In this document: one piece after another, positions 1 to 37,761 of the stretch
Position numbering within the stretch: the stretch's first letter is position 1
Layout: every line of letters starts with the position of its first letter
Origin: Thermoplasmata archaeon
GTDB taxonomy: Archaea; Thermoplasmatota; Thermoplasmata; Lutacidiplasmatales; UBA184
Assembly: GCA_030039715.1 (NCBI GenBank)
Contig: JASHVA010000048.1
Span: 1 to 37,761, forward strand
Length of the DNA stretch: 37,761 nucleotides
Direction: 5' to 3'
The notes under the pieces: model-generated
The model's database searches: none
Told to the model about the DNA's origin: nothing
What the model saw: the letters and a program-made list of their open reading frames with translations, nothing else
Translations under genes and position numbers: made by a program

Positions 1-203
1 AGCGGTGCCGACTGGACGACGTAGGCGGGGAGTCCGGTGTTCGGGTCGTTCCCGGCCCGGAGGATGTTCATGATCTCGAGCCGGATCTCGACCACCGAGC
101 CGTCCTTCAGCTTCAGGCGGACCTTCCCGTCGCCTCCGACGACCTCGTAGTCGACGATCTCGGCGTTGGCGAGGTCCGGCGGCGGCCCGCCGGGTCCGAT
201 CAT
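1..203 (-). CDS. Conserved hypothetical small protein (C-terminus cut off by window edge), translationally coupled to rpl11
   Basis: Own translation of the minus strand from CAT at 201-203: MIGPGGPPPDLANAEIVDYEVVGGDGKVRLKLKDGSVVEIRLEIMNILRAGNDPNTGLPAYVVQSAP...; open to the edge; start overlaps the rpl11 stop (ATGA). Confidence 0.7.
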   Translation of the reverse strand, partial: MIGPGGPPPDLANAEIVDYEVVGGDGKVRLKLKDGSVVEIRLEIMNILRAGNDPNTGLPAYVVQSAP

Positions 204-667
204 CGGGCGCCCCGGGCGGCGACGCGGCTCTTCACGAGCGCGCGGGGGTCCTCCCCGTCGACGGTGAGGCCGAGGGAGACGCACGTGCCGATCACCTGGT
301 TCATCCGCTCCTCGATCGAGCGGCCGAACATGTCGTCGCCCTTCGCCTCGGCGATCCGCTTCACGGCGTCGAGCGAGACGTCCCCGACCGTCTCGGACTT
401 CGACTTGCCCGACCCCTTCTCCTTCCCCGCCTCCTTGAGGAGGAGGGCGGCGACGGGCGGGCGTCCGACGACGAGCGTGAACGCACGGGTCGTCGGATTG
501 ACCTTGACGACGACCGGGACGCGCATCCCCGCGAACTGCTTCGTCTGCTCGTTGATCTGCGCGACAACCTGGCCGACGTTGACGCCGAGCGGGCCGAGCG
601 CGGGTCCGAGCGGGGGGCCGGCGGAGGCTTTCCCGCCCTCGACGAGGACGCTCACCTCATCCGCCAC
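200..667 (-). CDS. rpl11: 50S ribosomal protein L11
   Basis: MADEVSVLVEGGKASAGPPLGPALGPLGVNVGQVVAQINEQTKQFAGMRVPV is the diagnostic L11 N-terminus. Confidence 0.97.
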   Translation of the reverse strand: MADEVSVLVEGGKASAGPPLGPALGPLGVNVGQVVAQINEQTKQFAGMRVPVVVKVNPTTRAFTLVVGRPPVAALLLKEAGKEKGSGKSKSETVGDVSLDAVKRIAEAKGDDMFGRSIEERMNQVIGTCVSLGLTVDGEDPRALVKSRVAARGAR

Positions 668-1652
668 TCTTGCCGCCTCCCTTCTCCAGCATCCGGACGT
701 GGTCGCCGCGGACGGTGACCGGGATCGGGACGACCGCCTCGATCAGCTCCACGGTGATCTCCTCCTTTGCCTGGTCGATCTTCTTGACGCGAGCCTTCTC
801 GCCCTTGAACGGTCCCGAGATAAGCTCGACGATGGCGCCCTCGACGAACCCTTCGACCGTGATCTTCGGGACGAGGAGCGGCTCGACCTCCTTCAAGGTC
901 GTCTCGCCGTCCACGAGCCCGCGGGCCTTGCGGATGCCCTTCAGCATCTCGTGGACCCCCTCGAAGCTCATCCCCTCCGCGAAGACGTAGCCGCGGAGCG
1001 ACGACGGAACCAGGAGGGCGAAGACGACGTCCGGCTTCTCCTCGGCGCGCGCGAGCAGGGTGTCGGCGACCTCCCGCTCGTAGCCGCGCGAGGTCTTGAT
1101 CGCGAGCACGGCCTGGCGGGCGACGCAGGCGAGCGTGAGGCGGAGGGCGGGGCCGCCGCCGTCCGGGTCCGTGACGGAGAGGCGGACCTCGACCCGGTCC
1201 CCGTAGCGGACACCGACCGGAGCCGTGATCTCGAAGGAGAGCGGCACGCCCGAGCCCGGCGGGACGGTCACGAGCGCCTGGATCTTGCGGGCGAAGAGCT
1301 CGGTCGAGGTCCGCTTGCCGGGCGGGGTCCAGTGGACGGGCCACTCGGCGCCCTCTCCCGGGTACGTCGAGGTGTACGCCACCTCGATCCCGATCGGGAG
1401 GGACGTCGGCTCGCCGGCCTTGCTCGTGAGGACCGCCGAGAGGGTCGTCACCGTGCCGGCCGTGACCTCCCGGGGTCCTTCCTCGACCGCCTTGAGCGTG
1501 AGGAACGTCGAGACCTGCGGCTTGGGTGGGGCCGGGGCCGCAGGAGCCGCCACCGGCACGGCCGCGGGCGCGCCGGGGGCGGGCTTCTTCGCCTCGGCGA
1601 CCGGCGGCGTTCCGGAGAGCAGGCCGATGCCTTCGTTCTCGTCGGGGGTCAT
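657..1652 (-). CDS. spt5: Transcription elongation factor Spt5 (NusG-like NGN + KOW) with an N-terminal extension of about 185 aa
   Basis: C-terminal part AVLAIKTSRGYEREVADTLLARAEEKPDVVFALLVPSSLRGYVFAEG...FVEGAIVELISGPFKGEKARVKKIDQAKEEITVELIEAVVPIPVTVRGDHVRML is NGN-KOW; the preceding Pro/Ala linker and beta-rich region are extra. Confidence 0.93.
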   Translation of the reverse strand: MTPDENEGIGLLSGTPPVAEAKKPAPGAPAAVPVAAPAAPAPPKPQVSTFLTLKAVEEGPREVTAGTVTTLSAVLTSKAGEPTSLPIGIEVAYTSTYPGEGAEWPVHWTPPGKRTSTELFARKIQALVTVPPGSGVPLSFEITAPVGVRYGDRVEVRLSVTDPDGGGPALRLTLACVARQAVLAIKTSRGYEREVADTLLARAEEKPDVVFALLVPSSLRGYVFAEGMSFEGVHEMLKGIRKARGLVDGETTLKEVEPLLVPKITVEGFVEGAIVELISGPFKGEKARVKKIDQAKEEITVELIEAVVPIPVTVRGDHVRMLEKGGGKSGG

Positions 1653-1683
1653 GGATCGTTCCTCGGGGTCGGGCGGGGCGAAC

Positions 1684-1929
1684 CTAGAGCCCCGAGAAGA
1701 AGTTTGCCCAGAGCCACGGACCCGCCTGGGTGAAGAAAATGTAGATCGCGAACCCCGTGAGGCCGATCAGCACCGCGCCGAGAGCCGTCACCTCGAGGAC
1801 CTTGACGTACTCCTCCTGGGTCGGCCGACGCGCCATGCGCAGGATCCGGCCGTACTTGCCGTGCCCGACGGTGCGCAGCCGCCCGTCGAAATTGTCCTGT
1901 ACCCGGCGCGCGCGGTCGAGGAACGCCAT
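1684..1929 (-). CDS. secE: Protein translocase subunit SecE/Sec61 gamma
   Basis: 81 aa; MARRPTQEEYVKVLEVTALGAVLIGLTGFAIYIFF single-TM SecE pattern; sits between spt5 and ftsZ as in other euryarchaea. Confidence 0.92.
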   Translation of the reverse strand: MAFLDRARRVQDNFDGRLRTVGHGKYGRILRMARRPTQEEYVKVLEVTALGAVLIGLTGFAIYIFFTQAGPWLWANFFSGL

Positions 1930-1937
1930 CGGTCTAC

Positions 1938-3065
1938 CTAGTGCACGACGTCGAGGTCCGGCCCGGACTTGCGGCCCGGACCCGCACCCGTCGTCGAGGT
2001 ACCGAAAATCTGGGGGGATTTAACTCCGGTCACCACGAGCATCACGCGGATCGTGCTCTGCATCGTCGGGTCCACCGCGGCCCCCCAGATGATGCGTGCG
2101 GTCGGGCTGATCGACTTCTGGACGACCTCCGCCGCCTTCTGGGCCTCGCTGACCGTCATGTCCGGCCCGCCGGTCACGTTGATGAGCGCGCCGGTCGCGC
2201 CCGCGATGTCGACGCGGAGGAGCGGGGAGTTGATCGCTTCGAGGACGGCGTCCTCGGCGCGGTTCTCGCTCTCCGACTCGCCGATCCCGATGAGCGCGAC
2301 GCCGCCGCCCTTCATGATCGTCCGCAGGTCGTTGAAGTCGAGGTTGACGAGGCCGGGCCGCGTGATGATCTCGGTGATCCCGCGGATCGCGCGGGCGAGG
2401 ACCGAGTCGGCGACCTTGAAGGCGGTCTGGATCGGCAGCCGGGGGACGAGCTCGAGGAGGCGGTCGTTCGGGATCGTGATCACCGTGTCGATGGAGGCGC
2501 GGAGCCGCTCGAGGCCCCACATCGCGTTCTCGGCGCGGACGAGCCCTTCCGAGGCGAACGGGAGCGTGCAGACCGCGATCGTGAGGGGGTTCCCGCCGTT
2601 CGCGTCCTTCGCGCACTGGGCGACGACGGGAGCCGAGCCGGTCCCCGTCCCGCCGCCGAGCCCGAGCGTGATGAACACCATGTCGGAGTTCGAGAGCGCC
2701 TTCTTGATCTCGTCCTCCGCCTCCTTCGCAGCCTGCTCCCCGACCTGCGGGAGCGCCCCCGCGCCGAGGCCCCGGGTCAGCCGCCGCCCGAGCAGGATCT
2801 TCTTCGGGGCGTGGATCGCGAGGAGGTGCTGCGCGTCCGTGTTGCAGGCGACCATGTCGGCCCCGCTCAACCCCTCCTCTGCGAGCCGGTTGATCGTGTT
2901 GCAGCCGCCGCCCCCGCAGCCGACGACCTTGATATTCGTCTTGAGCGACGCGAGGACCGCTTCGAGCTCGGCGTCGTCGTTCTGGGGCGGGGGCGGAGCC
3001 TCCGGCGCGCGCTTCGAGTCGCCCGGCAGGTGGGACAAGATCTCCTGAGCCAACGGTCGCATCAC
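1938..3065 (-). CDS. ftsZ: Cell division protein FtsZ
   Basis: [11 protein letters not shown], tubulin signature [25 protein letters not shown]. Confidence 0.97.
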
Positions 3066-3101
3066 GGCGGTAACCCTATCGGCGGAAGAGAGGCGGCCAG
3101 A

Positions 3102-3107
3102 TTATAA
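3102..3107. promoter_or_regulatory. Palindromic TATA-like element (TTATAA) in the ftsZ/mptE divergent intergenic region
   Basis: attataaagc at 3101-3110; 27 nt before the mptE ATG (3134) and 37 nt upstream of the ftsZ start on the other strand. Confidence 0.45.
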
Positions 3108-3133
3108 AGCGTGGGTCGGACTTTCCGCCGAGA

Positions 3134-3856
3134 ATGCAGTACTCGGCCTGGGCGCCGCGGTACGAGGCGATCGCGCGGGAGTTCGGCTTCCCGTTCGACC
3201 GGGAGATCCGCTCGGCCGACCGGCTCGAGTCCCTCCTGCCCGCGCCGGCCCGCGAGCGGCCGCTCGAGCGCGTGACCGAACGCCTTGCGGGCCGGGACGT
3301 CGTCGTCGTCGGTCTCGCCCCGGGCGCCGGCCCGCCCCCCGTCTGGCGGCTCCCGTCGATCGGCCCGCCGGCCGCGGTCGTGGCGGCCGACGGGGCGACG
3401 GTGGCGTGCCTCGACGCCGGCCTCGTCCCGGCGGTCATCGCGACCGATCTCGACGGACCGCTACCGGCCGAGGTCGCGGCGAACCGGCGCGGCAGCCTCG
3501 TGGTCGTCCACGCCCACGGGGACAACGAGAGCGCCGTCCAGGAGTGGGTGCCGGAGTTCCCGGGGGAGCTCGCCGGTTCCTGGGCCGGTCCCCCTCGCCC
3601 CGCGCTGCTCGATGTCGGGGGCTTCACCGACGGCGACCGGGCCGTCTATCTCGCCGAGGCCGCCGGGGCGCGCCGGGTCCTCCTTTGGGGCTTCGACTTC
3701 GACTCCGTCGAGGAGCCCGACGCGACGGGCGAGGACCGAAAGCGCGCGAAGCTCCGTTGGGCCCGGCGGCTTGTCGAGGAGCTCGCGACCGAGAGCCGTA
3801 CGCCGATCCTCGCCTGGCGGCGCGACGGCTCGTTCGCTCCTTACGGTGCGAGGTAG
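3134..3856 (+). CDS. mptE: 6-hydroxymethyl-7,8-dihydropterin pyrophosphokinase MptE (DUF115 family)
   Basis: ATDLDGPLPAEVAANRRGSLVVVHAHGDN, DVGGFTDGDRAVYLAEAAGARRVLLWGFDFDS typical of archaeal DUF115/MptE. Confidence 0.87.
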   Translation: MQYSAWAPRYEAIAREFGFPFDREIRSADRLESLLPAPARERPLERVTERLAGRDVVVVGLAPGAGPPPVWRLPSIGPPAAVVAADGATVACLDAGLVPAVIATDLDGPLPAEVAANRRGSLVVVHAHGDNESAVQEWVPEFPGELAGSWAGPPRPALLDVGGFTDGDRAVYLAEAAGARRVLLWGFDFDSVEEPDATGEDRKRAKLRWARRLVEELATESRTPILAWRRDGSFAPYGAR

Positions 3857-5676
3857 CTCGCGTCGACGAGATAGACGACGTTCGGTCCGTTCTCGTAGAG
3901 CAGCACGAACGGCAGCGAGCCGAACCAGGCGATCGCCGCGGCGCTCAGCGGCGTTGCGGCGCCGGACGGATTGAGCGCGACGCCGCCGTACATCACCGAG
4001 TCGACCGCGACGAGGTCGATCGCGTGCCCCACGGTCGGAGCGTTCGAGCGCTCGAGCTCCGCGGCCGCCGCCGACCAGTTGCTGCCCGTGAAGAGCGCCG
4101 GGGTCGAACCCCACGTCGCCGGATTCCCGTCGAACCCGAAGATCATCGAGCTCAGGCGGTGGTCGCTCGCGACGGCCACCGTGCGCGGCTCGGCGATCCC
4201 GATCCAGAGCCAGATGCCCGCGTCGCCGTGCGTCAGCCCCTCCTCGAATCCCCCGAGGTCCGCCTGCGGGGGGTAGACGATCGCCGCGTTGGCCCCGAGC
4301 AGCACCACGAGCCCCAGGCTCGCGGCGAGGAACGCCTTCCGGCCGCTCCGGTCGCCGAGCCGAGTGACGATCCGCGCGAAGCCGACCGCGACCATCAGCG
4401 CGAGCGGAATGAACAGGTACTCGGCGAACCGCGCGGGCGGGATGGCGGCGGCGTAGCCGCCGAACGCCGTGTTCGGGAGCCCGCCGGCGGCGAGCGCCAC
4501 GATCGCCATCAGCGCGAGCGCGCCCAGCCAGGCCACGGCGAACGGGCCGAGCCGCGCGGGCGTGAGCGCCCGGCGGCTGCCGCTCGCGAAGAACGCGAGC
4601 ACGATGACCGGCGCGAACCACAGGATCGCGTCGGCGGTCGTCGTCTGGGAGGTGCCCGGCAGCGCGACGATCAGGAGGAGCGCGATCCCGCCGAGGATCC
4701 CGATGAAAAGGAGGACGAAGTCCCGCACGACGCTGCGGTCGGTCGGGAGTCGGACCCAGGCCCGCGTCGGCCGGAACCCGGAGCGGCGCCAGGAGATGAG
4801 CAGGCCCGCCACCAGGACCACGGCGAGGCCGAGGGCCTCGACGAGCGCGAACGCGAGGTCCCGGCTCGCGCCGATCGACTTCGGCAGCGCCGGGAGGATC
4901 ACGGTGTCGACGAACGAGGTGGTGCCGAAGAACCAGAAGACGAACGTGGCCGTCAGGAATCCGCCGAGGAAGACGAGTTCCCGGGTCGGGAAGCGCCGGC
5001 TCCAGAGCCCCGGACGCCAGAGTTCGAGGAAGAACAGCCCTCCGATCGCGCCCACCGCGAAGAAGTAGGTCGAAAGGTGGTGGGTCACGATGAGCGCGCC
5101 ACCGGTCAGGACGAGCGGGAGGTACCACCGACGGTCGCGACGGCTCTCGACGAACATCCAGAGGGCCGCGCAGCCCAGGAGGTCGCCGAGCGCGAGCGGC
5201 GCCGGGTGGGCGATCGAGAACAGACGCGGCATCGCGACGCCGGCGATCGCCGCGGCGAGGAGCGCGACCGTGTCGTGCGGATAGAGCCGGCGGAAGAGGA
5301 GGAACAGCGGGAAGACCGAGAGCACCGCGACGACCGGGATGATCACGGTGAGCGCCGTGAACGTCGGGAGGCCGAGCGCCGCGGCGCCCGCGCCCGCGAG
5401 CAGGAAGATGCCGGGGAAGTCCGGGTACGCCGTCCCCCAGCCTCCGTAGGCCGCGCCGTGCGGCAACTGACCCGTCGCGAGGAGGTCGGAGGTCAGGCGG
5501 AAGTACTCTCCCGTGTCCGAGCCGAAGACCGCGTAGGAGAGATACGGCTCGAGTGCGAGGAAGACGAGCACGAGCGCGAGCCCGATCAGGAAGAGGAGCG
5601 TCTCGAAGCGGACCGGGGGACCCGACGGCGCGCGCTCGCTCGGCGCCTCCCGTTCGGCCGACGGGCCCGAGCTCAT
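3841..5676 (-). CDS. Polytopic membrane protein, GT-C-fold glycosyltransferase-like
   Basis: 611 aa with many hydrophobic helices; first loop YLSYAVFGSDTGEYFRLTSDLLATGQLPHGAAYGGWGTAYPDFPG resembles acidic GT-C loop motifs; no WWDYG motif, so not AglB. Converges on mptE with a 16-bp overlap. Confidence 0.7.
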   Translation of the reverse strand: MSSGPSAEREAPSERAPSGPPVRFETLLFLIGLALVLVFLALEPYLSYAVFGSDTGEYFRLTSDLLATGQLPHGAAYGGWGTAYPDFPGIFLLAGAGAAALGLPTFTALTVIIPVVAVLSVFPLFLLFRRLYPHDTVALLAAAIAGVAMPRLFSIAHPAPLALGDLLGCAALWMFVESRRDRRWYLPLVLTGGALIVTHHLSTYFFAVGAIGGLFFLELWRPGLWSRRFPTRELVFLGGFLTATFVFWFFGTTSFVDTVILPALPKSIGASRDLAFALVEALGLAVVLVAGLLISWRRSGFRPTRAWVRLPTDRSVVRDFVLLFIGILGGIALLLIVALPGTSQTTTADAILWFAPVIVLAFFASGSRRALTPARLGPFAVAWLGALALMAIVALAAGGLPNTAFGGYAAAIPPARFAEYLFIPLALMVAVGFARIVTRLGDRSGRKAFLAASLGLVVLLGANAAIVYPPQADLGGFEEGLTHGDAGIWLWIGIAEPRTVAVASDHRLSSMIFGFDGNPATWGSTPALFTGSNWSAAAAELERSNAPTVGHAIDLVAVDSVMYGGVALNPSGAATPLSAAAIAWFGSLPFVLLYENGPNVVYLVDASYLAP

Positions 5677-5762
5677 CGGGACCGTCCGAGCCCGGTCTCG
5701 GCCTATAGTTATTCGGCCGGAACGGCCGCCGGCGCGTCGGCCGCGTTTTCATCGACCGAACC

Positions 5763-5770
5763 CATAAATA
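5763..5770 (+). promoter_or_regulatory. TATA-like box (cataaata) upstream of the H1-like gene
   Basis: AT-rich octamer in a GC-rich intergenic region, about 37 nt before ATG 5807. Confidence 0.4.
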
Positions 5771-5806
5771 GGGGGGTCTGGTGCGGCCGACTCGAGGCCG
5801 TCTCGA

Positions 5807-6169
5807 ATGCCCTCCGCGCGCCGTCAGAAGGCGAAGGCGAAACCGGCCGCGCGCCGGCCTCCGCCCGCCCGCAAGCCCCCGCCCAAGAAGTCGACGGCGC
5901 CGGCCAAGAAGGCCCCGGCCCCCAAGCCCCCCGCCAAACCGACGGCGAAGGCACCCGCGAAGGGCGCGCCGAGTGCGCCGGCGCCGGTGCCGGTCGTTCG
6001 CCGCGCGGACGGCCGGGTCCACGTCCTCTCGCTCTCGTTCGTGCGCGACGGGGACGAGTTCCTCGCCCGCATGGAGACGGACGCGGGTCAGATCACGGAG
6101 CTCAAGAACCGGGCGCTCGACCAGCTCCTCACGCTGGTCGCCGGCGAGCTCGAGGACCTCCTCGAGTAG
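5807..6169 (+). CDS. Small protein with histone-H1-like Lys/Ala/Pro-rich N-terminus and a short C-terminal domain
   Basis: MPSARRQKAKAKPAARRPPPARKPPPKKSTAPAKKAPAPKPPAKPTAKAPAKGAPSAPAP...RADGRVHVLSLSFVRDGDEFLARMETDAGQITELKNRALDQLLTLVAGELEDLLE. Confidence 0.75.
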   Translation: MPSARRQKAKAKPAARRPPPARKPPPKKSTAPAKKAPAPKPPAKPTAKAPAKGAPSAPAPVPVVRRADGRVHVLSLSFVRDGDEFLARMETDAGQITELKNRALDQLLTLVAGELEDLLE

Positions 6170-6176
6170 CGACGCC

Positions 6177-6740
6177 TCACTTCCGCGCGTTCACCGGCGT
6201 CGGAAGGATCCCTTCCTCGAGCTGATAGGTCCGGCGATGGCCGTCCGCGTCGGTGACCTCGACGGTCTCCACCGGCCGGCTCGAAAGGAACGACGCCGCC
6301 ACTCGGCGCAGCAGGTACGTGCGGATCTCGGAAAGGGGCGGGAACGTCCGGCGGTGACCGAACGCCTCCACCACGACCACGGACTCGCTTCGGATCTCGA
6401 TGCGCCGGGGAACCGCGCCGAGCGCGAGCCAGATCCCTCCGACCGCGAGCACCACGGCGATCGCCGAGAAGTAGAGCATCCCGGTAGTGGCCGTCGAGCT
6501 CGTGCCGCCGGGCGAGTTCCGGTCGAGCAGCAGGAACCCCACGTAGAGCACGACGAGGGCTCCGAGGTACAGCACGAGCAGTCGCCGGGCCCGCTCGTTC
6601 GCGGCCTGGTTCTGGCGGAGCTCGAAGTCGCGTCGCGTCGGACCACCGGCCGCGGGCGGGGGAACGGCCGCGGCGGTCGCGTTCGGAGCGGTCGTCGCCG
6701 CGGGAGAACGCGGGATGCGGATCGCACGGGGCGTCGACAC
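6177..6740 (-). CDS. Hypothetical membrane protein (about 2 TM helices)
   Basis: Hydrophobic stretches LLVLYLGALVVLYVGFLLL and MLYFSAIAVVLAVGGIWLALG; tail-to-tail 7 nt from the H1-like gene. Start uncertain. Confidence 0.65.
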   Translation of the reverse strand: MSTPRAIRIPRSPAATTAPNATAAAVPPPAAGGPTRRDFELRQNQAANERARRLLVLYLGALVVLYVGFLLLDRNSPGGTSSTATTGMLYFSAIAVVLAVGGIWLALGAVPRRIEIRSESVVVVEAFGHRRTFPPLSEIRTYLLRRVAASFLSSRPVETVEVTDADGHRRTYQLEEGILPTPVNARK

Positions 6741-6804
6741 CGGGACTCCTCCTCCGGTGAGAACGGCGACCGCTCGTCCTTAAATCTGCCCTTGCGCGGG
6801 CCGT

Positions 6805-7911
6805 TCACGCCTCGAGCTGCGCGTCCCCGCCGTTCGCCGAAGCGCGCGGCGCGGGCAGCGGGGTCTCGAGGTCGACCAGCGGGACCTTGCGGGCGATCTC
6901 GGCGGCCATCGCCGAGCAGCTGGACGGCGGTACCGGGGTGAGCGTGTAGCCCGGGAGCGCGAGGTCGTAGGTCACGACCCTCTTCTCGGCAATCGTCTCC
7001 CAGACCGCGCGGAAGATCCGGTCGGCCGCCTCCGTTTCCCCGACGTGGCGGAGGAGGAGCTCGACGCACAGGATCTCCGCGACCGGGTCGGCCTTGTCGG
7101 ACCCGGCGTACTTCGGCGCGGAGCCGTGCACCGGTTCGAAGACGGCGAGGCTCTCGCCGTAGAGCGCGCCGGGCGCGATGCCGAGGCCTCCCGCCAGGCC
7201 CGCGGTGAGGTCGGAGAGGATGTCGCCGAAGAGGTTCGTCGTCACGATCATGTCGTAGTCCGACGGCTTCTTCGCGAGCTGCATGCACATGTTGTCGATA
7301 AGACGCTCGTCCGCGAGGATGTCCGGGTACTTCGGCGCCATCTCGCGGAACGCGGTCTGGAAGAGCGCCCCGGTCGTCTTCATGATGTTCGCCTTGTGGA
7401 CCGCGGTGAGATGCTTGCGGCGCGCGCGCCGCGCGAGCTCGAAGGCGAACTTGATGATCCGGTCCGACGCCTTCCGCGTGATCACGTTCACCGTCTCGGC
7501 CGCCGTGTGGTCCCGGTCGACCCAGTGCTCGACGCCCGAGTAGAGCCCCTCGGTCGCCTCCCGGACCACGATGAGGTCGGTCCCGGGGTATCGCGTGCCC
7601 TCCCCGGCGATCGCCCGCGCCGGACGGACCGACGCGTAGAGGTCGAGCTGCTGGCGGAGGGCGACGTTGACCGAGCGGAAGCCGCCGCCGATCGGCGTGG
7701 TGATCGGACCCTTCAGCGCGAGCCGGTTCCGCCGGATCGAGTCGAAGACCGCTTCCGGCAGCGGGCTCCCGGTCTGCTTGATCGCCTTCTCGCCGGCCTC
7801 GACGACCTCCCAGTCGAACTCTACGTCCGTCGCCTCGGCGACGCGCCGGGCCGCGGCGGTGACTTCCGGGCCGATCCCGTCGCCCGGGATCAGCGTCACG
7901 CGATAGGCCAT
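6805..7911 (-). CDS. Isocitrate/isopropylmalate dehydrogenase family protein, probably NAD(P)-dependent isocitrate dehydrogenase
   Basis: [30 protein letters not shown] (ICDH-like S-x-N...R); [43 protein letters not shown]. Confidence 0.88.
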
Positions 7912-7946
7912 GGAGAGGTCCCGGGCCGGCCCGAGCCCCGGGCGGA

Positions 7947-7952
7947 TTTAAA
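7947..7952 (-). promoter_or_regulatory. TATA-like box (TTTAAA) for the ICDH-family gene
   Basis: tttaaa at 7947-7952, about 36 nt upstream of the start at 7911 in GC-rich sequence. Confidence 0.4.
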
Positions 7953-7970
7953 GTCGCGGCCGCCGACGGT

Positions 7971-8888
7971 TCAGCTCTTCGAAGCCGTGGCGCCCGCCCC
8001 CGGCAGCCGGGCGAGCACGGAGCGCATCACCCGGTCGCGCACGAGCGCGTCGTCGAGGACGGGCGTCCAGACCACGACGACGCCGTCCCAGGTCTGGGCG
8101 GAGATGTCGGTGACCTCGAGCCGGGGGGCCCGAGACCCGGGGTCGGGGAACGCCCTCCCGATCTCGGCGACGACCGACTCAACGACGGGGACCGGAACCG
8201 TCTGGGGGAACGTCATGTGGACCCGGTGCGCCTTCGGCACGCCCGGCGCCGGCTGCAGGACGAGCGCGCCGAGGACCACGGAGTTCGGCACCTTCGCGAT
8301 CCCTCCTGCGTCGAGCCGGAGGATCGTGTAGAGGAGCTCGACGTCCTCGACGACGCCGGCGTAGCTCGGGTACATCATCTCGTGCGGGTAGCTCGGCGCG
8401 AACGCGCCGTAGCTCGAGGAGATGAAGCTGACCCGGTCGCCCGGCCGGAACGGGTTCGCCAGCACGAGAAGGAGCCCGGCGAAGACGTTCGAAAGGACCG
8501 TCTGCGCCGCGAGACCCAGGATGATCCCCACGAAGGCGCTCCCGAGGAAGATCGACTCGGCCGAGACCCCGGCGAGGTCGAACAGGGCGAGGATCGCGAC
8601 GACGCCGATGATCAGGTTGAGGAAGATCCGGATCGTCGCGCCGTGCTGGAACTGGCCCCGGCGGCGAAGCACCTCGTTCGCGGCGCTCGTGAACGCGCTC
8701 GCGGTCGCGTACGCGACGAGGACGACCGCGCCGGCTTCGAGGAGCAGCACCTCCTCGTGGTTGAACGGACTGAGGAACCGCTCGTTGAACACCGTGAACA
8801 GTACGTAGAGCGCGGCGGCGAGGACCACCACGAGGATGAGGTTCCGGACGAGGGCTCGAATCGGCCGGGCCTCGGCGGGACGGGCCAT
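7971..8888 (-). CDS. Small-conductance mechanosensitive channel (MscS) family protein
   Basis: GVSAESIFLGSAFVGIILGLAAQTVLSNVFAGLLLVLANPFRPGDRV is the MscS pore/beta-domain signature. Confidence 0.93.
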   Translation of the reverse strand: MARPAEARPIRALVRNLILVVVLAAALYVLFTVFNERFLSPFNHEEVLLLEAGAVVLVAYATASAFTSAANEVLRRRGQFQHGATIRIFLNLIIGVVAILALFDLAGVSAESIFLGSAFVGIILGLAAQTVLSNVFAGLLLVLANPFRPGDRVSFISSSYGAFAPSYPHEMMYPSYAGVVEDVELLYTILRLDAGGIAKVPNSVVLGALVLQPAPGVPKAHRVHMTFPQTVPVPVVESVVAEIGRAFPDPGSRAPRLEVTDISAQTWDGVVVVWTPVLDDALVRDRVMRSVLARLPGAGATASKS

Positions 8889-8950
8889 CGGTGGACCGAG
8901 CGGACGGGAGCCATAGCCCTTTCCCGAAGTGAACGATGCGAATATTAGAA

Positions 8951-8960
8951 TTCTTATAAC
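8951..8960 (+). promoter_or_regulatory. TATA-like element of the Orc1/Cdc6-like gene
   Basis: ttcttataac, 21-30 nt before ATG 8981, inside a short AT-rich island. Confidence 0.5.
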
Positions 8961-8964
8961 AGAG

Positions 8965-8976
8965 TGTTGTACAACA
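8965..8976. repeat. Perfect 12-bp palindrome TGTTGTACAACA, candidate operator
   Basis: Self-reverse-complementary by inspection; ends 4 nt before ATG 8981 and lies just downstream of the TATA-like element. Confidence 0.6.
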
Positions 8977-8980
8977 TTTC

Positions 8981-10195
8981 ATGCTCCCCACCCCGCACCC
9001 GGAAGTGTTGGCGGACGACTGGCTGCCTCCGGTCGTCCTCGGTCGAGAGGTCGAAGTACGGGAGGTCGTGCGTCGGCTCGACCCTCCCCGTCCCCACGCC
9101 CCGCCCCCCTGGATGGTCGGCGTGGTCGGCTCGCGCGGAGCGGGCAGTTCCTCGGTCGCGCGGCGCGCCGCCCGCGAGGTGGCCGACCGGATCCGGGCGG
9201 CGATCCCCGGATCGGCCCCTCGGCAGCTCGCGGTGAGGACCGCCGGATGCCGGGGGACGCACGGCGTCGCGAGCGAGCTCCTGCGCCGGTTGGACGACGG
9301 CTTCGACGGTCGGGGCTTTCCGATCGCCGAGATCGTCGCCGGCGTACTGCGACGCCTCCGACGCGACGGCCGCCCGGTGGTGCTGGTCCTCGACGACGTG
9401 CGCGCCGGGGGCCCGGACCTCGGACCGCTCCTCCGGGCGATCGGGGCGCCGGACCGGTTCCTGCCGGAAGGCGAGAGCGGACTTCCGCCGTTCTGGACGG
9501 TCCTCGCCGGGACCGCCGATGCGATGCGACGGGCGGAGGCCGAGCTCCACGGGCGCGGGCGGATCGGGCCGTTGATCCGGCTCGCGCCGTACAGCGCCGA
9601 TTCGCTGCGCCGCCTTCTGGAGGATCGCGCGGACCGGGTCCTCGGACGCGCGGCGCCGGCGGATCTCCTCACGAGGGTGCTCGAGCGCACTGTAGCGGAC
9701 GGCGGCGGAGCCGCGCGAGCGGTCGAGCTCCTGCGCCGGACGCTCCTCCCGGGCGCGGCGCGACGAGCCGGTCCGTTCGCACCGCTCCGGCGGCCGGGAG
9801 TTCCGCTCACCATCGAGTCGCGGGTGGTCCGCGCGATCGAGGAGGTCTCCCAGGGGCGCGCGGCGCCGCTCGGCGAGATCCGCCGGTCGGAGGCCCGGCT
9901 CGCCCGCGCCGAGGGGGCCGCCCCGCTGCCCGCGACCACGCTCTGGCGGCGGATCGTTCGCCTCGAGCAAGCCGGTTACGTGCGGCGCGACGTGCGACCC
10001 GGCGGGGTCGGCGGCACCCGGTCGGTGCTGCGCGTGCTCGCCCCGACCGACGAGTGGCTCATCGCCCGGCTTCCTCCGGAAACTCATCCAGGGTCCGACG
10101 CGTGGGCCCCCGCGCCGTGGTCGCCCGGCGGGCTGGCGGAGGAGGGACAGCGGCCGGCGTCGGCTCCGTCGCCCCCGGACGACGCAACTGGCTAG
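8981..10195 (+). CDS. Orc1/Cdc6-like AAA+ family protein with degenerate ATPase motifs and C-terminal winged-helix
   Basis: PPVVLGREVEVREVVRRL (Cdc6-type N-terminus); GVVGSRGAGSSSVARR at the Walker A position (Lys replaced by Ser); RRDGRPVVLVLDDV Walker B-like; C-terminal TTLWRRIVRLEQAGYVRRDVRPGGVGGTRSVLRV winged-helix-like. Confidence 0.7.
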   Translation: MLPTPHPEVLADDWLPPVVLGREVEVREVVRRLDPPRPHAPPPWMVGVVGSRGAGSSSVARRAAREVADRIRAAIPGSAPRQLAVRTAGCRGTHGVASELLRRLDDGFDGRGFPIAEIVAGVLRRLRRDGRPVVLVLDDVRAGGPDLGPLLRAIGAPDRFLPEGESGLPPFWTVLAGTADAMRRAEAELHGRGRIGPLIRLAPYSADSLRRLLEDRADRVLGRAAPADLLTRVLERTVADGGGAARAVELLRRTLLPGAARRAGPFAPLRRPGVPLTIESRVVRAIEEVSQGRAAPLGEIRRSEARLARAEGAAPLPATTLWRRIVRLEQAGYVRRDVRPGGVGGTRSVLRVLAPTDEWLIARLPPETHPGSDAWAPAPWSPGGLAEEGQRPASAPSPPDDATG

Positions 10196-12350
10196 CGACC
10201 TGCTCGGCGAGCTTTCGGGAGCGGAGCGCCCGCTCGATCCGGTCGAGCGGGGCCTGACGCAGTGACTCCCGGTCGGGATATCCCGCCTGGTAGAGCAGCC
10301 GGGCGCGCACTCTTCCGATCCCGCGGAGACGGACCAGGTCGAGGAGCTCCTCCCGGGCGCCGTAACGGACGCGCGTCGCGAGGTCGTCGATCGAGCGGCC
10401 GAGCCGCCGCTGGAACCGGGCGGCGAGCCGGCCGGCGCCGAAGAGGATCCACTCCGCGTCCTCGACCTTGGTCCGGAGGTCGCCGGCCCCGATCCCGTAC
10501 CGCTCCGAGATCTCGAGGATCGGTACCTCGTCGACCCAGGCCTCCAGCACCGAGGCGGTCTTGAGCGTCGAGAGGAACGTCTCGAGCTCCAGCTCGAGCG
10601 GGGGCTCCTCCGGCTTCACGAGCAGCTCCTCCACCTCGTCCGTGTACCGCGCGAGGAGGTCGGCTTCGTCGCCCCGTCGGAGGAAGAGCGGCGGGAGGTC
10701 GGGAGTCGCCGCGATCGCGGCGAGCAGCGGGAAGACGCCGACCCCGAGGGGCGCCCGCTCGAGGACACCGCGGAGGACGACCGCGCTCAGCGGGTCGAGG
10801 TACAGCTCGCTCGTGAGCGCACCGAACGGCGTCGCCGCGAGCGCGGGAGCCGGGCGGAGGAAGTCGTTCGCCTCGAGGAACCGTCGCACGGTCGTCACGG
10901 TGTCGCGGAGCTCGGCGAGCGGGAGCGTGTGCCCGTAGAACGTGGCGGCGAAGAACGACTCGAGCTCCTCCTCGCTGCGGACCGCCCGACTCGCGACGAG
11001 CGCGAGTACGTGCATCCGGAGCGCCGGCTCGGCCGCGAGCCGGCTCACCACGTTCTCGGGCTCGGCGGAGAGGTACGTGTCGAGGAGTCGGTCCTCGTCA
11101 TCCGCGGTGCGCGCGACCAAGAGCGCCTCCCCCTCGGAGTCGAAGCGAGGACGTCCGGCGCGCCCCAGCATCTGGAGGACCTCGGTCGCGGGGATCGGGG
11201 CCTGCATCCCGAGCCGATCGTCGTACCGCGTCGTGTCGCGTACGATCACGCGCCGTGCCGGCAGGTTGATCCCCGCGGCGAGGGTCGGCGTCGCCACGAG
11301 CGCTTTCAGGATCCGGTCGCGGAACGCGTGCTCGACGATCCGCCGCTCGGGGTTCGTGAGCGAGGCGTTGTGGAACGCGACGCCGTTCGGTAGCAGCTCG
11401 CCGAGTCGACGGAGCCCCTGGGTCTCCTCGTCGGAGACGCCCCCGAGCTCGTCGACCGACTCCTTCGCCCGCCGCCGCTCCTCCGGCGTCAGTACGGCGC
11501 GGACGGTCGGGACCAGCGCCTCCGCGACCTGCTCGCTCGCCTTGCGGGTGTTGACGAAGACGAGCGCCTGGCCCCCGTCCTGGAGCACGGAGCGCACGAG
11601 TCGGGGGATCGCCTCGGTGTTTCCGGGGATTTCACGGGTCGACAGGTCGGTGAAGGTGATCCGGCCGTCGAAGTAGACGCCCCGCTTGAGCGGCACGGGC
11701 CGGAAGTCGGAGGCGACGTGCCGTGCACCGAGCCACTCGGCCAGCTCCTCGGAGTTGCCGACCGTGGCGGAGAGCGCCACGATCTGGAGATCGGGGTACG
11801 CGCGTCGGAGGCGGGTCAGGCTCACCTCGAGCGTCGGGCCGCGGTCGGGGTCCCGGAGCAGGTGCACCTCGTCCGCGACGACGACGCCCAGCCGGTCGAG
11901 CCAGGGGCTCCCCCGGCGGAGGAGGCCGTCCGCCTTCTCGCTGGTCGCCACGAGGACGTCGAGCCGCTCGAGCTTCTCGGCGGGAAGGTCGAAGTCGCCG
12001 ATCGATACGCCCACCTTGAGGCCCAGCGGTTCGAACCGCGCGAGCTCCTCGGCCTTCTCCTGCGCGAGCGCGCGAAGCGGGACGAGATAGAGGCCCGTCC
12101 GATGGACCCGGGCGGCCCGCAGGAGCGCGAGGTACGCGACCAGCGACTTGCCGCTCGCGGTCGGTGCGGCGAGCACGAGGGACTCCCCCGCCATGACCGG
12201 CGGGATCGCCTCGGCCTGGGGGGGAAAGAGCCGCGTGATGCCGTCCGCCCGCAGCACCTCTTGGAGCGCCGCATCGAGAGCGGTCGCCCCGAGCTCGACC
12301 AGCCCGTCCGGTGGGCGTGGGGGGGCGGCGGGTGAGGTCGGAGTCGGCAC
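10059..12350 (-). CDS. hel308: ATP-dependent DNA helicase Hel308 (Ski2-like superfamily 2)
   Basis: FPPQAEAIPPVMAGESLVLAAPTASGKSLVAYLAL; VVADEVHLL; ALSATVGN; PTLAAGINLPARRVIVRD; QMLGRAGRPRFD; C-terminal RLRGIGRVRARLLYQAGYPDRESL. Confidence 0.95.
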   Translation of the reverse strand: MPTPTSPAAPPRPPDGLVELGATALDAALQEVLRADGITRLFPPQAEAIPPVMAGESLVLAAPTASGKSLVAYLALLRAARVHRTGLYLVPLRALAQEKAEELARFEPLGLKVGVSIGDFDLPAEKLERLDVLVATSEKADGLLRRGSPWLDRLGVVVADEVHLLRDPDRGPTLEVSLTRLRRAYPDLQIVALSATVGNSEELAEWLGARHVASDFRPVPLKRGVYFDGRITFTDLSTREIPGNTEAIPRLVRSVLQDGGQALVFVNTRKASEQVAEALVPTVRAVLTPEERRRAKESVDELGGVSDEETQGLRRLGELLPNGVAFHNASLTNPERRIVEHAFRDRILKALVATPTLAAGINLPARRVIVRDTTRYDDRLGMQAPIPATEVLQMLGRAGRPRFDSEGEALLVARTADDEDRLLDTYLSAEPENVVSRLAAEPALRMHVLALVASRAVRSEEELESFFAATFYGHTLPLAELRDTVTTVRRFLEANDFLRPAPALAATPFGALTSELYLDPLSAVVLRGVLERAPLGVGVFPLLAAIAATPDLPPLFLRRGDEADLLARYTDEVEELLVKPEEPPLELELETFLSTLKTASVLEAWVDEVPILEISERYGIGAGDLRTKVEDAEWILFGAGRLAARFQRRLGRSIDDLATRVRYGAREELLDLVRLRGIGRVRARLLYQAGYPDRESLRQAPLDRIERALRSRKLAEQVASQLRRPGATEPTPAAVPPPPARRATTARGPTRRTLDEFPEEAGR

Positions 12351-12371
12351 GAGGGTCTCGAGCGCGGCGTC

Positions 12372-13508
12372 CTAGTAATCGTTTGGTGAGCGTTCGCCGG
12401 CGCTGAGGTCCCGCGCGAGGATCAGCTCCTGGATCTCCGTCGTCCCCTCGACGATCGGGAAGACCCGGGCGTCTCGCCAGAGGCGCTCCGCCGGGTGGCC
12501 CGGACGCGCGCCGTCCGGCGCCGCGACCTCGACGCCCGAGGACGCGATGGCGACGGCCGCGCGGGAGGCGACGAGCTTGGCGACGGACGCCGCACGGACG
12601 AACGGCTGGCCGGCGTCCTTCGCCGCCGCGGCCTCCCGAACGAGAGCCCGCGCGCTCGCGAGCTCCGAGTAGGCGATCGCGAGGCGCGTTCGCTTCCAAT
12701 CGGCGTCGTCGTCGCGGATCGAAGAACGCATGGTCTCGAACGCCGCCTCGGCGACGCCCAGGGCGCACGCCGCGATCCCAACGCGACCTCCCGACAGGGC
12801 GGAGAGGGCGATCTTGAGGCCCGAGCCCTCCGGACCGAGCAGCGAATCCGCAGGCAGGTGGACCCCATCGAGCACGAGCTCGGTCGTCTCGCTGCCGCGG
12901 AGGCCGAGCTTATCGAGGCGCTGGGCGACCGAGAAGCCGGGGGTCCCGGGAGGTACGACGAACGCGGAGATTCCGGCGCTGCCGAGTCCCGCGTCCCGGG
13001 TCGCGAAGACGAGGATCGTCCCGGCGGAGACCGCGTTCGAGGTGAACATCTTGGTCCCCCGCAGCACGAACTCCCCGCCGACGCGCTCGTAGCGCGTGCG
13101 AATCGCCGCCGCATCCGAGCCGGCCCCCGGTTCGGTGAGCGCGAACGCGCCGATCCGCTCGCCCCGCGCGAGCGGGCGCAGCAGTCGCTCCTTCTGATCC
13201 GGCGTACCCCAGGCGAGGATCGGCTGGGCGCAGACCGACAGGTGGACGGCGAGCGTGACCGCGACCGCGGCGCTGGCGCGAGAGAGCTCGTCGAGCACGG
13301 CGACCGTCGCGGCGGTGTCGCCGCCCGCGCCCTCCCACTCGGGCGGCAGCCCGAGCCCGAAGAACCGCTCCGAGCCGAGCGCGGCGAGGACGGTGTCGGG
13401 CACGCGGTCCCCGCGGTCGATCTCGACCGCGAGCGGGCGGACATGTCGCTCCGCGAACTCGCGGGCCCGGCGCCTCCACTCCGACGCCGAAACGGGGGTG
13501 GCGGCCAT
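12372..13508 (-). CDS. Acyl-CoA dehydrogenase
   Basis: GAFALTEPGAGSDAAAIRTRYERVGGEFVLRGTKMFTSNA; SVAKLVASRAAVAIASSGVEV; RDARVFPIVEGTTEIQELILARDL. Confidence 0.95.
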   Translation of the reverse strand: MAATPVSASEWRRRAREFAERHVRPLAVEIDRGDRVPDTVLAALGSERFFGLGLPPEWEGAGGDTAATVAVLDELSRASAAVAVTLAVHLSVCAQPILAWGTPDQKERLLRPLARGERIGAFALTEPGAGSDAAAIRTRYERVGGEFVLRGTKMFTSNAVSAGTILVFATRDAGLGSAGISAFVVPPGTPGFSVAQRLDKLGLRGSETTELVLDGVHLPADSLLGPEGSGLKIALSALSGGRVGIAACALGVAEAAFETMRSSIRDDDADWKRTRLAIAYSELASARALVREAAAAKDAGQPFVRAASVAKLVASRAAVAIASSGVEVAAPDGARPGHPAERLWRDARVFPIVEGTTEIQELILARDLSAGERSPNDY

Positions 13509-13540
13509 CCGCCCAGGGGACCCCGACGAACCCTTAAGGA

Positions 13541-15472
13541 ATGACGTCGGGTCGCCGGGCCGCGGAGGAGAGTCGAGTGCCGCCGACCGCGAAGGACCGG
13601 TTCACCTCGCTCGATACGCTCGCGCTGGTGCGGGAGCTTCGGGGATTCGGCCGGGCCTGGGTCGACAAGGCGTTTGACGTCACGACGGGCGGCTGGTCGC
13701 TCGCTCTTCGCTCGCCCGGTGAGGGCCGACGGGAGCTCCTCCTCGTGCCCGGGCGGTACGCTGCGCTGCTCCCCTCCGGGCTCGTCGAGCACGCCGGCGA
13801 ACTCTCCCCTCTCGCGAAGGAACTGCGGCGGGTCCTGGTCGGTGCCGGGCTCGAGAGCGCTTCCGAGCCCGGAGGAGAGCGGTACCTCGAGATCCGCTTC
13901 GGGCGACGGGACAACCCCGAAGCGATCGTGCTCGCGCTCGAGATGTTCGGGGAAGGCAACCTCCTGCTCGCCGAGGGCGGTCGGCTCGTGGCGGTGGCGC
14001 GCGCCCGCCGCTGGGCCCACCGCGTCGTGCGGGCCGGCGGAGAGTACGCGCGCCCCCCCGTCCGGACGGACCCGTGGTCGGTCGACCGGGCGACGCTCGG
14101 CGCCGAGCTCGCCCGCTCCCGCAGCGACCTCGCGAGCACGTTGGCGGCGCGGCTGTCGTTCGGTGGTCCGGTCGCCGAGGAGTTGGTGGTGCGCGCCGGC
14201 CTCGATGGGAGCGGGCCGTCCGCCGCCCAGCCGGCCGACGCCGTCGACCGGCTGTCCGCGGCCGTCGCGGAGCTTCTCGCCGAGGTCGGCGAAGCGCCGC
14301 GAGGATTTCTCTACGTCAAAGACGGAACGGCGATCGATGCCACTCCGTACCCGTCGCGACGCTGGGCCAGCGAGCACGCGACCGAAGAAGCTCGGCCGAC
14401 GTTCTCGGAGGCGGCGTTCGAGTACTTCCGGGCGCTCGTTCCCGCTCCCGCCAACGCCGCGGAGGCCGCCGCGACGCGGCAGCGGCAGAGTCTCGAACGG
14501 CTCCGGGAGCAACAGCGCGCCGCGGTGGGTACCCTGTCCGAATCGATCGACCGGGAGCGAGCGGCGGCCGAGGCGATTTACGCGAACTATCCCGCCGCCG
14601 AAGCGGCCCTCGAAGCCGCGCGCGCCGAAGCAGCGCACGTCGCCGACATCACGGTCACGCTCGGGGACGTTGAGGTCTCCCTGCAGATCGATCGGTCGCC
14701 GCGCGAGTCCGCCCAGGCGATCTACGACGAGGTGAAGCGGTTGCAGTCGAAGCTCGCGGGGGCCCGAACGGCGCTCGCGGAGACCGAGGCCAAGGTCGCC
14801 CGGCCTTCGACCGAGCCGGAGCCGGGCGCCCCCGCGGGGCTCGTCGCGCCGACCCGGCGGCGCGCGCCGCACTGGTTCGAGCGGTTCCGCTGGTTCGTCA
14901 GTTCGGAGGGCGTGGTCGTCATCGCGGGCCGCGACGCGGCATCGAACGACCTCGTTGTCCGGCGCAACCTCAAGGACGGGGACGTCTACGTGCATGCCGA
15001 CCTCCACGGCGCGGCGAGCGTCGTCGTGAAGCATCCTCCGCCGGGACGACCCCCGATCGGCGAGGCGACGCTCCGCGAAGCCGGCCAGTGGGCAGTCGTT
15101 TACTCGAAGGCGTGGCGCGCCGGTCTCGCCTCGGCGTCGGCGTTCTGGGTGACCCCCGAGCAGGTGTCGAAGTCGGGGGCGAGCGGAGAGTTCGTAGCGA
15201 AAGGGGCGTGGGCGATCCACGGCACGAAGCACGTGCTCCGGGACCTGCCGACCGAGATCGCACTCGGCACGATCGACTACGACGGAGAGACCCTGTGGAC
15301 CGCGGCGCCGCCGGCCGCGTTTCGGACCCGGGGGACCGTCCGGGCCGTGCTCCTGCCGGGCCCGGAGCGGGAGCGGGACGCCCTCGAGCGGGCGCTCGTC
15401 GGCGAGCTCGGCCTGAACCGAACGCGTCTCCAGTCGCTGCTCCCCGCGGGCGGACTCGCCCGCCGAGCGTAG
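13541..15472 (+). CDS. rqcH: Rqc2/NEMF homolog RqcH (NFACT family); start may be GTG at 13577
   Basis: Archaeal NFACT-N segment and NFACT-R HWFERFRWFVSSEGVVVIAGRDAASNDLVVRRNLKDGDVYVHADLHGAASVVVKHP; coiled coil in the middle. Confidence 0.92.
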   Translation: MTSGRRAAEESRVPPTAKDRFTSLDTLALVRELRGFGRAWVDKAFDVTTGGWSLALRSPGEGRRELLLVPGRYAALLPSGLVEHAGELSPLAKELRRVLVGAGLESASEPGGERYLEIRFGRRDNPEAIVLALEMFGEGNLLLAEGGRLVAVARARRWAHRVVRAGGEYARPPVRTDPWSVDRATLGAELARSRSDLASTLAARLSFGGPVAEELVVRAGLDGSGPSAAQPADAVDRLSAAVAELLAEVGEAPRGFLYVKDGTAIDATPYPSRRWASEHATEEARPTFSEAAFEYFRALVPAPANAAEAAATRQRQSLERLREQQRAAVGTLSESIDRERAAAEAIYANYPAAEAALEAARAEAAHVADITVTLGDVEVSLQIDRSPRESAQAIYDEVKRLQSKLAGARTALAETEAKVARPSTEPEPGAPAGLVAPTRRRAPHWFERFRWFVSSEGVVVIAGRDAASNDLVVRRNLKDGDVYVHADLHGAASVVVKHPPPGRPPIGEATLREAGQWAVVYSKAWRAGLASASAFWVTPEQVSKSGASGEFVAKGAWAIHGTKHVLRDLPTEIALGTIDYDGETLWTAAPPAAFRTRGTVRAVLLPGPERERDALERALVGELGLNRTRLQSLLPAGGLARRA

Positions 15473-16080
15473 ACCCGCTGCACCTCGTCGGCCGGGAACC
15501 GGTCGCCGGGTCGCTTCCACGTCCGGCCCCGGGCCCGAACCCCGACGACTTCCACCGAGCCGCCGTCCAGCGAAAGGACGTCGCCGACCCCGACCTCGCT
15601 GTCCGGCGGCGCCGACCACGGCGCCGACCGGGTCCGAGCGGCCTCGACGATCGAGACCGGGACGAGACGCGGGCCGTGCGGGGTCGCCCAGATCACGGAA
15701 AGCTCGTCCGAGACGGCCGCCCGCACGGTGGCGCCGGCCCGGTCGTCCAGGCGGCGGATCCGAAGCTCCCCCGACGCACCAGGAATGCCGGAGCCGACCT
15801 GGACGCGACGGTAGCGAGGAAGCCGGATCCGCTGGTGCGTCGAGCGTCCGCCCTCGGAGACGATCAAGGACACCTCCACCTCGCTCGGTGTCGCCTCGCG
15901 GAAAGGATGCGTCCCGCGGCACTCCTGGCACCGGGCGACGCCCGACCAGCCGCCGCCCGGAACCTGCCCCGAGCGGTCCCATCGAAGGATCCGATGGCTC
16001 GTGACCCGTCCGCAAGTTTCGCACGGAAGGCTCGCGACGCCGAGACGCGCTCGCGAGGAGTCCGGCGGCCGCTCCGGCAT
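15277..16080 (-). CDS. Archaeal zinc-finger protein resembling HVO_0476/COG1326; start taken at the internal Met (MPERPPD)
   Basis: CETCGRVTSHRILRW...GVARCQECRGTHPF Zn-binding pair followed by a beta-rich domain; the ORF track starts earlier at 16140. Confidence 0.72.
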   Translation of the reverse strand: MPERPPDSSRARLGVASLPCETCGRVTSHRILRWDRSGQVPGGGWSGVARCQECRGTHPFREATPSEVEVSLIVSEGGRSTHQRIRLPRYRRVQVGSGIPGASGELRIRRLDDRAGATVRAAVSDELSVIWATPHGPRLVPVSIVEAARTRSAPWSAPPDSEVGVGDVLSLDGGSVEVVGVRARGRTWKRPGDRFPADEVQRVYARRASPPAGSSDWRRVRFRPSSPTSARSRASRSRSGPGRSTARTVPRVRNAAGGAAVHRVSPS

Positions 16081-16175
16081 CGTCCCACGCAGGTCCGCTC
16101 GCGGGGATGACAGTTCCGGCCCAACCTCCGGGTCCGGCAAGATTTGTATGCGTCGGCGACGCTGGGCCGGGGACG

Positions 16176-17636
16176 ATGGCTCCGCACGCCCACCCGTCCG
16201 ATCTCGGAACCGAGCACTCGGCAGGCCACGGCGGCCGGGGCGGGCGTGGGCGGACTGCCGGCCCCGTCGTGGGCATCGTGGGCGTAGGCTACATGGGGAT
16301 CGCGACGGGGCTCGCGTTCGCGCACCGGGGCCGCTCGGTCGTCGCCTATGATATCGATCGGGGCGTGCGGGCCGCGCTCCGAAAGGGCCGAAGTCCCTAC
16401 CGCGAGCCCGGCCTCGCCGAGCTCCTCGGCCGGGAAAGTCGTCGCGACCGCTTCCATATCGTCGACTCGCTGTCGGAGCTCGCCCGCCGAGCCGAGTGCA
16501 TCTTCCTGTGCGTGTCCACGCCCCCCGGGCCGGGCGGGCGCGTCGACTTGAGGCCGATCCGATCCGCGAGCCGGGCCCTCGGGGCGGCGCTGCGGGAGGT
16601 CCGCGGCTTTCGCACCGTCGTGGTGAAGAGCACGGTCGTACCCGGGACGACCGACGAGGTGATCGCGCCGATATTGCGCCGGACGAGCGGGCGGAGCGCG
16701 AGGACGCTCGGCGTCGCCGTGAACCCGGAGTTCCTCTCCGAGGGCCGAATGGTCCGGGATGCGACCCACCCGGCCCGGATCGTCCTCGGGGCTTCGGGGG
16801 CCCGTGCCGCCCGAGCGGTGCGTCGGGCGTACGCAGGGTTTTCGGCTCCGATCGTCGCGCTCTCCCCGACGGAAGCGGAGCTCGTGAAACACGGTTCGAA
16901 CGCCTTCTTGGCGCTCAAGGTATCGTACGCGAACGAGCTCTCCCGATGGACCGAGCGTCTCGGCGGGGACGTCGACCGCGTGGCGGAGGCCGTCGGCGCC
17001 GACCCACGCATCGGACCGGAGTTCCTGCGCGCGGGCCCGGGTTTCGGCGGCAGCTGCTTCGACAAGGACCTCCGCGCCTTCCGGCGCCGGGCGCAAGAGC
17101 TCGGCCTCGGGTCCCGCATCGCGGACGCCGCCCTCGGGATCAATGACGATCAGACTCGCCACGCGGTGGAGCTGGTGCAGCGCGCCGGAGGCCCGTTGCG
17201 GGGGCGCGAGGTCGCGGTGCTTGGGCTCGCGTTCAAGGCGGGCACGGACGATGTCCGGGAGTCCCGCGCATTCCCGATCGTCGAGGCGCTCCTCGCCGCC
17301 GGGGCGCGCGTCCGAGTTCACGACCCGAGCGCCCTCGCGAACTTCCGGCGGGAGTGGGCTCGCCGGTCTCCGAGACAGTCGGCTCGGCTCCGGTTCGTCC
17401 GTACGGCCGAGGCGGCCGTGACGGGAGCGGACCTGGCCGTGCTGCAGACCGACTGGCCGGAATACCTGCGCTGGCCTTCGGCCTGGTCCCGCCGGATGCG
17501 CCGGCCGCGTCTGGTCGACCTGCGGCGCCGCGTTCCCGCACCGGTCGCGCGGCGCGCCGGGCTCGAAGTCTTCGCCTTGGGTCGGGGGGCTTCCGGCCCG
17601 ACCCCCGCACCCCGCGGTCGCCGGAGGCGAGCGTGA
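16176..17636 (+). CDS. UDP-glucose/UDP-N-acetyl-mannosamine-type nucleotide-sugar dehydrogenase; start at MAPHAHPSD or nearby
   Basis: VVGIVGVGYMGIATGLAFAHRGRSVVAYDID; VVKSTVVPGTTDEV; NPEFLSEGRMVRD; GPGFGGSCFDKDLRAF (catalytic Cys). Confidence 0.93.
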   Translation: MAPHAHPSDLGTEHSAGHGGRGGRGRTAGPVVGIVGVGYMGIATGLAFAHRGRSVVAYDIDRGVRAALRKGRSPYREPGLAELLGRESRRDRFHIVDSLSELARRAECIFLCVSTPPGPGGRVDLRPIRSASRALGAALREVRGFRTVVVKSTVVPGTTDEVIAPILRRTSGRSARTLGVAVNPEFLSEGRMVRDATHPARIVLGASGARAARAVRRAYAGFSAPIVALSPTEAELVKHGSNAFLALKVSYANELSRWTERLGGDVDRVAEAVGADPRIGPEFLRAGPGFGGSCFDKDLRAFRRRAQELGLGSRIADAALGINDDQTRHAVELVQRAGGPLRGREVAVLGLAFKAGTDDVRESRAFPIVEALLAAGARVRVHDPSALANFRREWARRSPRQSARLRFVRTAEAAVTGADLAVLQTDWPEYLRWPSAWSRRMRRPRLVDLRRRVPAPVARRAGLEVFALGRGASGPTPAPRGRRRRA

Positions 17637-18553
17637 AGGTCGTCATCCCGGCGGCCGGGCTCGGCACGCGCTTCCTCCCGGCGACCAAGAGCCAGCCGAA
17701 GGAGATGCTGCCGATCCTCGACCGGCCGGTGATCCAGTACGTCGTCGAGGAGGCGGTCGCCGCGGGCGCCGACGACATCCTGATCGTGACCGGGAGGGGG
17801 AAGCGCGCGCTCGAAGATCACTTCGATTTCTCTCCCGAGCTCGAAGCGAACGCGCGCTACCCCGAGCTCGATCGACTCGCGGAGCTCGTGCGGAGGGCGC
17901 GCATCCACTTCGTCCGGCAACGCGAACCTCGTGGCCTCGGGGACGCGATCGGTCTCGCCCGGCACCACACCGGCTCCGAGCCGTTCGGCGTTCTGCTCGG
18001 GGACACCATCAACGTCGCGGATCCGCCGCTCCTGCGCCAGCTATGGGACCGCTACTCTTCGCTCCACCACACCGTGCTCGCGGTCGAGCCCGTCCCGGAG
18101 GCGAAGGTGCGCGACTACGGGATCGTCGAAGGGGAGGAGGTCTCGCCGGGGCTCTACCGGTGCCGGCGGCTGCTCGAAAAGCCGGACCCCGGCGCGACGA
18201 AGAGCCGCCTCGCGTTGACCGGAGCGTACGTCTTCACTCCCTCGATCTACGACGCGATCGACCGGACCCCGCCCGGGCTCCGGGGAGAGATTCAGATCAC
18301 CGACTCCCTCGCGCTGCTCGCGGAGTCGGAGCCGGTCTACGCGACGACCTTCCGAGGCGAGCGGTTCGACATCGGTAACCGGGAGCTCTGGCTGAACGCC
18401 AACCTCGAGTTCGCGTTCCGGGATCCGGCCTATCGCGACGCACTGCGACTCGCCATGGAGCGGCTGCTCTCCCGGCCGGCGGCGCTTCCGCGCAAGTCGA
18501 GTCCCCGGCGGGGGGTTCGTCGTCGACCTCGGACGGAGCATCATGAACACTGA
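17633..18553 (+). CDS. galU: UTP--glucose-1-phosphate uridylyltransferase (GalU type), GTG start overlapping the upstream stop (GTGA)
   Basis: [57 protein letters not shown]. Confidence 0.93.
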   Translation: [306 protein letters not shown]

Positions 18554-19316
18554 GTCCCCCTCCCGGCGCCGTGCCTTGGTCACGGGCGGGAGCGGGGACC
18601 TCGGTCGCGAGATCGCCCGTCAGCTGATCGCGAGCGGCACCGACGTGGCCACGAGCTCGCGGCATTCGGAGGCCCCGGGCGTCGGCGAGCGCTGGCACCT
18701 GAACTGCGACCTCGCCGAGGCGAGCGGGGCCGGTCGGCTGGTCGACGAAGTGCGGGGGAAATGGGGAGGGCTCGAGGTGCTCGTCAACAACGCGGGCGTG
18801 GCCCCCGGGGCGATCACCCCCATGGTCCACGAGACCGACGACGCGATCGAGCGGGTCGTCGCGACGAACGTGCTCGGACCGCTCTACCTGCTCCGCGGCC
18901 TGTTGCCCCTTCTGCGCCAGGCACCCGGGGGCGGGGTCGTCGTCAACATCGCCTCCCGGGCCGGCCTCGCCCCGATCCCCGGGCTCGTCGCGTACTCCGC
19001 GAGCAAGTCGGCGCTCGTGTCCCTGACTTTGGCCATCGCCAAGGAGGAGTCGGACGGGAAGGTCTACCTCGCCGCGCTCTGCCCGGGCGGCATCGCCACC
19101 GAACTGCGGGCGAGCCTCTTCGGGCGGGACGACGCCGCGCAGCAGCTGCCGGTCGGTCGGGTCGCGTCGCTCGTCGGGGAGATCGCGCTCCACCGGACGG
19201 CCGACGGTCGACCCGTTCGGAGCGGCGGCGCGGTCCTCGTGACCCGGGCGACCGGCGTGCAGGTGCTCGACTGGAGGACCGACGAACGCGGGGTCGAGAC
19301 CTTGAGCTGGCGCTGA
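18543..19316 (+). CDS. SDR family oxidoreductase
   Basis: ALVTGGSGDLGREIA; LVNNAGVAPG; YSASKSALVSLTLAIAKE (YxxxK); CPGGIATEL. Confidence 0.92.
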   Translation: MNTESPSRRRALVTGGSGDLGREIARQLIASGTDVATSSRHSEAPGVGERWHLNCDLAEASGAGRLVDEVRGKWGGLEVLVNNAGVAPGAITPMVHETDDAIERVVATNVLGPLYLLRGLLPLLRQAPGGGVVVNIASRAGLAPIPGLVAYSASKSALVSLTLAIAKEESDGKVYLAALCPGGIATELRASLFGRDDAAQQLPVGRVASLVGEIALHRTADGRPVRSGGAVLVTRATGVQVLDWRTDERGVETLSWR

Positions 19317-19358
19317 CGCGCCAAGCGCTAAGACCGAGCGAGCGTCCGGGCCCTCCCG

Positions 19359-20624
19359 ATGTCGGCGAGCGAACGGCGGACGCCGTGCCGGGGGTGCGGG
19401 TCGTCGGACGGCGTCCGGGCGTTCCTGGACCTCGGTGTCCAGCCGCTCGGCAATGCCTTCCTTCCCCCGACCGAGGTGGCCGGCGAACCGTCGTTTCCGC
19501 TGGAGATCGGCGTCTGCGGGCGCTGCCACCTCGTCCAGATCGTCGAGCCCGCTCCGGCGGAGGCGACGAACCGGGTCTATCGGAACTACTCGTACGTCCC
19601 GACCGGTGAGACGCTCGCGCGCCACTACCGCTCGCTCGCCTCCGACATCGTAGAGGTCGTCCGTCCCCGCGCGGGCGCCCACTTCCTCGACATCGGCAGC
19701 AACGACGGACTGTTGCTGCGGTCGATCCGCGAGCGCCGGCCCGAGGCCGAGCTCCTCGGCGTCGAGCCTTCGACGCGGATCGCCGCGATCGCGCGGGAGA
19801 AGGGGATTCCGACGATCGGGGGATTCTTCGACGCCCCGACCGCCGAGGAGGTCCGACGACGTCTCGGGACGGTCGACGTCGCCAGCGCGACCCAGGTGCT
19901 CCAACACATCCGCGAGCCCGTGGCGCTCTTGCGATCGGTCCACGACATCCTGGCCCCGGACGGGGTCCTCGTGCTCGAGGGCCGGGCCTACTTTCCCGAC
20001 GTGGCGGCGAAGGTGGCGTTCGACACCTTCTACCACGAACTCCTCTATGCGTTCACGCTCCACTCGCTCGAGCCGCTCCTCGCCCAGGCCGGATTCGTCG
20101 TCTTCCACGCCGAGCATCAGGACGTGTACGGCGGCTCCCTCCGGGTCTTCGCCCAGCGCCGGGAGTCCGGTACGCGGGAGGTCTCGCCATCGGTCGACAC
20201 GATCCGCTCGGGCGAGCGAGCGGCCGGCGTGACCGGATTCGAAGCGTACGCCGAGTTCGCCCGCCGCGTTGCCGAGGTCCGTCGAAAGCTCCTCGCGACG
20301 GTGCGCGAACTCGCCGCGGCGGGCGGCACGTTCGCGGGCTACGGCGCCCCGTCCACCGGGACCACGCTCCTGAGCTACTGCGGCCTCGGCACCGAGACCC
20401 TCGCCTACATCGTCGACGACAACCCCCTCAAGCAGGGTCTCGTCACTCCCGGCACGCACGTTCCGATCGTGCCGTCGTCGGCGCTCACCGAACGACCGAC
20501 GGATTACGTGCTCGTCCTCGCCTGGCGACTGCGCGAAGAGATCGTCGGGCGGCTCGCGCCGCGACGGGGGAAGACGATTAAGGGGATCGTCGTCCCGTTG
20601 CCCACACCCGAGCTCGTGCGGTAA
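19359..20624 (+). CDS. NDP-sugar C-methyltransferase-like class I SAM methyltransferase (NovU/TylC3-type architecture)
   Basis: N-terminal Zn-site CRGCGSSDGV..LDLGVQPLGNAFL...CGRCHLVQ; SAM motif HFLDIGSNDGLLL; C-terminal FAGYGAPSTGTTLLSYCGL...YIVDDNPLKQGLVTPGTHVPI. Confidence 0.9.
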   Translation: MSASERRTPCRGCGSSDGVRAFLDLGVQPLGNAFLPPTEVAGEPSFPLEIGVCGRCHLVQIVEPAPAEATNRVYRNYSYVPTGETLARHYRSLASDIVEVVRPRAGAHFLDIGSNDGLLLRSIRERRPEAELLGVEPSTRIAAIAREKGIPTIGGFFDAPTAEEVRRRLGTVDVASATQVLQHIREPVALLRSVHDILAPDGVLVLEGRAYFPDVAAKVAFDTFYHELLYAFTLHSLEPLLAQAGFVVFHAEHQDVYGGSLRVFAQRRESGTREVSPSVDTIRSGERAAGVTGFEAYAEFARRVAEVRRKLLATVRELAAAGGTFAGYGAPSTGTTLLSYCGLGTETLAYIVDDNPLKQGLVTPGTHVPIVPSSALTERPTDYVLVLAWRLREEIVGRLAPRRGKTIKGIVVPLPTPELVR

Positions 20625-20640
20625 GGGCGGGAGTACTGGA

Positions 20641-21654
20641 ATGAGGGTGGCGGTCACCGGAGCGGGCGGCTTCATCGGCAGTCATCTCGTCGACGCCCTC
20701 CTCGGCCGAGGCGACACCGTACTGGCGCTCGACATCGGGCGACGGCTGCCCTCGAACCTCGCCGAGGCGGCCACGCGCCCGGGGTTCACGTACGCGCGCT
20801 GCGATGTGACGCGGGAGAGCTCCGTGCGCCGTGCCTTTACCGGCCCCCCCGATGCGGTCGTCCATGCCGCCGCGACGGTCGGGGTCGAGGCGTACCTCCG
20901 GACCCCCATGGAGACGATCGAGTCGAGCGTGATCGGCACGCGGACGGTGCTCCGGGCCACGATGGCCCCGGGCGTACGTTTCCTCTACCTCTCTTCCAGT
21001 GAGGTGTTCGGCCGGAATCCGGCGGTCCCCTGGTCCGAGACGTCCGACCGGGTCCTCGGGGATCCCTCGCTGCATCGGTGGAGCTACAGCACGAGCAAGG
21101 GCCTCTGCGAGCACCTCGTGAACGCGGCGCACGCCGAGCACGGCGTGCCGACCGTGATCGCCCGTCCGTTCAACGTCTACGGGGGTCGGCAACGGCCGGC
21201 GTTCGTCGTGCCGATCACGATCCAGCGCGTGCTGAACGGGCTTCCGCCGGTCATCTACGGAGACGGTCGGCAGACGCGCTGCTTCACCTTCGTCGGCGAT
21301 CTCGTCGACGGGTTGCTGCGCTGCCTGGATCGCGATGCCGCGGTCGGCGAGTCGTTCAACCTCGGGAACCCGAAGGAGCGGACGATCGTCGAGGCGATCC
21401 AGCGGATCCTCGAAGCGTGCGGGAGCTCGCTCGCCCCGACGCACGAGGACCCGCACGCGACGTTCGGGGCGGGGTTCGACGAAATCCCGCGCCGCGTGCC
21501 GGAGGTCGCCAAGGCCGCGCGGCTCCTCGGATGGACGCCGACGACCGAGCTGCCCGAGGGCCTCGCTTCGACCGTCGCCTGGGCGCGCGCGCACCCCGAG
21601 TGGGTCCGGATCCGCCGCCGACGCTCGAAACCCGCGTCGGCGACTCCGCCCTAA
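20641..21654 (+). CDS. NAD-dependent epimerase/dehydratase (extended SDR)
   Basis: VAVTGAGGFIGSHLVDALLGRGDTVLALD; YLSSSEVFGRNP; YSTSKGLCEHLV (YxxxK); RPFNVYGGRQRPAFV. Confidence 0.92.
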   Translation: MRVAVTGAGGFIGSHLVDALLGRGDTVLALDIGRRLPSNLAEAATRPGFTYARCDVTRESSVRRAFTGPPDAVVHAAATVGVEAYLRTPMETIESSVIGTRTVLRATMAPGVRFLYLSSSEVFGRNPAVPWSETSDRVLGDPSLHRWSYSTSKGLCEHLVNAAHAEHGVPTVIARPFNVYGGRQRPAFVVPITIQRVLNGLPPVIYGDGRQTRCFTFVGDLVDGLLRCLDRDAAVGESFNLGNPKERTIVEAIQRILEACGSSLAPTHEDPHATFGAGFDEIPRRVPEVAKAARLLGWTPTTELPEGLASTVAWARAHPEWVRIRRRRSKPASATPP

Positions 21655-22622
21655 CGCTGCGCCGCCTCGGCCGCGGCGGCCAGGATCTCCGGGAGGACCG
21701 ACGCGATTCGGTACCGGCACGTCACGCCGAGCCGGCGCTCGGTCTCGACGCGGGAGACCGCGAACTCGGGCTCGATGACCTCCACGCCGCCCCTCGGGTT
21801 CGGCACCACGTCGATCCGGATCGGCGGGGCGGACGGATGCAGGGCCGCATAGCCGTGCGCCACGCGGTCGGCGATCTCGAGGATGTTGAGGGCCTCTCCG
21901 CTGGCCACGTTGAACGTCCGCGCCTCCCGCGGGGTCCCGGAGGCGAGCAGGTACCGTGCGGCCGCTTCCCAGTGCGCCACGACGTCGAGGATGTGGACGA
22001 AGTCCCGTCGCTGCGTCCCGGGCGCGTTGACCGTGAGTCGGCCGGAGAGGGCCTGGACGGCGAACAGCTGCAGCACGTTGCCTTTCGTCACGGTGCGGCC
22101 GCCCGCGCGGTAGCCCCCGTAGACGTTGCTCTGCCGCAGCACGGCGGTCGCCACGGCGCCCCCGCGGGAGGCCTCCTTCAGGATCTCCTCTCCCGCCGCC
22201 TTCTGGCGCCCGTACTCGTGCGTCGGCGCCGCCGGCGTCGACTCGGTGACGGGCAGCTCCTTCGGCACGCCGACGGCCGTGAAGCTGCTCGCGAACGCGA
22301 TGGGGACGTGGTGCTCCCGACACGTCCGGGCCAGCTCGGCCGTTCCGGCGACGTTGCTCCGGGCGCTTCCCTCGGGGTCCTGGGCGCACGCCATGACTCC
22401 CGAGATCGCGCCCAGGTGCAGCACCACGTCGCAGCGGGCGAGTTCCGCGAGCGCCTCGCGGCTCTCGAACTTCCGGTGGTCGACCGGCCACTGGGGGTAT
22501 CGCACCTCGGTCGGTCCCGAGCCGTCATCGACGAGATACAGTTCGTAACCGCGTTCGGCCAGGTAGGGGACGAGCGCTCCCCCGATGAACCCCGTCGCCC
22601 CGGTGACCCCGATCTTCGGCAT
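21651..22622 (-). CDS. NAD-dependent epimerase/dehydratase (extended SDR); start taken at MPKIGVTGATGF
   Basis: IGVTGATGFIGGALVPYLAERGYELYLVDD; YGRQKAAGEEIL (YxxxK); LRQSNVYGGYRAGG. Confidence 0.9.
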   Translation of the reverse strand: MPKIGVTGATGFIGGALVPYLAERGYELYLVDDGSGPTEVRYPQWPVDHRKFESREALAELARCDVVLHLGAISGVMACAQDPEGSARSNVAGTAELARTCREHHVPIAFASSFTAVGVPKELPVTESTPAAPTHEYGRQKAAGEEILKEASRGGAVATAVLRQSNVYGGYRAGGRTVTKGNVLQLFAVQALSGRLTVNAPGTQRRDFVHILDVVAHWEAAARYLLASGTPREARTFNVASGEALNILEIADRVAHGYAALHPSAPPIRIDVVPNPRGGVEVIEPEFAVSRVETERRLGVTCRYRIASVLPEILAAAAEAAQR

Positions 22623-22738
22623 GCGGCCGAGCACGACCCCCGGGGGTCCATTAGTATTCGCCCGAGTCCCGCGCATGGCCTTTTGAGCCGCGGCCCGTCT
22701 CCCGGCCCGATGGATCGCTACCGGTCTCGGGCGGCCTG

Positions 22739-23905
22739 ATGCCGACGCGCGTCGCGGTCGTCCGGGGGGTCGAGCAGGTCAACGCCGGGGAGCTCGGTGT
22801 CTACTCGGAGCTCGGGAAAGCCGGCTACTCGGTCGAGCTGCTGTGCTCGACGAAGAGCCGGGTGACGGAGGCGGAGGCGCGCATGCCGGTCCGGCGGCGG
22901 CCTCCTCCGGCGCTCGCGGGCCGACTCGCGCGGACCCTCGCCGGCGGCTTCGCGATCGGCCTCGTCTCTCCGTACCGGTACTACCACCAGTATCTCACGG
23001 GCTTCTCCGCGGCCGCCCGCCCGTACGACGTGCTGTGCCCGGTCGACCTCGGTCACCCGACGACCTTCCAGTCCCTCGAGGAGCAGCGCCGGGGGAAGCG
23101 CGTCGTCGTCCAATGCTGGGAGGACATCCCGTTCAACTGGCCGCGCGACCGGCCGCTCGGCCAGCACTTCGAGGCGGTGCTGGACCGGGCCGACCATTTC
23201 CTCCCCTTCACCCGGGACGCGGAGACCGCGCTGCGCGCCATGGGCGTCGGGTCCGACCGGCTCTCCCAAGTGAACATCGGTCTCGACCTCGGCTACTGGC
23301 GGCCGGATCCGTCGGCCCGGGCGTCGGACGGGCCGCTCCGGGCGCTGTTCGTCGGGCGGCTCCAGTGGGCGAAGGGCGTGCAAACGATCATCGAGGCCCT
23401 GGACCAGGTCCGCGCACCCGTCGACGTCACCGTCGTCGGGGCGGGTCCGGAAGAGGCACGGCTCCGCTGGCTCGTGGAGCAACGCCGCCGCCGGAGCTCG
23501 GGGCGGGCCGCGCCGCCGGTCCGGTTCGTCGGTCCGAAGTACGGCCCCGAGCTCCTTCGGCTCCGGCAATCGATGGACGTCCAGCTCGTGCCCTCGATCC
23601 CCACGCCGCAGTGGCGCGAGCAGCTCAATCAATCGATGCTGGAAGCGATGGCCTGCGGGCTCCCGCCGATCGCGTCGCACAGCGGGGCGATCCCCGAGGC
23701 CGTCACGGACGGGGAGAACGGCTGGCTGTTCCCCCCGGATCGCCCGAGCGACCTCGCGGCCATCCTCGAGCGCGTCGCGGCCGACCCGGCCGAGCGTCGG
23801 CGACGCGGGGTCGCCGCCCGGGCGAGGATGGAGCGCGACTACGAGCTCGTTCGGCAGGGCGCCCGGCTCGCGGAGATCTTCCGGACCCGCGTGCGCCCAC
23901 CGTAG
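22739..23905 (+). CDS. Glycosyltransferase family 4
   Basis: RALFVGRLQWAKGVQTIIEALDQV; LVPSIPTPQWREQLNQSMLEAMACGLPPIASHSGAIPEAVTDGENGWLFPP. Confidence 0.92.
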   Translation: MPTRVAVVRGVEQVNAGELGVYSELGKAGYSVELLCSTKSRVTEAEARMPVRRRPPPALAGRLARTLAGGFAIGLVSPYRYYHQYLTGFSAAARPYDVLCPVDLGHPTTFQSLEEQRRGKRVVVQCWEDIPFNWPRDRPLGQHFEAVLDRADHFLPFTRDAETALRAMGVGSDRLSQVNIGLDLGYWRPDPSARASDGPLRALFVGRLQWAKGVQTIIEALDQVRAPVDVTVVGAGPEEARLRWLVEQRRRRSSGRAAPPVRFVGPKYGPELLRLRQSMDVQLVPSIPTPQWREQLNQSMLEAMACGLPPIASHSGAIPEAVTDGENGWLFPPDRPSDLAAILERVAADPAERRRRGVAARARMERDYELVRQGARLAEIFRTRVRPP

Positions 23906-23917
23906 CCGCGCGGGAGT

Positions 23918-25066
23918 TCACTGGGCCGCCGCATACATTCCGAGCAGGCGGTCGAGGTGCCGTTCGGGCGAGAACTCGGTCTGGACCCACGTCCGTCCGT
24001 CGAGCGCCCGGGCCTTCGCGACGTCGTACCCGTCCGCGATCGCGAGGATCGCGCGCGAGAGCGCCGGCGCGTCGCCCGGCGGGATCACGGTCCCGTACGG
24101 TCCGACGGTCTCGGGCAACCCGCCCGAGTCCGTCACGATCACCGGCACTCCGTGTCCGAGCGCCTCGATCGAGGAGTTGCCGAGGTTCTCCCACGGGAGG
24201 GACGGGACGGCCAACACATGGATCTTCGAGAACCAGGCGTGGCTGTCGACCCATCCGTCCACCGTCACGCCGGGCGCCTCGGGGATCGGGATCGGACCCC
24301 CGCCCGCGAACCGGAGCTGGAACGCGGGGCGCTCCGCCCGGACCGATCCGAACGCCCGAAGGAGGACATCGATTCCCTTCTGACGCTCGAATCGTCCGAG
24401 GAACCCGATCGTGAACGGACCGGGCGGGGCTTCGACCGGAGCCGCCGGGGTGGGGATCATCGGACGGAGGACGTCCGTCGGGCGGTAGCCGAGATCGTCG
24501 AAGATCCGGCGGGTCGCGTGGCTGCCGCAGATGTAGGTGCGGACCCGGTCCTTCACGTGCGTGTCGAACGATCGGCGCTTCGCGAGATTGAGCGGAAGGC
24601 CCAGGCCGACCTCACAGCCGGTGAACTGGCATCTCGGAAGGATCCCGCCCGGGCACGGGGTGCCGTCGGGGAGCGTGAGCGTCGCGACCGGGCAGACGAG
24701 CTCGGTGTCGTGGGCCGTGAAGAAGATCGGCTCGCGGCGGCTCCCCAGCCACGGGCCGAGGGCCGAGAATCCGGCGTGGAACCGGTGAAGATGGATCACA
24801 TCCGGTCGGACCTCCCGCGCCACGTCGTCGAGCCAGCGAGCGAGCGGTCCCCCTTCGGCGAGGCTCGCGACGGCCTGGCGGGTCGGCGAGCGGGGCACGA
24901 GGTAGGCGCGTACCGGCCCGAGCCGCTCCGGCACGGGGTCGGTGACGATCGCGGCGGTGACGTTCGGGTGGCCCCGGGCCTCGAGCGCCTGCGAGACGCG
25001 CCGCACGTACACCTGCGCGCCGCCGGGCGCCGGTCCGTCCCACCCGTCGAGACGCAGGATGTTCAA
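23918..25066 (-). CDS. Glycosyltransferase family 4
   Basis: TIGFLGRFERQKGIDVLLRAFGSV; VPSLPWENLGNSSIEALGHGVPVIVTDSGGLPETVG. Confidence 0.92.
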   Translation of the reverse strand: MNILRLDGWDGPAPGGAQVYVRRVSQALEARGHPNVTAAIVTDPVPERLGPVRAYLVPRSPTRQAVASLAEGGPLARWLDDVAREVRPDVIHLHRFHAGFSALGPWLGSRREPIFFTAHDTELVCPVATLTLPDGTPCPGGILPRCQFTGCEVGLGLPLNLAKRRSFDTHVKDRVRTYICGSHATRRIFDDLGYRPTDVLRPMIPTPAAPVEAPPGPFTIGFLGRFERQKGIDVLLRAFGSVRAERPAFQLRFAGGGPIPIPEAPGVTVDGWVDSHAWFSKIHVLAVPSLPWENLGNSSIEALGHGVPVIVTDSGGLPETVGPYGTVIPPGDAPALSRAILAIADGYDVAKARALDGRTWVQTEFSPERHLDRLLGMYAAAQ

Positions 25067-25196
25067 CGAACGGCCCCGGCGCGAGGAAGCGGCGGCGGCA
25101 TTAAGGGCTCGTCGGCCACCGGCGGCCGACGAGGTTCAGAACCGGACTACGCGAAAGCCTATAGGCCGGGGACCCGCCTCGCACGGTGGGGCGCGC

Positions 25197-26309
25197 GTGA
25201 AGATCGTGCATTCGGTGTTCCGGTATCTGCCCGTCTCGGGCGGGGCGACCCGGCTCGTCCAGCTCCTGGCCGAGGGGGCGGCCGCCCGCGGGCACGACGT
25301 GACGGTCGTAACGCAGGAGGAGCCGGGCGCGCCGAGCGAGGAGACGATCGCGGGAGTGAGGGTCCTCCGGGTCCCGATCCGCCGGGTCGGGAAGTTCCGC
25401 CTGCCGCGGGGATACCGCGCGCTGCTGCACCGGCTCGACGCCGACGTCTTCCAGCTGAACGGCAACCGGATTTGGAACGCAGACTTCTACCTGCCGTACG
25501 CGCGCTCGTTCGACTGGCCTCAGGCAATCATGCCGATGGGGTTCTACCACTACTGGATGCGCCGCGGCCTCCTCCGCTGGTTCTACTACGACCGGTACTT
25601 CGCCGGCCGGATCCGGGCGTTCGGCCGGTACCTCGCGCTCACCGGCGCGGAGCGAGAGCAGGTCGTCGGCTGGGGGTACCCGCCCGAGCGCGCCCGCGTC
25701 CTCCCGGTCGGCGTCGACCTCGAGGAGTTCGCCCGTTCCCCGGCCGACCCGGCCGCGCTGCGCTCGGCCTGGCGCCTCCCGGTCCGGCAGGTCGCGGTCT
25801 ATGCCGGCGGCCTCTACGACAACAAGCGCGTGGACCGACTGGTCCGAGCGGTCGCCGGGACCCGAGGGGAGTGGGGTCTGGTCGTCCTCGGACCGGACGT
25901 CCCGGGCCATCCGTACGACCGGGCCCATTGCGAGGCGCTCGCGCGAGAGCTGGGCGCGCCGGTGCGGTTCCTCGGGGCCGTCCCCCGGACGGAGCTCGTG
26001 ACGTCGTTCTTCGCGGCCGACGCCTACGTCCAGGCGAGCGCGTTCGAAGGGTTCGGCATCACGCTCGTCGAGGCGATGGCCACCGGCCGCCCGTTCGTCG
26101 CGTTCGACGCCGGGGTCGCCCGCGACGTCGCAGCCCGCGGAGCCGGGGTCGTCGTCTCGAGCGAGGAGGAGATGTCCCGCGCCCTCGTGGACCTACCGCG
26201 ACGCGCGCGGGAACGCGGGAGCGCCGCGCGGCTCGTCGCGCAGGACTACTCGGTCGCCCAGATGGTCGACCGGGCGCTCGAGCAGTACCGGGCGATCGCC
26301 CGGAACTAG
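25197..26309 (+). CDS. Glycosyltransferase family 4, GTG start
   Basis: VKIVHSVFRYLPVSGGATRLVQLLAEGAAARGHDVTVVT; VYAGGLYDNKRVDRLVRAV; FEGFGITLVEAMATGRPFVAFDAG; the ORF track extends upstream without homology. Confidence 0.9.
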   Translation: MKIVHSVFRYLPVSGGATRLVQLLAEGAAARGHDVTVVTQEEPGAPSEETIAGVRVLRVPIRRVGKFRLPRGYRALLHRLDADVFQLNGNRIWNADFYLPYARSFDWPQAIMPMGFYHYWMRRGLLRWFYYDRYFAGRIRAFGRYLALTGAEREQVVGWGYPPERARVLPVGVDLEEFARSPADPAALRSAWRLPVRQVAVYAGGLYDNKRVDRLVRAVAGTRGEWGLVVLGPDVPGHPYDRAHCEALARELGAPVRFLGAVPRTELVTSFFAADAYVQASAFEGFGITLVEAMATGRPFVAFDAGVARDVAARGAGVVVSSEEEMSRALVDLPRRARERGSAARLVAQDYSVAQMVDRALEQYRAIARN

Positions 26310-26328
26310 CGCGGCCCGGGCGGCGGAA

Positions 26329-26436
26329 TGGGGCTGCCCGAATTTGAATCGGGGTCCCGAGCTCCCAAAGCTCGAAGGATGGACCAGTAGAGCGGACGGA
26401 GGAGCGTCCTCCGGTCCGTAGCTACCCCACAGCCCC
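26329..26436 (-). tRNA. tRNA-Pro(UGG) with a putative noncanonical 34-nt intron in the D-loop (about 26387-26420)
   Basis: Minus strand: GGGGCTG-TG-GGGTAGC-[34 nt]-TGGTCCATCCTT-CGAGC-TTTGGGA-GCTCG-GGAC-CCCGA-TTCAAAT-TCGGG-CAGCCCC-A. Acceptor, anticodon and T stems pair fully; anticodon TGG at 26365-26367; mature length 74 nt if the insert is removed. Confidence 0.88.
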
Positions 26437-26446
26437 ACATCCGCGG

Positions 26447-26875
26447 CTAGACCGCTTCCACCCGTTTGAGGGTTCGGCCGATGCGGCACTCCGCGGGCTC
26501 GGCCTCGACGCGCTCGATGCGGAAGCGCTGTTTCGCTGGCACGTTCGGGCTCGCGCAGACCCACCAGTTCGGGCAATCCAGACGGCGGCACGGGTACCGG
26601 GCGACCTCGACCGAGCTCCCGACGACCGCGCTCCGCGAGTCGACGACGAGCGCGCGCGCGACCGGCTTCACCTCCACGACGTGGGCCTCGGACTCCTGGA
26701 GGGCACACGGGTGCGTGATCGGCCGGACCTTGGTGACGGCGTAGTTCCGCCCGACGTCGAGCGTGAGGCAGGCGTGCCGGTACGGGCACGTGCGGCAGAC
26801 CGGCGCCCCGCCCTGGTAGATGAACTCGTACCCCTCGCGAGCCTCGGAACTCGCGATCAGCGTGATCTCGGGCAT
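26447..26875 (-). CDS. UPF0179 family Cys-rich archaeal protein
   Basis: CRTCPYRHACLTLDVGRNYAVTKVRPITHPCALQESEAHVVEV...CRRLDCPNWWVCASP matches the UPF0179 pattern. Confidence 0.85.
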   Translation of the reverse strand: MPEITLIASSEAREGYEFIYQGGAPVCRTCPYRHACLTLDVGRNYAVTKVRPITHPCALQESEAHVVEVKPVARALVVDSRSAVVGSSVEVARYPCRRLDCPNWWVCASPNVPAKQRFRIERVEAEPAECRIGRTLKRVEAV

Positions 26876-26876
26876 G

Positions 26877-27986
26877 CTAGCCGATCACTCCCGTGTGCTG
26901 GGCGAGCCGCTCCGCGGCCTCCCGCGTCAGTCCGTTGTCGCCGAGGATGGTGTACCGCTCGGGTCGCAATGTGTGAGCGAGCACGAGCGCGTTGACGACC
27001 TCCTCGGGCGTGACGCCGAGCTCCGCGGCGGTCGTGGGCGCGCCGATCGAACGGAGCGTCGCTTGGAGCCGTTGCCAGTCGCCCCCGTGCAAGTACATCA
27101 TCATCACGGCGCCGACCCCGCACTGTTCTCCGTGCAGGCTCGGGCGGGCGGCGACCCGGTCGAGGGCGTGACTGAACAGATGCTCGCTGCCCGAGCACGG
27201 ACGGGAGGAGCCGGCCACGCTCATCGCGATCCCGGCCACGATCATCGGACGGATCGCGATCCAGACCGACTCCTCGAGCCCGGGCTTGATCGAACCGGCG
27301 TGGTCGATGATCTCGCGCGCCGCGTACTCGCTCAGCGTCGCGGCCGTGCTCGAGAACTCCTCGTTCTTCAGCCGAACCGCGAGGTGCCAATCCAGCACGG
27401 CGGTCACGTTCGAGATGACGTCGGCGCAGCCCGAGGCCAGCAGGCGGAACGGCGCGCGCACGATGACCTCCGTGTCGGCGATGATGCCGATCGGCACCGC
27501 GGCCTCGATGCTGTTCGTCCGCTCGCTGCCGTGCAGCGAGGCGCGCGGGGAGGAGATCCCGTCATGGGCGGCGGAGGTCGGCAGGCTGACGAACGGGATG
27601 CGGAGACGATGGGCCACGACCTTCGTGATGTCGATCTTGCTCCCCCCGCCGGCGGCGACGAGGAAGCGGGCCCCCACGGCCCGGACGGCGGTCTCGACCC
27701 GCGCGACCTCGGCGTCGGTCGCCTCGTTCGCGATGATCACGGGGGCGGTGAACCCCTCCTTCGTCAGGAGGTCCGCGGCCCGGTTCCCCGCGAGCTCCGC
27801 CGTGCGCGGGCCGGTGATCACCGCCCCGGTGTCGAGGAAGTCGAACTGTCGACAGGCGGCCGCGAGCTCCTGGATGACCCCGTGGCCCGCGAGCACGACC
27901 CGGGGGAAGACCATCCCTCGGGCCTTTCCGAACGGCGAGTCGGCGGCGAGGATCGGACCGCGGGAGGTCGGGTCGTGGCTCGCCAT
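26877..27986 (-). CDS. egsA: sn-glycerol-1-phosphate dehydrogenase
   Basis: VAAGGGSKIDITKVVAHRLRIPFVSLPTSAAHDGISSPRASL; ASGCADVISNVTAVLDW; GSSRPCSGSEHLFSHALD. Confidence 0.95.
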   Translation of the reverse strand: MASHDPTSRGPILAADSPFGKARGMVFPRVVLAGHGVIQELAAACRQFDFLDTGAVITGPRTAELAGNRAADLLTKEGFTAPVIIANEATDAEVARVETAVRAVGARFLVAAGGGSKIDITKVVAHRLRIPFVSLPTSAAHDGISSPRASLHGSERTNSIEAAVPIGIIADTEVIVRAPFRLLASGCADVISNVTAVLDWHLAVRLKNEEFSSTAATLSEYAAREIIDHAGSIKPGLEESVWIAIRPMIVAGIAMSVAGSSRPCSGSEHLFSHALDRVAARPSLHGEQCGVGAVMMMYLHGGDWQRLQATLRSIGAPTTAAELGVTPEEVVNALVLAHTLRPERYTILGDNGLTREAAERLAQHTGVIG

Positions 27987-28060
27987 CGCTCGGAAGGCCG
28001 AACGAGGGAGCGACCCTCTTTAGGGTATCGCGGAGCGGCGCCCGCCGGACCGGGCCCGAG

Positions 28061-28702
28061 CTACCGTCCGGGGACGTCGCCCCAGAGCACCTTGTGCTCT
28101 TGGAGCATCAGCCGGACGTCGAGCCGGTCCTTCAGGACCCAGTCGGCGAGTCGCCCCGCGTCCGTCCCCCAGACCGGCTGGAACAGGAGCGTCGCGGGGC
28201 CCCGGTACCTTCGGACGACGCGCCGCGCGTAGAGGTAATCCTTCCGGTCCCCGATGACGAACTTCACGACATCCCGCTCGCGGAGCTTGGGGAGGTTCGA
28301 CCACCGGTTCTTCGCTTCCATCCTCGAGGACGGACACTTCACGTCCACGCTGAGCACGACCCGGGGCACCGCCAGGTACGGAGTCACGTCGAGCGACCCA
28401 CCCGTCTCGATCACGGTCGTGACGCCGCGCTCGGCGAGACGCTCGACGAGCGCCACCGACTCGCGCTGGAGGAGCGGCTCCCCGCCGGTCAGACACACGT
28501 TCCGAGTCCCGTTCCGTGCCACCTCCCGGAGCAAGGAGTCGATCGACCGCTCCTTGCCCGGACCGAACGAATACGTCGTGTCGCACCAGCTGCATCGCAG
28601 GTTGCAGCGGGCCGCGCGGATGAACGTCGTTCGGACCCCTGTGAGCGGCCCTTCACCCTGGATCGAATGGAACACCTCGATGATCCGCATCCGGGGAGCC
28701 AT
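28061..28702 (-). CDS. queE: 7-carboxy-7-deazaguanine synthase (radical SAM); start taken at MAPRMRIIEV
   Basis: IIEVFHSIQGEGPLTGVRTTFIRAARCNLRCSWCDTTYSF (CxxxxCxxC-type radical SAM site); CLTGGEPLLQ; VDVKCPSS. Confidence 0.93.
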   Translation of the reverse strand: MAPRMRIIEVFHSIQGEGPLTGVRTTFIRAARCNLRCSWCDTTYSFGPGKERSIDSLLREVARNGTRNVCLTGGEPLLQRESVALVERLAERGVTTVIETGGSLDVTPYLAVPRVVLSVDVKCPSSRMEAKNRWSNLPKLRERDVVKFVIGDRKDYLYARRVVRRYRGPATLLFQPVWGTDAGRLADWVLKDRLDVRLMLQEHKVLWGDVPGR

Positions 28703-28799
28703 CCCCCGGGACGGGTAAAGCGGCTTTCGGTCGGCGCACCGGCCGGGCCGGACGCAGGAGCCGCAACTCTTCAATAACCGACCCCGCTCGAAGCGCCGG

Positions 28800-31694
28800 A
28801 TGGACCCCGAACGCGCGAAGCGCTGGCAGACGGCCTGGGCGCAGGCCGGCCTCTCCGTCGGTCGACGCGCGCCGGGGCGCGCGAAGTTCTACGCGCTCAT
28901 CGCCTACCCGGGTGCGAGCGGGTTCCTGCACGTCGGGCACCTGCGCTCGTACGCCTACGCGGACGCCCTCCACCGGTACCACCGCGCGCTCGGGGAGTCC
29001 GTGCTCTTTCCGTTCGGCCTGCACGCGTCGGGACTTCCGGCCGTGACGTGGGCTCGAAAGATCCGTGCGCGCGACCCGATCGTGGTGCGCACGCTCGAAG
29101 ACGCCGGCGTCCCGCCCGCGGTCTGGCCGGCGCTCGAGGAGCCCGAAGAGGCCGCACGATTCCTCGGCGACGAGTACCGCCGGCTCCTGCCGCAGCTCGG
29201 CGCGCTCGTCGACGATACGACCTACGTCACCACGATCGACGACGACTACCGCCGGTTCATCGGTTGGCAGATGCGCACGCTCGCCGCGGCGGGGGAGGTC
29301 GTGCAGGGGTCGTACTTCGCGTCGGTCTGCCCCGTCTGCGGCCCGGTCGCCGTGGACACGTCGGAGACCGACCTCGACAGCGGAGGCGATGCGGAGGTGG
29401 TGCGCTTCGTCCTCGTCCCGTTCGCGCTCGAGGACGGTCGGACCCTGCTCGCGGCCACCCTCCGGCCCGAGACCGTCTTCGGAGTCACCAACCTCTGGCT
29501 CGCCCCGGACGAGGAGCTCGCCGTCTGGCATCTCGGCAGCGCCGAATTTCTCGTGGCGAAGTCCGGCGCCGACCATCTCGTAGAGCAGCACGGAGGCCGC
29601 CTCGGGCACGCCGTCGCCGCATCGGAGCTCCTGGGTCGGTCGGTCCGGGTTCCCCTCGCCGACCGGTCGGTTCCGATCCTGTCGAGCGCGCTCGTCGACC
29701 CCGAGATCGGAACCGGCGTCGTGATGAGCGTGCCCGCCCACAGTCCGGCGGACGCCGCGGGACTGCGGGAGCTGCCCGCCGAGCAGCGCGCGGCCCTGGG
29801 CGCGCCGCCGGTACTGATCGAGATCTCGCGAGAGTCGGCGCTCACCGCGTCCGAGGAGGCCCTGGTGGACGGGGAAGGCACTCCCGCGGAGCGTGCCCTC
29901 GTGGCCACCGGTGTACGGTCCCTGGGCGACGTGAGGGCCCTGGAGGAGGCGACCGAGCGCCTCTACCGACTCGAGTTCGTCCGCGGCCGTCTCGTCGTCG
30001 GGCCGCTCGCCGGCCGGAGCGTGCGGGAGGCCCGCGAAGAGGTGGGGAAACGGCTTGCGGGTTCGGGCGGACCCGGGGAGCTGCAGGAGTTCTCGAAGCC
30101 GGTGATCTGTCGGAACGGGCACCGGGTCATCATCCGAAGAGTGCACGACCAGTGGTTCCTGCGGTACAGCGACCCGGAGTGGAAGGCCCGGACCCTGGCC
30201 GGCGTGGCGCGCCTCGCGACGTGGCCGCGGGAGTATGGTCGCGAGCTTCCCGGGATCGTCGAGTGGTTCGCGGACCGGCCCTGCGCGCGCAAGGGCCCGT
30301 GGCTCGGGACCCCGCTCCCCATGGACCCCGAGTGGGTCATCGAGCCGATCGCGGACTCCACGTTCTACATGGCCTACTACATCGTCCGCCGGTTCGTCCG
30401 CTCGGGCGCGCTCGCCCCGGTCCAGCTCACCGACGCGTTCTTCGATTACGTGTTCCGGGGCACCGGGCCGGGCGAACCGTCCGTGCCGCGCGCGCTCCTC
30501 GAGGAGGTCCGGCAGGAGTTCCTCTACTGGTACCCCCTCGACATCAACATGGGCGGACACGAGCACAAGAGCGTCCACTTCCCGGTCTTCCTCTACGCCC
30601 ATGCGCGGCTCCTCCCTCCCGAACTCGCTCCCCGCTCGATCTACGTGAACGGCTGGATCACCGGCCCGTCGGGTGGGAAGCTGTCCAAAAAGGAGGTCAC
30701 GCTCAAGGGGCTCATCCCGCCGATCCAGGGCGCGCTCGAGCGATGGGGTCCGGACGCGCTCCGCCTGTACTACGTCAGCGCCGCCTCCCCCTCGTCGGAC
30801 ATCGAGTGGAACTCGGGCCTCGTCGACGCCGCGCGGGAGCGGCTCGCCGAGATCGAACGATTGGTGCGGGAGAGCCGCGGCACCGGGAACGGGCCGCCGG
30901 AACTCGACGACTGGCTGCTGTCCCGGATGCACGGGATCGTCGCACGCGTGCGCGCCGGATTCGACGAGACCGACCTTCGCCCGGTGACCGAGGAAGTGTA
31001 CTTCGGCATCCCCGCGCTCTTGCGTCGGTACTACGCGCGCGGCGGCGCGGCCGGCGACGCCACCGACCGGGTCGGGCGGGCGTGGACGATCCTCCTTTCG
31101 CCGATCACCCCGCACGTCGCCGAGGAGGTCGGCGAGGGGAGGTTCCCGACCCTCGTGGCCCAACTCCCGTTCCCCTCCGCCGACGAGTTCCGGCCCGCCC
31201 CCGACGCCGAGGCCCGGGAGGCGTACCTCGACCGCGTCGAGGAGGACCTGCGGGCCGTGCTCCGGCCGGCTCAGGAGCGGCACGAACCGACCCCGACCGA
31301 GGCGATCTTCTACCTCGCCGAGCCGTGGAAGGCGCTCGTCGAAGCGTGGATGCGGGAATCGATCTCGGCCGGCGAGACTCCGACCGTTCGCGCGGTGATG
31401 CAGCGCGCCGAGGGCCATCCGGAGCTCGCCGCCTTCCGTCGCGAGATCCCGCGGTACGTGGAACGGGTGGCGCCGCTCCTCCGCTCGGAGCGACCGGACC
31501 CCGGCCCTCCCGTCGATGAGGCGGCGACCCTGCGATCGGCCGAGGGGTACCTCTCGCGTCGCCTCGGCTTCGGCTCCCTTCGCGTCCTACGCGAGAGCGA
31601 GGCGGCCCACGACGACCCCCGAAACCGGCGGGAGCGGTCCCGTCCGGGCCGGCCGGCCTTCTACCTCATCCGCCCGTCGGACGCGGCGGCCTAG
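28800..31694 (+). CDS. leuS: Leucyl-tRNA synthetase (archaeal type)
   Basis: FYALIAYPGASGFLHVGHLRSYAYADALHRYHRALGESVLFPFGLHASGLP; DINMGGHEHKSVHFPVFLYAHARLL; NGWITGPSGGKLSKKEVTLKGL. Confidence 0.95.
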   Translation: MDPERAKRWQTAWAQAGLSVGRRAPGRAKFYALIAYPGASGFLHVGHLRSYAYADALHRYHRALGESVLFPFGLHASGLPAVTWARKIRARDPIVVRTLEDAGVPPAVWPALEEPEEAARFLGDEYRRLLPQLGALVDDTTYVTTIDDDYRRFIGWQMRTLAAAGEVVQGSYFASVCPVCGPVAVDTSETDLDSGGDAEVVRFVLVPFALEDGRTLLAATLRPETVFGVTNLWLAPDEELAVWHLGSAEFLVAKSGADHLVEQHGGRLGHAVAASELLGRSVRVPLADRSVPILSSALVDPEIGTGVVMSVPAHSPADAAGLRELPAEQRAALGAPPVLIEISRESALTASEEALVDGEGTPAERALVATGVRSLGDVRALEEATERLYRLEFVRGRLVVGPLAGRSVREAREEVGKRLAGSGGPGELQEFSKPVICRNGHRVIIRRVHDQWFLRYSDPEWKARTLAGVARLATWPREYGRELPGIVEWFADRPCARKGPWLGTPLPMDPEWVIEPIADSTFYMAYYIVRRFVRSGALAPVQLTDAFFDYVFRGTGPGEPSVPRALLEEVRQEFLYWYPLDINMGGHEHKSVHFPVFLYAHARLLPPELAPRSIYVNGWITGPSGGKLSKKEVTLKGLIPPIQGALERWGPDALRLYYVSAASPSSDIEWNSGLVDAARERLAEIERLVRESRGTGNGPPELDDWLLSRMHGIVARVRAGFDETDLRPVTEEVYFGIPALLRRYYARGGAAGDATDRVGRAWTILLSPITPHVAEEVGEGRFPTLVAQLPFPSADEFRPAPDAEAREAYLDRVEEDLRAVLRPAQERHEPTPTEAIFYLAEPWKALVEAWMRESISAGETPTVRAVMQRAEGHPELAAFRREIPRYVERVAPLLRSERPDPGPPVDEAATLRSAEGYLSRRLGFGSLRVLRESEAAHDDPRNRRERSRPGRPAFYLIRPSDAAA

Positions 31695-32257
31695 CGCGAA
31701 CTCCGTCGTGCGGCGCGTCGCTTCGGGAAATTGAGGTACATCCGGGACGGCGTCGGATGCGCCGACACGCGCCGGTACTTGGCGCTCGATTTGGCCGAGT
31801 AACTGCGCGCGACCGCTCCCGAGATCTCGAAGTAGATCAGCTGACCGACCGGCATCCCGGCGTAGATGCGGACCGGGAGCTTCACGCTCATCTCGAGCGT
31901 CCAGTAGTTGCAGAACCCCTCGTCCCCCTTGCCCGCCGTCGAGTGGATGTCGATCCCGAGGCGGCCGACGCTCGACTTCCCCTCGAGGAACGGAACGTAG
32001 CCGTGGGTCTCCGTGTACTCCTCGGTCACTCCGAGATACAGCTGACCGGGCACGAGCACGTACCCGTCCTTGGGGATCCGGAACTCCCGCACGGGGTTCG
32101 CCGCGCGCGCATCGAGCGCGCCGTCGCGGTAGATCGCGAGGTACGGGCCGAGATGGACGTCGTAGGAGTTGGTGCCGAGACAGTCCGGGCGGAACGGACG
32201 GATCACGATCCGGCCGCGTCGCATCTCGTCGCGGATCTTCGTGTCCGAGAGGATCAT
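31691..32257 (-). CDS. dcd: dCTP deaminase
   Basis: MILSDTKIRDEMRRGRIVIRPF; LGTNSYDVHLGPYL; FLEGKSSVGRLGIDIHSTAGKGDEGFCNYWTLEM. Confidence 0.95.
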   Translation of the reverse strand: MILSDTKIRDEMRRGRIVIRPFRPDCLGTNSYDVHLGPYLAIYRDGALDARAANPVREFRIPKDGYVLVPGQLYLGVTEEYTETHGYVPFLEGKSSVGRLGIDIHSTAGKGDEGFCNYWTLEMSVKLPVRIYAGMPVGQLIYFEISGAVARSYSAKSSAKYRRVSAHPTPSRMYLNFPKRRAARRSSR

Positions 32258-32286
32258 GCCCGGCCGGCGGCGCCGAGCCGGCCCCC

Positions 32287-33153
32287 TTATTTAACGGGCG
32301 GCGCGGGCGAGGACGGTGCGTCGATCGCGATCGCCGCGTATCCGACGACGTCGCGCATCGGCTCGGCCTCACCCGAGTGACCCCAGCGGAGCAGTCGCGC
32401 GGTCAGTCGCTCCTCCTCGAGAGCGCAGAGGAGCGCCGTCGTGGGCGCGACCCCGCACATCGAGATCTCGTTCTCGACGACGGTGTCGTAGAGGCGGCGG
32501 GCGTCGCCCGCCAGGATCGCTTCGATCGCCATTCGGTCGAGTCGCTCGGCGGTCGCCGACGGTACGTAGTGCGAGAAATCGGTGGAGGCGAGGAGCAGCA
32601 CGTCGCGGTCCTTCGTCGCCTCGTGCACGACCCGTCCGACGTCGCGCAGGAACTCGAAGCGGCCGAAGCGCACTTGGAGCGCGACGAACCGTGGCCGCGG
32701 CAGCACGTACTGCAGGAACGGCAGCTGCACCTCGATGGAGTGCTCGGCGGACTGGGCCTTCTCGTCGATCTCGAGGGGCGAGCGCGCGAGCGCGCGGACG
32801 AGTTCGTGGTCGACCTCCACCGGCCCGAGGGGCGTGAGCCAGGCCCGGTCCGAGAGCGCGGCCCCCCCGAGCCCGTGATGGTCCACGCCGAGCACGAGGA
32901 CCGTCTCGGGGGCGCGCTCCGCCGCGACCCGTGCGTAGACGTGGGCCGCGATCGGACCGGAGTACGGATAGCCGGCGTGCGGGACCACGGCCGCCCGGAG
33001 CGACCGCTGCGACAGACGGTGGCGCGGAGGGAGCTCCCCCGGCCCGCGGCGATCCCGGAAGCACGACTCGACCTGGCGGGCGAGCTCGGCACCGGTGCCG
33101 GCGTAGAACTGTCCCGCCACCGCGGGCGGCCGGGGAGCGCTCGCCAACGGCAC
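32287..33153 (-). CDS. MEMO1 family protein (AmmeMemoRadiSam component B), GTG start
   Basis: PPAVAGQFYAGTGAELARQVE; AAVVPHAGYPYSGPIAAHVYA; LASTDFSHYVP. Confidence 0.92.
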   Translation of the reverse strand: MPLASAPRPPAVAGQFYAGTGAELARQVESCFRDRRGPGELPPRHRLSQRSLRAAVVPHAGYPYSGPIAAHVYARVAAERAPETVLVLGVDHHGLGGAALSDRAWLTPLGPVEVDHELVRALARSPLEIDEKAQSAEHSIEVQLPFLQYVLPRPRFVALQVRFGRFEFLRDVGRVVHEATKDRDVLLLASTDFSHYVPSATAERLDRMAIEAILAGDARRLYDTVVENEISMCGVAPTTALLCALEEERLTARLLRWGHSGEAEPMRDVVGYAAIAIDAPSSPAPPVK

Positions 33154-33154
33154 C

Positions 33155-33577
33155 TCACCGGGCGGAGAGCTCCGCGACGACGTTCCCCGCCTCGTCGTCG
33201 CCGAGCCGCTTGCGGCCGGTCGAGCGGAACGGGTTCGACTCCCCGTACCGGGGGATGAGGTGGAAGTGGAGGTGGAAGACGATCTGCCCGGCGGTCGCGC
33301 CCGCGTTGAGACCCACGTTGTAGTCGGGCGCGAGCCGCTCGGCGCGGCGGCACATCGTCTCGAGCGTGCGGAGGACGGCGGCGAGCTCCTCGGGAGCGTA
33401 ATCCGTGAGCCGCGCCCCGTGCCGCTTGGGGATGACGAGGGTGTGCCCGCGCGTGAGCGGGAAAAGGTCGAGAAACGCGACGGTCTGCTCGTCCTCGTAG
33501 ACCTTGTAGGCCGGCGCCCGACCGGCCACGATGTCGCAGAAGATGCACTTCTCGGCGGGGGCGGGGCCCGGGGTCAT
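33155..33577 (-). CDS. HIT family nucleotide-binding hydrolase; start taken at MTPGPAPAEKCIFC
   Basis: CIFCDIVAGRAPAYKVYEDEQTVAFLDLFPLTRGHTLVIPKRH...GQIVFHLHFHLIPRYG (HxHxH). Confidence 0.95.
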   Translation of the reverse strand: MTPGPAPAEKCIFCDIVAGRAPAYKVYEDEQTVAFLDLFPLTRGHTLVIPKRHGARLTDYAPEELAAVLRTLETMCRRAERLAPDYNVGLNAGATAGQIVFHLHFHLIPRYGESNPFRSTGRKRLGDDEAGNVVAELSAR

Positions 33578-33668
33578 TTTTTCCCCGACCGCCCCACCGA
33601 ATAAAGGGGTGCGGTAGTGGCGCAGGGGTGAGTCGCCCTCATTAGGAGTGCGTGGTCTTCCCGGGGTA

Positions 33669-35987
33669 ATGCGCTCCACTGTCGCGGCGCTCGCGATGGT
33701 GGCCGCGGCGCTCGTCGTAGGGTCTTCCCTCGTTGCGGGCGGGGCCGCGGCCGCCCCCGCGGCCCGGGGACTGCCCCCGGTCGGGCTGGTGACCGACGCG
33801 GTACCGCTCCCGGTCGGTGCGGTCGCGGATCCGGTCCCTTCGGCGACCGAGCTCGAGATCTCGCTCACGCTCGCGTATCCCGACCCCGGCGGGCTGGAGT
33901 GGTACCTTTCCCAGGTCGAGAACCCGTCCTCGGTCCTCTATCGCGCGTACCTCACCCATTCCGAGTTCGAATCGACGTTCGCCCCGTCCTCCGACGCCGT
34001 GGGCACGGTCGTGCGGACCCTCGAAGGCGCGGGCGCGAGCGGAGTCACGGTCGCGCCGGACCGGCTCTCGGTCGTCGCGCGCCTATCCGCCGCGGGGGTC
34101 GATTCCCTCTTCGGGGTCCGCCTCGTCTACTACGCCACCGAGGACGGCGCCCGTCTGTACACGGCGCTCGGTCGGGTGACGATCCCGTCGCCGCTCGACG
34201 GGCTCGTCGCCGGGGTCTCGGGGCTCTCGAATTCCGCGGACCTGCGGCTCTCCCTCGACCTCGACGTCGGGGCCCTCACGAAGGTCGTGCCGCGTTCCGC
34301 GGGCGACGAGTTCTCCTACAACAATTCGACGGCGACCCAGTGGTTCGTCGGCTCGGACTTCACGCAGGCATTCCACGCGGACCAGCTGTTCCCCGGTAAC
34401 GGCAGCATGATCAATCCGATCAACGCGACGTACCCCACCGACGTCGCGATCGCCACGCTGCTCGCGAGCGGCTACAACCAGACCACGGGCAACAACACCC
34501 CGCCCTGGGACCCGGTCGTCGTGCGGACGTACCTCAACGACACGCTGCTCAACTCGAGTTCGCTCGACCGCTGGCCGATCTCGAACCTCACGGGCGTCCC
34601 GGTGAACATCTCGGGGGTGACGCCCCCGCTGCCGGGCTCCTTCGGCGACGTGAACGATAGCTCGCTCGACGAGTTCGAGAACTCGCTCGACCTCGAAATG
34701 GCCGGGAGCCTTGCCCCCGGGGCGCCGCTCTACAACTTCTACTTCGCCGGCAGTCTCCTCACGAGCGCCGTCAGCGACGCGGACGTCGCGTCGTTCTTCG
34801 ACCAGGACCTCGCGGCGGCGCTCTCCTACAACTACTCGCCCGCGCACCTCGGGGTCGTCTCGGCCTCCTTCGGGATCACCGACCTCAACGACTCGACGTG
34901 GAACGAGGAGCTCGAGGAGGCCGCCGTCACCGGCGTCACGGTCGTCGCGGCGAGCGGAGATCAGGGGAACGCCCCGAACAGTCTCACGGGCCGCGACAAC
35001 GGCCAGTGGCTCGTCTGGCCGGCGTCGGTCGCGTTCAACACCTCCGGCGTGCTGTCGGTCGGCGGCACCTCCTTCGAACTGTCCGGCACGCCGGTCGGCT
35101 GGGTGAACGCGACCTCGGTCTCCGTCGGCTACGACCCTTCGATCGGCAACCTCACGGACGTGAGCGCCTGGTGGAACACGCTCGGTGGGAAGGGCGATTA
35201 CACGGGGACCGAGGGAGGGGTGAGCGTCGTCTATCCCGAACCGAGCTGGCAGTTCGGCTCCGCCGCCCAGCCGAACATCGTCAACGCCACGATCAAGCAA
35301 GGAGCCGGAGCGCTCGGGCGCGCCGGGCCGGACGTCGCCTTCCCCGGCAACTCCACGATCGCCTTCGTGGAGGCGGACCAGTTCGGGAACATCTACGCGA
35401 GCCTCCTCCAGGGGACGAGCATCGCCTCCCCCGCGTTCGCCGGCCTCCTCGCGGACGTGATCGCCGCGGCGAACCATCGGTTCGGCTTCGTAGCCCCCGA
35501 GCTCTACCGCATCGCGAGCTACTTCGCGGCCCACCCGGGCGGGACGAACCCGTTCTACGACGTGACGAACGGCTCGAACTACGTCTTCTCGGCCGTCCCG
35601 GGCTGGGACGCCACCACCGGTTGGGGGATGCCGATCGGGCCGCTCCTCTACGCGGCGGACGCGACGCCGGCGATCCGCAACTACGTCTACACCGGTCCCA
35701 CACCGGGCCTCCCGACGAGCGCCCCGCCGCCCGCGGTGCCCTGGACCGAGATCTACATCATCTTCGGAGTGGGCGCGGTTGTGGCGATCGCGCTCGTCGT
35801 GATCATGGCCCGTCCCCAGCGCGGCGGAGGGCCGCCCCCTCCGCCGCCCCCGTACGCGGCCATGCCGCCTCCGCCGCCGGGCGCCTTCCCGACCGCGACG
35901 TACAACGGCCCGACGTTCCTCTGTCCGTACTGCGGGGCGATCCGACCGGCCGAGCCGGTGCGCTGTCCGCGCTGCGGCGCGCTCTGA
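33669..35987 (+). CDS. Secreted/membrane-anchored S53 (sedolisin/kumamolisin-like) peptidase with C-terminal TM, Pro-rich linker and zinc ribbon
   Basis: Signal peptide MRSTVAALAMVAAALVVGSSLVAGGAAAAPAA; pro-domain; DEFENSLDLEMAGSLAPGA (Glu/Asp); VVAASGDQGNA; QGTSIASPAFAGLLADV (Ser); C-terminal IYIIFGVGAVVAIALVVIMARPQRGG then FLCPYCGAIRPAEPVRCPRCGAL. Confidence 0.9.
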   Translation: MRSTVAALAMVAAALVVGSSLVAGGAAAAPAARGLPPVGLVTDAVPLPVGAVADPVPSATELEISLTLAYPDPGGLEWYLSQVENPSSVLYRAYLTHSEFESTFAPSSDAVGTVVRTLEGAGASGVTVAPDRLSVVARLSAAGVDSLFGVRLVYYATEDGARLYTALGRVTIPSPLDGLVAGVSGLSNSADLRLSLDLDVGALTKVVPRSAGDEFSYNNSTATQWFVGSDFTQAFHADQLFPGNGSMINPINATYPTDVAIATLLASGYNQTTGNNTPPWDPVVVRTYLNDTLLNSSSLDRWPISNLTGVPVNISGVTPPLPGSFGDVNDSSLDEFENSLDLEMAGSLAPGAPLYNFYFAGSLLTSAVSDADVASFFDQDLAAALSYNYSPAHLGVVSASFGITDLNDSTWNEELEEAAVTGVTVVAASGDQGNAPNSLTGRDNGQWLVWPASVAFNTSGVLSVGGTSFELSGTPVGWVNATSVSVGYDPSIGNLTDVSAWWNTLGGKGDYTGTEGGVSVVYPEPSWQFGSAAQPNIVNATIKQGAGALGRAGPDVAFPGNSTIAFVEADQFGNIYASLLQGTSIASPAFAGLLADVIAAANHRFGFVAPELYRIASYFAAHPGGTNPFYDVTNGSNYVFSAVPGWDATTGWGMPIGPLLYAADATPAIRNYVYTGPTPGLPTSAPPPAVPWTEIYIIFGVGAVVAIALVVIMARPQRGGGPPPPPPPYAAMPPPPPGAFPTATYNGPTFLCPYCGAIRPAEPVRCPRCGAL

Positions 35988-35990
35988 CGC

Positions 35991-36620
35991 TCAGCCGGCC
36001 GCGGGCGGCTCGACCGCGGGGGTCGGGGCGGCTTCGGCCGGCGCCGGCCCGGGAGGCTCGGGCGCGTCGACCGCGGCGGCGGCGGGCGTGGCTCCCGAGG
36101 GGGGCGGGACGCCGAGCTTCTGCTCGAGGTACCGTCGGATCTCCTCGGGCTTCGTCGACCCGATGCCGAAGTACTCCGCGAACCGCCGGGTCGTCGTGAG
36201 CTCGAGCGTGGCCCCCTTCGGCTCGGTGCGGACGAGCCCGACCGTGCGCAGGTGCTGGACCTCCTCGTAGGCGACGTCGCCGATCATGCGGACGAGATGG
36301 CTTTGGAGGAGCGGCTGATGGTACGCGACGAGCGTGAGCGCTTTCACCGTGCGCGGGGCGAGCTCCACCGGCGTCACCGAGTGGACCGTCGGCACGTAGC
36401 GCTCTTCGAGCTGGAGCGCGTACCGGTCGCCGACCCGTCGGACCTCGAGCGCCGATTGGCGGTTGCCGTACGTCTTCTCGAGCGTGCGCACCGCGCTCTG
36501 GACCGGCCGGTAGTCGGTCTGGCCGAGCGCGTCGGAGATCTCCTTCACGCTGAGCGGCTTACCGGCGGCGAACAGGACGGCCTCGACCTGGAAGACCAGG
36601 TCATCGAGTTTCGACGGCAT
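35991..36620 (-). CDS. scpB: Segregation and condensation protein ScpB with a Pro/Ala-rich C-terminal tail; start at MPSKLDDLV
   Basis: FQVEAVLFAAGKPLSVKEISDALGQTDYRPVQSAVRTLEKTY...RTVKALTLVAYHQPLLQSHLVRMIGDVAYEEVQHLRTVGLV. Confidence 0.9.
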   Translation of the reverse strand: MPSKLDDLVFQVEAVLFAAGKPLSVKEISDALGQTDYRPVQSAVRTLEKTYGNRQSALEVRRVGDRYALQLEERYVPTVHSVTPVELAPRTVKALTLVAYHQPLLQSHLVRMIGDVAYEEVQHLRTVGLVRTEPKGATLELTTTRRFAEYFGIGSTKPEEIRRYLEQKLGVPPPSGATPAAAAVDAPEPPGPAPAEAAPTPAVEPPAAG

Positions 36621-36622
36621 GC

Positions 36623-37582
36623 TTACGGTTCCTCCGCGACGACCTGCCGCTCGTCCGCGAGCCGGACGATCAGGACCGGGCTCGTCCCGAGCGACTCCTG
36701 ACGGAGGTCGATCGAGCGCTCGCGGGCGAGGAACAGGGCGGCGAGGAAGAGGGCGACCAACCGGTCGCGGCCGCTGAGCGGGTTCCAGAGGTCGAGGAGG
36801 GGGAACGGCTCGCCGATCGCGTGGCGGCGGGCCGCCTGCCACGTGTCCGCGAGGTCGTGCTCGGGAAGGTCTCCGTGGACGAGGACCTCGGGCGGAGCCC
36901 GCTGCTCCTCGCGCAGGCGTTCGCGCAGCTCCTGGATCCGGACGGCGCGGCGGGCGTCCGCCTCCGCCTCCCCGAACGCCTTGACGAGCTCGAGGAGCGA
37001 GACCGGCCGCGTCTCGGGGTGCCGGACCATCTCGAGGAGCGGGGGCCCTTCGACCGAGTCGAGCACGGCGGAGGTGACGTCGACCGCTTCGGGCGTTTCC
37101 AGGAGCGGAAGGTAGCCGTCGTCGAGCGGCGGGGCCTCGAGTTCGCCTCCCGCCGGCGCGGCCGCCGCCGGTTCCTGCCGGGCCTTGAGGAGCTCCTCGG
37201 ACTGGAGGTAGAGGATGCTCCAGGCCATGTAGACGAGCCGGCCGGCGATCGCGAAGTTGACGGCGCCGTCCGACTGGACCCGTTCGAGGTACGACTGCGT
37301 GAACTTGACGAGGTCGATCTCCCACGGGTCGAACTCCTCCTCCATCACGAGCTCGAAGAGGAGCGCCATCGCCTTCTGGAACGGGTCGGGGATGACGAGG
37401 TGGACCCCTTCCTTGAGCTCCTCCACGAGGGTGAGGTACCGCTCGAGCAGGGCCGAGGTGTCCTCCGTCTCCCCGAGCAGCGAGCGATGGAAGACGAGAT
37501 ACTGGAGCACCTTCTCGGCCGCTTCACGCGGCACCGCGTTCGCGGCGGAGATCGCGACGACCTCGCTCTCGGGCGTCGTCAT
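36623..37582 (-). CDS. scpA: Segregation and condensation protein ScpA (kleisin)
   Basis: EEEFDPWEIDLVKFTQSYLERVQSDGAVNFAIAGRLVYMAWSILYLQSEELL; C-terminal LVALFLAALFLARERSIDLRQES. Confidence 0.92.
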   Translation of the reverse strand: MTTPESEVVAISAANAVPREAAEKVLQYLVFHRSLLGETEDTSALLERYLTLVEELKEGVHLVIPDPFQKAMALLFELVMEEEFDPWEIDLVKFTQSYLERVQSDGAVNFAIAGRLVYMAWSILYLQSEELLKARQEPAAAAPAGGELEAPPLDDGYLPLLETPEAVDVTSAVLDSVEGPPLLEMVRHPETRPVSLLELVKAFGEAEADARRAVRIQELRERLREEQRAPPEVLVHGDLPEHDLADTWQAARRHAIGEPFPLLDLWNPLSGRDRLVALFLAALFLARERSIDLRQESLGTSPVLIVRLADERQVVAEEP

Positions 37583-37761
37583 CGCGCCTCCAGCGCCGGG
37601 GGAGCCGGCTCGGGCGCCCGGGCGCCTTCCCGGGACTCGACGTCGTGGATGTCGTCGAGGTGGATCCCGATGACACGGGAGCAGCCGTCCCCGTGCATCG
37701 TGACGCCGTAGAGGTGACTCGCGAACTTGAGGGTGACTTTGCGCAGTGAGATCACGATGAA
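37579..37761 (-). CDS. smc: Chromosome segregation protein SMC, C-terminal end only (rest outside window)
   Basis: Own translation: FIVISLRKVTLKFASHLYGVTMHGDGCSRVIGIHLDDIHDVESREGARAPEPAPPALEAR*; typical SMC C-terminal strand, stop overlapping the scpA start (ATGA). Confidence 0.85.
   Translation of the reverse strand, partial: FIVISLRKVTLKFASHLYGVTMHGDGCSRVIGIHLDDIHDVESREGARAPEPAPPALEAR

Follow-up and report, generated by a model that had tools for sequence, protein, structure and literature searches.

A membrane-anchored S53 peptidase of Thermoplasmata with a strongly constrained, predicted cytoplasmic zinc ribbon

In a protease of the secreted type, the active-site domain is expected to be the best conserved part of the protein. 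The window analyzed here (a stretch of 37,761 nucleotides) encodes a peptidase of the sedolisin family (S53) in which the last 24 residues, predicted to lie inside the cell, are kept better than the active-site domain. The window comes from a metagenome-assembled genome of 1.55 Mb (G000; 71% complete, 214 contigs). The named relatives are Thermoplasmata archaea, including Candidatus Lutacidiplasma silvani, UBA184 and UBA61, and the host itself is probably a Lutacidiplasmatales-type member of the Thermoplasmata, that is, one of the acid-soil archaea. The order Lutacidiplasmatales was named from genomes assembled from acidic soils, and S53, thermopsin and A4 are given in the main text of the respective paper as the most prevalent extracellular peptidases of the order, active at low pH (Sheridan et al. 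2022, PMC9287336).

The open reading frame, on the plus strand, extends from a GTG at 33648 to the stop codon at 35987 (779 aa); translation from the ATG at 33669 yields 772 aa, and this ATG is the likelier start because the close orthologs have a methionine there too. Residues are numbered throughout from the GTG at 33648. The features of the gene and its immediate neighbors are as follows.

33155..33580, minus strand: HIT-family protein, divergent fixed neighbor (PF01230, synteny)
33669..35987, plus strand: S53 (sedolisin/kumamolisin-type) peptidase gene with a TM helix and a predicted C-terminal zinc ribbon
33669..33755, plus strand: predicted signal peptide, N-terminal hydrophobic segment, residues 8-36 (hydropathy; model helix 7-30)
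33828..34232, plus strand: pro-kumamolisin activation domain, residues 61-195 (PF09286, Pro-kuma_activ, E 1.1e-19)
34338..35678, plus strand: S53 catalytic domain, residues about 231-677 (PDB profile match, fold match)
34677-34679, 34689-34691, 34959-34961 and 35418-35420, plus strand: codons of the presumed tetrad residues E344, D348, D438 and S591, respectively
35679..35717, plus strand: region of the conserved juxtamembrane motif YVYTGPTPGLPTS, residues 678-690 (conservation, codon ratio)
35742..35807, plus strand: single C-terminal TM helix, residues 699-720 (hydropathy 702-720; AlphaFold helix 699-720)
35811..35912, plus strand: proline-rich linker, predicted cytoplasmic, residues 722-755, sequence unconserved
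35913..35984, plus strand: predicted C-terminal zinc ribbon TFLCPYCGAIRPAEPVRCPRCGAL, residues 756-779 (Cys pattern, predicted hairpin)
35991..36695, minus strand: ScpB, convergent fixed neighbor (PF04079, synteny)
36623..37582, minus strand: ScpA, fixed neighbor (PF02616, synteny)

The first search, over 61 genomes, yielded 24 matches counted as orthologs, most of them near whole-length and 45-75% identical to the window protein; the set employed below consists of 55 orthologs, namely, 54 near-full-length relatives from named contigs and the window protein. A profile built from 23 orthologs matched tripeptidyl-peptidase 1 (TPP1; 2e-34), kumamolisin and sedolisin in the PDB, and a subtilase-clan Pfam match spans residues 385-610; separately, two of the 23 orthologs yielded a mycosin match that was only weak (best 2e-5). 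The predicted structure (m0c7ae68b757b; mean pLDDT 69.5, with the pro-domain and a large part of the catalytic core modeled well and the linker at low confidence) aligns with pro-kumamolisin 1t1e with an E value of 1.8e-26 and a TM-score of 0.72 (target length), at about 21% identity over the fold match. Residues E344, D348, D438 and S591, which, from knowledge of S53, we take to be the Glu/Asp/Asp/Ser tetrad, are invariant in all 55 orthologs; among the possible C-terminal calcium-site residues, with the ligands assigned by motif rather than from structure, D654 is conserved in 50 of the 55 (N in 5) and D638 in 42. The pro-domain, the tetrad and the predicted fold jointly assign the protein to MEROPS family S53. 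An acid-type protease fits both this family and the habitat, both of which suggest, as a prediction, activity at acid pH. The architecture proposed in the first-pass annotation (signal peptide, S53 pro-domain, catalytic motifs, TM, Pro-rich linker, ribbon) holds up, with Pfam, the PDB profile, the fold and the orthologs in agreement. Two S53 orthologs (L031 and L093) have the reading frame broken in the catalytic region, by a frameshift or an assembly error.

The topology was assessed by hydropathy and charge. The N-terminal hydrophobic segment is present in 54 of the 55 orthologs and the TM helix in all of them; helix 699-720 is the second TM helix that the first-pass annotation presupposed, and apart from the cleavable signal it is the only one. 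Lys and Arg number, on average, 3.2 in the 15 residues after the helix and 0.16 in the 15 before it, and the count after the helix exceeds the count before it in 55 of 55 orthologs. The region N-terminal of the ribbon contains a median of zero cysteines across the set; in the window protein, the ribbon residues C759, C762, C773 and C776 are the only cysteines. Because basic residues follow the TM helix and a signal peptide is present, the catalytic domain is predicted to lie outside and the ribbon inside the cell, a well-supported topology that was already proposed in the initial reading and that would make the peptidase a type I membrane protein with a cytoplasmic tail. The charge pattern, together with the cysteine distribution, led us to reject a ribbon on the outside. 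In a strongly acid medium, moreover, a Cys4 zinc site is unlikely to keep its metal.

The ribbon itself is predicted to be of the Cys4 zinc-binding type from its cysteine pattern and the predicted hairpin (strands 756-758 and 765-767). Pfam ribbon models, which at 20-30 residues readily miss divergent ribbons, match it below their cut-offs only (for PF13240, 12.9 bits vs a cut-off of 25), and a PDB search with the ribbon sequence alone returned nothing beyond generic zinc proteins. The four cysteines are found in 54 of the 55 orthologs, always in the spacing CX2CX10CX2C and, with a single exception among these 54, at most 7 residues from the C-terminus. Several other ribbon residues are conserved as well (R766 in 52, P767 in 50 and E769 in 45 of the 55 orthologs), as expected of a binding surface, and form the consensus face CPYCG..RPAEPVRCP.CG, within which RPAEPVR is kept across the core clade. 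Distant orthologs possess diverged ribbons, such as CSYCHRQ... and CRYCRNPRP..., so that a docking face, if this is what the motif represents, would not be universal.

Codon comparison of six close orthologs gives ratios of nonsynonymous to synonymous differences of 0.16 for the ribbon, 0.83 for the catalytic domain, 1.28 for the pro-domain and 1.22 for the linker; these are raw counts rather than estimates under a dN/dS model, and the ribbon comprises just 24 codons; the contrast is nevertheless large. The nonsynonymous share of codon pairs is 0.06, 0.23, 0.37 and 0.38, respectively, with synonymous differences alike in all regions (0.24-0.40). Of all regions of the S53 protein, the ribbon is under the tightest constraint and evolves under strong purifying selection, and a chance occurrence of CxxC pairs is ruled out by this codon ratio along with the conservation in 54 of 55 orthologs. 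The linker shows a mean identity of 0.25 among the orthologs, with a distance from the TM helix to the ribbon of 32-102 aa and a mean proline content of 26% (vs 7% in the window protein's catalytic domain).

A free linker, a constrained ribbon and a position on the cytoplasmic side are the features that a tethered docking tag would be expected to show. The explanation that we favor, with confidence evenly balanced between acceptance and doubt, is that of an acid endopeptidase anchored in the membrane with type I topology, the ribbon of which docks to a putative cytosolic partner. Under this scenario, the signal peptide would direct export; the pro-domain would fold the catalytic domain and then be removed at the low external pH, zymogen activation being surmised from the family; the C-terminal helix would retain the active enzyme at the surface of the cell; the flexible Pro-rich linker would carry the zinc ribbon into the cytoplasm; and the ribbon face CPYCG..RPAEPVRCP.CG would dock to a partner in the cytosol, by which the surface protease would be positioned, clustered or regulated. 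The scenario starts from computed features: the family and fold, the residues of the active site, the signals of topology and the purifying selection that acts on the ribbon. Docking and the putative partner we infer from the constraint on the ribbon, the strict conservation of which suggests that it grips some component of the cell. In these archaea, which are widespread in acid soils, the constraint would thus point to a surface protease that has a partner in the cytosol.

Other membrane proteins have tails of this kind as well. In the window genome, a thermopsin (A5 acid protease, PF05317; L046:1473-3020, minus strand, contig C157) combines a TM helix with a long Pro/Ala-rich linker and two ribbons, and four additional membrane proteins (L038, L040, L043 and L047) contain TM segments followed by at least one C-terminal ribbon. 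In the near-complete relative G017, such an arrangement is detected in 16 of the 1332 predicted genes, a count obtained with a simple gene caller of our own and a hydropathy threshold and covering a mixed set, many members of which have more than one TM, with only 3 passing a strict type I filter; the C-terminal ribbons of this genome are enriched on TM proteins (16/23 vs 405/1332; Fisher p 1e-4). In the examined half (0.8 Mb) of the more distant control genome G051, 4 of 802 genes encode a TM followed by a C-terminal ribbon, and the sole S53 protein is ribbonless. A tail unique to the S53 protease is ruled out by the thermopsin and the other membrane proteins of the window genome and by G017, so that the first-pass annotation, which took the tail to be specific to this protein, was too narrow; a tail peculiar to the lineage is unsupported given the counts for G051. 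One of these proteins belongs to an uncharacterized multi-TM family with the conserved C-terminal ribbon CP.CGAVVY....TCWKCG, represented in two genomes (L038:1440-2507 and L174:960-2006, both on the minus strand).

The main rival to docking builds on this distribution: the ribbon could be a generic anchor or cap, a small folded knob that terminates the tail on the cytoplasmic side and protects it in many membrane proteins of the lineage, serving as a stop-transfer lock, as protection from proteolysis or in self-association, with no specific partner. This tentative alternative draws support from all the unrelated ribbon-tailed proteins listed above, those of G051 included. However, a cap should tolerate changes between the cysteines, yet RPAEPVR is kept in the core clade, and the ribbon sequences differ among the protein families of one genome. 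Furthermore, the syntenic ortholog L096:1823-4075 (plus strand), with the tetrad and the TM helix intact, is a natural ribbon deletion (a frameshift was rejected as the cause because no ribbon is found in any frame), and a paralog in the window genome (L002) has the TM helix and a Pro-rich tail without a ribbon; since both retain the TM helix and an unadorned Pro-rich tail, a cap appears unneeded for anchoring. In the S53 protein tree, the alignment of which took in, for some rows, the columns of the ribbon (a small part of 762 in total), the ribbon label changes at least three times and ribbons fall into two well-separated clades.

Coupling of the protease to an intracellular partner, as originally proposed for this locus, fits the ribbon constraint and stays plausible; it is the dedicated link that is made doubtful by similar tails on unrelated membrane proteins, which could represent a general docking or anchoring tail. 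If docking is general, it would explain the zinc-ribbon ends on several surface proteins of these archaea. A broader proposal, in which cytoplasmic C-terminal ribbons in Thermoplasmata are address tags on surface enzymes (S53, thermopsin) and other proteins with ectodomains, appears rather doubtful at present; should it be true, conserved ribbons read by partners that are cytosolic or associated with the membrane would allow these archaea to organize outside proteolysis from inside.

Oxidation or acid can cause Cys4 ribbons to lose their zinc, a property that counts in favor of a sensor inside the cell, whereby the ribbon would read zinc, redox state or acidification in the cytosol and control the protease from within. 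The surroundings of the organism are acid according to the main text of PMC9287336, but the signal would have to pass along a single helix and then a flexible linker 32-102 residues long, and we consider this explanation unlikely. Similarly improbable is a shed enzyme, in which the juxtamembrane motif YVYTGPTPGLPTS (YxYTGPTPGLP) would be a self-cleavage or processing site, with the catalytic domain released and the TM-ribbon stub left as a remnant or a signal. The stretch in question, residues 678-699, is the second most constrained after the ribbon in the six close orthologs (nonsynonymous to synonymous ratio of 0.54), and the motif has a major-residue frequency of 0.71, with a Y.Y...PG form in distant orthologs; however, it might be no more than the final strand of the catalytic domain, and the model, with a pLDDT of about 50 there, favors neither view. 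An archaeosortase-type C-terminal sorting signal, which the conserved motif ahead of the TM helix brings to mind, is not favored, given that the helix is followed by a long tail whose end is conserved.

The gene order LeuRS(+), dCTP deaminase(-), Memo(-), HIT(-), S53(+), ScpB(-), ScpA(-) is shared by nearly all relatives with enough flanking sequence. The Memo-HIT side is kept even in the distant relatives (L095, L099-L103, L105 and L109), down to about 34-40% identity, with ScpAB sometimes farther away or outside the available stretch. In one subclade (G001, G002, G012 and G018; L241-L244), the S53 gene is absent and HIT directly adjoins ScpB. Given the conserved order and this clean absence, the S53 gene appears to be old and mostly vertically kept, with at least one clean loss; because the ribbon is lost in L096 and the gene in one subclade, neither seems essential everywhere. 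Such a fixed position in the chromosome speaks for a house-keeping function of the protease at the envelope, as opposed to an interchangeable nutrition enzyme. That the protein is simply a secreted protease for nutrition whose tail is neutral is hardly credible, even though S53 peptidases belong to the most common extracellular ones in the order (main text of PMC9287336); this reading is disfavored by the codon analysis, with the ribbon as the most constrained region, and by the fixed position. The neighboring HIT, Memo, dCTP deaminase and ScpAB genes, all on the strand opposite to S53, suggest no functional lead or partner; in particular, a link with ScpAB is not favored, given that S53 and scpB are convergently transcribed and that Memo, HIT and dCTP deaminase likewise belong to the fixed order. 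Near LeuRS, the window contains a 470-aa ORF (26820-28232, plus strand) with no Pfam match and with a homologous stretch at the corresponding position of L241, L242 and L244.

With regard to known systems, several are close to the window protein. The published extracellular S53 peptidases of Lutacidiplasmatales share with it the family, the signal peptide and, by inference, the order; zinc is unmentioned in the main text of that paper (PMC9287336), and the present analysis adds the TM helix, the ribbon, the fixed locus and the constraint. The literature searched contained no co-mention of sedolisin or thermopsin with a zinc ribbon. Membrane proteins assigned to Pfam Zn_Ribbon_1, DZR, DUF7577 and DUF7575, seen in the same genomes, likewise have a short terminal Cys4 ribbon, whereas the window ribbon scores below all Pfam cut-offs, has its own RPAEPVR core and sits on a protease. 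Kumamolisin, sedolisin and tripeptidyl-peptidase 1 have the pro-domain, catalytic domain, tetrad and fold (1t1e, 3edy) in common with the window protein, to which, compared with the solved S53 chains of pro-domain and catalytic domain, a TM helix, a linker and a predicted zinc ribbon are added. Type I membrane subtilases of the Furin/Kex2 type and the mycosin MycP belong to family S8, as opposed to S53, and lack a zinc ribbon, but they too consist of a pro-protease on the outside, one C-terminal TM helix and a short cytoplasmic tail capable of addressing the enzyme; by analogy, the window protease would work like these enzymes.
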